From NCBI RefSeq assembly GCF_004366815.1, contig NZ_SORI01000001.1, positions 310,001-374,000 on the forward strand: a DNA stretch of 64,000 bases, written 5' to 3'. This document shows positions 1-64,000 of this stretch, piece after piece. A program made the position numbers and the translations under genes. This DNA is from Aminivibrio pyruvatiphilus. Its GTDB lineage: Bacteria > Synergistota > Synergistia > Synergistales > Aminobacteriaceae. Positions within the stretch are counted from its first letter, which is position 1, and every line of letters begins with the position of its first letter. The notes beneath the pieces were generated by a model that made no database searches, was not told where the DNA came from, and saw only the letters and a list, made by a program, of their open reading frames with translations.

Positions 1-1031
1 AGAGCGGTAAGAGCATCGGCGAGAAGAAGCACAGGCCGTCCTGGGGTTTTGATTACTCCCGGCAGGGATGGAATGCCAAAGTACTCTGGTCCCAGAGGGA
101 GAACCTGGACATCGAGAAGCGGAACCAGGAGATCGACGGCGTCCAGCAGACGAGGAACTACCGGAATATGCTCCACCGGGAGCCTGAAATCACCATTTCG
201 AGCCCGTGGTTTTCAGTGGGAGGAATGAAGGATTTCTCCTGGAGGGTCACGGGGCTGTGGGGAGAGTACGAAACGTCCAGGACGCGGCCGGGTGAGGCCC
301 GAATAGGCACCAGGTCCGTCTGGGACGTGCAGGCCCAGTATATCGTCAAAACCGGGGACATCCGTCCTTTCTGGAGGGGGCAGTACCGGAAGTTTTCCTA
401 TTCCGGTTTCGACAACCCCACCGGCAGGCTCCAGGATCACCAGGAGACAACGAGCATGTGGCTGGGGTTCCGGACGCGGCTCGGCATGTTCGACTTCGCC
501 AACGCATGGCACATCCAGAATGTCACGGGCCGCTCCCCCCTGGGGTGGGACCGGGCCGGCGACAGCGAAGTCTTCTACACGGAGCTGGGTTTTCCCGTGG
601 GGCGCGACCTGTATCTTTCGGCCATGTCCACCTACAACATCAAAACCCACAACGTGAGCGAAGTGGCCTACCGGCTCATCCTGGACCACGACTGCAGCCG
701 GTGGGAATTCATCTTCCGGGATGACCATCTCGCGAGCAACGATGACTGGATGACCCTCCGGTTCATGGTGAAAGCCTTCCCGGAGACGCCCCTGGCCTTC
801 GGCGACAAAAAGCTCTCGAACCCCTTCCCCAACCAGGGCGAATTCAAGGGAAAAAAGCCTGAGGGGGTGCCTTCCCGCAGGCCGATCATGGAGGACGACT
901 GGGGCGACGACGGCCTGACCTACAAATCCGACCCCACACAGCTGAAAGAGACAGGGGAGAACCCTGTCCCTTCAACCGGCGCCGATTCGGAAGAGGCTTC
1001 AGGCGAGGACGGAAATCTCCTTAATCCGTAA
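1..1031 (+). CDS. LptD/OstA-like outer-membrane protein, C-terminal part (5' end outside window)
   Basis: The frame is open from base 3, so the gene starts before the window; about 342 residues are visible. The sequence alternates aromatic and polar residues in short strands (for example FDFANAWHIQNV and DCSRWEFIFRDD), as expected for an outer-membrane beta-barrel. The stretch around DCSRWEFIF resembles the Cys-Trp strand near the C-terminus of LptD, the protein that inserts lipopolysaccharide into the outer membrane. The last 70 or so residues are charged, Pro- and acid-rich and do not look like barrel. The 3' end overlaps the convergent greA by 33 bp. Identity as LptD is inferred from these features; another large barrel protein is possible. 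Confidence 0.6.
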   Translation, partial: SGKSIGEKKHRPSWGFDYSRQGWNAKVLWSQRENLDIEKRNQEIDGVQQTRNYRNMLHREPEITISSPWFSVGGMKDFSWRVTGLWGEYETSRTRPGEARIGTRSVWDVQAQYIVKTGDIRPFWRGQYRKFSYSGFDNPTGRLQDHQETTSMWLGFRTRLGMFDFANAWHIQNVTGRSPLGWDRAGDSEVFYTELGFPVGRDLYLSAMSTYNIKTHNVSEVAYRLILDHDCSRWEFIFRDDHLASNDDWMTLRFMVKAFPETPLAFGDKKLSNPFPNQGEFKGKKPEGVPSRRPIMEDDWGDDGLTYKSDPTQLKETGENPVPSTGADSEEASGEDGNLLNP

Positions 1032-1493
1032 GTGCCTCACGCCCCGGGGAACCTTGACGTGCACCTCGTCGCCCACCTTCTTGTTGAGAAGGGCCTGTCC
1101 CACGGGGCTGGACGATGATATCTTGCTCGCCTTCGGGTCCGACTCTTCGGAGCCCACGATAGTGTAGGAGAATTCGGCGGAGTTGTTGATGTCCTGGATG
1201 GTGACCGTGGTTCCGAGGGTTACGCTGCTGTTGTCGATGGTGGAGGAGTCGAGGATCTTCGCCTTGCTGAGCTGGAATTCGAGGTATGATATGCGCGTCT
1301 CGAGTTTTGCCTGCTCTTCTTTCGCCGCGGCGTATTCGGCGTTCTCGCTGAGGTCCCCGAAGGACCTGGCCTCTTCGAGCTGGCGGGATATTTCCGCTCG
1401 TCCCGTGCTTCGGAGCTCCACGAGCTCCGCCATGAGCTTTTCGTATCCCTTCCGGGTCATGGTGGAGGGGCTGTCGCTGGTGTGATTGCTCAA
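999..1493 (-). CDS. greA: Transcription elongation factor GreA
   Basis: GreA rescues RNA polymerase that has backtracked by stimulating cleavage of the 3' end of the transcript. The N-terminal coiled coil carries the family block FGDLSENAEYAAAKEEQ and the C-terminal FKBP-like domain has SSSSPVGQALLNKKVGDEV. I place the start at the TTG at 1493 because a strong GGGAGG sequence lies 7 bases upstream; this gives 164 residues, close to the usual 157-160. An upstream ATG at 1538 and a downstream ATG at 1460 both lack a ribosome binding site. The gene is monocistronic, divergent from rnj, and overlaps the end of the LptD-like gene tail to tail. Confidence 0.93.
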   Translation of the reverse strand: MSNHTSDSPSTMTRKGYEKLMAELVELRSTGRAEISRQLEEARSFGDLSENAEYAAAKEEQAKLETRISYLEFQLSKAKILDSSTIDNSSVTLGTTVTIQDINNSAEFSYTIVGSEESDPKASKISSSSPVGQALLNKKVGDEVHVKVPRGVRHLRIKEISVLA

Positions 1494-1536
1494 ACTTTCT
1501 ACCTCCCGGTAACGTCCTCTGAGCGAGGCAAGGTTC

Positions 1537-1565
1537 ATATTACGTTTGATATGGAATTCTAACAA
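1537..1565 (-). promoter_or_regulatory. Candidate sigma-70 promoter for greA
   Basis: On the minus strand TTGTTA (1565-1560) and TAATAT (1542-1537) are separated by 17 bp, about 45 bp before the TTG start of greA. Each hexamer matches the consensus at four of six positions. Confidence 0.4.
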
Positions 1566-1645
1566 AGAATTTTCTGTTCGGCAATATGGAAGGAAAGATT
1601 CCTCCTTCCCGCCGGAACTGAAACGGAGAAAGGTAAGGTGTTCCA

Positions 1646-3418
1646 ATGGCGCGAGATTCAAGGAGCCGCAAGAAGAAAGCCTCCCCCTCGAAAAAAGACG
1701 GGAAGCTGCGGTATATACCCCTGGGCGGCCTGGGGGAAGTGGGTAAAAATATGTACGCCCTCGAGTACGAGGACTCCATCCTCGTGGTCGACTGCGGGCT
1801 CATGTTCCCCGACGACGAGATGTTCGGAATCGACTTTGTCATACCAGACATCGCCTATCTTGAAGAAAGAAAAGAGAAGATTGTGGGCATCGTGATCACT
1901 CACGGCCACGAGGACCATATCGGCGGCCTGCCCTTCATCCTGCCGAAGATTCCGTCCCCCCTCTACGGGACGAAACTCACCCTGGGCATGGTGGGAAACA
2001 AGCTCTCCGAATGGGCCCCCGCCTTCACTCCCGACTACCGGGAAATCCGGGCGGGTGAACGGGTGGAGATGGGCCCCTTCTCCGTGAGGTTCATTGCCGT
2101 GTGCCACTCCGTCCCCGACGGCGTGGGGCTGGCCATCGAAACTCCCGTGGGGACTGTGGTCCATACGGGGGACTTCAAGCTCGACCCCACGCCCATCGAC
2201 GGCAGGCTGACCGACTATGCCGCTTTCTCCGAGGAAGGAAAGAAGGGCGTCCTCCTGCTGATGTCCGACTCCACCAACGTGGAGCGTCCCGGCTTCACAC
2301 AGTCGGAGCATACTCTCTCCGGCACCATCGACAGGCTCTTCCGGCAGCACCGGTCGAGGCGCATCGTCATCTCCGCCTTTGCCAGCAACCTCCACCGGGT
2401 GCAGCAGGTGGTGGACGCCGCGGCCCGGTTCAACCGGAAGGTCGTCCTGGTGGGGCGGAGCATGGTCAAAAACGTGGATCTCGCCAGGGAGCTGGGCTAC
2501 CTTCACGCCGACGACAAGACCATCGTGGACATCGAGGATATCGGGAAGGTCCCTCCGGGGTCGCTGGTGGTCATGACCACGGGCAGCCAGGGAGAGCCCT
2601 TTTCCGGCCTTGTCCTCATGAGCCGGGGAGAGCACCGGGTGATCACCCTTACGGAGAAGGACGTGGTGGCCATCTTCGCCACCCCCATCCCGGGAAACGA
2701 AAAGATGGTGAGCAGCACCATCAACCGGCTGTTCGCCTGCGGCTGCGAAGTGGTCTACGAAAAGGAGCAGGCCATCCACGTCTCCGGACACGCCGCCCAG
2801 GACGAGCTCCGGGTCATGCTCAACATGGTCCGGCCGAAGTTCTTCGTCCCCGTCCACGGGGAATACCGTCACCTCGTCCGCCACGCGAAGCTCGCCCGGG
2901 AGATGGGAGTGGCGCCCAAAAACGCCTTTGTCCTGCTGAACGGGGACGTGCTGACCCTGGAAAAGGACAAGGCCGTCGTGAAGGACCGGGTCCAGGCGGG
3001 GGGCATCATGGTGGACGGTATCGCCCTCGGCGAGATGCAGGGGAGCGTGCTGAAGGAGCGGAGGGAACTTGCCGAAGAGGGGACCGTGGCCGTCTCCCTC
3101 ATCCTCACGGGCGAGGGGACCCTCGCCTCGCCTCCCGTCTTTGAAAGCAGGGGATTCCTTCACCTGGAGGATGCGGCGAAACTGAGGGAGGACCTGACGG
3201 TTTCGGTGGAAAAGGCGGTGGAATCCCTCGGGGCCAAGGCTGCTTCCGACAGGGAACTCCTCGAAACGCGGATAAAGGGCAGAATGCGGGATGCCCTCCG
3301 GCGGTTCGGAAGAGGGCGGCCCATGATCCTTCCCCTTGTCACCGTTCTCGGTGAAAAGCCGCTGCCCGAACGGCCCAGGGCCTCTTCCCAGGGCAGGGGG
3401 CGGAGGAGGAAAAGCTGA
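1646..3418 (+). CDS. rnj: Ribonuclease J
   Basis: This is a 590-residue metallo-beta-lactamase/beta-CASP ribonuclease, the RNase J family of 5'-3' exo/endonucleases used for mRNA turnover and rRNA maturation. The metal-binding motif HGHEDH is at about residues 86-91, the GDFKLDPTP block follows near 175, and the beta-CASP region has SDSTNVERPG and TTGSQGEP. The C-terminal HVSGHAAQDEL and VHGEYRHL blocks supply further metal ligands. The first 20 residues are a basic Lys/Arg/Ser tail. The stop TGA shares a base with the ATG of uppP, so the two are translationally coupled. Confidence 0.95.
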   Translation: MARDSRSRKKKASPSKKDGKLRYIPLGGLGEVGKNMYALEYEDSILVVDCGLMFPDDEMFGIDFVIPDIAYLEERKEKIVGIVITHGHEDHIGGLPFILPKIPSPLYGTKLTLGMVGNKLSEWAPAFTPDYREIRAGERVEMGPFSVRFIAVCHSVPDGVGLAIETPVGTVVHTGDFKLDPTPIDGRLTDYAAFSEEGKKGVLLLMSDSTNVERPGFTQSEHTLSGTIDRLFRQHRSRRIVISAFASNLHRVQQVVDAAARFNRKVVLVGRSMVKNVDLARELGYLHADDKTIVDIEDIGKVPPGSLVVMTTGSQGEPFSGLVLMSRGEHRVITLTEKDVVAIFATPIPGNEKMVSSTINRLFACGCEVVYEKEQAIHVSGHAAQDELRVMLNMVRPKFFVPVHGEYRHLVRHAKLAREMGVAPKNAFVLLNGDVLTLEKDKAVVKDRVQAGGIMVDGIALGEMQGSVLKERRELAEEGTVAVSLILTGEGTLASPPVFESRGFLHLEDAAKLREDLTVSVEKAVESLGAKAASDRELLETRIKGRMRDALRRFGRGRPMILPLVTVLGEKPLPERPRASSQGRGRRRKS

Positions 3419-4230
3419 TGGAAGCCCTTCCTGCAGTGTTCCTCGGGCTGGTCCAGGGAGTGACCGAGTTCCTCCCCGTGAGCAGCTCCGGGCATCTTGC
3501 CCTGTTCCAGCAGCTTTTCGGCATCGAGGAGGCGGCTCTCTCCTATAACCTTCTCCTTCATTTCGCCACCATGCTCGCCACCCTGGTCTTCTTCGGCAAG
3601 GACGTCGGCCTTCTCCTGTGCCAGTGGTGCAGGGGGTTCCTGTCCGCTGAAAACAGAACGGCGGAGGGATGGACCTTCGGCTGGGCCGTCATTGCCGGAA
3701 CGGTGATCACCGGGGCGATAGGGCTTTCCCTGAAGCCTCTCGTGGAACGGGCCATGACCCTCCCCTGGGCAGTGGGGACCGGACTCCTGGTCACTGCAGC
3801 TGTCCTCTGGTACGGTTCGTCCCTCGCCACCGACCTCTGCGGCCGGCCCGTGACCCCGGCCAGGGGGGTCATGGTGGGGATCGTGCAGGGGATTGCGGTC
3901 CTGCCGGGCATTTCCCGGTCCGGGTCCACCATTGTCGCAGGCATGAAGACGGGACTCTCCGCCCCGTCCGCATTCCGGTTTTCATTCCTTCTCTCCCTGC
4001 CCGCCATTTTCGGGGCGACCCTGCTGGAGATGAAGGATCTTCTCCAGGTTCCGGACTGGTCCTCCACCCTGCCCTCAGGCTGGGCCGCAGGAACCGCCGC
4101 CGCCTTTTTCTCCGGCCTCGTCTCCCTGGCGGTGCTCCGCAGGCTGGTCACCCGGGGGAAATGGCGCCCCTTCGCCATCTACTGCGCCCTCGTCGGTTTT
4201 CTGGCGCTGGCGCTCTCCCTGGGGAGGTAA
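3418..4230 (+). CDS. uppP: Undecaprenyl-diphosphatase UppP (BacA)
   Basis: UppP dephosphorylates undecaprenyl diphosphate so that the lipid carrier for peptidoglycan and other wall polymers can be reused, and it confers bacitracin resistance. The two signature motifs are present: EFLPVSSSGHL near residue 20 and GISRSGSTI near residue 160. The rest is a set of hydrophobic membrane segments. The length of 270 residues is normal. It starts on the last base of the rnj stop codon and is followed after 4 bp by the DUF4321 gene, so rnj-uppP-DUF4321-maf look like one operon. Confidence 0.97.
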   Translation: MEALPAVFLGLVQGVTEFLPVSSSGHLALFQQLFGIEEAALSYNLLLHFATMLATLVFFGKDVGLLLCQWCRGFLSAENRTAEGWTFGWAVIAGTVITGAIGLSLKPLVERAMTLPWAVGTGLLVTAAVLWYGSSLATDLCGRPVTPARGVMVGIVQGIAVLPGISRSGSTIVAGMKTGLSAPSAFRFSFLLSLPAIFGATLLEMKDLLQVPDWSSTLPSGWAAGTAAAFFSGLVSLAVLRRLVTRGKWRPFAIYCALVGFLALALSLGR

Positions 4231-4234
4231 CGGC

Positions 4235-4477
4235 ATGGCCGCCTCGTCTTCCGCGAGATGGTGGATCATCATCGCTTCCCTTGTCCTCGGGTCTCTTCTC
4301 GGGGTGTATCTCCAGCGGTTTGCCTTGACCGGGCCTTATTTCAGGGATATTCTTTCAACCGGCTTCAACGTGCCGGAGGTTAACCTTGCCTTTGCCGACT
4401 TCGGGTTCCGCTTTTCCCTGAGGTGCAACCTCGGAACCCTCATTGGGGGCGTCTTCGGACTATGGGCCGCCCGCTAG
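4235..4477 (+). CDS. DUF4321 family small membrane protein
   Basis: An 80-residue protein with an N-terminal membrane segment (about residues 8-27) and a second hydrophobic stretch at the C-terminus (GTLIGGVFGLWAA). The order and the short polar middle with Gly-Pro-Tyr-Phe match DUF4321, a small family usually found just upstream of maf in Firmicutes-like genomes and Synergistota. Its function is not known. GGGGAGG, 11 bases before the ATG at the end of uppP, serves as ribosome binding site. The 3' end overlaps maf by 16 bp. Confidence 0.8.
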   Translation: MAASSSARWWIIIASLVLGSLLGVYLQRFALTGPYFRDILSTGFNVPEVNLAFADFGFRFSLRCNLGTLIGGVFGLWAAR

Positions 4478-5061
4478 AACTGGTCCTCGCCTCGGGGAGT
4501 CCGAGACGAAGGGAGCTGCTCTCCTCCCTCGGATGGACCTTCTCCGTCCTTGTGCCGTCCGTGGACGAGTCCCTTCTGCCCGGAGAAAGCCCCGGGGAGG
4601 CTGTGAAGCGCCTTTCCCGGGAAAAGGCGGAGACTGCCGCAAAAGAGTGCCCCGGCAGGTGGGTCGTGGCGGCGGACACGGTGGTGGCTATCGGGGACAG
4701 GATACTGGGGAAACCGTCCAGCAGGGAGGAAGCCCTTGAGATGCTCACTGTGCTGAACGGCAGGACCCATTCGGTCTTCACGGGAGTTACCGTGGATTCC
4801 CCCCGTGGAAAGGAAACTGCCGCCGAGAGGACCGACGTGGTCTTCCGGGAGCTTCCCGAAGACGCCCTCAGGGCCTACGCGGCGAGCGGCGAGGGAGACG
4901 ACAAGGCCGGGGCCTATGCCATCCAGGGACTTGGAGCCCTCCTCGTGGATTCCATCAGGGGAGATTATTTCAACGTGGTGGGCCTGCCCCTGTGCAGGCT
5001 CAGCAGAATGCTTGAATCCCTCGGCTTTTCACTGGCCGATCAATGGAGGAAAACGCCATGA
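4462..5061 (+). CDS. maf: Maf-family nucleoside triphosphate pyrophosphatase
   Basis: Maf proteins hydrolyse non-canonical or modified nucleoside triphosphates to monophosphates and pyrophosphate, and were first linked to septum arrest in Bacillus. The diagnostic N-terminal ASGSPRRRELL is present near residues 10-20, followed by AADTVV and GDDKAGAYAIQG further on. I use the ATG at 4462, which gives 199 residues and starts the protein right at the family's conserved beta strand; longer upstream extensions would cover the DUF4321 gene. The stop overlaps the next ATG as ATGA. Confidence 0.95.
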   Translation: MGRPLELVLASGSPRRRELLSSLGWTFSVLVPSVDESLLPGESPGEAVKRLSREKAETAAKECPGRWVVAADTVVAIGDRILGKPSSREEALEMLTVLNGRTHSVFTGVTVDSPRGKETAAERTDVVFRELPEDALRAYAASGEGDDKAGAYAIQGLGALLVDSIRGDYFNVVGLPLCRLSRMLESLGFSLADQWRKTP

Positions 5062-7016
5062 AGAAGAGAATATTCCCTCCCGAAGGAGCCCGTATCAACC
5101 TGGGACTCTGCGTCGTGCTCGCCCTGTTCCTCCTTTCATCCGCGGCACTGCTGCCCCGCATGGGTGCAGAGCGGGCATCCCGGAACGCGGGCATTGTCCT
5201 TGACTTCCGGGACGTGGCCTCCCTTGCGGCGTCCACCGGCAGAAATGCGGAGGGGGCCTGGGGAGAAATGGCCGGGAAGGGCGCCACGGGACTGATGATC
5301 TCCGAGCTTACGGGCACCCAGCTCTCCCTCGGCGTTCTGCCCCTCTATTACGGTCCCGCTTCGGGGCTGCCCGATGCTGCGAGGAAGGCCCTGTCCGCCC
5401 CGCTTTCCTCCGCGGCTCTCTTTTTTCCGAAGACGTTCCCCGCCGGCCGGAAGGCCCTGCCCTACCTTGCGGCCCGTTTCCCCGGGATGCGGACGGCGGA
5501 AGCCGACGGAGGCACGGCGGTCCATCTTCCCCGTACCCTGGAAGAACTGTTCCTGACCGGAGTTCTTCCCGACATGGACGGCCTTCTCCTGGCTGAAAAA
5601 CTGCAGATTCCCGTATTCTACCGGATCGCCCCCGCTCTTCCCCGGGACACTGCCCCGTCGGTCTCCGCCCTTGACAAGCTTCTCGCTGATTTCCCGTCCA
5701 TCCGCACTCTCGCCCCCGCAGGGGAGACGGCCATCGGCTTTCCCGACCTGAGGCCCCTCGCCGGAGCGGTGAGGAAAGCGGGCCGGTCCGTGGCGGTGGT
5801 GGAGTTTTCACGGCAGCTCGGCGCCCCCCAGCTCAACTGGCTTGTCTTTCCCTCCCTGCTGCCCCTTCACAGCGTGACCCACGAAGAACTCCTGAGCAGG
5901 AACATCTCCCGGGCCGCCCTGTTCGAACGGCTTCTCCGGGCAGTCAAGGAGCGGTCCGTCCGCCTGCTCGTCTTCCGTCCTTCCGCCATGGAATCCTCCG
6001 CCGATCCCTACGGCACTTTCCTCAGCGAGCTGGGTGACCTCTCGGCGGGACTTACGGCCCACGGCATCGCCGTCACCTGGCCTGAACCCTTCTCGCCCTG
6101 GAGGACGGGGATAATCGGCGCCGCTGCCCTGGCTCTCGCCTTTGTCTACTCCCTGCTCCGGTACCTCCAGCGGTTTTTTCTTTTCTCCGGAGATGATGGC
6201 CGTGAGCGGACAACCAGAGTATCGCGAAAAGGAGCCCTTCTTCTCGGCGCTCTCGTTCTCGTGACGGCCCTCGCGGTCCGTTTCGTTCCCCCGGCGGCCC
6301 GGATCATCGGGGCCCTGGCCGCGGTGTTCGTGGTCACCGAGGCGTCCTTCCTCGCCCTTGACGGCTGGCGGCGCCCATGGGCAGGGCTCGTGGGGAGCTT
6401 CCTGTTCGCCGTGGCCGGCGGACTGGCCATCGCCGCCTTCTTCAGCGAACCCGTCTATATGCTTCGCCTCCGGGCCTTTTCCGGCGTCAAGGCGACCCTC
6501 TTTCTTCCGCCGCTCCTGGTGCTGCTCGCCGATCTCAGGCGCAGGGAACATCCCGAGTCCCTGGGAGAAATATTCCGCCGTCCCCCTCTCTGGGGGGAAC
6601 TCTTCCTCATCGGCATTCTCCTGGCCGGAGCGGGACTGGTTCTCTTCCGCAGCGACAACGTCCAGTTCGTGCCCGCCTTCGAGGTCCGCATGAGGGAATT
6701 CCTCGAGCGCATCCTCGTGGCCCGGCCCAGGAACAAGGAGATCTTCCTCGGGTACCCGGCGCTGCTGCTCTGGTACTACGTCCGCAAGGCCGATATCTGG
6801 CCCCGGTACAGGGAAGTGCTCCGGATGGCCACGGTCCTCGGCTTTTCGTCGGCGGTGAACAGCTTCTGCCATTTTCATACGCCCCTCTATTTCATTCTCT
6901 TCAGGCAATTTAACGGATTGTGGACGGGAGTCCTCGTGGGTATGATGGGAATCGTTCTTCTTCGGTTCGTGATTCTTCCCCTATGGGAGAAGTACGGGAG
7001 GATGGTGACGGAGTGA
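5058..7016 (+). CDS. DUF5693 family membrane protein
   Basis: A 652-residue protein with one N-terminal membrane segment (about residues 12-32), a roughly 310-residue extracytoplasmic domain, then about eight hydrophobic segments through the C-terminal half, the last followed by a short basic tail. This architecture and its position directly before csaB match DUF5693. The function is unknown; the link with csaB suggests a role in export or assembly of an envelope polymer. The ATG at 5058 overlaps the maf stop and has GGAGG upstream; an ATG 15 bp earlier is less well placed. The stop overlaps the csaB GTG. Confidence 0.8.
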   Translation: MKKRIFPPEGARINLGLCVVLALFLLSSAALLPRMGAERASRNAGIVLDFRDVASLAASTGRNAEGAWGEMAGKGATGLMISELTGTQLSLGVLPLYYGPASGLPDAARKALSAPLSSAALFFPKTFPAGRKALPYLAARFPGMRTAEADGGTAVHLPRTLEELFLTGVLPDMDGLLLAEKLQIPVFYRIAPALPRDTAPSVSALDKLLADFPSIRTLAPAGETAIGFPDLRPLAGAVRKAGRSVAVVEFSRQLGAPQLNWLVFPSLLPLHSVTHEELLSRNISRAALFERLLRAVKERSVRLLVFRPSAMESSADPYGTFLSELGDLSAGLTAHGIAVTWPEPFSPWRTGIIGAAALALAFVYSLLRYLQRFFLFSGDDGRERTTRVSRKGALLLGALVLVTALAVRFVPPAARIIGALAAVFVVTEASFLALDGWRRPWAGLVGSFLFAVAGGLAIAAFFSEPVYMLRLRAFSGVKATLFLPPLLVLLADLRRREHPESLGEIFRRPPLWGELFLIGILLAGAGLVLFRSDNVQFVPAFEVRMREFLERILVARPRNKEIFLGYPALLLWYYVRKADIWPRYREVLRMATVLGFSSAVNSFCHFHTPLYFILFRQFNGLWTGVLVGMMGIVLLRFVILPLWEKYGRMVTE

Positions 7017-8062
7017 ACCGGCGCTACCGCGCTGTACTCTGCGGCTATTACGGATTCGGCAACCTGGGGGACGAGCTTCTTGCCTCGGCCCTTGTGGATG
7101 CGTTTGAAAAAAACGGCGTTCCGAGGGAGGAACTTGCCATACTCTCCGCGTCTCCCGAGGATACGGTGAGATCCCTCTCCATCCGGGCCGTGAACCGGTG
7201 GAAAACGACGGAGGTTTTCCGGCTTCTCCGGGAGAGCGATACTCTCCTTCTCGGCGGAGGAGGTCTCTTTCAGGACGTCACGAGCGTCAGGTCCTCCGCC
7301 TATTACTGGGGGATGATCCGCCTCGCGTCCCTTGCGGGCGCCCTGCCCTGGGCGGTAGGGCAGTCGGTGGGGCCGTTCCGTACCCTGTCGGGGATGTTCT
7401 TTGCCCGGAATGCCCTGGGGAAATGTGCCCTCAGAAGCGTCCGGGACGAACGGTCCGGCGCGTTGCTGAACTCCTGGGGGCAGAAGACCTCCAGGTCACC
7501 GGACCCGGTGTTTCTCCTGGGTCAGCATTCCTCATGCAGCGAGCGGAGGGAGGGTCATTTCCTGGTGAACATCCGGCCCTGGGGGGGAAGCCTGCCGCTC
7601 CGCACGGTGACGAAGGCCGCCAGGATGGCCGCAGAGAAAAAGCTGCCTGTGGTCGGAGTGGGTCTCTCCGCGGAGGATGTGGTCCTCATGGAGCGGCTTG
7701 CCGGAAGCCGGATCTTCCGCCCGGAGAGAATCATCCTGCTCTCGGCGACGAACTGGCGCACAGAATCGGAGCCGCTCTTCTGCAACGCCGCCGGCGCGGT
7801 ATCCATGCGGTACCATTTTGCCCTTCTCGCCCTTCTCTCCGGCGTTCCCCTGAGCCTCTCGGCCTATGACCCGAAGGTGGAGGAGTTTGCCGCCGAATGG
7901 AAACTTCCCGTGTGGAAGGGGGAGGGACCGCTTCCGCACCCTGCCGTGTCGCCGGAACAGGAGAAGACCGCCTATCGGGCGGAGCTCTTCCTCGAAGAAT
8001 TCAGCCGGATGTGGAACGAAGCCCGGCGGCTCGTACTCAGAAAGGGGACTGGTCGTTCATGA
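7013..8062 (+). CDS. csaB: Polysaccharide pyruvyl transferase CsaB
   Basis: CsaB adds pyruvate ketals to a cell-wall polysaccharide, which in several bacteria creates the anchor for SLH-domain surface proteins. The N-terminal GYYGFGNLGDELLASAL is the hallmark of the family, and the C-terminal SMRYHFALLALLSGVP is the conserved sugar-nucleotide-binding-like block. I start at the GTG at 7013, which overlaps the previous TGA and has GGGAGG about 10 bases before it, giving 349 residues; the open frame runs further upstream without a better site. It sits between DUF5693 and the split transketolase with ATGA overlaps. Confidence 0.9.
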   Translation: MNRRYRAVLCGYYGFGNLGDELLASALVDAFEKNGVPREELAILSASPEDTVRSLSIRAVNRWKTTEVFRLLRESDTLLLGGGGLFQDVTSVRSSAYYWGMIRLASLAGALPWAVGQSVGPFRTLSGMFFARNALGKCALRSVRDERSGALLNSWGQKTSRSPDPVFLLGQHSSCSERREGHFLVNIRPWGGSLPLRTVTKAARMAAEKKLPVVGVGLSAEDVVLMERLAGSRIFRPERIILLSATNWRTESEPLFCNAAGAVSMRYHFALLALLSGVPLSLSAYDPKVEEFAAEWKLPVWKGEGPLPHPAVSPEQEKTAYRAELFLEEFSRMWNEARRLVLRKGTGRS

Positions 8063-8886
8063 CCCCGGAAACGGATATTCTTGCTGAACAGGCTTGCGCG
8101 GTCCGGAGGGACGTGGTCCGGATGATCGGCGTTGCCCGGTCGGGCCACCTGGCCTCTTCCCTCTCCATAGTGGATCTTCTTGTCTGGCTGTACTGGGAGG
8201 TTCTTTCCCTGCGGGCGGACGAACCGTCCTGGGAGGAAAGGGACCGGTTTGTCCTCGGGAAGGGGCATGGATGCCCCGCCCTGTACGCCGTCCTGGCCAA
8301 CAGGAGCTTCTTCCCCCGGGAAGAGCTGTGGAGCTACCGCCGCCTCGGCGCCATGCTGCAGGGGTTTCCGGAATTCCGCAGGACCCCCGGCGTGGACGCC
8401 CCCGGCGGGTCTCTCGGCCAGGGGCTCGGCCTCGCTAACGGGCTGGCCCTTGCCCTGAGGGAAAAAACTTCCGCTCCGTCGGTCTACTGCCTTGTGGGAG
8501 ACGGGGAGCTCCAGGAGGGAGTCTTCTGGGAGTCGGCCATGACCTCCGCCCATTTCTCCCTGGACAGTCTGCTGCTCCTTGTGGACAGGGACGGTCGGCA
8601 GATGGAGGGGGCCACAGAGGACATCATGTCCCTTGAGCCCCTCCGGGAGAAGTTTCTCGCCTTCGGCTGGGCCGTTGAGGAGTGCGACGGCCATGACTTC
8701 GCCTCCATGAGGGAGGCTCGTGCCCGTCTCGGCTCCCGCCGGGGAAAGCCGGGATGCATCGTGGCGAAAACCGTGCTTGGAAAGGGAGTTTCCTTCCTCG
8801 AGAACGACCCCTCCGGAGGACGGATGGTCCTTGGACGGGATTTTATGGACAAGGCCCTCCGGGAACTCGAGAAAGGAGGGGACTGA
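8059..8886 (+). CDS. Transketolase, N-terminal (TPP-binding) subunit
   Basis: Half of a split transketolase, 275 residues. Transketolase moves two-carbon units between ketose and aldose phosphates in the non-oxidative pentose phosphate pathway. This half holds the thiamine diphosphate region: SGHLASSLS near the start, GKGHGCPALYA, GSLGQGLGLANGLAL and GDGELQEGVFWE. The ATG at 8059 overlaps the csaB stop. The partner C-terminal half follows after 3 bp. With the enzyme split in two, both products are needed for activity. Confidence 0.93.
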   Translation: MTPETDILAEQACAVRRDVVRMIGVARSGHLASSLSIVDLLVWLYWEVLSLRADEPSWEERDRFVLGKGHGCPALYAVLANRSFFPREELWSYRRLGAMLQGFPEFRRTPGVDAPGGSLGQGLGLANGLALALREKTSAPSVYCLVGDGELQEGVFWESAMTSAHFSLDSLLLLVDRDGRQMEGATEDIMSLEPLREKFLAFGWAVEECDGHDFASMREARARLGSRRGKPGCIVAKTVLGKGVSFLENDPSGGRMVLGRDFMDKALRELEKGGD

Positions 8887-8889
8887 CCT

Positions 8890-9840
8890 ATGCCGGCCCC
8901 TGAAAGAAGCACCAGGGACGCCTACGGGCAGGCGCTGATCGAACTCGCCGCAGCAGACCCTTCGGTGGTTGCCGTTGACGGCGACGTGGGATCCGCCACC
9001 CGGGCGGCGAGGTTTTCCGCCCTGCATCCCCGCAGGGTATTCAACGTGGGCATGGCGGAGCAGGACATGATCCTCACCGCTGCCGGACTGGCCCTCGGAG
9101 GAAAGAACGTCTACGTGTCCTCCTACGCGTCCTTTCTCGTGGGGCGGGGATACGAGCAGATCCGGTCCGCCGTGGCCATTCCCGCTCTTCCCGTGAAGAT
9201 CGTTGGAAGCCACTGCGGAGTTACCGTGGGAGAGGACGGCGCATCCCACCAGATGCTCGAAGATCTTGCCCTCATGAGGGCTTTCCCCGACATGACCGTC
9301 CTTGTTCCTGCCGATTACGTCTCCGCCCTCGGGCTGCTCAAAAACGCGGTATCCTCCCGTGGCCCTGTGTATATCAGGCTCGGCCGGGCCCCGGTTCCGG
9401 ACGTCTACGCCGACGGGGATGAAGGCTTTGTTCCCGGCGGGGGAAGGGTGCTCCGGGAGGGAACGGAAGTGACGGTCTGCTGTTGTGGTATCATGGTTTC
9501 CGAGGCGCTCCGGGCTGCGGAAGTGCTGGCGCGGCAGAACATCAGCGCCGAGGTGATCGACTGCTACAGTGTATCGCCCCTTCCTGCCCAGATCATCCTC
9601 GATTCTGTCCACAGGACGGGATGCTGCGTCACCGCCGAGGAGCATTTCGCCCGGGGCGGCCTGGGCGAAGCGGTCGCCTCCCTCGTGAGCGGCGCCTACC
9701 CCGTCCCGGTGAAGCCGGTCGCGGTATTCGACAAGTTCGGCCAGAGCGGTTCGCCGGCCGAGCTGCAGGAATATTACGGCCTGACGGCATCCCAGATCGT
9801 GAGTTCCGCAGTGCAGGCCTGGACCATGCGCAGGAGGTAA
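8890..9840 (+). CDS. Transketolase, C-terminal (pyrimidine-binding) subunit
   Basis: The second half of the split transketolase, 316 residues. It contains the PYR domain (DGDVGSATRAARF, FNVGMAEQDMI with the catalytic Glu, VGSHCGVTVGEDGASHQ) and the C-terminal transketolase domain (AEEHFARGGLGEAVA). It pairs with the preceding gene to form the active enzyme. The gene runs straight into ftsE; the AGGAGG that serves ftsE lies over its own stop codon. Confidence 0.93.
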   Translation: MPAPERSTRDAYGQALIELAAADPSVVAVDGDVGSATRAARFSALHPRRVFNVGMAEQDMILTAAGLALGGKNVYVSSYASFLVGRGYEQIRSAVAIPALPVKIVGSHCGVTVGEDGASHQMLEDLALMRAFPDMTVLVPADYVSALGLLKNAVSSRGPVYIRLGRAPVPDVYADGDEGFVPGGGRVLREGTEVTVCCCGIMVSEALRAAEVLARQNISAEVIDCYSVSPLPAQIILDSVHRTGCCVTAEEHFARGGLGEAVASLVSGAYPVPVKPVAVFDKFGQSGSPAELQEYYGLTASQIVSSAVQAWTMRRR

Positions 9841-9843
9841 GAA

Positions 9844-10539
9844 ATGGATATTCGCCTGGCAGGAGTCACCAAGGTATTCGAACCCGACATTGTCGCCCTT
9901 GAGGACATTTATCTCTCCATCGACAAGGGGGAGTTCGTCTACCTTGTGGGAACCACAGGCTCGGGAAAGACCACCCTCCTCCGGCTCATCTCCCGGGAGT
10001 ACCTTCCCACCAGGGGGCAGATCACCGTGGGGGACGTGAATCTGCGGAAGATAGGCCGGGGCCAGCTTCCCTTCTACAGGAGGGACGTGGGGGTCGTCTT
10101 CCAGGACTACAAGCTGCTGCCCAACCTGACCGTGTTTGAAAACGTGGCCTTTGTGCTGGAGGCCATGGGCATTCCCCCGAGGGTCGTGCAGAACAGGGCC
10201 AACGAAGTGATCGACCAGGTAGGGCTGTGGAGACGGCGGTTCCTCAAGCCTCCCCAGCTTTCAGGGGGAGAACAGCAGCGGGTCGCCATCGCCAGGGCCA
10301 TGGCGAACTCCCCGTCCATCTTCCTCGCCGATGAGCCCACCGGAAACCTCGACCTCCGGACGTCCGAAGAAATAATGCGCCTTCTCCTTTCCATCAATGC
10401 CGCAGGAACCACCGTTCTCGTGGCCACCCACGACCAGTATCTCGTCGATGCCTACCGCCAGCGCCTCGTGGAGCTCCACAACGGACGGCTCAAGCGCGAC
10501 GAGAGGAGAGGGAGGTATTTCATCGATGGCGAGCTTTAA
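9844..10539 (+). CDS. ftsE: Cell division ATP-binding protein FtsE
   Basis: FtsE is the ABC ATPase that, with FtsX, switches on peptidoglycan hydrolases at the septum. Visible motifs are Walker [12 protein letters not shown] near residue 40, Q-loop region [17 protein letters not shown], signature [14 protein letters not shown] and Walker [13 protein letters not shown]. The length of 231 is normal. AGGAGG lies 7 bases before the ATG. It overlaps ftsX by 14 bp, and the next gene encodes a matching coiled-coil hydrolase, so ftsE-ftsX-envC form one functional unit. Confidence 0.96.
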
Positions 10540-11410
10540 ATATGCCCTGCGGGACACCTTCCGGCTCATCTGCCGCCACTGGGGACTGAGCATCCTTACC
10601 CTCATCACCGCGGCCTCGGTGCTCTACATCCTCGGCTTTACCGCCCTTTTCGCCCTGAACGTGCGGCACATGGTCTCCCGGATCGAGGGCGGGCTGGTGG
10701 TACAGGTCTACATGAAGAAGGGCGAAAAACCTGACGACGTCTTTGCCAGGGTGAAGGCAAACCCCACGGTCACCAGCATACGGGCCATTTCTCCCGAGGA
10801 GGCCCTTGACAGGCTCCGGGCCAAGCTGGGGAACCAGGCCAGGGCCGTTACCCTCATGGGGGAGAACCCCCTGCCGTGGAGCCTGGAGATCCAGGTCCAG
10901 CGGGCGGAGCACATTACTCCCCTCGTCCGGGATCTCGTGGTCTTTCCCTCCGTGGAGGAAGTGATCTACTCGGGCAAGCTGGTGGAGCGCCTTTCCACCA
11001 TCTCCAGGGCGTCGGCGGCGGTATCGGCAACCATCCTCGTCCTTGCGGTGATCATCAGCGCCCTGGTGATTTTCAACACCATCCGGATTGCCATCTATTC
11101 CAGAAAGGAAGAAATCGAGGTGATGCTCCTTATCGGGGCCACCAAGACCTACATTTCCCTTCCCTTCGTTATTCAGGGAATGTTCCTCGGCGCAGGGGGG
11201 GCCCTTCTGGCCGTGGCGGGCCTCTGGGCCACCTACGCGTCGGCGGTGAACGCCGTGCGTTCGACCCTCGCGTTTCTTGATATAATTGTCAACCAGCAGG
11301 TCCTGCTCCAGTTCTTTCTCCTTCTCTTTGCCACTGGTGCGACCATGGGCTGGATGTGCAGCTGGCTCGCCGTGAGCCGCTTTACGTCGAGGGCGCTTCG
11401 CCCCCGCTGA
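10526..11410 (+). CDS. ftsX: Cell division permease-like protein FtsX
   Basis: FtsX is the membrane partner of FtsE; it does not transport but passes the ATPase signal to hydrolases outside the membrane. The 294-residue protein has a short cytoplasmic N-terminus, a first membrane segment (about 20-43), an extracytoplasmic loop of about 120 residues, and three further membrane segments in the last 130 residues, which is the FtsX fold. The ATG at 10526 starts inside ftsE, giving a 14-bp overlap. The EnvC-like gene follows after 24 bp. Confidence 0.93.
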   Translation: MASFKYALRDTFRLICRHWGLSILTLITAASVLYILGFTALFALNVRHMVSRIEGGLVVQVYMKKGEKPDDVFARVKANPTVTSIRAISPEEALDRLRAKLGNQARAVTLMGENPLPWSLEIQVQRAEHITPLVRDLVVFPSVEEVIYSGKLVERLSTISRASAAVSATILVLAVIISALVIFNTIRIAIYSRKEEIEVMLLIGATKTYISLPFVIQGMFLGAGGALLAVAGLWATYASAVNAVRSTLAFLDIIVNQQVLLQFFLLLFATGATMGWMCSWLAVSRFTSRALRPR

Positions 11411-11434
11411 CTCCGACGAAGGGAGCTGACCACA

Positions 11435-12622
11435 GTGAAGACCGCACGAACAGCCTGTTTTCTCCTTGCGATCGCCCTTTTTCTCGCCTCCGCCGGCCCC
11501 CTTCCCGGTGCCTCCGGCCTTGACAGCAGGATAGCCCAGGAAGAGGCCAGGATGAGAATCCTGGAAAAGCAGATTTCCGAGCACCAGAAGCGGGCAAAGC
11601 AGATGGGGGAGAAGGAGAAGGGTGTGCTCACCCAGCTCAATTCCCTGGACCAGAAGAAGAAGGTGACGGAACAAAGGATACGGGTGCTCGAACTGAAGCT
11701 TGAAAAAGTGAAAAACACCATCTCCAACCTCAGGGCGGAAGTCCGGCTGACGGAGCAGGAGCTCGCGGAGATGATGCACGTCTTTGAAAACCGTCTCGTG
11801 GACATTTACAAGTACGGCGGCGTGGCGGAATTCAACCTTCTTCTTTCCTCCACCACGGCCCACGAGGCCATGGAAACCTCCTACCTGCTGAACCGCATCG
11901 CCCTCCAGGACCAGGCCATGATCAGCGGAATGCTCGAAAAGAAGGACCGCCTGCTTCAGGCGGCCGCCCAGATGGAGCAGCAGGAGAAGGAACTTGCCGT
12001 CAACACCTCCCATCTCGGCAAAGAGAGGAAAACTTTCCGGGAAGAGATCAACAAGAGCAACGCCTTTCTCGGCCAGGTGAGGCAGGAGAGGGCCCTCCAC
12101 GAGCAGGCGGTGAAGGAGCTGCAGCAGTCCCAGAAGGAAATCCAGCAGACCGTGACGGCCCTCATGAGGAAAAAGCGGGATGAAGAGTCCCGGGACAGGG
12201 GGCGCTCCGCCCAGTACACCTATCTTCCTTCGGGAGGGCAGCTCTCCTGGCCTGTCCAGGGGCAGATCAGCAGCACCTTCGGCACAAGGGTCCATCCTGT
12301 GTTCAAGACGAAGATGATGCATACCGGGATCGACATCCGTGCCCCCAGGGGAACCCCGGTGAGGGCCGCCGGACCCGGCGAGGTGCTGTTCGCAGGTTGG
12401 CTGAGAGGGTACGGCCAGGTGATTATCATAGACCACGGCAATAATCTCTCATCCGTCTACGCTCACCTTTCAAGCATGTCGGTCCGGGAGAGCGCGGCGG
12501 TAAAAAAGGGACAGACCATCGGGTCAGTGGGGAGCACGGGAACGGCCACGGGCGCCCACCTTCATTTCGAGGTGCGCGTCGGCGGCGATGCCAGGGATCC
12601 CATGCGGTATCTGAGAAAATAG
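11435..12622 (+). CDS. EnvC/LytM-type murein hydrolase (M23 peptidase with coiled coil)
   Basis: A 395-residue exported protein: an N-terminal signal segment (about residues 6-27), a long charged coiled coil (about 30-260), and a C-terminal LytM/M23 domain (about 285-385). In the LytM domain the metal and catalytic positions look intact: HTGID, YAHL and HLHFEV. E. coli EnvC has lost these residues and only activates amidases, whereas this protein could itself cut peptide cross-links, as PcsB or CwlO do (by other folds) under FtsEX control. The GTG start has GGGAG about 10 bases upstream. Its position after ftsX supports the FtsEX partner role. Confidence 0.88.
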   Translation: MKTARTACFLLAIALFLASAGPLPGASGLDSRIAQEEARMRILEKQISEHQKRAKQMGEKEKGVLTQLNSLDQKKKVTEQRIRVLELKLEKVKNTISNLRAEVRLTEQELAEMMHVFENRLVDIYKYGGVAEFNLLLSSTTAHEAMETSYLLNRIALQDQAMISGMLEKKDRLLQAAAQMEQQEKELAVNTSHLGKERKTFREEINKSNAFLGQVRQERALHEQAVKELQQSQKEIQQTVTALMRKKRDEESRDRGRSAQYTYLPSGGQLSWPVQGQISSTFGTRVHPVFKTKMMHTGIDIRAPRGTPVRAAGPGEVLFAGWLRGYGQVIIIDHGNNLSSVYAHLSSMSVRESAAVKKGQTIGSVGSTGTATGAHLHFEVRVGGDARDPMRYLRK

Positions 12623-12637
12623 AAAAGGAGAAGGACA

Positions 12638-13882
12638 ATGTCCGAACAAAAAACACACTTTCGAAAAAGAGTTCGGGACTGGCTCGGAGGCATCGTTCTC
12701 GGAGCGGCTGCAGCGGGGCTCATCGTGGCTGCGGGTGCGGCCGACCTCGGCGACTTCGAGCGGATCGCCCCCTTCAACCCCCAGGCCATGTGGCTCATGA
12801 AACAGGCCCGGGCCATCATAGAGACCTACCAGGTGGATTCCGCCGAGAAGCCCGCCGATGAAGACAAGCTCCTCTACGGCGCCATCAAGGGGATGGTGGA
12901 GGCCTGGGGGGATCCCTACACCCGTTTCGTTGACCCCGGCCAGCTCAAGGAAGAGGAAATCGAGATGGAAGGGGAGTACGGGGGGCTCGGGATATACATC
13001 GGCCAGCGGGACGGAAAAACCCTGGTCATCAGCCCTATCGAGGATACCCCCGCAGACCGGGTGGGCCTCAAGCCCCAGGACCAGATCGTGAAGATAGAGG
13101 ACGAGATTATCCTCGGCTGGGATTCCCAGCAGGTGGTGAAGCGCCTTCGGGGCAAACCGGGTACCTCGGTGACCATCTGGGTCCGCCGGGAAGGCGAGGA
13201 GGAGCTCCTGAAGTTCGAGATTGTCCGGGAGAACATCAAGCTTATCTCCGTCCGCTCCGAGATGATAGACAAGAACCTGGGGTACGTGAAGATCACCCAG
13301 TTCAAGCAGAAGACCGCCCAGGAAGTGCGGAGCGCCTTCTCCGCACTGATGAAGGACGGTGCGAAGGGGTTCGTGCTGGATCTCCGGAACAACGGCGGCG
13401 GCCTCCTCAACGGAGCGGTGGAGATATGCGACATGTTCCTCAACGGCGGTCTGGTGGTCGGAATGAAGGGACGGGTGGATCGGGCCAACGATGAAATCTA
13501 CGCCAACCCGGGCACCTTGACGAGCCTGCCCATGGTGGTGCTTATCAACGAGGGAAGCGCTTCGGCCTCCGAGATCGTTGCGGGCGCCCTTTCCGACCGC
13601 GGCCGGGCTGTCTCGGTGGGAAAGAAGACCTTCGGCAAGGGATCGGTGCAGACCCTGTTCAACCTTACGGACGGATCGGGGCTCTACGTGACTATCGCCC
13701 GGTATCACACTCCTTCGGGGAAGGTGATCGACCACGTGGGACTGGAGCCGGACATCGTGGTCGAAGGCGAAGTCACCCGGGAGAAGGACAAGGACGAGCA
13801 GCTCAAGCGGGCCCTGGAAGAGCTCCGGAACATCATCTCCGGTAAAAGTTCTCCTGCGGTGAAACTGCCGAAGGCATCCTGA
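12638..13882 (+). CDS. S41 family C-terminal processing protease
   Basis: A 414-residue serine protease of the CtpA/Prc family, anchored by an N-terminal membrane segment (about residues 19-36). A PDZ domain (about 105-185, with YGGLGIYIG) precedes the S41 core: VLDLRNNGGGLL, the nucleophile in EGSASASEIVAGAL and the catalytic Lys in VGKKTFGKGSVQ. These proteases trim or degrade envelope proteins and often regulate cell-wall hydrolases. Its place right after the EnvC-like gene suggests that the hydrolase, or its activator, may be a substrate; that is inference. Confidence 0.93.
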   Translation: MSEQKTHFRKRVRDWLGGIVLGAAAAGLIVAAGAADLGDFERIAPFNPQAMWLMKQARAIIETYQVDSAEKPADEDKLLYGAIKGMVEAWGDPYTRFVDPGQLKEEEIEMEGEYGGLGIYIGQRDGKTLVISPIEDTPADRVGLKPQDQIVKIEDEIILGWDSQQVVKRLRGKPGTSVTIWVRREGEEELLKFEIVRENIKLISVRSEMIDKNLGYVKITQFKQKTAQEVRSAFSALMKDGAKGFVLDLRNNGGGLLNGAVEICDMFLNGGLVVGMKGRVDRANDEIYANPGTLTSLPMVVLINEGSASASEIVAGALSDRGRAVSVGKKTFGKGSVQTLFNLTDGSGLYVTIARYHTPSGKVIDHVGLEPDIVVEGEVTREKDKDEQLKRALEELRNIISGKSSPAVKLPKAS

Positions 13883-13900
13883 GAGCAGGACGGCTGAGTT

Positions 13901-14917
13901 TTGAAACACGGAAAAGACCTTCGGGGTCTGTTTGTTGGTTTATGTCTTCTCGCTGCCGGCGCCGGGGTGCTTTTTTTCGGAGCCGGCGGCGGGAAAACGT
14001 TGCCGGAACCTGTACGGGAAGAGCCGGCCGGGCCGGGTGCATTCCCCGCTGAAAACGGAGACTATCCGGGACGGGAAACTCCGGGCGGAGAAAAAGAAGA
14101 AACCGCTCCCTCCGCAGAAAAAGAGGGAGGCGGTTCCCGGAAGCTCGGGCCGGGACCCTATATCGCCATCGTCATCGACGACTTCGGTTTTTCGAAAGCC
14201 ATTACGGACGGTTATGCTGAGCTGACCCTCCCGCTGACATGGGCTATCATCCCCTTCCAGTCCCACTCTCTCTATGCCGCCGAGCGGGCGGAAAAGGCAG
14301 GGATTCCCTTCATGATCCACATGCCCATGGGTGCCGGTGGAGACAAAAAGTGGGATGAAAAGACAGGAGTCATCGACTCGGGCATGTCCGCCGAAACAGT
14401 CACCCTGCTCCTTCGGAGGGCAATGGCTTTCCTCCCGGGAGCCCTCGGGATGAACAACCACAGGGGGTCCAGGGCGACCAGGGATGAAAAGCTCATGGAA
14501 ACCGTTATGACCGAGCTGGCCTCCACCTCCCTTTTCTTTCTCGACAGCAGGACATCTTCAGTCTCGGTAGCGTATAATACAGCCCGGGCAAAGGGCATAC
14601 CCGCAGCATTCTGTTCCATTTTCCTCGACCACGAGCCGGCGGAGGAATTCATGGAGACGCAGTTTCAGCGGGGACTGGCCCTCGCTTCCAAAAGAGGATG
14701 GGTGGTCATGATCGCCCACACCCGGCAGGGGACTCTGGATTTTCTGAAGAAAAAAAGCGATTCCCCTCCGGAAGATGTTACGTTCGTCACCATGCCCGAA
14801 CTGATGCACATCCTGTGGGACCGGAGCGGCATGTCGTCCCGGGAGCACCTGTCCGGAAGAACGGTATTCAATGCAGGCTGCCGAAGCCGGGCGGCCAACG
14901 AGGAGGATTTTTCGTGA
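13901..14917 (+). CDS. Divergent polysaccharide deacetylase (DUF610/YibQ family)
   Basis: A 338-residue protein with an N-terminal membrane segment, a low-complexity Pro/Gly/Glu-rich linker up to about residue 85, and a NodB-like barrel. The block IAIVIDDFGFS and the downstream MNNHRGSRATRD and FLDSRTS are typical of the divergent deacetylase family that follows EnvC and Ctp genes in many proteobacteria. The function of that family is not settled; a role in envelope polysaccharide is likely. The start is a TTG at 13901; no ATG upstream is in frame without crossing a stop. The stop overlaps the purA GTG. Confidence 0.85.
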   Translation: MKHGKDLRGLFVGLCLLAAGAGVLFFGAGGGKTLPEPVREEPAGPGAFPAENGDYPGRETPGGEKEETAPSAEKEGGGSRKLGPGPYIAIVIDDFGFSKAITDGYAELTLPLTWAIIPFQSHSLYAAERAEKAGIPFMIHMPMGAGGDKKWDEKTGVIDSGMSAETVTLLLRRAMAFLPGALGMNNHRGSRATRDEKLMETVMTELASTSLFFLDSRTSSVSVAYNTARAKGIPAAFCSIFLDHEPAEEFMETQFQRGLALASKRGWVVMIAHTRQGTLDFLKKKSDSPPEDVTFVTMPELMHILWDRSGMSSREHLSGRTVFNAGCRSRAANEEDFS

Positions 14918-16200
14918 AAGGTCGCGTTGAGGTCATTATAGGCGCCCAGTGGGGCGATGAGGGAAAAGGAAGGGTTGTGGACGCCCTCGGGTCAAGGGTG
15001 GACATCTTTGCCCGGTACCAGGGAGGCGCCAATGCCGGACACACGGTGATCGTGGAGGGAAAAAAATACGTTTTCCACCTCCTGCCCTCGGGAATGCTCT
15101 ATCCCTGCAAGATATGCGTCATAGGCAACGGGGTGGTCATCGATCCCGAACAGCTTCTCAACGAACTGAGGGAACTCCAGGACCAGGGGAAGGACCGGGC
15201 CCGGCTCGTCATCAGCGGCGCCGCCCACGTGGTCATGCCGTACCATAAAAAGCTGGACACCGCCCAGGAAAACCAGCGGGGGAAGGGGCGGAAAATAGGC
15301 ACCACCGGAAGAGGCATCGGTCCCGCCTACGTGGACAAGTACAGCCGGTGCGGCGTGCGGGTGGAAGACCTGCTCGACGCCGATTCCCTCCGGGAAAAGC
15401 TGGAATACAACCTGGACGAGAAAAATTTATTTCTCTCCAAGATATACGGAGAGGAACCTCTTCCGTTCAACGAGGTCTTCGAGCAGGCTGTTGAATGGGG
15501 CAAAGCCCTCGCCCCCTACGTCGGAGACGCTTCACTCGTCATCGGGGAGGCCATACGGGAAGGCCGGGGAGTCCTTTTCGAAGGAGCCCAGGGTACTCTC
15601 CTCGATGTGGACCACGGCACCTATCCCTATGTCACAAGCTCATCGCCCGTGGCCGCCGGAGGCTGCGTGGGGCTGGGCGTGGGGCCTTCCGCGGTGGACA
15701 GGGTCATCGGCGTGGTGAAGGCTTACTGCACCAGGGTGGGAGAAGGTCCCTTCCCGACGGAAGATGGGGGGGAGAACGGGAACCGACTGAGAGAAAAGGG
15801 ATGGGAGTACGGAGCCACCACCGGAAGGCCCCGCCGCTGCGGCTGGCTTGATCTCGTCGCCCTGCGCTATGCTGTCAGGGTGAACGGCATGTCCTCCATC
15901 GCTCTCACAAAGCTTGACGTGCTCACGGGTTTCGAGCGGATTCCCGTCTGCACGGGGTATGAGATCGACGGAAAGGCTGAGGAGCATTTCCCCAGCGGAG
16001 CTCACCGACAGTGGAAAGCGAAGCCGGTGTACGGATTTCTCGACGGGTGGAACGAAGACCTCTCGGCGTGCACTGAATTCGGGCAGCTTCCTCTCCAGGC
16101 CAGGAAATACGTGGAATATATCGAGACAGCCTGCGGTGTTCCCGTAAACCTTGTCGGTGTCGGTCCGGGAAGGGACCAGACTATCCTCAGGAATTTCTAG
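14914..16200 (+). CDS. purA: Adenylosuccinate synthetase PurA
   Basis: PurA condenses IMP and aspartate with GTP to adenylosuccinate, the first committed step to AMP. The P-loop motif IIGAQWGDEGKGRVVD is at the N-terminus and GTTGRGIGPAYVDK and GATTGRPRRCGWLD follow in order. Starting at the GTG at 14914, which overlaps the previous stop and has AGGAGG 7 bases upstream, gives 428 residues, the normal size. Longer open sequence upstream lies inside the deacetylase gene. Confidence 0.97.
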   Translation: MKGRVEVIIGAQWGDEGKGRVVDALGSRVDIFARYQGGANAGHTVIVEGKKYVFHLLPSGMLYPCKICVIGNGVVIDPEQLLNELRELQDQGKDRARLVISGAAHVVMPYHKKLDTAQENQRGKGRKIGTTGRGIGPAYVDKYSRCGVRVEDLLDADSLREKLEYNLDEKNLFLSKIYGEEPLPFNEVFEQAVEWGKALAPYVGDASLVIGEAIREGRGVLFEGAQGTLLDVDHGTYPYVTSSSPVAAGGCVGLGVGPSAVDRVIGVVKAYCTRVGEGPFPTEDGGENGNRLREKGWEYGATTGRPRRCGWLDLVALRYAVRVNGMSSIALTKLDVLTGFERIPVCTGYEIDGKAEEHFPSGAHRQWKAKPVYGFLDGWNEDLSACTEFGQLPLQARKYVEYIETACGVPVNLVGVGPGRDQTILRNF

Positions 16201-16225
16201 AAGGGAGAATCCTCCGATTCTGCCC

Positions 16226-16708
16226 GTGGAACTGGACTTCTGCTCCTCTGCCGACCTGGAAGGGATCTGCTCGGTGGAGGAGCAGTCCTCTGCTTCCCCC
16301 TGGCCCCGGAAGGTCATTGAGAGCGATCTCTCAGGCGACAGCCCCTATCTCTACCTGTGTGCCAGGGCGGGCGGCATCATCCTCGGTTTCGGTGCCGTTC
16401 TCAGGAAGGGGAAAACCGCCGGGCTTGCAAACCTTGCCGTGCTTCCGGAATTCCGGAGGAGGGGAGTGGGCTCCCAGCTCCTGGCCGGGCTTGCGGAAAT
16501 CGCCGAATCTCTGGGATGCAGCCGGATGAGTCTCTATGTGAGACAGTCGAACACCGGAGCGGCGGACTTGTATCGCCTCTTCGGGTTTTCTGTTCTCGGG
16601 CGGCACAAAGGATACTACGCCGGCGGAGAAGACGCCCTGCTCATGGAAGCGCCCCTTCCTCTCCGTCTTCCGGGGGACAGAGGGGAAGGCCCTTCGGAGC
16701 AGGGCTGA
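16226..16708 (+). CDS. rimI: GNAT acetyltransferase, RimI-like (ribosomal protein S18 N-acetyltransferase)
   Basis: A GNAT-fold protein of about 160 residues. The acetyl-CoA loop FRRRGVGSQLL and the C-terminal SNTGAADLYRLFGF plus YYAGGEDALLM match RimI, which acetylates the N-terminal Ala of ribosomal protein S18. The start is uncertain: the frame is open from 16151 inside purA, the only clear purine-rich stretch (AAGGGAGA) is at 16201, and the GTG at 16226 is the first usual start codon after it. rpsR for S18 is encoded at 61388 in the same window but far away. Confidence 0.8.
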   Translation: MELDFCSSADLEGICSVEEQSSASPWPRKVIESDLSGDSPYLYLCARAGGIILGFGAVLRKGKTAGLANLAVLPEFRRRGVGSQLLAGLAEIAESLGCSRMSLYVRQSNTGAADLYRLFGFSVLGRHKGYYAGGEDALLMEAPLPLRLPGDRGEGPSEQG

Positions 16709-16722
16709 GCACTACCTGCGGC

Positions 16723-17169
16723 TTACCACGTGGGCTCGAAGACGCTCGGCTCGTACTCCCTGACCTTTCGCCGGATCTCTTCCAGGGATTTCCGCACCCG
16801 TTCTCTTCGAAGCCGCTCGGCCTCGTCCAGGTATTCCTTCATGTCTTCCGGGTTCCCTTTCCGGGCTTTCACTCCCTGCTTCAGCGAATCCAGGTCCCTG
16901 CCGTTCTTCTCCGGCTGCTTTTGGGGAGGGGCTGTGAGCCTGGAGAGAGGAGTTCCGTCCCTGTCCGCTGAAGCCGGTTCCTGGTACTCCCGGTCGGCGG
17001 AAGGCACGAAAGCGTCCGAAAAAAGACCGGCCTCTCCCTCGAAAACAAGCACTGTTCCCCTGTTCCCACCCCGGAACGAAAGCGGTTCCCCGGAGGGCAG
17101 GGCCCTGAAAAGAGCCCCCAGCAAAATGAACACCACCATGGCTCCCCATGCGGCTACGTTCTTTCTCAT
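16723..17169 (-). CDS. Hypothetical membrane-anchored protein
   Basis: A 148-residue protein I do not recognise. It has a single N-terminal membrane or signal segment (about residues 7-24), a short globular stretch, a Pro-rich middle, and a highly charged helix at the C-terminus (about 95-140, rich in Arg, Glu and Lys) that could form a coiled coil. A good AGGAGG lies 6 bases before the ATG, and a TATAAT sequence occurs on the minus strand at 17197-17192, so expression is credible. It is convergent with rimI and divergent from the arsenic island. Confidence 0.7.
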   Translation of the reverse strand: MRKNVAAWGAMVVFILLGALFRALPSGEPLSFRGGNRGTVLVFEGEAGLFSDAFVPSADREYQEPASADRDGTPLSRLTAPPQKQPEKNGRDLDSLKQGVKARKGNPEDMKEYLDEAERLRRERVRKSLEEIRRKVREYEPSVFEPTW

Positions 17170-17295
17170 GCCGTCCTCCTTCTTCGGGTGTATTATAAAT
17201 CAAAATCATTCCCGGCATTCTTCCGGCACGTACAGGCCGGAAAGCCGGTGCCGCCCTTTTCCCTGTCCTTCCGGTCCGTTCATGCCGCGGAATCA

Positions 17296-17343
17296 TTGAC
17301 AGGAAAAAATCTGTCGTGCTATCATTTCGTCAAATGCAGAAAT
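17296..17343 (+). promoter_or_regulatory. Promoter and candidate ArsR operator of the arsenic island
   Basis: TTGACA (17296-17301) and TATCAT (17320-17325) with 18-bp spacing lie just before the first arsR. Directly over and after the -10 is the imperfect dyad ATTTC-N10-GAAAT (17324-17343), a plausible site for the ArsR dimer. The hexamers are seen; the operator role is inferred. Confidence 0.5.
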
Positions 17344-17365
17344 AACAAAAGGTAGGCGAGACAGT

Positions 17366-17722
17366 GTGGAATCGATCCTTTCCATCTCAAAAGCACTCGG
17401 CGAAAAGAACAGGCTCCGGGCATTTCTGGCGCTCATGGACACGGAAGAGCTTTGCGTATGCGATGTGGGTGACTTCCTCGGACTTGCCCCCGCGACTGTT
17501 TCCCGCCACATGAGCATACTCCACCGGGCCGGGCTCATCGAATCGGAAAAAAGAGGGCGGTGGGTTTACTACCGTATGGGGACAGCCGTCGATCCCCGGC
17601 TGCTTGAGTGGATACGTCACTCGGTGGGGAAAGACGGCTTCCCGGTGCAGGACAGGGCAAAAATCAATGAAATCGTCAGACTGCACAGGGAGCATGACAA
17701 TTGTGAAGGCAAGAGGGGGTAA
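17366..17722 (+). CDS. arsR: ArsR/SmtB family repressor (first copy)
   Basis: A 118-residue winged-helix repressor. The helix that binds metalloid reads ELCVCDV, with Cys30 and Cys32, the As(III)/Sb(III) sensing pair of classical ArsR; LAPATVSRHMSILHRAGLI is the recognition helix region. Binding of As(III) would release it from the promoter just upstream. It starts with GTG behind the promoter at 17296 and is followed by arsC after 7 bp, so it probably controls arsR-arsC-arsM and perhaps acr3. Confidence 0.93.
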   Translation: MESILSISKALGEKNRLRAFLALMDTEELCVCDVGDFLGLAPATVSRHMSILHRAGLIESEKRGRWVYYRMGTAVDPRLLEWIRHSVGKDGFPVQDRAKINEIVRLHREHDNCEGKRG

Positions 17723-17729
17723 CAAGTGT

Positions 17730-18173
17730 ATGAAGGAGAAACTGAAGGTGCTTTTTCTCTGTACTGGAAACTCGTGTCGCAGCCAGATGGCGGAAGGGTG
17801 GGCCCGGTATCTCCACGGAGACGCCGTAGAGGCATGGTCAGCGGGGATCGAAACCCATGGTCTGAACCCCAATGCCGTGGCGGTGATGAAAGAAGTCGGG
17901 GCGGACATCTCCGGGCACAGGTCGAAAAACGTCACGGAACTGCTGGACATTCCTTTCGACTTCGTGATCACCGTATGCGGCGACGCCGATGAACGATGCC
18001 CCTTCTTCCCAGGAAGCGCACGGATCATCCACCGGGGGTTCGACGACCCCCCGAAGCTCGCCCTGGACAAGGAAACGGAAGAGGAAAAACTGGACTGTTA
18101 CCGCCGGGTCCGGGACGAAATACGGGCATTCATAGAAAGCCTTCCCGGCTTTCTGGATAACCTCCCTGAATAG
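17730..18173 (+). CDS. arsC: Arsenate reductase ArsC, low-molecular-weight phosphatase type
   Basis: A 147-residue protein of the thioredoxin-coupled arsenate reductase family. The P-loop LCTGNSCRSQMAE starts near residue 10 and holds the nucleophilic Cys; further redox Cys residues are in VCGDADERCPFF, matching the Cys82/Cys89 pair of the Staphylococcus pI258 enzyme. It turns As(V) into As(III) for export or methylation, using thioredoxin as reductant. GAGGGGG lies before the ATG at 17730; the longer frame upstream lies within arsR. Confidence 0.94.
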   Translation: MKEKLKVLFLCTGNSCRSQMAEGWARYLHGDAVEAWSAGIETHGLNPNAVAVMKEVGADISGHRSKNVTELLDIPFDFVITVCGDADERCPFFPGSARIIHRGFDDPPKLALDKETEEEKLDCYRRVRDEIRAFIESLPGFLDNLPE

Positions 18174-18192
18174 AAAAGGAGCTGGACTCACA

Positions 18193-19449
18193 ATGGACGA
18201 CATACGCGACTATGTGAAAGAACGGTACGCCAGGGCGATCAAAAACAGCACATCCTGCTGCAGATCAGGAGCGTGCTGCTGCGGCACGACGGGTGCCTCC
18301 GACATCCTGAACATGACCCGGGGAAATTACGACGGTGAAATACTGGAGAACACTCCCGAACACATGGCCGATCAGTCCTTCGGCTGCGGCAATCCCTTCA
18401 CCGAAGCCCGCATCCATCCGGGGGAGACCGTCCTCGATCTGGGAAGCGGCGCGGGCCTGGACCTTTTCCTCGCTTCGGAAGCCACGGGACCCTACGGAAA
18501 AGTCATCGGACTCGACATGACCGACGAAATGCTCGAAACCGCGGCCGAAAACCTCAGGGGGCTGGACAACGTCACTCTCGTGAAGGGGTACATCGAGGAC
18601 ATGCCCCTCGAGAGCGGCACCGTCGACGTGATCATCTCCAACTGCGTCATCAATCTCTCCCCGGACAAGGGGAAGGTACTGAAGGAGGCCTTTCGGGTGC
18701 TTCGTCCCGGCGGCCGGTTCTGCGTCTCCGACACGGTGTTTCTCCGTCCTGTGACGGAGCGGGCCGTGAAGAACCTCGCCGCATGGTCCGGCTGTATCTC
18801 CGGGGCCCTGCAGGAGGCGGAGTACGCCGCTCTTCTGAAGGAAGCGGGATTCATTGATGTCGAAGTCCGGCGAACGAAGGTCTACGAAATGCCGGACGCT
18901 CTGGCCGCCATGACGTTTCCCGAACTTTCGCCCGAAGAACGGAATGAGATCAACGGCGCGCTGGCCAGCGCGATCATTCTGGGCAAAAAGCCCCTCGTGA
19001 AACCCGAAGAGGGGCGGGACTTCACCGTCAGACGGGCGACCTCAGGGGACGTGCCCGCCATCGCAGCGCTTCTTGAGGAGAACGGACTCACACCCCTCGG
19101 CGTTGCCGAAACGCCGGAGAACTTTCTGGTGCTCGAGTATTCCGGGATAGCTGCCGTCGCCGGCATGGAGATTCTGGGCGATACGGGGCTGCTCCGTTCT
19201 CTCGCGGTACGGCGAAAGGACAGGAAGAAGGGCTTCGGTGAGCGGATGACCGATGCCGTCATCGACCGGGCCCGGGAGAAGGGCGTCCGGACGGTGTATC
19301 TTCTTACCGAAACGGCGGAGCGGTTCTTCGGTCGTGCCGGATTCACCGCCGCCCGGAGGGAAGATATCCCGGCCCCGCTGATGCAAAGCTCCGCGCTGGA
19401 CAGGGTGTGCCCCCAGGGCAGCGCTGTTCTGCGCCTCTTTCTCGGATGA
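18193..19449 (+). CDS. Fusion of arsenite methyltransferase (ArsM) and ArsN2-like acetyltransferase
   Basis: A 418-residue two-domain protein. Residues 1-270 form an ArsM: a Cys-rich N-terminus (CC at 22-23, CCC at 28-30), the SAM site VLDLGSGAGLDL near 80-91, and three Cys at family positions, SFGCG (65), SNCVINL (151) and SGCISGA (201), that bind As(III). Residues 275-418 form a GNAT domain with LRSLAVRRKDRKKGFGE and the end motif VCPQGSAV, as in ArsN2. ArsM methylates As(III) with S-adenosylmethionine. ArsN2 proteins are arsenic-linked acetyltransferases of uncertain substrate. The two are normally separate genes. AAAGGAG precedes the ATG. Confidence 0.92.
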   Translation: MDDIRDYVKERYARAIKNSTSCCRSGACCCGTTGASDILNMTRGNYDGEILENTPEHMADQSFGCGNPFTEARIHPGETVLDLGSGAGLDLFLASEATGPYGKVIGLDMTDEMLETAAENLRGLDNVTLVKGYIEDMPLESGTVDVIISNCVINLSPDKGKVLKEAFRVLRPGGRFCVSDTVFLRPVTERAVKNLAAWSGCISGALQEAEYAALLKEAGFIDVEVRRTKVYEMPDALAAMTFPELSPEERNEINGALASAIILGKKPLVKPEEGRDFTVRRATSGDVPAIAALLEENGLTPLGVAETPENFLVLEYSGIAAVAGMEILGDTGLLRSLAVRRKDRKKGFGERMTDAVIDRAREKGVRTVYLLTETAERFFGRAGFTAARREDIPAPLMQSSALDRVCPQGSAVLRLFLG

Positions 19450-19504
19450 ACGATGCGTATCGAAGCCGAAGAAGCTCTTACAATGTGAGAAAGGAGTGGC
19501 TGAT

Positions 19505-20380
19505 GTGTTTCAAAAGATTCTTGTAGCGACGGATCTCTCGGACGCTTCCGAGCGAATGGCGTGCAGCCTGGGGGAGTTGAAGGCCCTCGGGACGAAGGAT
19601 ATCGTTCTTCTTCACTGCATCAACATCCGCGACGTGGGAACGCTTGCCTCGCAACTTATCAAGGCGGCTGAACCGCATTTTCGAAAACAACAGATATTCC
19701 TTGAGAATCGTGGCTTTTCCGTTACCCCGAAAATAGCGCTGGGTCTTCCGCAGATCGAGATCAATCGCCAGGCTGAGGAACACGACTGCTCCCTGATTGT
19801 TGTCGGCTCCAGGGGAGGAACCATGGCGAAGGAGATTCTGCTCGGCGGGGTGGCCTCGGAGGTCGTGCATGGGGCGTCGAAGCCCGTCCTCATCCTGAGG
19901 GTAGGAATCCATGAAGAGAAAGGGGATGCTGTTTGCATTATGGAAAAATGCTCGCCGCTTGGACACATCCTCTTTCCAACCGATTTCTCTGACAATGCCG
20001 AACATGCGTACTCGCATCTGAAAAAGTTTGCTGAAAAGGGTGCGGAAAAGATCACTCTTCTTCACGTCCAGGACGAGGTGCGCATCGGAAAACATCTGAT
20101 GGAGAAGCTCGACGAGTTCAACCGGATCGATTCCGGCAGGCTGGGGAGAATGAAGGAGGAGCTTCTCCGCTGCGGAGCGAAGGAAGTGAATACGGAGATA
20201 GTCTTCGGCAACCCAAAGAAGATCCTTGTCGACAAGGTGAAAGCGAACGGCTACTCTCTGGTGCTTCTCGGCAGCCAGGGGAGAGGATACATCGGGCAGT
20301 TTTTCATGGGGAGCGTAAGCCTCGCGGTGGCCAGACAGTCAATTATACCAGTCCTGCTTGTCCCTGCGGCAGTCTGCTGA
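19505..20380 (+). CDS. Tandem universal stress protein (two UspA domains)
   Basis: A protein of about 291 residues made of two UspA domains. Each has the nucleotide-binding ending: [20 protein letters not shown] in the first half and [19 protein letters not shown] in the second, the G-x2-G-x9-G-S pattern of ATP-binding Usp proteins. I prefer the GTG at 19505 because AAGGAG lies 8 bases upstream; a GTG at 19496 overlaps that site. Its place between arsM and acr3 suggests co-expression with arsenic stress, but no direct role can be read from the sequence. Base composition is more A/T-rich than its neighbours. Confidence 0.9.
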
Positions 20381-20471
20381 ATTTATCGCGTTCCTTTTTT
20401 ATCGGAATAAACAACGAAACATAGCGCCTTCGACGTTTTTCAAAATTATCAAGGAGGTTCTCAAGGCGACC

Positions 20472-21662
20472 ATGGAAGACAAGGCCTGCATCACTAAGGA
20501 AGCAAAAGGACTCGGTTTCTTTGAAAAATATCTCACCGTCTGGGTCATATTGAGCATCCTCGCAGGGGTCGGACTCGGCAAGGTCGCCCCGGACTTCGCG
20601 AAGACCCTCGACGGCATGGCCCTTTCCGTGGGAGGGGCGCCGGTGGTCTCGATTCCCATCGCCATATGCCTCTTCTTCATGATGTACCCCATCATGGTGA
20701 AGATCGATTTCACCGAGGTGGTGAAGGCGGGAAGGAGCATCAGGCCGGTCGGGCTGACCCTCTTCATCAACTGGGCGGTGAAACCCTTCACCATGTACGC
20801 CATCGCCGTATTCTTCCTCGGGAAGGTCTTCATCCACTTCATCGGACCGGACGCCGTGGACCTGGTGCGGCTTCCCTTCGGCCTCGACCTCGAGCCGGGG
20901 GCGACGTACGGCCTCGGCACAGTGGTCCTTGAAAACGGCGTTCGGATGCTCTCCGTCCCCCTGTGGCGGAGCTACCTCGCAGGGTGCATTCTGCTGGGCA
21001 TAGCCCCCTGCACCGCCATGGTGCTGGTATGGGGGTACCTCGCTCGGGGCAACGACGGACACACCCTCGTGATGGTGGCCGTCAATTCCCTCACCATGCT
21101 CTTTCTCTACGGCCCCCTGGGAGGGTTCCTTCTCGGCGTGGGACGCATTCCGGTACCGTGGCAGGCCCTCGCCCTCTCCATCGCCGTCTACGTGGCGCTG
21201 CCCCTGGCGGCGGGCTACATTTCCCGGAAGATGATCCTCAAGGCAAAAGGGGAGGCCTGGTTCCGGGAGAAGTTTCTCCATTTCCTTACGCCTGTCACCA
21301 TAATGGCGCTGCTCATCACCCTGGTGCTGCTCTTCTCCTTCAAAGGGGAGGTCATCGTCGCCAGGCCGCTGACGATCCTCTGGATCGCCGTCCCCCTCTT
21401 CCTTCAGACAGTGCTGATCTTCGGGCTGGGGTACTGGATGTCGAAGAAACTGGGGCTCTCCTACCAGGACGCCGCTCCTTCCGCCATGATCGGCGCGTCC
21501 AACCACTTCGAGGTAGCCATCGCTACCGCCACGATGCTCTTCGGCCTTTCTTCAGGCGCCGCCCTTGCAACGGTGGTGGGCGTGCTCATCGAGGTGCCTG
21601 TGATGCTCATGCTGGTCAAGTTCTGCAACAACACGACGCACTGGTTCCGGCAAGAGCACTAG
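20472..21662 (+). CDS. acr3: Arsenite efflux transporter Acr3
   Basis: A 396-residue transporter with about ten membrane segments, of the Acr3 family (bile/arsenite/riboflavin transporter superfamily) that expels As(OH)3 using the proton gradient. The essential Cys lies in [17 protein letters not shown] and the conserved acidic residue in [18 protein letters not shown] start at the ATG at 20472; an AGGAGG is about 14 bases upstream, rather far, but no start codon lies closer in frame. A strong hairpin follows the stop. Confidence 0.95.
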
Positions 21663-21674
21663 AACCATCTCCCT

Positions 21675-21709
21675 GCTGAAGAGGGGGTGCATGTATTCCC
21701 CTCTTCAGC
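21675..21709 (+). terminator. Hairpin after acr3, likely terminator
   Basis: A perfect 12-bp stem (GCTGAAGAGGGG and its complement at 21698) with an 11-base loop lies 12 bp after acr3. The T-tract after it is poor (CTCTTAATGTTTATC), so it may end transcription only partly. Confidence 0.55.
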
Positions 21710-21766
21710 CTCTTAATGTTTATCAATTAGAAAAAAACAACATTCTGGAAAGGAAGATCAGGCCGA

Positions 21767-22324
21767 ATGGAGCAAAATCACCAGTCCCCGGCATCGATCA
21801 AAAGGCCGTTGCTCAAAGTGATGGCGATCCTTCTCATCTCCCTAGTCATAGGCGGCATCTGGCTCGTCAAGAACAGGGAAAAAGAGGCTCTTCGGGAACT
21901 CTCCTCCGCTCCAGACCGAAATCCCGATTTCGCTCTCTACGTAACGGAAGCGATCAACCTTGAAAAGCTGAAGTCCTACGGGCTGCCGATCATCATCGAC
22001 TTCGGCGCCGACTCGTGCGTGCCGTGCAAGGAGATGGCGCCCGTACTCAAGGAGCTGAACGAAACGCTTCAAGGAAAGGCGATCATAAGGTTCGTCGATG
22101 TCTGGAAACACAAGAACCTTGCGGAAGGTTACCCCCTCCGGGCGATACCGACCCAGTTCTTTTTCGACAGGGAAGGAAAGCCTTTCACTCCCTCCGAGTC
22201 AATAGGAGTTCCGATGCAGATGTATGCCACAAAGGATACGAATACGCACGTCTTTACCGTCCACGAGGGCGGCATGACGAAGGCGCAGCTCCTCGCGGCG
22301 CTGAAGGAGATGGGCGTGGAATGA
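21767..22324 (+). CDS. Membrane-anchored thioredoxin-like protein
   Basis: A 185-residue protein with one N-terminal membrane segment (about residues 16-34) and a thioredoxin fold outside it. The active site is SCVPCKEM near residues 84-91 and the cis-proline loop is AIPTQFFFD. The two active-site Cys flank Val-Pro, not the usual Gly-Pro, which suggests a tuned redox potential. It should carry out thiol-disulfide exchange on the outer face of the membrane. The stop overlaps the ATG of the CcdA-like gene, its likely electron donor. The partner substrate is not known; the neighbouring permease and Cys-rich peptide are candidates. Confidence 0.88.
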   Translation: MEQNHQSPASIKRPLLKVMAILLISLVIGGIWLVKNREKEALRELSSAPDRNPDFALYVTEAINLEKLKSYGLPIIIDFGADSCVPCKEMAPVLKELNETLQGKAIIRFVDVWKHKNLAEGYPLRAIPTQFFFDREGKPFTPSESIGVPMQMYATKDTNTHVFTVHEGGMTKAQLLAALKEMGVE

Positions 22325-23013
22325 TCGACGGCTGGCTTGCCGCACTTTCGGAATCCATTCGTGCAGGCACGACGCTCGCGCCGCTTCTCGCCCTGCTGGC
22401 CGGATTGGCGACCTCCGTCACTCCCTGCGCACTGACGAGCGTCCCCCTCGTGATTGCCTACGTCGGAGGGACGGCTGCAGGCGACCCGCGGAAAGGGTTT
22501 GTCCTATCAGCGGTCTTCTCGGCTGGTATGGCGCTGACCTTCACGGTTCTCGGCGCCGCTGCCTCCATGCTGGGCCGGCTCATGGGGACGTCCTCCTCGT
22601 GGTGGTATATCCTCCTCGGAGTCCTCATGTTGCTCATGGGACTCCAGATACTGGAAATCTTCAATTTCCTTCCGTCGACGAACCTGCTGTCGAAGAACAC
22701 AAAACGAGGGTACGCCGGAGCCTTCCTCGCGGGTGTCCTGGGCGGCTTCTTCTCGTCCCCCTGCGCCACGCCGGTCCTCGTCGTGCTGCTGAGCATCGTC
22801 GCGGGAAGCGGGGAAATCGGTCGCGGAATATTGCTGCTCCTTCTTTATTCCCTGGGGCACAGCATTCTTGTACTGGCGGCGGGAACCTCGGTCGGTTTCG
22901 CGGCGAAACTTGTCGCGAACAAAAAGTACGGTGTTTTCAGTATCGTGTTGAAGTACTGCCTCGGCGCGGGAGCGCTGCTAATCTCCTTCGCCATGTTCTA
23001 TCTGGGTTTTTAA
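22321..23013 (+). CDS. CcdA/DsbD-like transmembrane electron carrier
   Basis: A 230-residue protein with about six membrane segments. Two Cys sit in Pro-containing helices at SVTPCALTSVP and FSSPCATPVLV, the redox pair of CcdA/DsbD-beta that moves electrons from cytoplasmic thioredoxin across the membrane. The ATG overlaps the stop of the anchored thioredoxin, so the two form a relay. No cytochrome c genes are nearby, which argues for a role in the arsenic island, not in cytochrome biogenesis. Confidence 0.9.
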   Translation: MIDGWLAALSESIRAGTTLAPLLALLAGLATSVTPCALTSVPLVIAYVGGTAAGDPRKGFVLSAVFSAGMALTFTVLGAAASMLGRLMGTSSSWWYILLGVLMLLMGLQILEIFNFLPSTNLLSKNTKRGYAGAFLAGVLGGFFSSPCATPVLVVLLSIVAGSGEIGRGILLLLLYSLGHSILVLAAGTSVGFAAKLVANKKYGVFSIVLKYCLGAGALLISFAMFYLGF

Positions 23014-23046
23014 GACGAACACTCGATCTGTGAAAGAAGGGATGCA

Positions 23047-23937
23047 ATGAATACGTTCGTCGATTCGCTTCAGTTCTTCGCGTTCATATTTCTCGAATTG
23101 ACGATTCTCTTCCTCGGGGTGAGCACGCTTATCGGGCTGATCTTCGAGTACGTCTCCGACGACGCGATCCGCCGCCGGATGTCTTCGAAAGGGCTGCTCG
23201 GGAACTTCCTTGGCGCGGCGCTCGGGGCCATAACGCCCTTCTGTTCCTGCTCCACCATTCCCATGACGGTGGGCTTCCTGCGCGCCGGAGTGCCTTTCGG
23301 AGCGACGCTCTCCTTCGTCCTCGCCTCTCCTCTTCTGAACCCGATCATCATGGCCATGTTCTGGGCGTTGCTTGGGTGGAAAGCATGCCTGACGTACGGG
23401 GCCGTGACCTTCGTGATCGCGATGTTCAGCGGAATGCTGCTCGAATCCTTCGGTCTCGCCAAAGACGTGAAGAACGTCCGCGTAAGCGGAGGACACGGTG
23501 CGCGGGAGCGGCTTCCCTCGTTCTGGGCGAAACTCCGCCGGGCATTTTCGGGTGCGTGGGCCGACTTTCGGGGGGTCCTCGTCTATCTCGTCGCCGGCGT
23601 CGCCATCGGCGCCGTCATCTACGGCTACGTTCCGAACGAATTCGTCGCGAATCTCGCCGGACCGGGGAATCCCCTGGCCATACCGGTCGCCGCGATCATC
23701 GGCATTCCCCTCTACGTCCGGGCGGAAACGGTGATTCCCATAGGCGTCGCCCTGACGCAGAAGGGGATGAGCCTCGGGGCGGTGATCGCCCTCGTCATCG
23801 GAGGAGCGGGAATGAGCATCCCGGAGATGAGCATGCTTGCGGGGATTTTCAAGCCTCGCCTCGTGTGCGTCTTCGTTGCGCTGGTTTTTTCGACCGCCGT
23901 TCTGGCGGGCGTGGTCTTTAATTTCATTCAGATATAG
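23047..23937 (+). CDS. ArsP-type permease (DUF318/PF03773), shorter form
   Basis: A 296-residue membrane protein with about eight hydrophobic segments. The motif TPFCSCSTIPM near residue 62 and ASPLLNPIIM are the hallmarks of the permease family that includes ArsP, an exporter of trivalent organoarsenicals such as methylarsenite. A second conserved half contains GIPLYVRAETVIPIG and GGAGMSIPEMSML. It lies between the thioredoxin/CcdA pair and the Cys-rich peptide. Members of this family may also handle other metals or small molecules, so the substrate is inferred from neighbours. Confidence 0.85.
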   Translation: MNTFVDSLQFFAFIFLELTILFLGVSTLIGLIFEYVSDDAIRRRMSSKGLLGNFLGAALGAITPFCSCSTIPMTVGFLRAGVPFGATLSFVLASPLLNPIIMAMFWALLGWKACLTYGAVTFVIAMFSGMLLESFGLAKDVKNVRVSGGHGARERLPSFWAKLRRAFSGAWADFRGVLVYLVAGVAIGAVIYGYVPNEFVANLAGPGNPLAIPVAAIIGIPLYVRAETVIPIGVALTQKGMSLGAVIALVIGGAGMSIPEMSMLAGIFKPRLVCVFVALVFSTAVLAGVVFNFIQI

Positions 23938-23949
23938 GAGGCGGTTCTA

Positions 23950-24093
23950 ATGACGGAAAAGAAAGAGAGTTTCTTCGGCAGGATGTTTAAAGGCGGCTGC
24001 GGATGCGGGTGCTGCAACGTGAAGATCGAAGAAGTCCCGGAAGAAGAATCAGTGAACAAAGAAACCGCGCAGGAGAAAAAGGAAGAAAAGTAA
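23950..24093 (+). CDS. 47-residue Cys-rich peptide
   Basis: A short gene with an excellent AGGAGG 8 bases before its ATG, 12 bp after the permease stop. The peptide has a basic start, then GGCGCGCCNVKIEEV with four Cys (CxCxCC), and a highly charged Glu/Lys tail. There is no membrane segment. The Cys cluster could bind As(III) or a soft metal, or be a thiol substrate of the thioredoxins around it. Small Cys-cluster peptides are known beside such permeases, but I do not know a function for this one. Confidence 0.75.
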   Translation: MTEKKESFFGRMFKGGCGCGCCNVKIEEVPEEESVNKETAQEKKEEK

Positions 24094-24169
24094 ATCCTGT
24101 GGAGATGGGAATCTGGAAAGGTTTCCCATCAGGATGAAGAGGTCCGGATCGATGAAAGGGACTTCACGC

Positions 24170-24209
24170 TTGATCTTTTTTCATTATGTGGTATTATTGC
24201 CACATAATG
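24170..24209 (+). promoter_or_regulatory. Promoter with perfect palindromic operator, second arsR
   Basis: TTGATC (24170-24175) and TATTAT (24192-24197) are 16 bp apart. The -10 hexamer sits in the 8-bp centre of a perfect inverted repeat, CATTATGTGG (24182-24191) and its complement (24200-24209). An ArsR dimer bound there would block RNA polymerase directly. The repeat and hexamers are seen; the identity of the binding protein is inferred from the arsR gene just after it. Confidence 0.75.
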
Positions 24210-24221
24210 GGGGGAAGGCGG

Positions 24222-24581
24222 TTGAAAACAAAAGAAAAGCTCCAGGAAGAAAAAGCGGCGATTCTGAAGGGGATTGCCCATCCTGTCCGGCTTCGGGTAG
24301 TGGAAGCCCTTGCCTGCCGGGAAATGTGCGTCTGCGATATAGCGGAAATGTTTCATTTTGACAGGACGACGATAAGCAAGCACCTTGCGATGATGAAAAG
24401 CCTGGGCATACTAGAGAGCCGCAAGGACGGTCTTAATGTGTATTACAGTCTGCGGATCCGGTGCCTTGCTTCCCTCCTTTCCTGCGTAGAGAAAGTTGTA
24501 CTGGGAGAGAAGGTCGAGGTGGTTCTTTCACCCTGTTTGTGCGGAAGCTTACCAAACGATGAAAATGAGGAGGAGACATAG
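24222..24581 (+). CDS. arsR: ArsR/SmtB family repressor (second copy)
   Basis: A winged-helix repressor of about 119 residues with the sensor REMCVCDIAEMF (Cys32, Cys36, Cys38) and the recognition helix RTTISKHLAMMKSLGIL. The C-terminus adds another pair, SPCLCG. I choose the TTG at 24222, which follows GGGGGGAAGG at a suitable distance. The ATGs at 24186 and 24207 lie inside or at the edge of the operator, upstream of or at the expected transcription start. It is followed by the small thioredoxin-like gene after 3 bp and probably controls it and the 388-residue permease. Confidence 0.88.
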   Translation: MKTKEKLQEEKAAILKGIAHPVRLRVVEALACREMCVCDIAEMFHFDRTTISKHLAMMKSLGILESRKDGLNVYYSLRIRCLASLLSCVEKVVLGEKVEVVLSPCLCGSLPNDENEEET

Positions 24582-24584
24582 GAA

Positions 24585-24827
24585 ATGAAGATTCAGATAC
24601 TGGGAACGGGGTGCCCCAAGTGCAAAAAACTGGCTGAACTGGCTGAACGGGCTGCCGGTGAACTCGGGATAAATTTCGAGATTGAAAAAGTTACGGGAAT
24701 CTCCGAAATTATAGCCTTCGGCGTGGTATCGACACCTGGACTGGCAGTAAACGGAAAGGTGCTTGCCGCAGGAAGCCTTCCCTCATTTGAAAAAGTGAAG
24801 GAGCTCCTCGCATCGGCGCAGAACTGA
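24585..24827 (+). CDS. Small thioredoxin-like redox-active disulfide protein
   Basis: An 80-residue glutaredoxin-sized protein with the active site GTGCPKCKKL at residues 8-17 and the cis-proline STPGLAVNG. This matches the MTH895/TM0996 family of small redox-active disulfide proteins, common beside ArsR and permease genes. It has no signal sequence and should act in the cytoplasm, perhaps reducing ArsC or delivering thiol-bound metalloid to the permease that follows. A terminator lies shortly after it. Confidence 0.88.
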   Translation: MKIQILGTGCPKCKKLAELAERAAGELGINFEIEKVTGISEIIAFGVVSTPGLAVNGKVLAAGSLPSFEKVKELLASAQN

Positions 24828-24844
24828 TAAGCGAAGGACAGTCC

Positions 24845-24865
24845 CCCGGGGTACCGGGTTTTTTT
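24845..24865 (+). terminator. Rho-independent terminator
   Basis: Stem CCCGG-GGTA-CCGGG followed by seven T (24859-24865). It sits between the small thioredoxin gene and the permease, so the permease may be reached by read-through or its own start. Confidence 0.65.
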
Positions 24866-24913
24866 GGACAAATTAAGTGAAGAAAATGCCACCTAGATGG
24901 AGATGAATATTTC

Positions 24914-26080
24914 ATGAGTGACCGCAAGAAATTTTTCTGGATAGCCGCTTTCTTCCTGACCTTTTACTTCCTCCCCGAGGGGAACGAACGTGTATTGGCA
25001 GGTCTGGCGGAATCCGTGGCCATGATGTCCGACTATGCCAGGGAGCACGTTCTTCTCTGCCTGATCCCCGCATTCTTCATCGCAGGTGCCATTTCGGTGT
25101 TCGTGAGCCAGCAGTCGGTGATGAAGTACCTCGGGGCGAAGGCGAGGAAATGGATTGCCTATTCCGTGGCATCTGTCTCCGGGACGGTGCTTGCCGTCTG
25201 TTCCTGTACAGTGCTTCCCCTGTTTGCCGGAATTTACATGCGGGGTGCCGGTCTGGGCCCTGCGACAGCCTTTCTATACTCCGGACCCGCCATCAATGTT
25301 CTCGCCATCGTTCTCACGGCCCGGGTTCTCGGCCTTGAGCTGGGCATTGCGAGGGCTGTGGGAGCGGTGATCTTCAGCGTGGTGATCGGCCTTCTCATGG
25401 CCGCCATCTTCGGCAAAGAGGAACAGGTCCGCCAGGAGGGGTTCGCCCAGCTCCCGGAGGAAGAGGTCGGTCGTTCCCTGTGGAAGACGGTTGTGTACAT
25501 GGCCGGCATGGTGGTGTTTCTCGTATTCGCCAATTGGGCCGCCCCGAAGACCTCCAGCGCATTCTGGGAAGGGGTTTACAACCTGAAGTGGATGCTCTCA
25601 GGGGCAGGACTCGCCGTCACGGTGCTGACCGCCCGGATGTGGTTCTCCCGGGACGAGCGGCAGGACTGGTACACGTCAACATGGGGATACGCCCTCCAGG
25701 TCATGCCCCTGCTCTTCGGCGGTGTTCTTGTGGCGGGCTTTCTCCTGGGGCGTCCCGGCCACGAGGCCCTCATCCCGAGCCGCTACGTGGCCATGCTCGT
25801 CGGAGGGAACTCTCTCGGGGCAAATTTCTTCGCCTCGGTATCCGGCGCGTTCATGTATTTCGCAACCCTCACCGAAGTGCCCATACTCCAGGGACTTATC
25901 GGGGCCGGCATGGGCAAGGGGCCGGCCCTCGCCCTGCTTCTGGCGGGTCCGGCCCTCTCCCTGCCCAGCATGCTGGTCATCAACAGCATTCTGGGGCCCA
26001 GGAAGACGGGAACGTATGTCGTCCTGGTTGTCCTTCTGTCCACAGCGGCGGGCATGCTGTTCGGCATGATGTTTTCCTGA
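24914..26080 (+). CDS. arsP: ArsP-type permease (DUF318/PF03773), longer form
   Basis: A 388-residue permease with about ten membrane segments. The first half contains AVCSCTVLPLFAG near residue 97 and GPAINVLAIV, the second half GNSLGANFFASVSGAFMYF and GPALSLPSMLVI. The Cys-Ser-Cys motif is the site proposed to bind trivalent arsenic in ArsP. It is larger than the permease at 23047 and not a recent duplicate of it; only the core motif is shared. The likely role is export of methylated As(III) made by the ArsM fusion. Confidence 0.87.
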   Translation: MSDRKKFFWIAAFFLTFYFLPEGNERVLAGLAESVAMMSDYAREHVLLCLIPAFFIAGAISVFVSQQSVMKYLGAKARKWIAYSVASVSGTVLAVCSCTVLPLFAGIYMRGAGLGPATAFLYSGPAINVLAIVLTARVLGLELGIARAVGAVIFSVVIGLLMAAIFGKEEQVRQEGFAQLPEEEVGRSLWKTVVYMAGMVVFLVFANWAAPKTSSAFWEGVYNLKWMLSGAGLAVTVLTARMWFSRDERQDWYTSTWGYALQVMPLLFGGVLVAGFLLGRPGHEALIPSRYVAMLVGGNSLGANFFASVSGAFMYFATLTEVPILQGLIGAGMGKGPALALLLAGPALSLPSMLVINSILGPRKTGTYVVLVVLLSTAAGMLFGMMFS

Positions 26081-26170
26081 CGGTATAGGTGGAGTTTTTT
26101 AGAGACGGACGGCGGGAATGCCCGGTACGGACCGGGGCCTTCCAGACTCCTTCCCTGAAAAGAAAAAAAA

Positions 26171-26193
26171 GGCTCCGGCATTTTGCCGGAGCC
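26171..26193 (-). terminator. Bidirectional terminator between arsP and tRNA-Val
   Basis: A perfect 10-bp stem (GGCTCCGGCA and complement) with a TTT loop. On the minus strand it is followed by nine T in a row, a strong end for the tRNA transcript; on the plus strand by TTTTCTC, a weaker end for the arsenic island. Confidence 0.8.
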
Positions 26194-26205
26194 TTTTCTC
26201 ATCAA

Positions 26206-26281
26206 TGGTGGGCGATACTGGGATCGAACCAGTGACCTCTTCCGTGTGAAGGAAGCGCTACTTCCGCTGAGCTAATCGCCC
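26206..26281 (-). tRNA. tRNA-Val (anticodon CAC)
   Basis: On the minus strand the acceptor stem GGGCGAT pairs with ATCGCCC, followed by an encoded ACCA. The anticodon stem CTTCC/GGAAG encloses the loop TTCACAC, so the anticodon is CAC and it reads the valine codon GTG. The T arm is ACTGG-TTCGATC-CCAGT. The total is 76 nt with CCA. It lies at the edge of the arsenic island; no partial tRNA copy was seen at the other end, so there is no sign that it served as an attachment site. Confidence 0.93.
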
Positions 26282-26471
26282 GAAACACGCGGTATTATAC
26301 CGTGCCTCGGGCCCCTTTGCAAGCCGAAAAATCTTTGGAAGACATCGTTTTGGTTCATCATTCTCCAGGAAACCTTACTGAATTTTTGATAGAAATTACG
26401 GCGGAAGGGAACTTAAATCCCTTCCTATTTTTTCTATGAGGAGTATAATCGGTGCGGCAGGTGATGGTTAA

Positions 26472-26924
26472 GTGACCGATATTTCAGACTTGGGACTGGT
26501 TTCCGACCTGTGGGAATACTGGGGCTTTTCCCCCTGGAATTCCGACGGAATGAAAGGGGTTTGCCGAAGGGTTACATTCGTAAAGAGTGCGCTGATAGGC
26601 GAGGTTTGCAGATACTACGCGGATGACTACATCATTTGGAGCCACCACGGGAAGGCGGACAGGCAGCGGATTCTAAAAAGCTGCAGGCCCCAGCCCGACC
26701 TCATGACGCAGCGCTATCTTTTCGTTGAGGGAGCGGAATCAGCTGAGAAATGTTCCATCCGGTCGTTTCTTTTCGGGTTCCGCGGGTATGCGGAGGTACA
26801 CACCTTTACGCCCGGGGGACGCTTTGAAAAACGGGTCAAGGATCTTGCCCCCCTCGTGGATAAAGCGCTGGAACTTCTCCGCTCACGGAAAAGCGAGTCT
26901 GGAGGTGGTGTACTGGAAAAATAG
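26472..26924 (+). CDS. Hypothetical protein
   Basis: An open frame of 150 residues between tRNA-Val and cstA that I do not recognise. Its composition is protein-like: aromatic-rich start (LWEYWGFSPWNSD), a mixed alpha/beta middle with three Cys, and a helical Lys/Arg/Leu end. The start is a GTG with only a weak purine stretch upstream; a TATAAT at 26444-26449 could be its promoter although no good -35 is seen. No membrane segment. It may be coupled to cstA, 51 bp downstream, but it could also be spurious. Confidence 0.5.
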   Translation: MTDISDLGLVSDLWEYWGFSPWNSDGMKGVCRRVTFVKSALIGEVCRYYADDYIIWSHHGKADRQRILKSCRPQPDLMTQRYLFVEGAESAEKCSIRSFLFGFRGYAEVHTFTPGGRFEKRVKDLAPLVDKALELLRSRKSESGGGVLEK

Positions 26925-26975
26925 CGGTTCCATCCATTTTTTCACACTCTTTTCATATTTTCGGAGGTGAATGAT

Positions 26976-28604
26976 TTGCTCGCAATCCTGTTCCTTATTG
27001 CTATCGTCTTGTTTGCAATTTGTTATAAGGTGTATGGTTCGTACATGGCCGGGGTATACGATCTGAACGACAACAATCCGACCCCTGCTGAAGCGATGTT
27101 TGACGGTATCGACTACTGCCCGGCCCATCCGGCCGTCCTTCTGGGTCACCATTTCGCATCCATCGCCGGCGCAGGCCCCATAGTCGGTCCCATCACCGCA
27201 GCCGCCATGTTCGGCTGGCTGCCGGCCTACCTGTGGTGCCTTATCGGCTCCGCTTTCATCGGCGGTCCCCACGACATGGGCGCCCTCGTGGCATCCATGC
27301 GCCATGACGGCAAATCGGTGGGAGAAGTTGTGGACAAATGGATCGGGCGGAGAGGCAAGGTCCTCTTCCTCTGCTTCACCATCCTTGCCCTCATCCTCGT
27401 GGTCGCCGTGTTCCTGCAGCTTTCCGCAGGATCCTTCGCGGCAGACCCCGCTGTGGCCTTCTCGGCCTCCCTGTACATCGGCATGGCCCTTCTGTTCGGC
27501 GTGCTGATCTACAAGTATCGCGTGCCCCTGTGGCTCATGACCGTGGTCATGGTCCCTATCGTCATCTACGCCTGCTGGTACGGCAACTACTCTCCCTGGG
27601 TTGCAACAGTTTTCCAGCTTCCTATGGAGACCTGGCGCTGGGCCCTTGTGGGCTACATCTTCTTCGCGTCTGTCCTTCCCGTATGGCTTCTTCTCCAGCC
27701 CCGGGATTACCTTGCCTCCTACTTCCTCTATTTCGCGGTCATCATCGGTGCCATCGGCATGATCATGGGCAGGGGCGAGAACTTCCAGGTCGTTCTTCCT
27801 GCCTTCAAGGGATTCGTGGCCAACGGGCAGTACATCTGGCCCATGCTCTTCATCATCGTTGCGTGCGGCGCAGTGTCCGGTTTCCACTCCCTGGTCGGCA
27901 GCGGCACCACCTCCAAGCAGCTGAAGAAAGAGAAGGACACGGTTCTCGTGGGCTACGGCTCCATGCTGCTTGAAGGCGTCGTGGCAGTCATTGCCATCGG
28001 CACGGTCATGCTGAGCGGCGTCATCGCAAAGGGCGGCCCCACCATCACCTACGCCGAGGGCTTCGGAAAGTTCGCGGCCATCGTCGGTATCGACCCCAAG
28101 GTCGGCATGTCCCTGGGGCTCCTGGCCATCAACTCCTTCCTTCTTACCTCCCTTGACACGGCCACCCGTTTGACCCGCTACCAGATCCAGGAGCTTTCCA
28201 ACATGAAGGTGGACAAGTACACTGCCACCATCATCACCATTGCTGCGGCCATGGCCCTTCTGCTCACAAAGACCCACGGTCCCACCGGCAACGTCATACC
28301 CGCCTGGGCTGCGATCTGGCCCATTTTCGGTGCGTCCAACCAGCTTGTTGCGGCCCTTGCTCTTCTGGCCATCGGCGTCTGGGTTGCCAAGGGACTGAAA
28401 AAGAACAACCAGTTCGCCATGGTTCCCATGTGGTTCATGCTTGTGACCACCGTGGCGGCCCTGGGCATCATGATCAAGGACAACCTCGCCTACGCCAGCC
28501 CGAACTACGTCCTCGTGGTTCCTTCCATCATTCTCCTTGTCCTTGCCCTGTTGATGGTCTTTGAATCCATGAAGGCCCTGAAGCAGGCCCAGAAGGATCT
28601 GTAA
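26976..28604 (+). CDS. cstA: CstA-family transporter
   Basis: A 542-residue membrane protein with many hydrophobic segments. HHFASIAGAGPIVGPI near residue 53 and GGPHDMGALVASMRHDGKS are the signature of the carbon starvation protein A family, which imports pyruvate or peptides under nutrient limitation. It is shorter than E. coli CstA (about 700) but matches the short form found in anaerobes. I place the start at the TTG at 26976, 8 bases after GGAGG; the GTG at 26967 overlaps that site. A 13-bp hairpin ends the unit. For an amino-acid fermenter, peptide or pyruvate uptake is plausible. Confidence 0.93.
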   Translation: MLAILFLIAIVLFAICYKVYGSYMAGVYDLNDNNPTPAEAMFDGIDYCPAHPAVLLGHHFASIAGAGPIVGPITAAAMFGWLPAYLWCLIGSAFIGGPHDMGALVASMRHDGKSVGEVVDKWIGRRGKVLFLCFTILALILVVAVFLQLSAGSFAADPAVAFSASLYIGMALLFGVLIYKYRVPLWLMTVVMVPIVIYACWYGNYSPWVATVFQLPMETWRWALVGYIFFASVLPVWLLLQPRDYLASYFLYFAVIIGAIGMIMGRGENFQVVLPAFKGFVANGQYIWPMLFIIVACGAVSGFHSLVGSGTTSKQLKKEKDTVLVGYGSMLLEGVVAVIAIGTVMLSGVIAKGGPTITYAEGFGKFAAIVGIDPKVGMSLGLLAINSFLLTSLDTATRLTRYQIQELSNMKVDKYTATIITIAAAMALLLTKTHGPTGNVIPAWAAIWPIFGASNQLVAALALLAIGVWVAKGLKKNNQFAMVPMWFMLVTTVAALGIMIKDNLAYASPNYVLVVPSIILLVLALLMVFESMKALKQAQKDL

Positions 28605-28624
28605 AGGTCAGACCGGCAGAAAAG

Positions 28625-28655
28625 AGAGGGAAGGCCGTTATTCGGCCTTCCCTCT
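28625..28655. terminator. Hairpin between cstA and the convergent zinc-ribbon gene
   Basis: A perfect 13-bp stem (AGAGGGAAGGCCG and complement) with a TTATT loop, 20 bp after cstA. It is flanked on the minus strand by CTTTTCTG, so it may end transcription from both sides. The T-tracts are short. Confidence 0.6.
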
Positions 28656-28696
28656 TCTGTATTCCGAAAAAGTGTTTCTGCGGTGCATGCTTACGG

Positions 28697-28873
28697 TTAT
28701 TTGCCGCTTTTTCCCACGCTGAACGACTTGGCGCTCCAGGACTTCCCCCGCTTTCTGTTGGCGGCGTCGAGCACTTCTACGAACCTGCTCCCGCACCTGG
28801 GACATCTCATGGCTGCCGCCTTTTCTTCCAGTTCAAATTCGCTTTTGCACGACAGGCATCGAAATTTTCCCAT
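28697..28873 (-). CDS. Small zinc-ribbon protein (58 residues)
   Basis: This short gene has a near-perfect GGAGGTGA 6 bases before its ATG. The peptide starts MGKFRCLSCKSEFE and continues with MRCPRCGSRFVEV, giving two CxxC pairs 18 residues apart, a classic zinc ribbon of the FmdB/rubredoxin-like kind. The C-terminus is basic and Ser-rich. Such proteins often bind nucleic acid or other proteins; no specific role can be read. It is convergent with cstA, and a TATAAT is present upstream on the minus strand at 28949-28944 without a clear -35. Confidence 0.8.
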   Translation of the reverse strand: MGKFRCLSCKSEFELEEKAAAMRCPRCGSRFVEVLDAANRKRGKSWSAKSFSVGKSGK

Positions 28874-29037
28874 GGAAAATCACCTCCGCATTTTTTCCGG
28901 CATTGATGAAATGCTCGTGTATCGGCAAAAGAACTTATCCCATATTATACCAGATCGCCCCGGAGAGGAAAGGTCTCCGCACCTGCCTGTGCCAGAGGGT
29001 ATAATAAGTCCAGCTTGAAATCGAAGGGAGGACGAAC

Positions 29038-30777
29038 ATGCTCTTTTCATCGCTGAAGGAGAGGCGGGACGTCTGCTGCGTCCTGTGCGGAGCCGCGGGG
29101 CTGGGTATCCAGACCGTGGAGGACATGCTGGCGGGAATCATAGTGGACGAAGGTTTTTGCGTCTTCGGATCCAGGGAGTACATGTCCCGCGTCCGGGGCG
29201 GGAACAACTCCACCGAGCTCCGGATAGCCTCCGAACCCGTGGATGCCCTGATCGACAGGATAGATATTCTCGTTGCCCTGAGCCGGAACGTTCGCAGGAA
29301 CATCCTGGAGAGGATCACCGCCGGCACGGTCATTCTCGGAGACAGGGAGGAACTGAAGGGGGAGCTTGAAGACCTCGGAGCCTCCTATGTGGACATTCCC
29401 CTGTCGTCCATGGCGAAAGAGGCCGGGGGAAAGATCTACTCCAACTCCATCGCCGCCGGTGTCCTCCTCGGAGTGCTCGGACTGGGAACGGAAGGAGCGG
29501 AGGCTTTTTACAGGAAGCGGTTCGCCGGTAAGGACGACGTGGTGGCACGCAATATCGGAGCTGTCAGGAAGGGGTACGAACTGGGCCTTCCTCTTGCCGG
29601 TGAAGGAGGCGTACTGCAGGGCCGGTCCAGGAACCCGGGAGGGCGGAAGGTCATACTCAACGGGAGCGATGCCGTTTCCCTGGGAGCCATGGCGGCAGGC
29701 TGCAATTTCGTCACCGCCTATCCCATGTCCCCGGCGACGGGGGTGCTCTCCTTCTTCGCGAAGCACGCCGGAAAAGCGGGAGCGGTGGTGGAGCAGGTGG
29801 AGGACGAGCTCGCCGCCATAAACATGGCGGTGGGGGCTTCCTATGCGGGAGCCCGCCCCCTGGTGACTACCTCAGGGGGAGGTTTCGCCCTCATGGCGGA
29901 GGGGCTCAGCCTGGCGGGCGTCATGGAGGCCCCGGTGGTGGTGCACCTTTCTCAGAGACCGGGCCCTGCCACGGGCATGGCCACCCGGACGGAGCAGGCG
30001 GACCTGGAGCTTGCCCTTTATTCCGGCCACGGCGAATTTCCGCGGGCTTTGTTTGCCCCCGGAACCATGGAGAGTGCCTTCAGGCTGACCCAGAAAGCCT
30101 TTGAAATAGCACTGCAGTACCAGACGCCGGCCATCGTGCTGACGGACCAGTATTTCATGAACGCCTTCTACAACCTGGATTCGGACGCCCTCGAGTGGCT
30201 GGAGGAGCCCTCCCCGGTCCCGGAGACGGCGGCGGAGTACCGGCGCTACGAGGATACCGCTGACGGCTGCTCGCCCTTCGGCGTTCCCGGCTGGGGAAAG
30301 GGCATCGTGGGGGCGGACAGCCACGAGCACGACGAGGTGGGGCACGTCTACGAGGACTTCGATCTCAGGACCAGGATGCAGGACAAGCGGATGCGGAAGT
30401 TCGCGGGAATGGAGGAGTGTGCCCTTCCCCCGGTGCTGGTCGGACCGGAATCCTTCTCGAACCTGGTGATCTGCTGGGGATCCACCTTCCCCATCGTCCG
30501 GGAAGCCCTCGAATGTCTCGGGCGGGACGACACGGCCCTGCTGGCCTTCGAACAGGTGTGGCCCCTCTCGCCGTCCGCCGGGGATCTTCTGCGGAAAGCG
30601 TCGTTCACCGCCGTGGTGGAGGGAAACAGCACCGGCCAGTTCGCCGGGCTGCTTCGGAAAACCTTCGGCGTGGCGGCGGACCGCACGGTGCTGAAATACA
30701 ACGGACTTCAGTTCTCTGTGGAAGAGGTCGCGGACAGGCTCGGCGAAATTCTTCCCGGCAAAGGAGGCGGCAGATGA
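29038..30777 (+). CDS. korA: 2-oxoacid:acceptor oxidoreductase, fused gamma-alpha subunit
   Basis: A 579-residue subunit with a gamma domain (about residues 1-185, with GAAGLGIQTVEDML and SREYMSRVRGGNNS) fused to an alpha domain (about 195-579, with AAGCNFVTAYPMSPATG and the CoA/TPP contact region TSGGGFALMAEG). These enzymes oxidatively decarboxylate 2-oxoacids, such as 2-oxoglutarate or branched-chain keto acids, to acyl-CoA and pass electrons to ferredoxin. GGGAGG precedes the ATG. The beta subunit overlaps it by 4 bp. No ferredoxin-like delta subunit is encoded next to them. Confidence 0.93.
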   Translation: MLFSSLKERRDVCCVLCGAAGLGIQTVEDMLAGIIVDEGFCVFGSREYMSRVRGGNNSTELRIASEPVDALIDRIDILVALSRNVRRNILERITAGTVILGDREELKGELEDLGASYVDIPLSSMAKEAGGKIYSNSIAAGVLLGVLGLGTEGAEAFYRKRFAGKDDVVARNIGAVRKGYELGLPLAGEGGVLQGRSRNPGGRKVILNGSDAVSLGAMAAGCNFVTAYPMSPATGVLSFFAKHAGKAGAVVEQVEDELAAINMAVGASYAGARPLVTTSGGGFALMAEGLSLAGVMEAPVVVHLSQRPGPATGMATRTEQADLELALYSGHGEFPRALFAPGTMESAFRLTQKAFEIALQYQTPAIVLTDQYFMNAFYNLDSDALEWLEEPSPVPETAAEYRRYEDTADGCSPFGVPGWGKGIVGADSHEHDEVGHVYEDFDLRTRMQDKRMRKFAGMEECALPPVLVGPESFSNLVICWGSTFPIVREALECLGRDDTALLAFEQVWPLSPSAGDLLRKASFTAVVEGNSTGQFAGLLRKTFGVAADRTVLKYNGLQFSVEEVADRLGEILPGKGGGR

Positions 30778-31640
30778 TGGACTCCACGGCATTCGATCTT
30801 CCGGGAATTGATCTTTCGTGGTGCCCCGGATGCGGGGATTTCAAAATCCTCGACTCCATCAAGAAGGCCCTTGCCGAGCTCGGTCTCGGGCCCCTGGACG
30901 TGGTCATGGTCTCGGGGATAGGGCAGGCGGCAAAAACACCCCATTACATGAAGGCCCATTTTTTCAACGGCCTCCACGGACGGGCCCTCTCCAACGCAAC
31001 GGCCATCAAGGCGGCAAACCCCGCCCTGGAGGTCATCGCCGTGGGAGGGGACGGCGACATGTACGGCGAGGGCGGGAATCATTTCACCCATACCATCAGG
31101 CGGAATCCCGGGATCACCAACCTTGTGTTCAACAACATGGTCTACGGCCTCACAAAGGGGCAGGCTTCACCCACGAGCCCGAGGGGATTCCGCACCTCCG
31201 TCCAGGTGGACGGGGTCCATGCACAGCCCTTCAACCCTCTGGCAGCCGCCCTGGTACAGGGAGCGACCTTCGTGGCCCGGGCCTTCGCCGGAAACGGCGA
31301 CCAGACAAAGGAAATCATCAAGAGGGCCGTCCGACACAAGGGATACGCCCTGGTGGACATCTTCCAGCCCTGTGTTTCCTTCAACTCCGTGAATACCTAC
31401 AAGTGGTTCATGGACAACACCTACACCCTGGAGGGGCATGAGGAGGAGGATTTCGGCAAGGCCATGGAGCTGGCCCTCCTCCAGGAAGGTCCCTTCCCCC
31501 TGGGCGTTCTCTACAGGAAGGAAGGGGTTCCCCTTTTCGAGGAAACCCTGGCGGCCTACCGGAAGGACGACCGGCCTCTCTTCCGCCGGGAGGCGCCCCG
31601 GAAGGCAGTGAAGGAGCTGCTGGCCTCTATGGCCGGTTAA
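30774..31640 (+). CDS. korB: 2-oxoacid:acceptor oxidoreductase, beta subunit
   Basis: The TPP-binding beta subunit, 288 residues. It has LSWCPGCGDFKIL near the start, with Cys ligands for the single 4Fe-4S cluster of two-subunit enzymes, and the TPP-magnesium motif GGDGDMYGEGGNHF, followed by NNMVYGLTKGQ. AGGAGG lies 6 bases before the ATG that overlaps the korA stop. Exact 2-oxoacid specificity cannot be read from the sequence. The selenocysteine peroxiredoxin starts 18 bp after it. Confidence 0.93.
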   Translation: MMDSTAFDLPGIDLSWCPGCGDFKILDSIKKALAELGLGPLDVVMVSGIGQAAKTPHYMKAHFFNGLHGRALSNATAIKAANPALEVIAVGGDGDMYGEGGNHFTHTIRRNPGITNLVFNNMVYGLTKGQASPTSPRGFRTSVQVDGVHAQPFNPLAAALVQGATFVARAFAGNGDQTKEIIKRAVRHKGYALVDIFQPCVSFNSVNTYKWFMDNTYTLEGHEEEDFGKAMELALLQEGPFPLGVLYRKEGVPLFEETLAAYRKDDRPLFRREAPRKAVKELLASMAG

Positions 31641-31658
31641 GAAAGGGAGGAAACGGAC

Positions 31659-32123
31659 ATGAAGGAAGGAAACGGGCTCCCCCCGTTCCGCCTCTCCGAC
31701 GGAGACGGGAAAGAATGGACGGCGGCGGATTTTGAAGGCAGATGGCTTGTCCTCTTTTTCTACAGCAAGGACAATACCTCGGGGTGAACCAGCGAAGTGA
31801 GGGACTTTGCGGACAGGATGCCCGCATTTGAAGCACTGCACTGCGCAGTGGCAGGAATCAGCCCCGATTCGCCGGAGAGCCACCGGAAATTTGCCGAAAA
31901 ACTGGGCATTTCCTTCCCCCTTCTGAGCGATCCGGACCACGGCTTCATTGAAGCCTGCGGATTCTGGGCGGCCAAGAAAATGTACGGCAGGGAATACATG
32001 GGAGTGGAGCGTTCCACCGTCATCGCGGATCCCGGCGGGAAGGCCGTGAAGACCTTCAGGAAGGTGAAGGTGGCCGGGCACGCCGATGAGGTTCTCGAGG
32101 CACTGAAGGGACTGGCCGTCTGA
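31659..32123 (+). CDS. Peroxiredoxin (Bcp/PrxQ type) with selenocysteine at the catalytic position
   Basis: Reading through the in-frame TGA at 31785-31787 gives a 154-residue peroxiredoxin. The order is family-typical: LPPFRLSDGDGK, VLFFYSKDNTSG, then the UGA (residue 43) where E. coli Bcp has its peroxidatic Cys (TPGC), then TSEVRDF, ISPDSPESHRKFAEK, FPLLSDPDH. The coding frame is uninterrupted on both sides and AGGGAGG lies 8 bases before the ATG. The TSGU sequence fits the TxxC/U active-site pattern. Bcp's resolving Cys five residues on is absent (Val). It probably reduces peroxides and protects the oxygen-sensitive KorAB encoded just before it. Selenocysteine genes are not in the window. 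Confidence 0.9.
31792..31826 (+). promoter_or_regulatory. Candidate bacterial SECIS region after the UGA
   Basis: Two mutually exclusive hairpins follow the UGA. One has a 7-bp stem GCGAAGT/ACTTTGC (31792-31798, 31804-31810) with loop GAGGG, starting 4 bases after the UGA. The other has a 5-bp stem TGCGG/CCGCA (31808-31812, 31822-31826) with a 9-base loop containing AGGA; its loop is 25 bases from the UGA, a more usual bacterial distance. I cannot tell which one SelB would bind. Confidence 0.5.
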
Positions 32124-32137
32124 CGCGCGGAACGGAT

Positions 32138-32164
32138 GAGGCGGAGATTTTTTCCGCCTCTTTT
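32138..32164 (+). terminator. Terminator after the peroxiredoxin
   Basis: Stem GAGGCGGA (32138-32145) and TCCGCCTC (32153-32160) with loop GATTTTT, followed by four T. It separates the korAB-peroxiredoxin unit from the convergent folK. Confidence 0.75.
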
Positions 32165-32177
32165 CCGTCATGCCGTA

Positions 32178-32672
32178 TCAGAGGGTGCAGATCCGGAGGA
32201 TGCCGCCGGTCTCGGCGGGGGGCAGAAGCCGGATCATTTCCTCAGGCGTGAGTCCCGTTTCGGGGTGCCTCCATTCCGGGGCAATCTGGGCCAGGGGCAG
32301 GAGCACGAAGGCCCTTGCCGCCATTTCCCGGTGTGGGACGGTCAGCCGGTCCGACCGGACAGTCAGCCCGTCGTAAAAAAGAATATCCAGGTCGATGACC
32401 CGGGGCCCCCACCGTTTTTCCGGGGTCCTGCCCAGGGCGCCTTCCATCTGTTTCAGCAGATCGAGGAGATCCTCGGGGAGGAGGCTGGTTTCCGCCAGGA
32501 CACAGGCGTTCAGAAAGCGGGGCTGGTCTTCCACGCCCCAGGGAGGGGTTTCAAATACGTCGCTGGAGGCAAGGACGGCAAGGCCGGCGTTCCTGAGCAG
32601 AGACACTGCCTTCCGGAGGAGGAGCAGCCGGTCTCCGAGGTTGCTGCCCAGGGAAAGGCCCACGGTGCTCAT
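32178..32672 (-). CDS. folK: 2-amino-4-hydroxy-6-hydroxymethyldihydropteridine diphosphokinase FolK
   Basis: FolK transfers pyrophosphate from ATP to the pterin precursor in folate synthesis. The 164-residue protein has GLSLGSNLGDR at the start, SSDVFETPPWGVEDQPRFLN, and the catalytic RWGPRVIDLDILFYDG followed by PHREMAARAFVL. I start at the ATG at 32672, which overlaps the folP stop as ATGA; a second ATG nine bases earlier is also open. It works on the step directly before FolP, encoded upstream. Confidence 0.96.
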   Translation of the reverse strand: MSTVGLSLGSNLGDRLLLLRKAVSLLRNAGLAVLASSDVFETPPWGVEDQPRFLNACVLAETSLLPEDLLDLLKQMEGALGRTPEKRWGPRVIDLDILFYDGLTVRSDRLTVPHREMAARAFVLLPLAQIAPEWRHPETGLTPEEMIRLLPPAETGGILRICTL

Positions 32673-33883
32673 TCCCGGCACTCCCCGATGGCGCCGAGCA
32701 TGGAGAGAACCCGGACATTTTCCTCCACGTCGTGAACCCGGACGAGGGCTGCATGGTGCAGTCCGCAGAGCGCCGTGACCGCCAGAGTGCCCTCCAGCCG
32801 ATCCTCCGGGGCGTCAAGACCGAGGGTCGCGCCGATGAATCCCTTTCTCGAATGGCCGATGAGCAGGGGGCGTCCGAAAACGCGGAACGCGTCCAGATTC
32901 CTCAGGATCCTGAGGTTGTCCTCTCGGCGCTTGCCGAATCCCAGTCCCGGGTCGAGGATGATCCGCTCCGCCGGAATTCCCGCCTTTTCGGCCAGGGAGA
33001 GCCGTTCCTCGAAATAGCGGAGGATGTCCCCCACGGTGTCTTCGTATTTGGGGTCTTTCTGCATGTCCCGGGGCGTCCCCTGGATGTGGGAGAGGACGAG
33101 GGCCGCTCCTGATTCCGCCACCGCTCCGGGGAGATCGGGGTCGAAGCCCAGGCCCGAAATGTCGTTGATGATGTCGGCTCCTGCCCGGACGGCTTCGAGG
33201 GCTACTTTTGCCTTCCAGGTGTCGGCGGAGATCACCGTCTCCGGAAAGGCCTTCCGGACGGCCGCGACGGCGGGGAGAAGCCGTCCCGTTTCCTCCGCTT
33301 CCGGCACCGGGTCCGAGCCTGGGCGGGTGGATTCCGCTCCGAGGTCGAGAACGGCTGCGCCTGCTGCAACCATGGACCGCGCCCGGGAGAGGAGGTCGTC
33401 CTCAGGCGGGATCCGGCTCTTTGCGTAAAAGGAGTCGGAGGTCAGGTTCAGGATGCCCATGACGGCGGTCCGTTTCCCGAGGGAAAGGACTCTGCCCTCC
33501 CGGAAGGAAAATGTCCAGGCGGACCTGTCCATGCCGGCAAGAGCCCGGGACAGGCCTTCTCTGATTCCGGGAAGGCCCCAGCAGGGGAGGGCCCCCAGTT
33601 TCTCCGTCAGTGACCGGAGCTGCCCCGGGGTCCCCAGGAGGAGCACGGCGCTCTCTGACGCCTCGCAGGAGATGACGCCCCGGTTCACCACGGCGTCCCC
33701 GCCGCGGGCGAGCAGCTCCTGCTTCAGGAAGGCCGCCGCCCGGAAGTCGGCTTTCGGAATAAACAGGGAAAGAAGATCCCTCTTGGGTTCGAAGTACGCG
33801 TTGGAGCGAGGGTCGGCGCCGATGAGGCGCAGTGCCGCGAGGAGGTCTTCACGGCTTTGTGCAGGAAGCGGGTAAGCGATCAC
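32669..33883 (-). CDS. folP: Dihydropteroate synthase FolP with N-terminal extension
   Basis: FolP joins the pterin diphosphate with p-aminobenzoate to form dihydropteroate, the sulfonamide target. The TIM-barrel starts near residue 138 with AVMGILNLTSDSFY, followed by DLGAESTRPGSDPV, NDISGLGFD, DPGLGFGKRREDN and LIGHSRKGFIG. About 135 residues precede it, whereas E. coli FolP has almost none; similar extensions occur in some clostridia and archaea and have no assigned function. The start is GTG with AGGAG upstream. It overlaps folK by 4 bp and has a promoter at 33925-33953. Confidence 0.95.
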   Translation of the reverse strand: MIAYPLPAQSREDLLAALRLIGADPRSNAYFEPKRDLLSLFIPKADFRAAAFLKQELLARGGDAVVNRGVISCEASESAVLLLGTPGQLRSLTEKLGALPCWGLPGIREGLSRALAGMDRSAWTFSFREGRVLSLGKRTAVMGILNLTSDSFYAKSRIPPEDDLLSRARSMVAAGAAVLDLGAESTRPGSDPVPEAEETGRLLPAVAAVRKAFPETVISADTWKAKVALEAVRAGADIINDISGLGFDPDLPGAVAESGAALVLSHIQGTPRDMQKDPKYEDTVGDILRYFEERLSLAEKAGIPAERIILDPGLGFGKRREDNLRILRNLDAFRVFGRPLLIGHSRKGFIGATLGLDAPEDRLEGTLAVTALCGLHHAALVRVHDVEENVRVLSMLGAIGECRE

Positions 33884-33924
33884 GGCGGGAGCTCCTTCCC
33901 GGGAATGTGGGCAGTGCCGTTCCG

Positions 33925-33953
33925 ATGATATAGTGTCCCTTCGGGGCGGTCAA
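33925..33953 (-). promoter_or_regulatory. Sigma-70 type promoter for folP-folK
   Basis: On the minus strand TTGACC (33953-33948) and TATCAT (33930-33925) are 17 bp apart, about 40 bp before the folP GTG. It follows the histidine phosphatase gene, so folP-folK can be expressed independently. Confidence 0.6.
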
Positions 33954-33973
33954 GGGTCCATTCCTCCCGTTCC

Positions 33974-34618
33974 TCACACCCATTCGGTGGTGAAGCCGGA
34001 AAGGTGGTCCGTCCGATTCAGCGAGAAGAGGGAATAGCCGTGGAGATCATCGTGGACAAGGATGGAGTAGGACGCTGTGTCCATATGGACCTTCCAGAAG
34101 TAGGGCGACGCTATGCCGAGGCAACCGGCGAGAAGAGGCTTGATGACCGTTCTGTGGGTGACTGCTGCGAAGGTTCCGCCCCGGTATTTCGCCACTGCCC
34201 TGTCGAGGGCCGCCATGGAGCGCCTCATTACTTCGTCCATGGATTCCGCTCCCTCCACGGAGAGCTCCTCGGGATTTTCCAGCCACATTTTCCACTGCTC
34301 AGGATAGAGCTCCGCGATTTCCGTCTTGGGACGGCCTTCCCAGATCCCGAGGCAGGTGTTGTTGAAACCATCGTCCTCCTCCACCTGGATGGAACAGGCG
34401 GCGGCGATGGCCTGGGCGGTGCTTTTTGCCCGAAGCAGGGGGCTCGTCACCACCGCTTCAGGGCGGAAGGGGCGAAGGGCGGTCCCGAGCTCGGCTGCCT
34501 GCCGGAGGCCCCGTTCGTTGAGAGGAAAGTCCACCCTTCCCCGGAAAAGGCCCTCGATATTTCCCCGGCATTCGCCGTGCCGCGCCAGAAGTATGGTGGT
34601 TCGTTCAGGTTCTTTCAT
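33974..34618 (-). CDS. Histidine phosphatase family protein
   Basis: A 214-residue protein of the phosphoglycerate mutase-like superfamily. The catalytic LLARHGECRGN is at residues 10-20, with TSPLLRAKSTAQAI, NNTCLGIWEGR and AVTHRTVIKPLLA supplying the other active-site residues. Substrates in this family range from sugar phosphates to cobalamin or folate intermediates. Its position just upstream of folP invites a role in folate or cobamide metabolism, but a promoter lies between them, so that is weak. GGGAGG precedes the ATG. Confidence 0.88.
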   Translation of the reverse strand: MKEPERTTILLARHGECRGNIEGLFRGRVDFPLNERGLRQAAELGTALRPFRPEAVVTSPLLRAKSTAQAIAAACSIQVEEDDGFNNTCLGIWEGRPKTEIAELYPEQWKMWLENPEELSVEGAESMDEVMRRSMAALDRAVAKYRGGTFAAVTHRTVIKPLLAGCLGIASPYFWKVHMDTASYSILVHDDLHGYSLFSLNRTDHLSGFTTEWV

Positions 34619-34681
34619 TCTGCATCCTCCCTTGTCCGGCCGGGAAGCGGCCGGAAAATGGAAAAATCCGTCTGACCAGTC

Positions 34682-34710
34682 TTGACAATAATATCACGGA
34701 TTGTTACTCT
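34682..34710 (+). promoter_or_regulatory. Promoter of the hrcA-grpE-dnaK-dnaJ operon
   Basis: TTGACA (34682-34687) and TACTCT (34705-34710) are 17 bp apart. The -10 is weak but the CIRCE operator begins 20 bp after it, as in other heat-shock operons. Confidence 0.55.
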
Positions 34711-34729
34711 ACCTCTCGGTGGAATCGTG

Positions 34730-34756
34730 TTGGCACTCATATCGAAAGAGTGCTAA
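34730..34756 (+). promoter_or_regulatory. CIRCE element (HrcA operator)
   Basis: TTGGCACTC-N9-GAGTGCTAA differs from the consensus TTAGCACTC-N9-GAGTGCTAA at one base. HrcA binds it as a dimer and represses the operon; the site lies just before hrcA itself, so the operon is autoregulated. Confidence 0.95.
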
Positions 34757-34774
34757 CGAGCGGGAGGTGGCGTC

Positions 34775-35788
34775 ATGCTTACCGAGCGGCAGCTCGAAAT
34801 CGTGCTGTCAGTAGTGTATGAGTATATCCAGACCGGCGAGCCCGCCGGTTCGAGGACCATATCGAAAAAATACCTCCGGGGAAGCAGCCCGGCCACCATC
34901 CGCAACGAGATGGCCGACCTGGAGGAGATGGGGTATTTCTACCAGCCCCACACGTCCGCCGGGAGGCTCCCCACGTCGAAGGCCTACCGCCTCTACGTGG
35001 ACTCCATCATGCAGCGCCGCCGTTCGGCCCCCGCAGAGACGGAAAAATGGAAGAAGGAAATCCGGGAGCGCAGGCAGGGAGTGGACTCCATTCTCGGCTA
35101 TGTGTCCCAGCTTCTGGGAAAAGCCACTAACTGTGTCGGCGTGGCCGCCCTCTCAGCCCTGGGGGAAGTGCAGATCCAGCGGGTGAATTTCGTCCGGCTC
35201 GGGGGAAGCACCGTCCTGGTGCTCATCGTCCTGGAGGGCGGGTTGGTGCATCATGCCAACATCCAGCTTCCCTGCGAGATCTCCCCGGATATTCTGGACG
35301 ACCTCGCCAGGAAGATTTCCGCCGTGGCGTGCGGCCACCCCTGGGGACAGGTTCGGGACGCCCTCTTCACCTACGTTCTCGACGGCCTGGAGCGGGTCTG
35401 GGATACCTGCAGGGAGGCCCTGGTCCAGATGGACGCCATTCTTAACAGGAGGAACTCCCGGCTGTTCGTCGGCGGGGCGCAGCACATCCTGAATCTCCCC
35501 GACTTCCAGGACATCGGAAAGTTCCAGACGGTGCTGTCCCTCCTGGAGCAGGAGCAGGCCCTGGCGGACATGGTGGAACGCTACAGTATCAAGCAGGGTG
35601 TCTCCGTGACCATAGGAGAGGAAATTTCGGAAGAAATGAAGGAATGTTCCCTGGTCCTCGTCCCCGCGCCAGGATACGGGCGCAGGACCATTCTGGGCCT
35701 CATAGGCCCCCTGAGGATGGACTACGAGAAATCCATCTCCATCCTCGAGACCATTGCTGAAGACCTTGACGATTCCCTTGTGAACTGA
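34775..35788 (+). CDS. hrcA: Heat-inducible transcription repressor HrcA
   Basis: HrcA binds CIRCE and is kept active by GroEL, so heat stress releases repression. The 337-residue protein has the winged-helix N-terminus LTERQLEIVLSVVYEYI, then STISKKYL-like and SSPATIRNEMADLEEMG, and HTSAGRLPTSKAYR; the C-terminal half is the GAF-like dimer domain. It follows CIRCE by 18 bp and has GGGAGG before its ATG. grpE follows after 22 bp. Confidence 0.97.
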   Translation: MLTERQLEIVLSVVYEYIQTGEPAGSRTISKKYLRGSSPATIRNEMADLEEMGYFYQPHTSAGRLPTSKAYRLYVDSIMQRRRSAPAETEKWKKEIRERRQGVDSILGYVSQLLGKATNCVGVAALSALGEVQIQRVNFVRLGGSTVLVLIVLEGGLVHHANIQLPCEISPDILDDLARKISAVACGHPWGQVRDALFTYVLDGLERVWDTCREALVQMDAILNRRNSRLFVGGAQHILNLPDFQDIGKFQTVLSLLEQEQALADMVERYSIKQGVSVTIGEEISEEMKECSLVLVPAPGYGRRTILGLIGPLRMDYEKSISILETIAEDLDDSLVN

Positions 35789-35810
35789 ACCGCCGAAAGG
35801 AGAAGGAACC

Positions 35811-36428
35811 ATGAGCAGGAAAGAAAAGGACAGGGCCGCGGAGCGGCCTGAAGATATGCCCCGGGAGGTGCAGGAGGCGGAAACGCTTCTGCCGGAGGGT
35901 ACCCCGGAGGAGACTGCCACCGAAGATGAGTGCGGCGCTCCGGAGGCTGCGGATTTCCACGCTCTTATAGCAGACCTCGAGGAGCGCAACAGGGAGCTGG
36001 CTTCAGCCCTTGCCGCGGCCCGGGCTGACTTCTTCAACTACAGGAAGAGGATCGAGCGGGACCGGCAGAGGGAGCGGGTCATGGCCGGAGAAGAAAAGGC
36101 CATGGAATTCCTGCCGGTGCTGGACAACCTCGATCGGGCTCTCGCCGCGGAGGGTGCCGCAGACGGCAGAAGTATCCTTCAGGGGGTGACCATGGTGCGG
36201 CGCCAGTTTCTGTCCGTGCTCGAAAGTATGGGCGTGGAGAGGATTCCCACCGTGGGGATGCCCTTCTCTCCCGAGATCCACGAAGCCGTGGCCGCCGAGG
36301 AGACGGACGATCCGGAAAAGAACGGCATCATCACCGGGGAGATCCAGCCGGGATACCGCTCCGGGGAACGGGTGCTCCGCCCGGCGAAGGTGAAAGTGGC
36401 ATCCTGCGCGCAGCAAGTGACCGAATGA
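35811..36428 (+). CDS. grpE: Nucleotide exchange factor GrpE
   Basis: GrpE releases ADP from DnaK. The 205-residue protein has an acidic disordered N-terminus, a long helix (about 45-85, with DFFNYRKRIERDRQRE) and the beta-wing domain with VLDNLDRALAAEG, GVTMVRRQFLSVLES and MPFSPEIHEAV. Order and length fit the family. It lies between hrcA and dnaK in the CIRCE operon. Confidence 0.96.
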   Translation: MSRKEKDRAAERPEDMPREVQEAETLLPEGTPEETATEDECGAPEAADFHALIADLEERNRELASALAAARADFFNYRKRIERDRQRERVMAGEEKAMEFLPVLDNLDRALAAEGAADGRSILQGVTMVRRQFLSVLESMGVERIPTVGMPFSPEIHEAVAAEETDDPEKNGIITGEIQPGYRSGERVLRPAKVKVASCAQQVTE

Positions 36429-36483
36429 CCGAATGAGCCTTCGGGCCCGTATTTGATTTTTTACACTTCATGAGGTGAGATGA

Positions 36484-38304
36484 ATGTCGAAAGTAGTAGG
36501 AATTGACCTTGGAACAACCAACAGCTGCATCGCCGTTCAGGAGGGTGATGTTACGACCATCATCCCCAGTTCGGAGGGAAACCGCACCACCCCGTCGGTG
36601 GTGGCCTTCACGAAGGAAGGGGAACGTCTCGTTGGCCAGCTCGCGAAACGGCAGGCCATCGTAAACGGCGACCGCACCGTCCTTTCCATAAAGAGGGAAA
36701 TGGGAACGGACCACAAGGTGGAGATCGACGGGAAGAAGTACACCCCCCAGGAGATTTCCTCCATGATCCTGCAGAAGATGAAGAGGGACGCCGAGGACTA
36801 CCTCGGAGAACCCGTGACCAGGGCGGTGATCACCGTTCCCGCCTACTTCACCGATGCCCAGCGGCAGGCCACCAAGGACGCCGGGTCCATCGCCGGCCTC
36901 GAGGTTCTCCGGATCATCAACGAGCCTACGGCCGCCTGCCTCGCCTACGGGGAGAACAAGCAGGGAGAGCACAAGATCCTGGTGTTCGACCTCGGCGGCG
37001 GCACCTTCGACGTGTCCATCCTCGACGTGGGGGAGGGCGTGTTCGAGGTGCTCGCCACAGCGGGTGACAACCGTCTGGGCGGCGACGACTGGGACATGCG
37101 CATCGTCAACTGGATGGTCGAGGAGTTCAAAAAGAGCGAGGGCATCGACCTCCGGAACGACCGCATGGCCGGGCAGCGTCTCCGGGAAGCGGCCGAGAAG
37201 GCCAAGGTGGAGCTTTCCTCCATGCCGGAGACCACCATTTCCCTGCCCTTCATCACCGCCAACGCCTCGGGCCCCAAGCACCTCGAGATGAACCTCTCCA
37301 GGGCTAAATTCGAGGAAATGACCGCCGACCTGCTGGAGCGGACGGTGAAGCCCACCCGCCAGGCCCTGCAGGACTCTGGCCTGTCCGCCGGCGAAATCGA
37401 CAAGATCCTGCTCGTGGGCGGCTCCACCAGGATGCCCATGGTCCAGAGGAAGATAAAGGAACTTCTCGGCAAGGATCCCACCAAGGGAATCAACCCCGAC
37501 GAATGCGTCGCCGCGGGCGCGGCCATCCAGGGCGCCATCCTCGCCGGAGACCACAAGGATATCGTCCTCGTGGACGTGACGCCCCTCTCCCTGGGCCTCG
37601 AGACCCTCGGCGGCGTCTTCACCAAGGTCATCGAGAGAAACACCGCCATCCCCGTGTCCAAGAGCCAGGTCTTCACCACCGCGGGCAACAACCAGACCCA
37701 GGTGGAGATCGTGGTGCTCCAGGGAGAGCGGGCCATGGCCGCCGACAACGTGAAGCTCGGCACCTTCGTCCTCGACGGCATTCCTCCGGCACCCCGGGGC
37801 ATCCCCCAGATCGAGGTGACTTTCAACATCGACGTGAACGGCATCCTGAACGTGGCAGCCAAGGACAAGGGCACCGGCAAGGCCCAGAACATCTCCATCC
37901 ACTCGTCCAACCTGTCGAAGGACGACATCGAGCGGATGAAGACCGATGCCGAGACCTTCGAGGAAGACGACAAAAAGAAGCGCGAGACGGCCGAGACCCG
38001 GAACGAGGCCGACAGCGCAGCCTACGGCGCTGAACGGCTGATGTCAGAGAACGGCGACAAGATGACCCCCGAGGAGAAGGGGGCCATAACCTCGGCCATG
38101 GAAGAGGTGCGCCGCCTGCTGTCCGGCGAGGATCTCGACGCCATCCGGTCGGCGAAGTCGAAGCTCGAGAAAGCCGTGCAGGACTTCTCGACCAGGCTCT
38201 ACTCCCAGGCGTCGGCCCAGGGGGATGGGGGGAACGGCGGGAGCGCGGGCGCCCCGGACGGGGAGACCGTGGACGCTGAATTCAGCGATCAGGGCCAGGC
38301 GTAG
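36484..38304 (+). CDS. dnaK: Molecular chaperone DnaK (Hsp70)
   Basis: The main Hsp70, 606 residues. Phosphate 1 motif [13 protein letters not shown] is at the start, followed by [39 protein letters not shown] and [10 protein letters not shown] in the ATPase domain. The linker and substrate-binding domain begin at [15 protein letters not shown], and the helical lid follows to an acidic, Gly-rich tail. It works with the grpE and dnaJ products on either side. The gene starts 55 bp after grpE with GAGGTGA before the ATG. Confidence 0.98.
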
Positions 38305-38316
38305 GAGTGACCGAAG

Positions 38317-39462
38317 ATGTACGGCCGGGGAGAGACCGACGATCTGTACCAGGTGCTCGGGGTTTCGCGGGACGCCTCCGCGGCTGAGATCAAGAAGGCG
38401 TACAGGCAGCTGGTGCGGAAGTACCACCCTGACGCCAACCCCGGAAACAAGGAAGCGGAAGAGCATTTCAAGAAGATAAACCAGGCCTATGAAATTCTGA
38501 GCGATGCCCAGAAGCGGGCCCAGTACGACCAGTTCGGCACCGTGGGCGACATGCCCGGAGGAAGCCCCTTCGACGGATTCGGCGGAGGTGTGGGCGACAT
38601 CTTCGGCGATATTTTCGACAATCTCTTCGGGGGCGCGGGAGGCCGGAGAAGGACCAGCCCCAACGCCCCCCGGAGGGGAGCCGACCTCGAGATGGAAACG
38701 GAGGTCACCCTCCTCGAAGCAGCAGGGGGCGTGACCAGGGAGTTCCAGATCCCCCGGTGGGAGTCCTGCGGGGAGTGCGGCGGCTCCGGCGCGAAGGCCG
38801 GGACCTCTCCCGAGACCTGCCCGGCCTGCGGCGGCAGAGGGCAGGTTGAGACAAAACAGCACACGCCCTTCGGCCAGTTCGTGACGGTAAACGCCTGTCC
38901 CCGCTGCAACGGCGCGGGCAGGGTTGTAAAGGAAAAATGCCCGTCCTGCGGCGGCGCAGGGCGTACCCGGAAGACCCACAGGGTGGAGGTGAAAATCCCC
39001 GCCGGGGTGGATACGGGCACCAGGCTCCGCATCGCCGGCGAAGGTGAGCCCGGGACCAACGGAGGTTCTTCCGGCGACCTCTTTCTGGTGGTCTCGGTGG
39101 AGGAACACCCCGATTTCAAGAGGGACGGCGCGGACCTCCACACCAGGCTGGTCCTCTCCTTCCCCCAGGCGGCCCTGGGATGCACGGTGCCGGTTCCGGT
39201 CCTCTCGGGCGAACCGGAGAATCTTTCCATTCCGGCGGGAACCCAGCCCGGAAAGGTTTTCACTCTCCGGGGGAAGGGAATGCCCCGGCTTCGGGGGGCC
39301 AGGGGAACGGGGGATCTTCACGTCCACGTCGTGGTGGATGTGCCGAAGAAGCTGACAGACCGGCAGCGGGCCCTCCTCGAGGAGCTGGCCCGGGAGATGC
39401 GGGTGGAAGTGGAGGACTCCGGGGTTTTCGGCAAGTTTTTCCGCAACCTCTTCGACTCCTAG
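38317..39462 (+). CDS. dnaJ: Chaperone protein DnaJ (Hsp40)
   Basis: DnaJ delivers substrates to DnaK and triggers ATP hydrolysis. The 381-residue protein has the J domain with YHPDANPG at about residues 36-43, a Gly/Phe-rich linker ([18 protein letters not shown]), a zinc domain with four CxxCxGxG-type repeats ([32 protein letters not shown]), and the C-terminal peptide-binding domain. It closes the heat-shock operon; a palindrome lies before prmA. Confidence 0.97.
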
Positions 39463-39535
39463 GCAACCGGTCCCGGGGGATATCCGTCCCGCCTCCCTGT
39501 CAAAACCGCTCCTCATCTGGTACACTTTTTCTGTT

Positions 39536-39559
39536 TAAGGGAGGCTTAAGCCTCCCTTA
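39536..39559 (+). repeat. 24-bp perfect palindrome between dnaJ and prmA
   Basis: TAAGGGAGGCTTAAGCCTCC and its continuation TTA form a perfect 24-bp palindrome. As RNA it would be a 10-bp stem with a TTAA loop. No T-tract follows, so it may be a processing hairpin, a weak terminator or a protein site. Confidence 0.6.
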
Positions 39560-39585
39560 CTTCATATTCCCGGAGGAGATTTTCC

Positions 39586-40473
39586 ATGACGAATACGACA
39601 GACAGCTACTGGTGGTATGTCACCCTGGAAGGAGGCCCCGGGAGTGAGGAAGTGCTCGCATCCCTCGCTGAAATGTCGGGAAGCATCGGGTCGGAGGAGA
39701 GCGGGGCAGGCAGCTCAGCCCTCATCAGGGCCTATTACCGCACATCCCAGGACCTGGGGTTCTGGGTTGAGCGGCTGGAAGAAGCCCTCAGCCCCTGGCC
39801 GGAGATCAAAATCGCCGACATGGGGAAAATAGAGAACAAACAGTGGCACACCGACTGGAAAGACGCCTTTCCCCCCCTCCCCGTGGGGGAGAGGCTGGTG
39901 GTGCTCGCCCCGTGGCACAGGGGTACCGAGCCGGCGGACAGGATGCCCCTGTACATTTACCCCGGCTCCGCCTTCGGCACAGGCTACCACGAGAGCACCC
40001 AGATCGTGCTCACCCTGATGGAAAAACTCTCCCTCGAGGATGCGGAGGGTGCCGACATCGGCACCGGGTCGGGCATTCTCGCCATTGCGGCCGTCAAGTT
40101 GGGCGCAGCCAGGGTGCGGGCGAGGGACCTGGACCCGGCCGTCCTGTCCGAAGTCCGGCACAACCTGGAACTCAACGGCATCGAGCCCGGCAGGGTGGAC
40201 CTCGAGGAAGGGAACCTCCTGGACGGCATGGAAGGGCCGGTGAACCTCCTCACGGCGAACATCATCATCGAACCCCTCCTTGACATGCTCCCCTCTGTGC
40301 CGGGAATGCTGGCACCAGGCGGCCGGGCGCTCTTCTCCGGACTCCTGGCGAAGGAGCGGGACCGCTTTCTGGCCGCCCTGGAGGAGCAGGGACTGCGGAT
40401 CGTGGACGAACTGGTGATCAACGACTGGTGGGGAGTTGTGGCTGCACGGAATGATGAACAGCCTGGAAGGTAA
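39586..40473 (+). CDS. prmA: Ribosomal protein L11 methyltransferase PrmA
   Basis: PrmA trimethylates ribosomal protein L11 using S-adenosylmethionine. The 295-residue protein has an N-terminal L11-recognition domain, PGSAFGTGYHESTQIVL near residue 126, the SAM site DIGTGSGILAIAAVKLG, and the catalytic NIIIEPLLDML. Its neighbours dnaJ and mtaB are a common arrangement. The ATG is preceded by GGAGG about 10 bases upstream. Confidence 0.93.
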   Translation: MTNTTDSYWWYVTLEGGPGSEEVLASLAEMSGSIGSEESGAGSSALIRAYYRTSQDLGFWVERLEEALSPWPEIKIADMGKIENKQWHTDWKDAFPPLPVGERLVVLAPWHRGTEPADRMPLYIYPGSAFGTGYHESTQIVLTLMEKLSLEDAEGADIGTGSGILAIAAVKLGAARVRARDLDPAVLSEVRHNLELNGIEPGRVDLEEGNLLDGMEGPVNLLTANIIIEPLLDMLPSVPGMLAPGGRALFSGLLAKERDRFLAALEEQGLRIVDELVINDWWGVVAARNDEQPGR

Positions 40474-41767
40474 GAAAATCTGGATCTGCTCCCTCGGGTG
40501 CCGCTCCAACCAGTATGAGGGGGAGGCCCTCGCCAACGCCTTTGCCGACGCCGGCGCCGAGCTCGTGGATTCACCGGAGGGGTGCGACGGGGCGGTGCTG
40601 GTGAGCTGCACCGTCACTGCCATGGCGGACAAGAAATGCCGGCAGGCGGTCCGAAGGGCCCGGAGGCTTTCCCGGAATGCCGTGATAGCAGCCTGCGGAT
40701 GCTGGGCCCAGAAGATCACCAGGGAAGAAGCCGCTTCCCTGGGTATCGCCGTAGTGGTGGGCAACAGGCGCAAGGGCGAGCTGCCGGGTATGCTCGCCGC
40801 TGCCCTTGGCGGGGAATCTCCTTCCTTTGCCGAAGACCGGATCGATGTATTGCGGTCGAGGGAATGGGACGATCTTTCCCTCACCCGCCCGCTGCTCCAT
40901 ACCCGGGCCTTCGTGAAGATCCAGGATGGCTGCAACCATTTCTGCTCCTACTGTGCCATCCCCTATGTGCGGGGGTTTCCCGTGAGCCGCGACCCCGGCG
41001 ATGTCCTCGCCGAAATAGAGCGGATCGCCGCTTCGGGCTGCCCCGAGGTGGTGCTCACGGGAGTCCACCTCGGTCTGTACGGGAAGTACGGCTCCATCTC
41101 GCTGGCGGAGCTCGTCCGCCGTGTTGCCTCAGTGGAGGGGGTACGCAGGATCCGGTTCGGTTCTCTCGAACCCTTCGGACTTGACGACGAGCTTCTGGAA
41201 ACCCTGGCGGCCGCGCCCGGCTTTTGCCGGCACCTCCACCTGCCCCTCCAGAGCGGAAGCGGCACCGTATTGGGACGGATGAAACGGGGCTACGGCCCGG
41301 AGGAATTCCTGGCCCTGTCGGAGAAGGCCAGAAACTTCCTTGGCGACGACCTCCACATCAGCACCGACGTTCTCGTGGGGTTTCCCGGTGAGAGCGAAGG
41401 GGATTTTGCCGACACCCTTTCCCTGATGAAAGCATGCCGCTTCGGCAAGGTACATGTATTTCCCTTCTCGCCAAGGGAAGGGACGGAGGCATGGTCCTAC
41501 CCCGGCAGGGTCCCCCGGGACACGGTGCTGCGCAGATCCAGTGAAGCTCTTTCCGCCGCCGATGACCTGCTGGCGCGGTACGCTTTGCGGTGGGTGGGAA
41601 CCGATGTTGCCGTCCTCGCCGAGGAGACGGCGGGGAACTCCTTCCAGGGACTGACCCCCTCCTTCCTGAGAGTGGTGGCCAAGGGCAGGGCGGAGCGGGG
41701 AGAGGAGCTGCCGGTGAGGATCACCCGGATCTCCGGCGATTCCCTGAGAGGGCGGAGGATTCCGTGA
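40451..41767 (+). CDS. mtaB: tRNA (t6A37) methylthiotransferase MtaB
   Basis: A radical-SAM enzyme that adds a methylthio group to t6A at position 37 of tRNAs reading ANN codons. The 438-residue protein has the N-terminal cluster Cys residues (CSLGCRSNQ, SCTVTAMADKK, ACGCWAQ), the radical-SAM motif CNHFCSYC, LHLPLQSGSG and a C-terminal TRAM domain. I use the ATG at 40451 (a second ATG is adjacent); it overlaps prmA by 23 bp. The stop overlaps the GTG of the second Hsp70. Confidence 0.93.
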   Translation: MMNSLEGKKIWICSLGCRSNQYEGEALANAFADAGAELVDSPEGCDGAVLVSCTVTAMADKKCRQAVRRARRLSRNAVIAACGCWAQKITREEAASLGIAVVVGNRRKGELPGMLAAALGGESPSFAEDRIDVLRSREWDDLSLTRPLLHTRAFVKIQDGCNHFCSYCAIPYVRGFPVSRDPGDVLAEIERIAASGCPEVVLTGVHLGLYGKYGSISLAELVRRVASVEGVRRIRFGSLEPFGLDDELLETLAAAPGFCRHLHLPLQSGSGTVLGRMKRGYGPEEFLALSEKARNFLGDDLHISTDVLVGFPGESEGDFADTLSLMKACRFGKVHVFPFSPREGTEAWSYPGRVPRDTVLRRSSEALSAADDLLARYALRWVGTDVAVLAEETAGNSFQGLTPSFLRVVAKGRAERGEELPVRITRISGDSLRGRRIP

Positions 41768-43338
41768 AGACCGCCGGCCCGCCCCCCCGGGAAGACGGTC
41801 CCGTTCTCGGAATCGACCTCGGAACAAGGTACGCCCTGTGCGCCGTTTTTGACGGCGTCCAGGGACCCGTGGTCGTCCCGAACCGCTGGGGAAAAAGGTC
41901 CACTCCATCGGTGACGGCGTGGACGGGAAGCGGATGGACCGCGGGAGAAACCGCCGCGGCGGGGGAGATGAAGCATCCCTCCACCACGTGGTGGGACCTG
42001 AAGCGCAAGGTGGGCACACCGTGGAAAGGGCGGTGCGGCCGGGCCTCCGTGTCCGCCGAGGATGCCCTCGTGCCGCTGCTGACCCTTCTCAGGGAGGACG
42101 GGGAAGCCTTTCTCGGCGCCTTTGTCGAGGCCTGCGTCCTCGCCGTTCCGGCCTCTTTCAGCTTTGCCGAGAGGTCGGCCATGGCACGGGCCGCCCGCTC
42201 GGCCGGCTTTTCACGGTCGAGGATCGTGAACGAACCCACGGCGGCCGCCCTTGCCTTCGGATCGTCAGGGAGATTTCTCATCCTCGACTACGGCGCGGGC
42301 ACTGTGGACCTGTCGGTGGTGGAGTGCGGCGGCGGGGTCTGGCAGGTTATCGAGAGCAGGGGAACTCCCTCCTGCGGCGGCCGGGATTTCGACGCCGCCC
42401 TGGCACTGCTCCTTGCGGAAAAGACAGGCACGAACCCCGGAGGAGCGGATTCGCCCCTTTACCGCCTTCTGCTCTCTGAAGCCGAGGATGTCAAGATCGC
42501 CCTCTCGGGATGCCTCTCCCATGAGTGGTCCCCTCCGGCAGCCCCCGGAGCCGCCTCCGTAACGGTCACCCGAAGGGAGTTCGAAGGGCTGGTCAGGCCG
42601 TCCCTGGAACGGGTTGTTGCCATGGCGGAATCTCTCTGGAAGGAACACGAACCGTCGAAGCTCCTGCTGGTCGGAGGAGGAAGCAGGATTCCCCTCCTGA
42701 GAACCCTTCTCGCCGAACGGGTGGCCAGGCCGGAACACCTCAGCCGGTGCCCCGACGAGGCGGTGGTCATCGGGGCTGCCCTGTACGGCAGCCAGGCCAG
42801 GACGGAGCGGCTGCTCCTGGATGTACTGTCGGACAACCTGGGCATTCTCGCCGCCGACGGAACCCCCGTCCCGCTGCTGGAGAAGGGCATGCATCTCCCT
42901 GTAAGGGCTGAGAAAAAATTCTCCAGCGTCGGGAGCGGCCCTTTCACCCTCAGGGTTTTCCAGGGGGACCGGGGGAGGGTCATCTCCACCGTGAGGATTT
43001 CTGACGCCGGAAAGGGAGAGGTCATCGTCCTCGTCTTCGCCGTCGACTCGGGTGGACTGCTCCGGATCGACATCCGCAGGGAGGACGGGCGCACGGCGGT
43101 CATCCCGCCCCTCGAGGTGGGCACCCCCGGCGCCTCCTCCTTCGAGCAGCAGCCCGGGGATCTTCTTGACCTTGAAAAGCGGTTCGCCAGGGTGTCCCCG
43201 GTTCTGTCACCGGCACAGCAGGCCAGGGGAGAGGTTCTCTTCCGCACCGTGAAGAGTCTCCGGGACGAGGGATGTTACCCCGAGGGCGCAGAATCCCTGG
43301 AACAGATGGTGGCCGAAATGGAGAGGGTGATTCGCTGA
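41764..43338 (+). CDS. Second, compact Hsp70-family protein
   Basis: A 524-residue Hsp70 relative, distinct from DnaK at 36484. The ATPase motifs are VLGIDLGTRYALCAV, NEPTAAALAFG, LDYGAGTVDLSVV and LVGGGSRIPLLRTLL; the linker LLLDVLSDNLGILA leads into a beta substrate-binding domain (about 350-460) and a short helical end of about 60 residues in place of the full lid. Several loops of the ATPase domain are shorter than in DnaK. It starts with GTG overlapping mtaB and ends 1 bp before a J-domain gene, so the two likely form a dedicated chaperone pair. The client is unknown. Confidence 0.88.
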   Translation: MKTAGPPPREDGPVLGIDLGTRYALCAVFDGVQGPVVVPNRWGKRSTPSVTAWTGSGWTAGETAAAGEMKHPSTTWWDLKRKVGTPWKGRCGRASVSAEDALVPLLTLLREDGEAFLGAFVEACVLAVPASFSFAERSAMARAARSAGFSRSRIVNEPTAAALAFGSSGRFLILDYGAGTVDLSVVECGGGVWQVIESRGTPSCGGRDFDAALALLLAEKTGTNPGGADSPLYRLLLSEAEDVKIALSGCLSHEWSPPAAPGAASVTVTRREFEGLVRPSLERVVAMAESLWKEHEPSKLLLVGGGSRIPLLRTLLAERVARPEHLSRCPDEAVVIGAALYGSQARTERLLLDVLSDNLGILAADGTPVPLLEKGMHLPVRAEKKFSSVGSGPFTLRVFQGDRGRVISTVRISDAGKGEVIVLVFAVDSGGLLRIDIRREDGRTAVIPPLEVGTPGASSFEQQPGDLLDLEKRFARVSPVLSPAQQARGEVLFRTVKSLRDEGCYPEGAESLEQMVAEMERVIR

Positions 43339-43339
43339 A

Positions 43340-44347
43340 ATGGCCGTGCCCCTGGAGATACTGGACTGCTTTGAAATCCTCGGCATACCTCCCGGCGCCC
43401 ATCCCGGCGAGATCCGGTCCGCCTTCCGCCGCCTTGCTCTCTCGTTCCACCCCGATGTGGCCGGAGCACGGGAGGCGGGCAGGTTCGAGGCCATCGCCGC
43501 CGCCTATGCCGTACTGAAATCGGCGAGTCCGGGAGAAGTTGCCGACGCCCTGAAAAAGGGGAGAAAATCCCCGGACGCTGCACCCCGGAAGGAAAGGGAA
43601 GGTTCTCCCTTCCGCTGGAGGAGAAAGAGACAGGATCCTCCCCCCCCTTCAGGAAAGAGAAAGGAAGAGGAGGAAAGCTCCGGAAGGGTCCGGGAACTGC
43701 TCGTAGAGCGGGCCCTGGTGGAGGCGGAGCTCTCGGTTGCCCGGCTGCTTGAAAGGTCAAGAGCGGGAGAGAGCGCCGGAAATGTTTCCCGCATCGTTAT
43801 GCGCCTGCTCGGGGCCCACCCCGGAGTGCGGCTTCTTGCCCTGGGGGCCCTGGGCCGGAAGGCCCCGGAAGGGGAAGTGTTTGCCGCCCTCCTGGAGATG
43901 GTGCGCCTCTGGCCCGTGGATGAAGACGTACTCGAACACCTTGTCCTGCTGGACTATTCACCGGACCGCAGGAGAAAGATGGCCGAAGCCCTCGCCGCCA
44001 GGGCAGGGGCCCTGCCTGAACGGGCAGCCCTGGTCTTTCTCCGGTGGATCTCCCTTCTTCCGGACAGGGGAGATATTCTGGGGAAGATTCTTTCCCACCA
44101 GTCCGCCCGTGTTCTTGCCGCGGCCCTTTCTCTCTGGCCTGGGGGCGTTCTTCCGGACGACCTTGCCCTCATCAGGCTCCTGAAGAGGGATGAAGACGGT
44201 ATTCTCGTTCCCCTCCTGAGAATCCTGAAGTCCCGGGGAGCCCCCCCGTGGGCGGCCCCGAGGCTTGCCGCACTATCGGAAAAACATCCTTCAGCCGCCG
44301 TCAGAGTTTGGGCCCGGAGTATTGTGCGGGCCGAAAATCTGGTATAG
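43340..44347 (+). CDS. J-domain protein with helical-repeat C-terminus
   Basis: A 335-residue protein. Residues 8-60 are a J domain with the HPD tripeptide in LSFHPDVAGAREAGRF, which stimulates Hsp70 ATPase. A basic Lys/Arg/Pro-rich linker (about 65-115) follows, then a region of repeated Leu/Ala helices (about 120-330) that resembles HEAT/ARM repeats. There is no zinc or DnaJ C-terminal domain. It begins 1 bp after the compact Hsp70 and is its probable co-chaperone. The helical repeats may bind the client. Confidence 0.82.
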   Translation: MAVPLEILDCFEILGIPPGAHPGEIRSAFRRLALSFHPDVAGAREAGRFEAIAAAYAVLKSASPGEVADALKKGRKSPDAAPRKEREGSPFRWRRKRQDPPPPSGKRKEEEESSGRVRELLVERALVEAELSVARLLERSRAGESAGNVSRIVMRLLGAHPGVRLLALGALGRKAPEGEVFAALLEMVRLWPVDEDVLEHLVLLDYSPDRRRKMAEALAARAGALPERAALVFLRWISLLPDRGDILGKILSHQSARVLAAALSLWPGGVLPDDLALIRLLKRDEDGILVPLLRILKSRGAPPWAAPRLAALSEKHPSAAVRVWARSIVRAENLV

Positions 44348-44374
44348 AATACTGTGAGCTGCGAGGTGGGATTT

Positions 44375-44716
44375 TTGGACGGAAAGTGTCTGTTCTGTGA
44401 AATTTCGGCGGGAAGGATCCCCGCGGATATAGTGTACGGCGACGAAGATGTGATCGTTGTCCGGGATATAGCTCCGCAGGCGCCCGTGCACCTTCTGATT
44501 ATACCGAGAGAACACGTGGAATCAGCCGCCCATGTCCGAAAGCCCGAAGTGTGGTCGAAAGTCATGGACTGTGCCGTGCAGACGGCCTCCCGTCTCGGGT
44601 TTGCCCCGGATGGATACAGGCTTGTGATTAACTGCGGCGAACAGGCCGGGCAGACGATTCCCCACCTTCATATTCACCTGTTGGCGGGACGCAGTTTCCG
44701 CTGGCCACCGGGGTAG
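44375..44716 (+). CDS. HIT-family nucleotide hydrolase (HinT-like)
   Basis: A 113-residue histidine triad protein. It begins with the usual [16 protein letters not shown] and ends with the triad [12 protein letters not shown]. HinT proteins hydrolyse purine nucleoside phosphoramidates and acyl-AMPs. I choose the TTG at 44375 with GAGGTG 6-8 bases upstream, matching where homologues begin; a GTG at 44354 is also open. rpsU and yqeY follow closely. Confidence 0.93.
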
Positions 44717-44748
44717 ATGCGGGTGGCGAAGAAAGGGGGGAATGGTGT

Positions 44749-44937
44749 ATGACGACTGTCGTTCGGAGAGAAAACGAATCCCTTGATGACGCTCTCAGAC
44801 GGTTCAAACGCGAGGTCTCCAAGGTTGGGACCCTGCGCGAGGTGCGCAAGAGAGAGCACTACGAGAAGCCCAGTGAAGCAAAGAAGACGAAGCGGGCCGA
44901 GGCCGCGCGGAAGAGGCGGACCAAGTCCAGGGGGTAG
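44749..44937 (+). CDS. rpsU: 30S ribosomal protein S21
   Basis: A 62-residue, highly basic protein with the S21 pattern: [20 protein letters not shown] at the start and a Lys/Arg-rich end ([15 protein letters not shown]). S21 sits near the anti-Shine-Dalgarno region of 16S rRNA and helps initiation. The order HIT-rpsU-yqeY is conserved in many bacteria. Confidence 0.97.
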
Positions 44938-44943
44938 AACACG

Positions 44944-45408
44944 GTGATTGATCTCGAGAAACGGATTTCAGACGATCTCCTTGCCGCCATGAAAGAGAAG
45001 AAGGAGATGGAGCTCTCCACCCTCCGGATGCTCAAGGCGGAGTTCCAGCGGGCCAAAACGGAGAAGGGACACGCCGGCGAACTGTCGGAGGACGAGGTCG
45101 TTTCCCTGATCCAGCGGCTTGTGAAGCAGCGCCGCGAGGCAGCGGACCAGTACACGGCCGTATCGGCCGGCGACCGCGCAGCCCGGGAACTGAAAGAGGC
45201 TTTGTTCCTCGAGACCTATCTTCCGGAACAGCTCAGTGACGAAGAACTCGGGCAGATCGTCGAGGAAGCGGGCGCCCTCGCGAAAGCCGCCGGTCCCAAG
45301 GACATGGGCCGGGTCATGGGCAAGGTTATGGCTGCAGTCAAGGGCCGTGCCGACGGGAAACGGGTAAAGACAAAGGTTCAGGAATACCTCCAGTCTCTCG
45401 TCGAGTAG
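44944..45408 (+). CDS. yqeY: GatB/YqeY domain protein
   Basis: A 154-residue, mostly helical protein of the YqeY family, related to the tail of the GatB amidotransferase subunit. Family blocks include LSTLRMLKAEF near residue 25, LVKQRREAADQY, LETYLPEQLSDEEL and GRVMGKVM near the end. It may bind tRNA, but its role is unproven. It starts with GTG 6 bp after rpsU and is followed by a strong terminator. Confidence 0.93.
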   Translation: MIDLEKRISDDLLAAMKEKKEMELSTLRMLKAEFQRAKTEKGHAGELSEDEVVSLIQRLVKQRREAADQYTAVSAGDRAARELKEALFLETYLPEQLSDEELGQIVEEAGALAKAAGPKDMGRVMGKVMAAVKGRADGKRVKTKVQEYLQSLVE

Positions 45409-45455
45409 CCCTTGCAGCAGAGATCCGTGCATTCAGGCCAGATTGCAGTGAACAG

Positions 45456-45481
45456 AAAGCCGGGGAGACCCGGCTTTTTTT
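45456..45481 (+). terminator. Rho-independent terminator after yqeY
   Basis: Stem AAAGCCGGG (45456-45464), loop GAGA, complement CCCGGCTTT, ending in a run of seven T. It separates the HIT-rpsU-yqeY unit from nrdR-nrdD. Confidence 0.88.
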
Positions 45482-45575
45482 GTCTTCTTTCCCCCGAACT
45501 TTTCCGCTGACATTGTGGACAACGGCCCATAGGCATCGGGACCCAGAGGAATGGGCTTTTTGCCTCTCTGGAAAA

Positions 45576-45591
45576 ACACCATATATCGGGG
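45576..45591 (+). promoter_or_regulatory. Candidate NrdR box 1
   Basis: ACACCATATATCGGGG resembles the NrdR-box consensus (ACACTATATATAGTGT type), best in its left half. Its start lies 32 bp from that of the second box, three helical turns, the usual arrangement for paired NrdR boxes. Confidence 0.55.
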
Positions 45592-45607
45592 TATCATTTC
45601 CAAGGTT

Positions 45608-45623
45608 GTACTATATATAGGGA
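45608..45623 (+). promoter_or_regulatory. Candidate NrdR box 2
   Basis: GTACTATATATAGGGA contains the core CTATATATAG of the NrdR box. It overlaps the ribosome binding site region of nrdR, so NrdR may repress its own operon from here. Confidence 0.6.
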
Positions 45624-45632
45624 GGTTCGCCC

Positions 45633-46118
45633 ATGAGATGTCCATCGTGCGGAGCCATGGAAACCCGGGTCATCGAGACCCGGACCGCTGACGAAGGCCG
45701 GGTGGTCCGCCGGCGGAGGGAGTGTCCCGAATGCTCCAGCCGCTTCACCACTTATGAAAAGGCCGAGGAGAAGCGGACCCTGCGGGTGATCAAGAAGGAC
45801 GGCAGCAGGGAAACCTTCGGCCGGGACAAAATTATCCGGGGCATAGGCAGAGCCTGCGAAAAGCTCCCTGTCTCCCTCGAGCAGATAGAGGACCTGGCCT
45901 CGAAGATAGAGGACGATCTCAAGGCGGAAGGGTACGGGGAGGTTTCCGTGTCGGAGATCGGCCGGAGGGTCATGGAAGGCCTCCGGAAGATCAACCAGGT
46001 GGCCTACGTCCGTTTTGCCTCGGTCTACCGGGAGTTCACCGATCTTCAGAGCTTCCAGCACGAAATAGCCCGTCTCATCGGCGAAAAGGAGGTTTCCAGA
46101 AATGGCGAAGAAGACTGA
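45633..46118 (+). CDS. nrdR: Transcriptional repressor NrdR
   Basis: NrdR senses dATP/ATP and represses ribonucleotide reductase genes. The 161-residue protein has a zinc ribbon (MRCPSCGAMETRV and RRRRECPECSSRFTTYE) and an ATP-cone domain starting at VIKKDGSRETFGRDKIIRG. The length is normal. Candidate NrdR boxes lie just upstream. It overlaps nrdD by 17 bp, so repressor and target form one operon. Confidence 0.97.
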   Translation: MRCPSCGAMETRVIETRTADEGRVVRRRRECPECSSRFTTYEKAEEKRTLRVIKKDGSRETFGRDKIIRGIGRACEKLPVSLEQIEDLASKIEDDLKAEGYGEVSVSEIGRRVMEGLRKINQVAYVRFASVYREFTDLQSFQHEIARLIGEKEVSRNGEED

Positions 46119-48285
46119 CGAACAGGTGGCGTTCCTCAGGGGAAGGGAAGAGCCGTCCCCCGGCAGGGACAAGGACATGCCCGGGCGGCAGATGGTCATG
46201 TTTGCCCCGGGGAGGGAGTCCACGGACCTTGCCCTCATGGTGGATGCCCTTGCCCACGAGGAAACCCAGCCCTGGCACCCGTCGCGGATCCGGGATGCCC
46301 TGGTGAAGGAGGCCGGGGTGGAGCCCGGCCTGGCCGGCGAGATCGCCTCCGAGGTGGAGTCCGACCTTCTCCGGTGGGGGCGGGACCGGGTCACCACGTC
46401 CCTGGTCAGGGAGCTCGTCAACGTCAAGCTCTTCCAGCGGGGCCTGGATGCCAAGCTCCAGGACCACAGCCGCATCGGCATACCGGTCCACGACCTGGAG
46501 ACCATGATGCTGAACCCCAACAGGGAGAACAGCAACACCACCCACAATCCTGAATCCATCAATCTCTCCATCGCGGAGCTTGCGCTGAAGCAGTACGCCC
46601 TCACCAAGGTCTTCTCCAGGGACGTGGCGGAAGCCCACCTGTCGGGGACCATACACCTCCATGACCTGGGAATGGTGAACCGGCCCTACTGCTCCGGCCA
46701 GAGCATCGCCTACGTGGCGAAATTCGGCCTCAACCTGCCCTCCATCACGAGCATATCCAAGCCGGCGAAGCACCCCGACGTCCTGCTGGCCCACCTGCTG
46801 AAGATGACCTCGGTGCTGCAGAACAACTTCGCCGGGGCCATCGGGTGGGATGCGGTGAACACCTTTTTCGCCCCCTATCTCACGGGACTCTCCGAGGAAC
46901 GCGTCCATCAGCTTGCCCAGATGCTCATCTTCGAGTTCAACCAGCTCGCGGGGGGCAGGGGAGGGCAGGTGGCCTTCACGGACATCAACCTTTACTACGA
47001 GATTCCGAAGCACTTCCGGGACGTGCCCGCCATCGGCCCCGGGGGCGTGGAGACGGGAAAGACCTACGGCGACTACGCCGCCGAGGCGAAAAGCTTCCTG
47101 AAGGCCCTCTTCCGGGTCTACCTTGAGGGAGACAGCCGGGGACAGCCGTTCTTCTTCCCCAAGCCCCTGCTGCACATCACCGAGGATTTCTTCCGCGAGG
47201 AAGGGTGGGAGGAAATGCTCTCCCTCGCCTGCGAACTCTCCGCGGAAAAGGGAAACACCTACTATGTTTTCGACCGGGGGGACGTGGTCAAGCTCTCCGA
47301 GTGCTGCCGCCTGAGTTTCGAGCTTGACGACGAGGATCTCCTTGATGCCCGGACCCCGTGGAAGCTCCGGTTCTGCGCCCTGCAGAACGTGACCCTGAAC
47401 CTCCCCCGCCTCGCCTACCGGAGCGCCGGCGACAGGGAAACCCTGTTCGATCTCGTCGACCATTACATGGAGATGGCGGCGAAGGCTCACGTCCAGAAGA
47501 GGAAGTTCCTCGGCGGCATCCTGGCCCAGGGCAAGAAGGGCCCCCTTTCCGTTCTCTGCATGGACCACGACGGAGAAGCCTATCTCCGGCTGGACAAGGC
47601 GAAATATCTCATCGGCATCCTCGGGGTGAACGAGATGGTCCAGGTGATGACCGGATTCCAGCTTCACGAATCGAAGGAGGCCCTGGATCTCGCCCTGGCG
47701 GTGGTCCAGTACATGAACCTGAAGTGTGAAATGCTCTCCGAGCGGCTGGGCCTCGCCATGGTGCTGGAACAGACTCCCGCCGAGAGCACCGCCTACCGGT
47801 TCGCCAAGCTCGACCTCAAGTCCTGGCCTGAAGCGGCGTCGGTGGTCAAGGGCGATCCCGGCACCGGCGAAGTCTACTACACCAACAGCAGCCATATCCC
47901 CTATTCGGTCCGGATGGACCCGGCGGACAAGGTCCTCCGGGAAGGGCGCTTCCATCCCATGATCTCGGCGGGGGCCATCACCCACCTGTGGATGGGGGAG
48001 CACAAGCCGGACCCGGACGCCCTGGCGTCCTTCATCCGGAAGATCTTCCTTCACTCGGAGAACGCCCAGGTGGCCTTCAGCCCCGAGTTCACCATCTGCA
48101 ACGGCTGCGGCCGGGTGAGCCGTGGGCTCCGGACGGAATGCGGATGGTGCGGGAGCGGTGATGTGGACGGCATTACGAGGATCACGGGCTATTTCACCCG
48201 GACCTCGAGCTGGAACGGCGGCAAGAGGGCTGAACTCCGGGACCGGGTGAGGTCGTCCCTGCAGCCGTCCGGCCTGCGGGAATGA
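46102..48285 (+). CDS. nrdD: Anaerobic ribonucleoside-triphosphate reductase NrdD (class III)
   Basis: Class III reductase makes deoxynucleotides in the absence of oxygen with a glycyl radical. The 727-residue protein has NPNRENSNTTHNPESINLS near residue 140, the zinc site CNGC and CGWC near the C-terminus, and the radical glycine in RITGYFTRTSSW. AAGGAGG is 9 bases before the ATG. The activase NrdG is not encoded next to it and must lie elsewhere. Its presence, with no aerobic reductase nearby, supports an anaerobic life. Confidence 0.96.
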   Translation: MAKKTDEQVAFLRGREEPSPGRDKDMPGRQMVMFAPGRESTDLALMVDALAHEETQPWHPSRIRDALVKEAGVEPGLAGEIASEVESDLLRWGRDRVTTSLVRELVNVKLFQRGLDAKLQDHSRIGIPVHDLETMMLNPNRENSNTTHNPESINLSIAELALKQYALTKVFSRDVAEAHLSGTIHLHDLGMVNRPYCSGQSIAYVAKFGLNLPSITSISKPAKHPDVLLAHLLKMTSVLQNNFAGAIGWDAVNTFFAPYLTGLSEERVHQLAQMLIFEFNQLAGGRGGQVAFTDINLYYEIPKHFRDVPAIGPGGVETGKTYGDYAAEAKSFLKALFRVYLEGDSRGQPFFFPKPLLHITEDFFREEGWEEMLSLACELSAEKGNTYYVFDRGDVVKLSECCRLSFELDDEDLLDARTPWKLRFCALQNVTLNLPRLAYRSAGDRETLFDLVDHYMEMAAKAHVQKRKFLGGILAQGKKGPLSVLCMDHDGEAYLRLDKAKYLIGILGVNEMVQVMTGFQLHESKEALDLALAVVQYMNLKCEMLSERLGLAMVLEQTPAESTAYRFAKLDLKSWPEAASVVKGDPGTGEVYYTNSSHIPYSVRMDPADKVLREGRFHPMISAGAITHLWMGEHKPDPDALASFIRKIFLHSENAQVAFSPEFTICNGCGRVSRGLRTECGWCGSGDVDGITRITGYFTRTSSWNGGKRAELRDRVRSSLQPSGLRE

Positions 48286-48338
48286 TTTCCGGACAGCCGC
48301 AGATGGAAAATACTCTTCCTGTATGCGTCTTTTTTGTG

Positions 48339-48344
48339 TATAAT
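48339..48344 (+). promoter_or_regulatory. Candidate -10 element for livJ
   Basis: A perfect TATAAT preceded by TGTG lies 44 bp before the livJ ATG. The sequence 17 bp upstream (TTCCTG) is a poor -35, so the extended -10 may compensate. Confidence 0.4.
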
Positions 48345-48388
48345 TTCGTGGAAGTCAGTAAACCACATCCGAGGAGGGAAATAACCAA

Positions 48389-49522
48389 ATGAAGCTTCGT
48401 AATGTACTGCTTGCGGCAATGCTTGTCCTGATTCTTGCGGGAACCGCGGTTGCGGCCGATACAATCAAGATCGGCGTGTACCTTCCCCTGACGGGAAGGG
48501 TGGCGTTCGGCGGCCAGCTCGAGCTCGAGGGCATCCAGATGGCCCACAAGGAACTTCCCGAACTTCTCGGGAAGAATGTGGAACTTGTCGTGGTGGACAA
48601 CAAGACCGACAAGGTCGAAGCGGCTAACGCCGTGAAGCGTCTCGTGGAGCGCGACAAAGTCGTGGCTGTCATCGGAACCTACGGTTCCTCCCTCGCCATG
48701 GCGGGCGGCGAAGTGGCGGAAGCGGCGGGAATTCCCATGATGGGAACCTCCTGCACCAATCCCCTCGTGACCCAGGGAAAGAAGTTCGTCTTCAGGGCCT
48801 GCTTCATCGATCCCTACCAGGGCGCCGGCGCGGCCACCTATGCCGTGAAGACCCTCGGCATGAAGAAGGCCGCCCTGCTTGTGGACGTGGCCAACGACTA
48901 CTGCGTGGGCCTCGCCAATTTCTTCAAGCAGTCCTACAAGAAGCTCGGCGGAGAGATCGTCTCCGAGCTGAAGTACAACTCCGGCGACCAGGACTTCACC
49001 GCCCAGCTCACGGAGATCATCAGCAAGAAGCCCGACCTTCTCTTCATCCCCGCCGACTTCGCCGAGGGCGCCATCATCATGAAGCAGGCCAGGGAGCTCG
49101 GAGCAGAATTCCAGATCATGGGCGGCGACGCCATGGATAACCCCGAGATAGTGAAGATCGGCGGAGACGCAGTGGAAGGCTTCATCCACACCACATTCCC
49201 CTACGATCCTTCCATGACCGATATGAGCGAGATTGCAAAGGTCTTCACCGAAAACTGGAAGAAGGCTCATCCCGACAAGGATCCCAACGTCAACGCCGCT
49301 CTCGGCTACGACTCCTACATGCTTGTCGCCAACGCCATCAAGGCTGCCGGTTCTGCCGAACCCGCCGCCATCCGTGATGCCCTTGCCAAGACGAAGGACT
49401 TCCCCGGCGTCACCGGCAGCAAGACCATCAACGAAACCCACGATGCGGAGAGCCCTGTGGGAATCGTCCAGATCAAGGACGGAAAGAAACTGTTCATCGG
49501 AACCGTCGAGCCTGAGATGTAA
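48389..49522 (+). CDS. livJ: Branched-chain amino acid ABC transporter, substrate-binding protein
   Basis: A 377-residue exported binding protein. It has a classical signal peptide (about residues 1-22, ending TAVAA), then the LivJ-type fold beginning IKIGVYLPLTGRVAFGG, with VVVDNKTDKVEAANAVKRL and IGTYGSSLAMAGGEVAEAAG. It should capture leucine, isoleucine, valine or related amino acids and pass them to LivHM. A hairpin after the gene probably limits read-through, so the binding protein is made in excess. The ATG has GGAGG about 10 bases upstream. Confidence 0.93.
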   Translation: MKLRNVLLAAMLVLILAGTAVAADTIKIGVYLPLTGRVAFGGQLELEGIQMAHKELPELLGKNVELVVVDNKTDKVEAANAVKRLVERDKVVAVIGTYGSSLAMAGGEVAEAAGIPMMGTSCTNPLVTQGKKFVFRACFIDPYQGAGAATYAVKTLGMKKAALLVDVANDYCVGLANFFKQSYKKLGGEIVSELKYNSGDQDFTAQLTEIISKKPDLLFIPADFAEGAIIMKQARELGAEFQIMGGDAMDNPEIVKIGGDAVEGFIHTTFPYDPSMTDMSEIAKVFTENWKKAHPDKDPNVNAALGYDSYMLVANAIKAAGSAEPAAIRDALAKTKDFPGVTGSKTINETHDAESPVGIVQIKDGKKLFIGTVEPEM

Positions 49523-49562
49523 GGAATTCCCTTCCTCAAGGTTCGTTTGCGCCTCTTTGTCC

Positions 49563-49595
49563 GGAGGGTGGGGGAACGCCTCCACCCTCCATTTT
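49563..49595 (+). terminator. Attenuating hairpin between livJ and livH
   Basis: A 9-bp stem GGAGGGTGG/CCACCCTCC with a 10-base loop is followed by ATTTTCTT. It lies between the binding-protein gene and the membrane genes, where partial termination is common. Confidence 0.65.
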
Positions 49596-49617
49596 CTTGA
49601 AGTCAGGGGGAACCTTA

Positions 49618-50511
49618 ATGAGCGGAAGCATGTTTTTCCAGCATCTTTTCAACGCAATAACACTCGGATCTCTCTACGGCCTCATCGCTATCGGATACAC
49701 CATGGTCTACGGAATTCTCAGGCTCATCAACTTCGCTCACGGAGAAGTCTTCATGCTGGGCGCCTACTTTGTCTTCTTCGCCATAACGCTGCTGAACCTC
49801 CCCTGGGGAGTGGCCGCAGTTCTTGCGGTGGCCGCCAGCTCCTTCTGCGGCGTCCTTGTGGACAAAATCGCCTACAAGCCCCTCAGGAACGCTCCCCGCA
49901 TCTCCGCCCTCATCAGCGCCATCGGCGTGTCCTTCTTCATCCAGAACCTCAGCATCGTAATCTTCACCGGCCTTCCCCGGCCCGTCTCGAGGCCAGACTG
50001 GCTCGTGAAAGTCTTTAAAATCGGCGAGATCCGCATTCTGCCTCTTGCCATCGTCGTCCCCGTGGTGACCCTCTTCCTTGTGCTCGGACTCCTCTGGATC
50101 GTCTACAGGACCAAGCCCGGGCTTGCCATGAGGGCCATCTCGAAGGACATCGAAACCACGAGGCTCATGGGCGTGTCGGTGAACAGGATCATCGCCATCA
50201 CCTTCGGCATCGGCTCCGCCCTCGCCGCCGCTTCGGGCATCATGTGGGCCCTGCGCTATCCCCAGATCCACCCCTTCATGGGCCTCTTCCCGGGCCTGAA
50301 AGCCTTCATCGCCGCCGTCTTCGGCGGCATCGGCTCCATCCAGGGAGCGGTCATCGGCGGCATGTTTCTCGGCGTCATCGAAATCATGGCGGTCGCCTTT
50401 TTCCCCACCCTGTCGGGGTACCGTGACGCCTTTGCCTTCGTACTTCTCATCATCATCCTGCTTATGAAGCCCACGGGACTCATGGGGGAGAAGCTGGAGG
50501 ACAAGATATGA
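49618..50511 (+). CDS. livH: Branched-chain amino acid ABC transporter permease LivH
   Basis: A 297-residue permease with about eight membrane segments. LYGLIAIGYTMVYGILRLINF near the start and GALRYP-like IMWALRYPQIHP with GLKAFIAAVFGGIGSIQGA are family blocks. I use the ATG at 49618, which has AGGGGG 8 bases upstream; a TTG at 49597 is also open. It overlaps livM by 4 bp. Confidence 0.94.
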   Translation: MSGSMFFQHLFNAITLGSLYGLIAIGYTMVYGILRLINFAHGEVFMLGAYFVFFAITLLNLPWGVAAVLAVAASSFCGVLVDKIAYKPLRNAPRISALISAIGVSFFIQNLSIVIFTGLPRPVSRPDWLVKVFKIGEIRILPLAIVVPVVTLFLVLGLLWIVYRTKPGLAMRAISKDIETTRLMGVSVNRIIAITFGIGSALAAASGIMWALRYPQIHPFMGLFPGLKAFIAAVFGGIGSIQGAVIGGMFLGVIEIMAVAFFPTLSGYRDAFAFVLLIIILLMKPTGLMGEKLEDKI

Positions 50512-51554
50512 ATACCCGGACGAGAAATCTCATTCTCAACTGCCTGGCCATTGCGGGTCTCGGGGGCTTCATTTACTGGGCCCAGGGGAACCTGGACGGG
50601 TACCAGATCCAGGTGCTCAACCTGATCGCAGTGAACGCCATTCTCGCCCTCAGCCTCAACCTTATCTACGGCTTCACCGGCATGTTTTCCCTGGGCCACG
50701 CGGGCTTCATGGCCATCGGCGCCTACGTGTGCGCCCTTCTCATTCTGACCCCTGCCCAGAAGACGACCATGTGGATCCTCGAGCCCATTATCTGGCCTCT
50801 TTCGGTGATCCAGGCCCCCTTTTTCGTGGCGGTGCTCCTTGCCGGGCTCATAGCGGCCCTCTGCGGCCTGCTCATCGCCATCCCGGTCCTCCGCCTCGGC
50901 GGCGATTACCTCGGCATCGCCACCCTGGGCTTCGCCGAGATCATCCGGGTGGTCCTCACGAACCTCAGTTCCATAACCAACGGCGCCCTGGGTATCAAGG
51001 GCATTCCCAACTACGCGAACCTCTGGTGGAACTACGGGTGGCTCCTGCTGACCCTCTTCTTCATCGTCAGGCTCGTCAACAGCAACTTCGGCAACGTGCT
51101 CAAGGCCATCCGGGACGACGAGATCGCGGCGAAGAACATGGGCATCAACACCTTCTTCTACAGGGTGGTCTCCTTCTCGGTCGGCGCCTTTTTCGCCGGC
51201 GTGGGCGGGGCCCTCATGGGCAGCCTCGTAACCACCATCGACCCGAAGATGTTCGTGTTCACCCTGACCTTTAACGTGCTCATGATCACCGTGGCGGGCG
51301 GGCTCGGCTCCATCACGGGCAGCCTGATCGGGAGCGTGGTCATCACGGTCCTCCTGGAATGGCTTCGGATCGTGGAAAATCCCCTTGTGATAGGGAATTT
51401 TGAAATACCGGGCATTCCGGGGATGAGAATGGTCATCTTCTCCCTTGCGCTCATCCTCATCATCCTCTTCCGGAGCGAGGGCATCATGGGCATGAAGGAA
51501 ATCAGCTGGAACAGGATGTTCGGCCGTTCTGCCCGGGGAGGTGACGCGAAATGA
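50508..51554 (+). CDS. livM: Branched-chain amino acid ABC transporter permease LivM
   Basis: A 348-residue permease with about ten membrane segments. The family block LSLNLIYGFTGMFSLGHAGF is near residue 47, LRLGGDYLGIATLGFAEI follows near 128, and the EAA-like loop is AIRDDEIAAKNMGIN. It pairs with LivH to form the membrane channel. ATGA overlaps join it to livH and livG. Confidence 0.95.
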   Translation: MNTRTRNLILNCLAIAGLGGFIYWAQGNLDGYQIQVLNLIAVNAILALSLNLIYGFTGMFSLGHAGFMAIGAYVCALLILTPAQKTTMWILEPIIWPLSVIQAPFFVAVLLAGLIAALCGLLIAIPVLRLGGDYLGIATLGFAEIIRVVLTNLSSITNGALGIKGIPNYANLWWNYGWLLLTLFFIVRLVNSNFGNVLKAIRDDEIAAKNMGINTFFYRVVSFSVGAFFAGVGGALMGSLVTTIDPKMFVFTLTFNVLMITVAGGLGSITGSLIGSVVITVLLEWLRIVENPLVIGNFEIPGIPGMRMVIFSLALILIILFRSEGIMGMKEISWNRMFGRSARGGDAK

Positions 51555-52345
51555 CGAACTCTGCACCTATTCTCCGCACGGAGAACGTCACCATGAAGTT
51601 CGGCGGACTCACCGCCGTCAGGGATTTTACCATCGACGTCCCCCGGGGTTCCATCGTGGGGCTTATCGGCCCCAACGGGGCGGGCAAGACCACGGTGTTC
51701 AACATCGTCACCGGCTTCTACAACCCCACGGAGGGGAGGGTTCTCTTCGACGGCCAGGACATCACCGGCCTTCCTCCCCACATGGTGTGCCGGGCGGGCA
51801 TTTCACGGACGTTCCAGAACATACGCCTCTTCTCCAACGAAACAGTTCTCGAGAACGTCATGATCGGATGCCACGTCCGAAGGAAGGCCAAGTGGTGGAT
51901 GGCACCCCTGGGACTTCCGCTCTTCCGCAGGGAGGAGGAGGAAATCCGGGAAAAATCCATGAATCTTCTCGAAACCGTGGGTCTTGCCAAATACGCCGAC
52001 GAGAACTCGGCCTCCCTTCCCTACGGGGCCCAGCGGCGGCTGGAAATCGCCAGGGCCCTGGCCACGGACCCGAAGTTTCTTCTCCTGGACGAGCCCGCAG
52101 CGGGGATGAACCCCCAGGAATCCCGGGAACTGATGCAGTTCATCCGGAACATCCGGGAAAGGTTCGGCATCACCATCCTTCTCATCGAACACGATATGAA
52201 GGTGGTCATGGGAGTCTGCGAATACATCTGGGTTCTCGACTACGGCGTGAAAATCGCCGAAGGCGGCCCCGACGAAATCCAGTCGGACCAGAAGGTCATC
52301 GTGGCCTACCTCGGAGAGGAGTACGTGCAATATGCTGAAAATTGA
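51551..52345 (+). CDS. livG: Branched-chain amino acid ABC transporter ATPase LivG
   Basis: A 264-residue ATPase. Walker A is GPNGAGKTTVF, the signature region LPYGAQRRLEIARAL, Walker B FLLLDEPAAGMNP and the switch His in IEHDMKVVM. The LivG-specific C-terminal tail (VIVAYLGEEYV) is present. It overlaps livM by 4 bp and livF by 14 bp. Confidence 0.96.
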   Translation: MTNSAPILRTENVTMKFGGLTAVRDFTIDVPRGSIVGLIGPNGAGKTTVFNIVTGFYNPTEGRVLFDGQDITGLPPHMVCRAGISRTFQNIRLFSNETVLENVMIGCHVRRKAKWWMAPLGLPLFRREEEEIREKSMNLLETVGLAKYADENSASLPYGAQRRLEIARALATDPKFLLLDEPAAGMNPQESRELMQFIRNIRERFGITILLIEHDMKVVMGVCEYIWVLDYGVKIAEGGPDEIQSDQKVIVAYLGEEYVQYAEN

Positions 52346-53051
52346 AGACCTCAACGTATACTACGGGGCCATTCATGCCGTCAAGGGAATTTCTCTCTCC
52401 ATCCCCAGGGGGAGCATCGTCACCCTCATCGGCGCCAATGGGGCGGGAAAGAGCAGCACCATCCGGGCAGTGGCGGGACTGGTGCGGAACGTCAAGGGAA
52501 AAATCGTCTACACCCCGCCTGAAGGAGAGCCGGTGAACCTCGTCGGGAAGGCTCCCGAGGAGATGGTGAAGCTTGGTATCGCCATGAGCCCTGAAGGCCG
52601 GCGGATCCTGCCCCATCTCACCGTGGAGGAAAACCTCCAGCTCGGCGCATTCATCAGGAATGACAGGGATGGTGTCGAGCGTGACCGGGATCATGTGTAC
52701 GAACTGTTCCCCCGGCTGAAGGAGCGCTCCTGGCAGAAAGGGGGAACCCTTTCCGGGGGTGAGCAGCAGATGCTCGCCGTAGGCCGGGCCCTCATGAGCC
52801 AGCCTCACCTGGTGATGCTCGACGAACCCTCCCTCGGGCTTGCCCCTCTTCTCGTCAAGGAAGTATTCGACATCATCGGGGAGATCAACGCCCTGGGCAA
52901 GACCGTCCTGCTGGTGGAGCAGAACGCCTTCGCGGCGCTCAAGATCGCATCCTACGCCTATATCCTGGAGGTCGGATCCATCGTCCTCGAGGGCAGGGGA
53001 GAGGATCTGCTCAAGGACAGCAGGGTGAAGGAGGCCTACCTCGGAGGCTGA
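52332..53051 (+). CDS. livF: Branched-chain amino acid ABC transporter ATPase LivF
   Basis: A 239-residue ATPase, the partner of LivG. Walker A is GANGAGKSSTI, the signature LSGGEQQMLAVGRALM, Walker B LVMLDEPSLGLAP, and the LivF block YGAIHAVKGISLSIPRG is at the start. It carries a short insert after Walker A (TPPEGEPVNLVGKAP) that is longer than in E. coli LivF. It ends the liv operon; a strong hairpin follows. Confidence 0.95.
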   Translation: MLKIEDLNVYYGAIHAVKGISLSIPRGSIVTLIGANGAGKSSTIRAVAGLVRNVKGKIVYTPPEGEPVNLVGKAPEEMVKLGIAMSPEGRRILPHLTVEENLQLGAFIRNDRDGVERDRDHVYELFPRLKERSWQKGGTLSGGEQQMLAVGRALMSQPHLVMLDEPSLGLAPLLVKEVFDIIGEINALGKTVLLVEQNAFAALKIASYAYILEVGSIVLEGRGEDLLKDSRVKEAYLGG

Positions 53052-53106
53052 CCGCCTGCAGGAAACGGCGGACCGGAAGCAGCGGCCCGCAGATGGTGTA
53101 AACCGC

Positions 53107-53145
53107 GGGAGTGCCGCCGGCAGAACGAAGACCGGCGGCACTCCC
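53107..53145 (+). terminator. Terminator after the liv operon
   Basis: A perfect 14-bp stem (GGGAGTGCCGCCGG and complement) with an 11-base loop, followed by CTTTGCC. The stem is very stable although the T-tract is short. Confidence 0.65.
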
Positions 53146-53243
53146 CTTTGCCTGAAGATGGAATGATAGCCCCGGCCAGTTGCCCTTTTGACGTCCCTAT
53201 ACTAGACTGTACGGTGAAAAGCCATTACAAGGAGGGTATGTCC

Positions 53244-53813
53244 GTGAGGAAGATTACCTGGAATATTCCCAACATATTAAGTCTTCTGAGGGTCTTTCTC
53301 GCTCCGCTGGTGCTTATCTTTCTTACCTTCAAGTTTACCTATCCGGTGTATACCGTGGAAGAGCTCGAGCTGAGGGTGACCTTCGGGGACATCCTCGCCG
53401 GAACGGTCTTCATCCTTGCCGCTCTCACCGACACAGCCGACGGCTACATCGCCAGGAAAAAAGGCATGGTGACCAACCTGGGCAAGTTCATCGACCCCGT
53501 GGCCGACAAGGTCCTCGTCATGGCCGCCCTTATCTCGCTGGTGGAGCTTCAGCGCATTCCGGCGTGGATCGTGGTGGTGATCCTCTCCCGGGATCTCATC
53601 GTCACCGGCGTCCGCATGGTCGCCGCCGCCGAAGGGGTCGTCATCGCCGCCTCCAGGGGAGGCAAGCTCAAGACGGTGTTCCAGATCGTGGCCATCTCCA
53701 TGCTCATTTTCAACCTTCCCTTCGGCATCGAGGTCATGTGGGCCGCCATGATCCTCACCGTGTGGTCCGGCATGGACTATCTCATCAAGGGAAAGAAGCT
53801 CTTCACCGACTGA
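53244..53813 (+). CDS. pgsA: CDP-diacylglycerol-glycerol-3-phosphate 3-phosphatidyltransferase PgsA
   Basis: PgsA makes phosphatidylglycerol phosphate, the precursor of phosphatidylglycerol and cardiolipin. The 189-residue membrane protein starts with WNIPNILSLLRVFLAPLV and has the CDP-alcohol phosphotransferase motif D-x2-DG-x2-AR-x8-G-x3-D-x3-D, seen as DTADGYIARKKG and FIDPVADKVL. I start at the GTG at 53244, 8 bases after AAGGAGG; the ATG at 53238 is too close to that site. Confidence 0.94.
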   Translation: MRKITWNIPNILSLLRVFLAPLVLIFLTFKFTYPVYTVEELELRVTFGDILAGTVFILAALTDTADGYIARKKGMVTNLGKFIDPVADKVLVMAALISLVELQRIPAWIVVVILSRDLIVTGVRMVAAAEGVVIAASRGGKLKTVFQIVAISMLIFNLPFGIEVMWAAMILTVWSGMDYLIKGKKLFTD

Positions 53814-53844
53814 ATACCCTTCCGTCCTTTTCCGCCGAAATACT

Positions 53845-53874
53845 TTGACCCCGTGCACTCCCAGAGCATATAAT
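53845..53874 (+). promoter_or_regulatory. Sigma-70 type promoter for secA
   Basis: TTGACC (53845-53850) and a perfect TATAAT (53869-53874) are 18 bp apart, about 70 bp before the secA ATG. Confidence 0.7.
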
Positions 53875-53942
53875 GTCCGGGTGTGAAGCGCCGTGGAAAA
53901 GAACCGCCTCCCCACGGCTGATCTTTCTTTTGAGGTGACGTC

Positions 53943-56612
53943 ATGCTCGATAAACTGAAAAAAGTCCTGGGCCTCGACCCCAACGACCGGGCGCTGAAAC
54001 GCTACAGGGAAAAGGCGGAGGAAATCAACCTCCTCGAACCCGAAACGTCGGCCCTGACGGACGAAGAACTCAGGAACAGGGGGCCGGAGTTCAGGCGGCG
54101 CCTTGAAAACGGAGAGTCCGCCGATGATCTTCTCCCCGAGGTTTTCGCCGTAGTCCGTGAGGTCTCGAAACGGACCATCGGGCTCCGCCACTTCGATGTC
54201 CAGCTCATGGGCGGAATGGCCCTCCACGAGGGAAAAATCACGGAGATGAAGACCGGAGAAGGCAAGACCCTGGTGGCCACCCTGGCGGTGGTGCTGAACG
54301 CCCTCTCCGGCAAGGGCGTCCACGTAGTCACGGTGAACGACTACCTCGCCCGGCGGGACGCCGAATGGATGGGACCCATATACTCCTTCCTCGGCCTCAC
54401 GGTGGGTGTCATTTACGCCTACATGGACCAGGAGGAGCGGTTCGCCGCCTACCGGGCCGACATCACCTACGGAACGAACAGCGAGTTCGGCTTCGACTAC
54501 CTGAGGGACAACATGGCCACCTCGGAGGAGTATCTCGTCCAGCGGGGACATTCCTACTGCATCGTGGACGAGGTGGACTCCATCCTCATCGACGAGGCGA
54601 GGACCCCCCTGATCATTTCCGGTCCCTCCGACGACAACGTGGATATGTACACCCTGTCCGACAAAGTAGCCCGGCAGCTCCGGGAAGGGCGGGACTACGA
54701 GAAGGACGAGAAGGAACGGAACGTGGCCATGACGGAAGCGGGCATCGCCAGGTGCGAGGAGATCCTGAAGATGCCGGAACTCTTCTCCGACGCCGCCCAC
54801 TCGGACCTCGCCCACAGGATAGTCCAGGCACTCAAGGCCCACGTCCTCTTCCAGAGGGACGTCCATTACGTGGTGAAGGACGGGGAAATCCTCATCGTCG
54901 ACGAATTCACCGGCAGGCTCATGGTGGGACGGCGGTATTCCGACGGGCTCCACCAGGCCATCGAGGCCAAGGAAGGAGTCAAGGTGGGCAGGGAGAGCCA
55001 GACCCTTGCCACCATCACCCTTCAGAACTACTTCCGCATGTACCGCAAGCTGGCGGGAATGACGGGTACGGCGGCAACCGAGGCCGAGGAATTCAAGGAG
55101 ATCTACGGTCTCGAAGTCATCGTGGTCCCCACCAACGTGGACATGATAAGGAACGACAACCCCGACGCCATCTACCGCACTGTGACGGAAAAATTCGCCG
55201 CCGTGGCCGACGAGATACAGGAGTCCCACACCCGGGGCTGCCCCGTTCTCGTGGGAACCACCTCCATAGAAAATTCCGAGAGGATCAGCAGGCTGCTGAA
55301 GGCCCGGAAGATTCCCCACCAGGTGCTGAACGCCAAGCACCACGAGAGAGAAGCCCAGATCGTGGCCCAGGCGGGGCACATGGGTGCCGTCACGGTGGCC
55401 ACCAACATGGCGGGCCGCGGAACGGACATTCTTCTCGGCGGCAATCCGGAGTTCCTTGCCAGGGAAGCCCTCAGGTCCGATAATCCCGACCCCTCGAAAG
55501 AACAGGAAGTGCACGCCTCCCTCCTTGCGAAGTTCCGTGAGCAGTGCCGTGCGGAACGGGACAGGGTAAAGGAACTCGGCGGCCTGAAGATCATCGGCAC
55601 CGAGCGCCATGAGGCCCGGCGGATCGACAACCAGCTCCGCGGACGGGCGGGCCGCCAGGGAGATCCAGGTTCGAGCCGGTTCTACCTTTCCCTGGAGGAT
55701 GACCTTCTCCGTCTCTTCGGCTCGGAGAGGATCCAGGGGCTGATGGAGAAGCTGGGAATGGAGGAGGGGGAGTCCATCGAACACCCCCTTCTCACCAAGG
55801 CCATCGCCTCCGCCCAGAAAAAGGTGGAGGAGATGCACTTCGACATACGGAAGCAGCTTCTCGCCTACGACAACGTGATGAACCGCCAGCGCGAGGCAGT
55901 TTACGCCGAAAGGCAGCAGATCCTGAGTGACGGCAGCATCGTTGACCACGTCTGGGAAGTGATCGACGGCGTGGTGGAGGATATCCTGGAGAAGTACTTC
56001 CCCGAAGAAGGGGAGTCCGACCCGGGAAGGGCCCAGGCCAGGCTGAAGGCCATTTTCGGGCCCGGCCTCGAGAACCATCTTGAGGGAGTTGACAACCCCA
56101 GGGACATGCTCGGGCGGAAGGACGGCCTGAAGGAGGAGATCCGGGGCCGCTTCCTCCGCAAGGTGGAAACTCTCGGCGAGGAAGAGGGCGGGGCTCTTCT
56201 CAGGTTCCTCATCCTCCACACCCTTGACAGCGGCTGGAAGGACCATCTGCTGGCCATGGACGAACTGCGCAGGGGAATCGGCCTCAGGGCCATAGGCCAG
56301 AAGGATCCCCTTCTGGAGTACCAGTTTGAATCCTACAACCTGTTCCAGGGAATGATGGAGCGGGTCAGGGAATCGGTGGCCGAGCTCGCCTTCAGGGTCC
56401 GTGTGGTGTCCGACACGGGCAGGGGCGGTTCCCCTGAGCGGAGGGAGAGCCGGGAATTTGTCCTTCCCTTCGGGGGGAGTGCTGAACAGCCCGAACCAAG
56501 GGGAGAAGGTCCCCGGCAGCCGGTGAAAAAAGGCCCCAAAGTGGGACGGAACGATCCCTGCCCCTGCGGCAGCGGAAAAAAATACAAGCATTGCTGCGGC
56601 GCCGGCAAGTAG
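53943..56612 (+). CDS. secA: Preprotein translocase ATPase SecA
   Basis: SecA drives secretory proteins through SecYEG. The 889-residue protein has EMKTGEGKTLVATL (Walker A) near residue 100, VDEVDSILIDEARTPLI, the TNMAGRGTDILLGG block near 487, RGRAGRQGDPGSS, and a C-terminal zinc motif CPCGSGKKYKHCC. The length is typical. It has its own promoter, separate from pgsA. Confidence 0.98.
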   Translation: MLDKLKKVLGLDPNDRALKRYREKAEEINLLEPETSALTDEELRNRGPEFRRRLENGESADDLLPEVFAVVREVSKRTIGLRHFDVQLMGGMALHEGKITEMKTGEGKTLVATLAVVLNALSGKGVHVVTVNDYLARRDAEWMGPIYSFLGLTVGVIYAYMDQEERFAAYRADITYGTNSEFGFDYLRDNMATSEEYLVQRGHSYCIVDEVDSILIDEARTPLIISGPSDDNVDMYTLSDKVARQLREGRDYEKDEKERNVAMTEAGIARCEEILKMPELFSDAAHSDLAHRIVQALKAHVLFQRDVHYVVKDGEILIVDEFTGRLMVGRRYSDGLHQAIEAKEGVKVGRESQTLATITLQNYFRMYRKLAGMTGTAATEAEEFKEIYGLEVIVVPTNVDMIRNDNPDAIYRTVTEKFAAVADEIQESHTRGCPVLVGTTSIENSERISRLLKARKIPHQVLNAKHHEREAQIVAQAGHMGAVTVATNMAGRGTDILLGGNPEFLAREALRSDNPDPSKEQEVHASLLAKFREQCRAERDRVKELGGLKIIGTERHEARRIDNQLRGRAGRQGDPGSSRFYLSLEDDLLRLFGSERIQGLMEKLGMEEGESIEHPLLTKAIASAQKKVEEMHFDIRKQLLAYDNVMNRQREAVYAERQQILSDGSIVDHVWEVIDGVVEDILEKYFPEEGESDPGRAQARLKAIFGPGLENHLEGVDNPRDMLGRKDGLKEEIRGRFLRKVETLGEEEGGALLRFLILHTLDSGWKDHLLAMDELRRGIGLRAIGQKDPLLEYQFESYNLFQGMMERVRESVAELAFRVRVVSDTGRGGSPERRESREFVLPFGGSAEQPEPRGEGPRQPVKKGPKVGRNDPCPCGSGKKYKHCCGAGK

Positions 56613-56640
56613 GTTGGGGCGCGGGGAAGGGGATGGAAGT

Positions 56641-58479
56641 ATGACACAGAAGATCAGAAGAGGCTATCCCGGAGCTGTTCCGTTTTTTGCCGCCCTTCTC
56701 CTGGCGGTATTCTTCGCGGGAGGGACTGTTGCCTACGGGGCCGCTCCGGCGCTGAACATCCCCAGGATGATCCAGGAATGCCCCCACTTCTCGGACCACC
56801 CCGGGAGCGATGGGGTGATCTGGCTGAAGGACTCCGAGTATTCCCTCGTCGCCGACGGCTCCATGACGAGGAAGACCACCATGGTCATCCTCGCCCGCCG
56901 GGGGATCGACGACCGCTGGACCCGCTGGAGCATCCCCGTTCCCGGGGGCGGCACCGCCGAGGTGCTCTCCGCGGCGCTGTACGACCCGGGGTCGGGACGG
57001 ATTCTGAGCCCGGTTCTTCCGAGGAAGGGCGAAGTGAACGGCATCGCCTTTACCGAGGTTCTTTTCCCGGACATACAGGATGAGTTCATCATCGTCCTTT
57101 CCCTGCGGGAAGTCCTCCCGAAGCGGTTCGCCGTGGAGGATTCGCTGTGGATCAACGAATCGCTCCCCCTCTGGGAACAGAAGATCACTGTGAACGTTCC
57201 CGCCGGAATGGAGCTTTCAGTGGTCTCCGAAGGAGCGGGCGAGCCCCGCCGGGAGAAGGCCGCCGGGGGCGAGCGGCACACCTGGCAGGTAGTGAACAGC
57301 CCGGCATGGAGCGGGCGGACCCTCAAAAGCGACGACCGGGATTTTCTCTCCTTCAGCACACGAAAAGGGACGGAAGCCCTGGCGAGGTACCTGGGCGCCA
57401 TGGAGACACTTCTTGTGCCCCAGCCTCCTGCGGCGGTCCAAAGTATTATTGATCAAAGCAATAAGCTGAAGGCGGGGCAGGGGCTCATCGACTGGATGAA
57501 CCGGGCCCCGGGATTCGCCCAGGGATTTCCTCCCTCCTTCGTCCGGCCGGACATCCCCGGAGAAGGCCCCTGGACCGACTGGGAGAAGGTCCTTCTCCTG
57601 CACCGGTGGATCCGGAAGGCCGGATGGGAGAGCAGGCTGCACTGGCTGGCCGCCCACCCCTTCGACCAGCTCTCGCCTGCTCCTGAAGCTGCGGTGATCC
57701 GTCCCGTGGTGGAGCTCAACATCTCCGGGATTTCCCCCTTCTTCTGCGATCTCGGGCAGGGCAGCAGCCCCAACGAGACGCCGCCGTCCCTCTGGGGCAA
57801 GCACATCTACACGGCCTCGGGCAGCGGACTCCAGGGACGGACCGTCTCCGGGAGCACCGCCGCCGAGCACCGGCTCTCCGTGGAGTGGGTGCTTGACCTT
57901 GACGTGAACGGGGTTGCCTCGGGGAAGGCGGATATCCTCGTCCGCAACGGATGGGTCGGCTTTTTCTTCCCGGGGGGGACGCCGACGGAACAGTCCATGG
58001 GCCGGCTCGCGGCGGAGCTGTTCCCTGGAATGCGCTTCCCGGCCGGGAGCGCATCCTTCACCCCCATCAAGTACGGCTGGAAGGTCACCCTTCCCGCCGA
58101 GCCCAGGCAGTCCATCGTGAGCGGAGGGGCCATGCTCGTTCCCTTCCCCGGGGCGACGCCGCCGTGGCTCGGAGACCTGGGGAGATCCTCCGGCGAATAC
58201 CGGATGCGCTTCCCCTTCGTGGTGGAGCAGAGCTTCACCCTGAAACTCCCCCCGAAATCCGATGTGGTCATGATGCCTTCGTCGGTGAACAGGGCGCTCG
58301 ACAGGGTAAAATACGAGGAATCCGTGTACCACAACAAGCGGCGGAACACCCTGTCCGCCGGGGCGAAAATCGTCCTCAGCACGGACGCGGTAAACGACAG
58401 CGTGGGAAGGGGCCTGGCCGAATCGGTTCAGCGATGGATGGCCTATGCTTCCAAAACCCTTCCCCTGCGGGTTAAATAG
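56641..58479 (+). CDS. DUF3857-like exported protein with degenerate transglutaminase-like region
   Basis: A 612-residue protein with a signal segment (about residues 13-38). Residues 60-230 resemble DUF3857: SEYSLVADGSMTRKTTMV, then a paired-strand region with RWSIPVPGGGTAEVLSAALY. A middle region (about 300-400, WEKVLLLHRWIRKAGWESRL and FFCDLGQGSS) looks like the transglutaminase fold that usually follows DUF3857, but the catalytic Cys-His-Asp set is not evident. The C-terminus is beta-rich. It probably lies outside the cytoplasmic membrane, and its function is unknown. I use the ATG at 56641 with GGAAG just upstream. Confidence 0.7.
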   Translation: MTQKIRRGYPGAVPFFAALLLAVFFAGGTVAYGAAPALNIPRMIQECPHFSDHPGSDGVIWLKDSEYSLVADGSMTRKTTMVILARRGIDDRWTRWSIPVPGGGTAEVLSAALYDPGSGRILSPVLPRKGEVNGIAFTEVLFPDIQDEFIIVLSLREVLPKRFAVEDSLWINESLPLWEQKITVNVPAGMELSVVSEGAGEPRREKAAGGERHTWQVVNSPAWSGRTLKSDDRDFLSFSTRKGTEALARYLGAMETLLVPQPPAAVQSIIDQSNKLKAGQGLIDWMNRAPGFAQGFPPSFVRPDIPGEGPWTDWEKVLLLHRWIRKAGWESRLHWLAAHPFDQLSPAPEAAVIRPVVELNISGISPFFCDLGQGSSPNETPPSLWGKHIYTASGSGLQGRTVSGSTAAEHRLSVEWVLDLDVNGVASGKADILVRNGWVGFFFPGGTPTEQSMGRLAAELFPGMRFPAGSASFTPIKYGWKVTLPAEPRQSIVSGGAMLVPFPGATPPWLGDLGRSSGEYRMRFPFVVEQSFTLKLPPKSDVVMMPSSVNRALDRVKYEESVYHNKRRNTLSAGAKIVLSTDAVNDSVGRGLAESVQRWMAYASKTLPLRVK

Positions 58480-58508
58480 TCTCAGAGATTTTGTGGAGGT
58501 GTCGGTGT

Positions 58509-60185
58509 ATGGGTGATGTTACGGCAACCCTTCGGCGTATCGTCGAGGGAGCCCTTCGGGAGGTCGCGGAGGAAAAGGGTCTTTCCGTTTCCGGGCTGCC
58601 CGAAATAGCGTTCGAGAAACCGAAGCGGGAAAACCAGGGGGATCTTTCCACCAACTGCGCCATGCAGATGAGCAGGCATTTCGGAGAAAAGCCCCTGGCG
58701 CTGGCCGAAAAAATAGTGGCACGGCTCTCCTCCGATCCCTACCTGGAAAAGGTCGAGACGGCAGGGCCCGGGTTCATCAACTTTTTCCTCTCGTCCCGGT
58801 GGATGGGGGAGGCTCTTGCCGAGATCCTCGGCCGCGGGAAGGTCTACGGTTCGTCAGACCTCGGCGGAGGCAGGCGGGTCCAGGTGGAATTCGTGAGCGC
58901 CAACCCCACCGGTCCCCTGCATGTGGGGCACGGACGCGGCGCCGCCGTGGGCGACATCATCGCCAATATCCTGAAGTTCACAGGCTGGGATGTGCAGCGG
59001 GAATACTACATCAACGACGCGGGGCTCCAGATGGATATTCTCGGACGTTCCACCCAGTCGCGCTACTTCGAGATCGCCGGCAGTCCGGAGAAGGCCCCCT
59101 TCCCGTCGGACGGGTACAAGGGCGGCTACATATACGACATCGCCGGAGCGGTGAGGGAGCGCGAGGGCGACCGTTTTCTTTCCCTTCCCCCCGAGGAGAG
59201 CCTTCCCTTCTTCAAGACTTTCGCCGCCGATACCATCCTCACCACCATCAGGAAGGACCTCGCCGACTTCGGGGTGGCCTTCGACGTGTGGTTCTCCGAG
59301 AAGAGCCTGTATGAGCGGGATCTCGTCCCCTCGGCCATGGAAACCCTGAAAACCCGCGGCTTCGCTTTCGAGCAGGACGGCGCCCTCTGGTTCAAGTCCA
59401 CCGACTTCACCGACGAGAAGGACCGGGTGCTCATCCGCAGCAACGGCGTCCCCACCTACTTCGCCTCCGATATCACCTACCACAAGGAAAAATTCGACAG
59501 GGGCTTCGACCGGGTCATTGACATCTGGGGCGCGGACCATCACGGCTACGTTCCCAGGATGAAGGCGGGAGTGGAATCCCTCGGAAGGAACTCCGAAGAC
59601 CTGGACGTCCTTCTGATCCAGTTCGTGAACCTGCTCCGGGACGGTCAGCAGGTGGCCATGTCGACCCGTTCGGGCGAGTTCGTCACTCTCCGTGACGTGA
59701 TGGACGAGGTCGGCGTCGACGCCACCAGGTTCTTTTTCGTTATGCGCCGGAGCGATTCCCATCTCGACTTCGACCTCGAACTGGCGAAGCAGGCCTCCAA
59801 CGACAATCCGGTTTATTACGTCCAGTACGCCCACGCCAGGATATGCAGCGTTCTCCGGGAGGCGGAAGCCAGGGGGATCGCCGTGCCTTCAGGAGCGGAT
59901 GTTCCGGAGGGTATTTTTGCCGCCGACGAGGAGAAAAAACTCCTCTCCAGGCTCGCTGATTTCCCGAAGGAGGCCGAAAAGGCATCGAAGGATCTGGCCC
60001 CCCACATCCTGGTGAACTACGTCTCGGACCTTGCCGGGGACTTCCACTCCTTCTACAACGCCCACAGGGTGCTCGGCGAGGAAGAGCAGGTGATGAAGGC
60101 CAGGCTGCTCCTGATGCAGGCCGCCGGCACGGTTATTTCCACCGTTCTGGGCCTCCTCGGCGTGGCGGCACCGGAGAGGATGTAA
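58509..60185 (+). CDS. argS: Arginyl-tRNA synthetase
   Basis: A class I synthetase of 558 residues. NPTGPLHVGHGRGAAVGD near residue 135 contains the HIGH motif (HVGH); a canonical KMSKS is replaced by the degenerate AMSTRSGEFV, as in many ArgS. The N-terminal Add-1 domain has ENQGDLSTNCAM and the C-terminal anticodon domain VQYAHARICSVL. I use the ATG at 58509 with GGAGG 9 bases upstream. Confidence 0.96.
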   Translation: MGDVTATLRRIVEGALREVAEEKGLSVSGLPEIAFEKPKRENQGDLSTNCAMQMSRHFGEKPLALAEKIVARLSSDPYLEKVETAGPGFINFFLSSRWMGEALAEILGRGKVYGSSDLGGGRRVQVEFVSANPTGPLHVGHGRGAAVGDIIANILKFTGWDVQREYYINDAGLQMDILGRSTQSRYFEIAGSPEKAPFPSDGYKGGYIYDIAGAVREREGDRFLSLPPEESLPFFKTFAADTILTTIRKDLADFGVAFDVWFSEKSLYERDLVPSAMETLKTRGFAFEQDGALWFKSTDFTDEKDRVLIRSNGVPTYFASDITYHKEKFDRGFDRVIDIWGADHHGYVPRMKAGVESLGRNSEDLDVLLIQFVNLLRDGQQVAMSTRSGEFVTLRDVMDEVGVDATRFFFVMRRSDSHLDFDLELAKQASNDNPVYYVQYAHARICSVLREAEARGIAVPSGADVPEGIFAADEEKKLLSRLADFPKEAEKASKDLAPHILVNYVSDLAGDFHSFYNAHRVLGEEEQVMKARLLLMQAAGTVISTVLGLLGVAAPERM

Positions 60186-60186
60186 T

Positions 60187-60489
60187 GTGCTCCGGCTCAG
60201 GTGGATACTCCTTGCTGCCGTAGTGTCCCTTTTCTCGGCGATCATGGGGACGGCCTACTTCCTGGAATTCCGGAAGATAGGCCGCCTCACGGAGCTGGCG
60301 GACGAAAGGATGGCGGTGCTTGTCTCCATGAGCCGGTCGGTCCAGGAGCTCCGGGAAAAGGTGGCCTTTTATAATACCCCCGAGGGGGTGGCCCACCTTG
60401 CGCGGGAGCAGTACAACCTTTCCTTTCCGGGAGAGATGGTGTTCAAGATAGAAGTGAAGAAGAATTCCTTGCCTCAGGAGAAGCGATAG
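60187..60489 (+). CDS. FtsB/DivIC-like septum formation initiator
   Basis: A 100-residue single-pass protein: one membrane segment (about residues 6-26), then a Leu/Glu/Arg coiled coil, and VAHLAREQYNLSFPGEMVF, the conserved end of the FtsB/DivIC family. These proteins link FtsQ/DivIB and FtsL in the divisome. The GTG start is 1 bp after the argS stop. The promoter of the next operon starts inside its 3' end. Confidence 0.88.
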   Translation: MLRLRWILLAAVVSLFSAIMGTAYFLEFRKIGRLTELADERMAVLVSMSRSVQELREKVAFYNTPEGVAHLAREQYNLSFPGEMVFKIEVKKNSLPQEKR

Positions 60490-60497
60490 GGTATAAT
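60469..60497 (+). promoter_or_regulatory. Promoter of rpsF-ssb-rpsR
   Basis: TTGCCT (60469-60474) and a perfect TATAAT (60492-60497) are 17 bp apart. It gives a leader of about 65 bases before rpsF. Confidence 0.75.
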
Positions 60498-60517
60498 TCC
60501 GGGGCAAGTTTTTCCCT

Positions 60518-60538
60518 GCCCTTTCCTCGGGAAGGGGC
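60518..60538 (+). promoter_or_regulatory. Leader hairpin before rpsF
   Basis: A 9-bp stem, with one G-U pair, and a UCG loop lies in the leader RNA of rpsF. In many bacteria the S6-S18 complex binds a structure at this place to control its own operon; I do not see the exact known motif, so this is a candidate only. Confidence 0.4.
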
Positions 60539-60568
60539 CAAAAGTCCAAAGGGAGGAGGTGAAGGAAC

Positions 60569-60853
60569 GTGCGGCCATATGAAATGATGGTGCTTGTGAG
60601 CGCCGAGATCGAGGATCCGAAGGAAGAGATCGCGAAGATCGAGGAGGTCGTGCGCAATCTTGGCGGAGAGGTGGCCAAGACCGATTTCTGGGGGAAAAGG
60701 CGTCTTGCCTATCCCATCGACAAGAAAACGGAAGGATTTTACGCCGTGTGCAATTTTTCGCTCAACCCGGACCAGCTCGTTGAGCTCAACCGTGTTCTTG
60801 GACTGCGCCCGAATGTCTATCGTCAGATGACAGTCCGTCTTGACGAAAAATAA
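60569..60853 (+). CDS. rpsF: 30S ribosomal protein S6
   Basis: A 94-residue protein with RPYEMMVLVSAEIED at the start and WGKRRLAYPIDKKTEGFYAV in the middle, both typical of S6. S6 binds the 30S subunit as a dimer with S18, encoded two genes on. The start is GTG, with GGGAGGAGGTGAAGG upstream offering several pairing options. Confidence 0.97.
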   Translation: MRPYEMMVLVSAEIEDPKEEIAKIEEVVRNLGGEVAKTDFWGKRRLAYPIDKKTEGFYAVCNFSLNPDQLVELNRVLGLRPNVYRQMTVRLDEK

Positions 60854-60865
60854 GGAGGCAGCGCC

Positions 60866-61354
60866 GTGGCGAGAGGATTTAACAAGGTCATTCTGATGGG
60901 CAACCTTGCCCGGGATCCCGAGATACGCTATTCAGTGGACAAACGGGCCATGGCCCGTTTTGCCGTGGCAGTGAACAATACCTGGAAGGACAGGAACGGC
61001 GAACTGCAGGAGAGTGTTGATTTCATTCCCGTGGTCGTCTGGGGACCTGCCGCTGAAAACTGCGAGCGGTATCTCAAGAAGGGCAGCCCCGTTCTCGTGG
61101 AAGGCCGGATCCAGGTCCGGAGCTACGAGGCGAAGGATGGCTCCGGAAAACGGTACGCCACAGATGTCGTCGCCTCGGGGGTGACGTTCCTCGGGTCGAA
61201 GCGGCAGGATGATTCCCCATCCGGTTCCTTCGGCGACGACGAGGGGTATGGAGACAGCGTCCGCAAGGACCGCCGCTTCGGCTCCCAGGACGAGGACTTC
61301 CCCATGGATATTTCCGAGGTGCGGAACGAAGAGGATGCGGACATCCCCTTCTAG
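60866..61354 (+). CDS. ssb: Single-stranded DNA-binding protein
   Basis: A 162-residue SSB: OB fold beginning FNKVILMGNLARDPEIRYS, a Gly/Ser/Asp-rich linker from about residue 110, and the acidic tip DADIPF that contacts partner proteins. The GTG start has AAGGAGG upstream. The order rpsF-ssb-rpsR is the standard arrangement. Confidence 0.97.
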   Translation: MARGFNKVILMGNLARDPEIRYSVDKRAMARFAVAVNNTWKDRNGELQESVDFIPVVVWGPAAENCERYLKKGSPVLVEGRIQVRSYEAKDGSGKRYATDVVASGVTFLGSKRQDDSPSGSFGDDEGYGDSVRKDRRFGSQDEDFPMDISEVRNEEDADIPF

Positions 61355-61387
61355 CAGAGAGGTTTTTTTGAAGGAGGGCAGTGCACA

Positions 61388-61672
61388 ATGGCTGTGAATG
61401 AAGGCAGAGGCGAAGGCAGAGGACCCGGCGGCCCCGGAGGCCGCGGCGGCCGGAGAGGCGGAAAGCGCCGGCCGAAGGTATGTTTCTTCTGCGTGGACAA
61501 AATAGAGCACGTGGATTACAAAGATGTTGAAAAGCTCCGCAAGTACGTCAGCGAACGGGGAAAGATCATGCCCCGCCGCGTGACCGGAAACTGCGCGAAG
61601 CACCAGCGCCAGCTTACGGAGGCGATCAAGCGGGCAAGATACATGGCCCTTCTCCCCTTCTCCGTGGAGTAA
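61388..61672 (+). CDS. rpsR: 30S ribosomal protein S18
   Basis: A 94-residue protein with a Gly/Arg-rich N-terminal extension (about 25 residues) before the core [16 protein letters not shown] and [18 protein letters not shown]. Most S18 proteins are about 75 residues, so the tail is an addition. The N-terminal MAVNE allows the Ala acetylation by RimI known in E. coli. A hairpin follows. Confidence 0.97.
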
Positions 61673-61704
61673 GGCTTCGCAGCGCAACGACGTTCTTTTT
61701 CGGG

Positions 61705-61735
61705 GGAGGAGCCCAGCTTCTCCTCCGAAATTTTT
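61705..61735 (+). terminator. Terminator after rpsR
   Basis: Stem GGAGGAG (61705-61711) and CTCCTCC (61720-61726), loop CCCAGCTT, followed by GAAATTTTT; flanking TTTC/GAAA can extend the stem across a bulge. Confidence 0.65.
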
Positions 61736-61789
61736 ATGTTCCCCGAACCGGCCTTCCGGCTTCAGGGCGATGTGAAAGGAGGCCAAAAG

Positions 61790-62767
61790 GTGACCCCCAC
61801 ACGAAGCCTGGTGGAATCGTCCCTCCTTGCGGGCCTTGCCGTGATCCTCTTCCTGGCGGCCCATTTTCTCCCCTTCGTCGGGGCGGCGTTCTCCCTGCTC
61901 GCCCCCGCACCCCTCGTGATACTCGGCCTGCGCCATGACCTGAAAAAGGCCGCTCTCGGACTGGCCATCGGCACCCTGCTCACCGCCGTTTTTCTCGGTC
62001 CTCTTTCGTCCCTCTTCTTTCTTCTCGGGTTCGGCGTCCTGGGCATCGGTCTCGGATTCCTGGCCAGGCGGTGCTCCAGCGGCGTGGAGGTGATGCTCTT
62101 CGGCATCCTCCTCTCCCTGGGAAGCAAGCTTCTTCTCATGGTCATCGCCGCGCGGGTGACGGGCATCAACCCCTTCCAGCTCGACGGGCCGGAAATGCAG
62201 GCCATGGTGGACAGGATCTTCGGCTTCTACGAATCGGCCGGAATGTCCCGGGAATCCCTGTCTGCGGTCCGGGATCAGTTTTCCCAGGCCATAGGGGTGC
62301 TTCCGGTGATTTTTCCCACCATTCTCAGCATGGCTGCGGCCCTGGACTGCTATCTCAGCTACACGGTGAGCGGTTTTGTCCTGAAGCGGATCAGCGGAAC
62401 CTCCCTTCCCCCCCTGCCTCCCTTCTCGAGGTGGAGATTTCCGAAGAGCGTCTTCGGCGCCCTTCTGGTATCGGTGCTTCTTTCCGTCTTCGGGGCCCGT
62501 GAGGGGGAATGGAACCTGGCGATGCGCATCGGCACCAACGTCAGGATGCTCGTGAACTTTCTGTTTCTCTTCCAGGGACTCTCCCTCTACTGGTATTACC
62601 TCGGCGGAGGGGACAGCCCCCACCGGGGGGCGGGCCGTTTCTTCAGGACCGTTGCTATAATAATGGCGGTTCTCGTGCCCATGCTTTCCACCGCCACCGT
62701 CATGGTCGGCATAGCGGATATGTGGCTTGATTTCCGAACCCGTTTCAGGAGGAATGATGAACGATGA
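61790..62767 (+). CDS. DUF2232 (YybS-like) membrane protein
   Basis: A 325-residue protein with about eight hydrophobic segments, of the DUF2232 family commonly encoded between rpsR and rplI. Its function is unknown. I choose the GTG at 61790, 7 bases after AAAGGAGG; an ATG at 61736 lies in the terminator tail and is unlikely. The stop overlaps the rplI ATG. Confidence 0.85.
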
Positions 62768-63210
62768 AGGTTATTTTGAAGAAGGACGTAAACAAGATAG
62801 GCGCCGCCGGCGAGCTGATCGAGACTTCTGACGGCTACGCCAGGAACTTTCTCTTCCCGAAGGGGCTTGCAGAGGAAGCCACGCCGGAGCGTCTGAAAGA
62901 GTGGCAGGAGCGGCAGTCCGCGAAGAAGAAAAAGGACGAGAAGCTGAAGAACGAGGCCCGGGAGCTCCAGAAGCGGCTCTCCGGAAAGGTCGTCCGGATC
63001 CGGGCGAGCACCGGCGAGACAGGCAAGCTCTTCGGCAGCGTTACCGCTGCGGCGGTGGCGGAGAACCTGGCGGCCCAGCATTCCGCGTCCGTGGACAAGC
63101 GGGATATCAGGATGCCCGACACGGTGAAGCAGACGGGGAACTATACCTTCACCGTCCGCCTCCATCCCGGCGTCGAGGCGGAGATGACCCTCACCGTCGA
63201 GAGCGAATGA
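62764..63210 (+). CDS. rplI: 50S ribosomal protein L9
   Basis: A 148-residue protein with the L9 start [19 protein letters not shown] and [14 protein letters not shown], a long connecting helix, and a C-terminal rRNA-binding domain with [14 protein letters not shown]. The length is normal. It overlaps both DUF2232 and dnaB by 4 bp. Confidence 0.97.
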
Positions 63211-64000
63211 TGGCCGCCCTCCCGTCGTGGGACAGAACGCCCCCCGTCTCCCCCGAGGCGGAGCGCGCAGCTCTCGGCGCATGTCTCATGGACCGGGAGG
63301 CGCTCAATATTGTCCTTGAAGTTCTCCAGCCGGAGGACTTTTACGACCTGAACCACCGGGCCGCCTACGAGATCATCTACGAGATGGCCCAGAGGGACAA
63401 GCCGGTGGACCCCCTGACATTTCTCGAAGAACTCGCCCGGCAGGGAAAAGGGGAGCGCCTCGGAGGGCAGCCCTTCGTCGCTTCCCTGGTGGACAGCGTC
63501 CCCACCACCGCAAACGTGGAATACCATGCGGGCATCGTCCGGGACAAGGCTATCCACAGGCGGCTCATCTCCGCGGGGAACACCATCGTCAAGCTCGGCT
63601 ATTCCGAGGAGCTGGACGTGGACGAGGTCCTCGAGGAAGCCGAGCGGGCGGTGTTCGAGATCGCCCAGAAGAGGAACACCACCAACTTCCGGCACATCGG
63701 CGAGGTCCTCGGCAAAACCTTCCTCCAGATCGAGGAGCAGTACAACCGTTCAGACCAGGACGTGACGGGCTTCAATTCGGGATTCTACGAACTCGACAGG
63801 CTCATGGGCGGGTTCCAGCCGGGAAGCCTGAACATCGTGGCCGCCCGTCCCTCCATGGGAAAAACGGCCTTCGCCATCAACATCGCCCAGTTCGGCGGCC
63901 AGGGAATGAAGCGCCCTGTGCTCATCTTCAGCCTGGAAATGGGTGCGGAGCAGCTCGTCCAGCGGATGCTCGGCGCAGAGGCCAGGATCAACATCCACGA
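63207..64000 (+). CDS. dnaB: Replicative DNA helicase DnaB (3' end outside window)
   Basis: The first 264 residues of DnaB. The N-terminal domain begins [19 protein letters not shown] and includes [18 protein letters not shown]; the linker helix is followed by the RecA-like domain with [16 protein letters not shown], Walker [12 protein letters not shown] and [15 protein letters not shown]. The frame is open to the window's end. The ATG at 63207 overlaps the rplI stop; a second ATG is directly after it. Confidence 0.97.

Follow-up and report, generated by a model that had tools for sequence, protein, structure and literature searches.

An in-frame UGA codon at the peroxidatic position of a PrxQ/Bcp peroxiredoxin gene behind korAB in Aminivibrio pyruvatiphilus

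Selenocysteine (Sec)-containing peroxiredoxins of COG1225 (Bcp), which carry a TxxU motif, constitute an established bacterial selenoprotein family (PMC1088965, PMC9312934, PMC5029168). The family has been reported to comprise 43 genes (PMC1088965) or 91 selenoproteins in 78 organisms (PMC5029168), and Synergistetes has been named as a selenoprotein-rich phylum (PMC5029168). An earlier survey listed five Cys-to-Sec events and no Sec-to-Cys event for this family (PMC1794560). A further selenoprotein peroxiredoxin, PrxU, is known from the Eubacterium acidaminophilum work of Sohling 2001, as cited in PMC9312934. In bacterial SECIS elements, the loop lies 16-37 nt from the UGA codon (PMC10778597) and contains a G (PMC1088965), and selenium is known to withstand over-oxidation (PMC8533274).

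We analysed a window of 64,000 nucleotides from A. pyruvatiphilus (contig NZ_SORI01000001.1, positions 310,001 to 374,000), in which a first-pass annotation, made from the letters alone, had proposed a selenocysteine peroxiredoxin hidden by an in-frame UGA (Table 1), with the remark, correct as shown above, that peroxiredoxins of the selenoprotein type are known. Translation with TGA read as U bore out the proposed frame, which starts with ATG at 31659, has TGA as codon 43 within the motif DNTSG-U-TSEV, and ends with the stop codon at 32121-32123. The ribosome-binding site that had been called good is GGGAGGA, and a GGAGG-like site is also present in most of the orthologs. Under table 11, this frame yields a single ORF of at least 60 aa, which starts with GTG and covers only the C-terminal part (31797-32123), exactly the fragment that a gene caller had been expected to report.

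Table 1. Features in the window and related loci, with window positions or locus coordinates
Feature	Position	Strand	Evidence and remarks
korA-like, 2-oxoacid:acceptor oxidoreductase alpha subunit	29038..30777	+	TIGR03710, 589.6 bits, cut-off 482.75
korB-like, 2-oxoacid:acceptor oxidoreductase beta subunit	30774..31640	+	TIGR02177, 339.3 bits, cut-off 261.9
GGGAGGA ribosome-binding site	31645..31651	+	7 nt 5' of ATG; read directly
Sec-containing Bcp/PrxQ peroxiredoxin gene	31659..32123	+	154 residues; span includes the stop codon
UGA, predicted Sec43 codon	31785..31787	+	peroxidatic Cys position, TxxC/U motif T40-S-G-U43
Predicted bacterial SECIS hairpin, UGCGGACA-GGA-UGCCCGCA	31808..31826	+	loop 31816-31818; covariation
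AhpC-like peroxiredoxin	L039:870-1469		between korB and Sec-PrxQ
Selenium cluster (own genome, contig C18)	L120:750-4194		cysteine-desulfurase/Sec-lyase-like gene, selD, YedE selenium transporter
Second selenoprotein peroxiredoxin, PrxU type (own genome, contig C20)	L119:2332-3057		NF040737, 385.8 bits, cut-off 270

The read-through protein matched Pfam AhpC-TSA (PF00578) over residues 5-128 with 113.5 bits (cut-off 26), and a PDB sequence search matched PrxQ crystal structures to residues 12-151 (E 3.5e-36). In this alignment against Bcp/PrxQ, which had been suggested as a check, the UGA is aligned with the peroxidatic residue of Xanthomonas PrxQ, Cys48. The scores against the NCBIfam models NF053650 (PrxQ; 143.8 bits, curated cut-off 260), NF006960 (thiol peroxidase; 110.9 bits, curated cut-off 140), and NF040737 (PrxU; 36.8 bits, curated cut-off 270) were all below the curated cut-offs. 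An AlphaFold2 model, for which C was written in place of U, had a mean pLDDT of 96.2, and the fold search with this model placed PrxQ/Bcp structures on top, with TM values of 0.90-0.97 for the best ten; the predicted fold is thus that of PrxQ. An Rfam search at the locus returned nothing meaningful.

The gene also ends in a UGA, its true stop codon. An 8-bp hairpin with a T run (32138-32164) lies past this codon and appears to be a terminator common to the peroxiredoxin gene and the convergent folK. The loop of this hairpin begins 22 nt past the stop UGA, inside the SECIS range, and the stop codon is TAA or TAG in 6 of 16 Sec orthologs.

In a search of 188 genomes of the phylum Synergistota, the 28 closest matches were clear orthologs. 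Sixteen of these, spread over three families (f1, f2, and f7) and seven genera, have exactly one in-frame TGA each, all at the same alignment column, and the other 12 have Cys there, in agreement with the first-pass placement of the TGA at the peroxidatic position. Most homologs outside the phylum also carry Cys at the Sec43 column, and Thr40, position 43, and Arg118 are invariant in 41 aligned homologs. Substitutions are largely synonymous on both sides of the UGA. Within the window's family, most members have Ka/Ks values of ~0.06-0.25, and the exceptions are two comparisons of the N-terminal part, which gave 0.45 and 0.60 (37 and 42 codons). Judged from these ratios, which are well below 1 in nearly all comparisons, purifying selection acts both 5' and 3' of the UGA. 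Since 16 genomes share the TGA column and both flanks are under purifying selection, the UGA is due neither to chance nor to a sequencing error.

We analysed the region 3' of the UGA for a SECIS element. RNAalifold, applied unprompted to 15 UGA orthologs, returned a 7-bp hairpin with a triloop, which is GGN in 13 of the 15; it begins 28 nt 3' of the UGA, and the interval in Table 1 counts an eighth pair. Five of the eight pairs have changed on both sides among these orthologs, and the covariation score of 0.304, compared with 0.146 ± 0.026 after shuffling, was reached by none of 500 shuffles and by none of the slid versions. The Cys orthologs were without the hairpin, with 53% of cells paired, about as in the slid controls, and a search of the 188 genomes with the hairpin pattern matched solely Sec-peroxiredoxin genes. 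Hairpins at other distances are present in the sixteenth UGA ortholog (L027), with its own at +21, and in three Selenomonadales Sec forms, at +17. The window copy contains one A.C mismatch, and its 51-nt fold alone favours a different hairpin; against synonymous-codon shuffles, this single sequence reached a modest p = 0.034, and the combined test gave p = 8.5e-5 for eight Sec-lineage representatives versus 0.63 for eight Cys representatives. Single-sequence folding of the 51-71 nt 3' of the UGA gave unremarkable z-scores, and the hairpin emerged only from the alignment. With its GGN triloop at 28 nt and covarying stem, it has the small G-containing loop at 16-37 nt from the UGA that is characteristic of bacterial SECIS elements, and the selenocysteine reading thus gained support beyond that in the first-pass annotation.

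The host genome also encodes the machinery for selenocysteine. A search for selA, selB, selC, and selD, as had been advised, found all of them: a gene for tRNA-Sec (74.5 bits against a cut-off of 47; anticodon UCA by ARAGORN), adjacent selA (557.8 bits) and selB (above the cut-off), and selD, which carries its own in-frame UGA (L120:1952) and sits between the Sec-lyase-like gene and the YedE transporter (482.6 bits). Hairpins with GGC and GGUC loops lie 3' of the UGA codons of selD and prxU, respectively, the latter codon being at L119:2584. Of the 16 genomes that carry the UGA form, 15 have a selB gene that scores above the cut-off; the exception (G122) is an assembly with 86% completeness. 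As a discriminator between Sec and Cys forms, the presence of selB was rejected, because all 12 Cys genomes also have selB above the cut-off.

These results bear on several other accounts of the UGA. Were it a nonsense mutation in a pseudogene, or a miscall of TGC or TGT, from which TGA is one base away, the truncated frame that is the only one found under table 11 would be accounted for; however, 16 genomes from three families share this UGA, the codons on either side are under purifying selection, and a covarying hairpin lies 3' of it, which makes this account exceedingly improbable. Neither of the two findings named at the outset as able to overturn the proposal, a genome without selB or selC and a TGC or TGT at 31785, was upheld: the Sec genes are present, and UGA is kept at this codon in 15 other genomes, which refutes the account of a mutation or miscall. 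Termination at the UGA, with the piece from GTG 31797 as the product, is scarcely more credible. The GTG-start ORF exists, but its product would have neither the N-terminal strands nor the active site, and yet the 42 codons 5' of the UGA are conserved at the protein level, with Thr40 and position 43 invariant among the aligned homologs. It is also highly improbable, if a little less so, that decoding of the UGA frequently yields Cys or some other residue in place of Sec, for example under selenium scarcity: Cys works at position 43 in 12 orthologs, but the genome has the complete Sec machinery and the gene a SECIS-type hairpin. On these comparative data, we are therefore nearly certain that this is a gene for a selenocysteine-containing PrxQ/Bcp peroxiredoxin, the UGA of which would be read via the downstream hairpin.

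As the first-pass annotation had noted, the resolving Cys of Bcp is missing, and Arg48 occupies the CP+5 position (E. coli Bcp type) and Ala79 the position of Xanthomonas Cys84. None of the 19 Sec forms examined has Cys at either known PrxQ resolving position, and since the Cys orthologs of the phylum are also without the classical resolving Cys, its absence does not set the Sec forms apart. Among the 16 Synergistota Sec orthologs, five contain no Cys besides Sec, so that at least these cannot form an internal Se-S bond, and the resistance of selenium to over-oxidation would suit an enzyme without a resolving Cys. Because the known resolving positions have no Cys, the selenenic acid would most likely be reduced by an external thiol redoxin, and we infer such a 1-Sec cycle as the simplest and a reasonably probable reading. 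An alternative is that the gene and its UGA are real but the enzyme is a two-residue peroxiredoxin, in which C62 or C100 resolves via an intra- or intermolecular Se-S bond. Within the window's family, which has ten Sec orthologs, nine do retain both residues. Such a mechanism is unlikely, as the tenth ortholog (G103) has neither residue, the f2 and f7 Sec orthologs are without both, neither residue aligns in the PDB alignment with a resolving position known for PrxQ, and a core strand begins at C62 in the predicted model. In the reading that we favour, SelB would deliver Sec-tRNA-Sec to UGA 43, directed by the hairpin 28 nt downstream, and the selenolate of Sec43, with T40 and R118 holding it in place, would attack H2O2 or an organic peroxide. 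Sec43 would thereby be turned into selenenic acid, for subsequent reduction by the external thiol redoxin.

The gene adjoins korAB, as originally described, with korA and korB directly upstream on the same strand and 18 nt between the end of korB and the ATG, and with folK and folP downstream on the opposite strand. Across the orthologs, an upstream korB accompanies 16 of 16 Sec forms versus 3 of 12 Cys forms (Fisher p = 3e-5, uncorrected for shared descent). In the f2, f5, and f7 families, korB and the PrxQ gene are separated by a match to another peroxiredoxin. The linkage of korAB with the Sec form is suggestive of a shared function, although not proof of one, and the same-strand position suggests that the peroxiredoxin is co-transcribed with korAB and perhaps guards the oxygen-sensitive 2-oxoacid:ferredoxin oxidoreductase. 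The conserved place behind korAB thus offers a testable hypothesis, the protection of an oxygen-sensitive enzyme in anaerobes.

To trace the Sec and Cys states, we built a tree of 59 homologs with the Sec/Cys column omitted. The observed pattern needs four changes, at least three of them by well-supported branches. The grouping of all 16 Sec forms was weakly rejected (p-AU 0.03), and a single origin is thus weakly disfavoured. In contrast, 15 of these forms have the hairpin at one position to within a base, which speaks for a Sec state inherited from a common ancestor, and the changes may thus have run in either direction. The Sec-PrxQ sequences of three Selenomonadales MAGs (L073, L090, and L091) form a separate branch, and together with the different distance of their SECIS-like hairpin, this points to a possibly independent origin. 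A Cys PrxQ from a Thermoplasmata archaeon MAG (L057:6001-6450), with 55% identity to the window protein, falls amid the Synergistota forms, reflecting either gene transfer or a binning error.

Taken jointly, the data could describe the Sec form as a 1-Sec PrxQ branch behind korAB, a dedicated guard of 2-oxoacid:ferredoxin oxidoreductase with redoxin electrons that are perhaps ferredoxin-linked, and with several Sec/Cys switches within the order, possibly including Sec-to-Cys; this whole combination is speculative and quite unlikely to hold in every part. Gene callers that treat UGA as a stop would probably halve the peroxiredoxin gene and lose its catalytic half. The presence of Sec and Cys versions within one order, some of the Sec forms without any other Cys, amounts to a natural experiment on selenium retention at a peroxidatic site.

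Finally, we compared the window protein with the described systems. It resembles the Cys PrxQ/Bcp of Xanthomonas campestris (PDB 5iiz, 3gkm, and 5iph) in its predicted fold (TM 0.90-0.94, with 43-45% identity in the structural alignments) and in the invariant T40, position 43, and R118, but differs from it in having predicted Sec for the peroxidatic Cys48 and Ala79 at the position of the resolving Cys84. Unlike the classical 2-Cys Bcp/PrxQ enzymes, it has no resolving Cys at either CP+5 or the Cys84 position. With PrxU (AhpC/Prx1 type, NF040737), it shares Sec at the peroxidatic position, but the two belong to different peroxiredoxin subfamilies. It fits the COG1225/Bcp Sec-peroxiredoxin family (exemplar WP_011365628.1), with which it shares the fold family, a peroxidatic Sec, the TxxU motif (T40-S-G-U43), and a SECIS element directly 3' of the UGA; this comparison was by described features, and found no difference that would exclude membership. 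In all features that can be judged at the sequence level, the gene thus adds a well-supported member to this already known family, to which the korAB link and the Sec/Cys switching within one order each contribute a modest extra.
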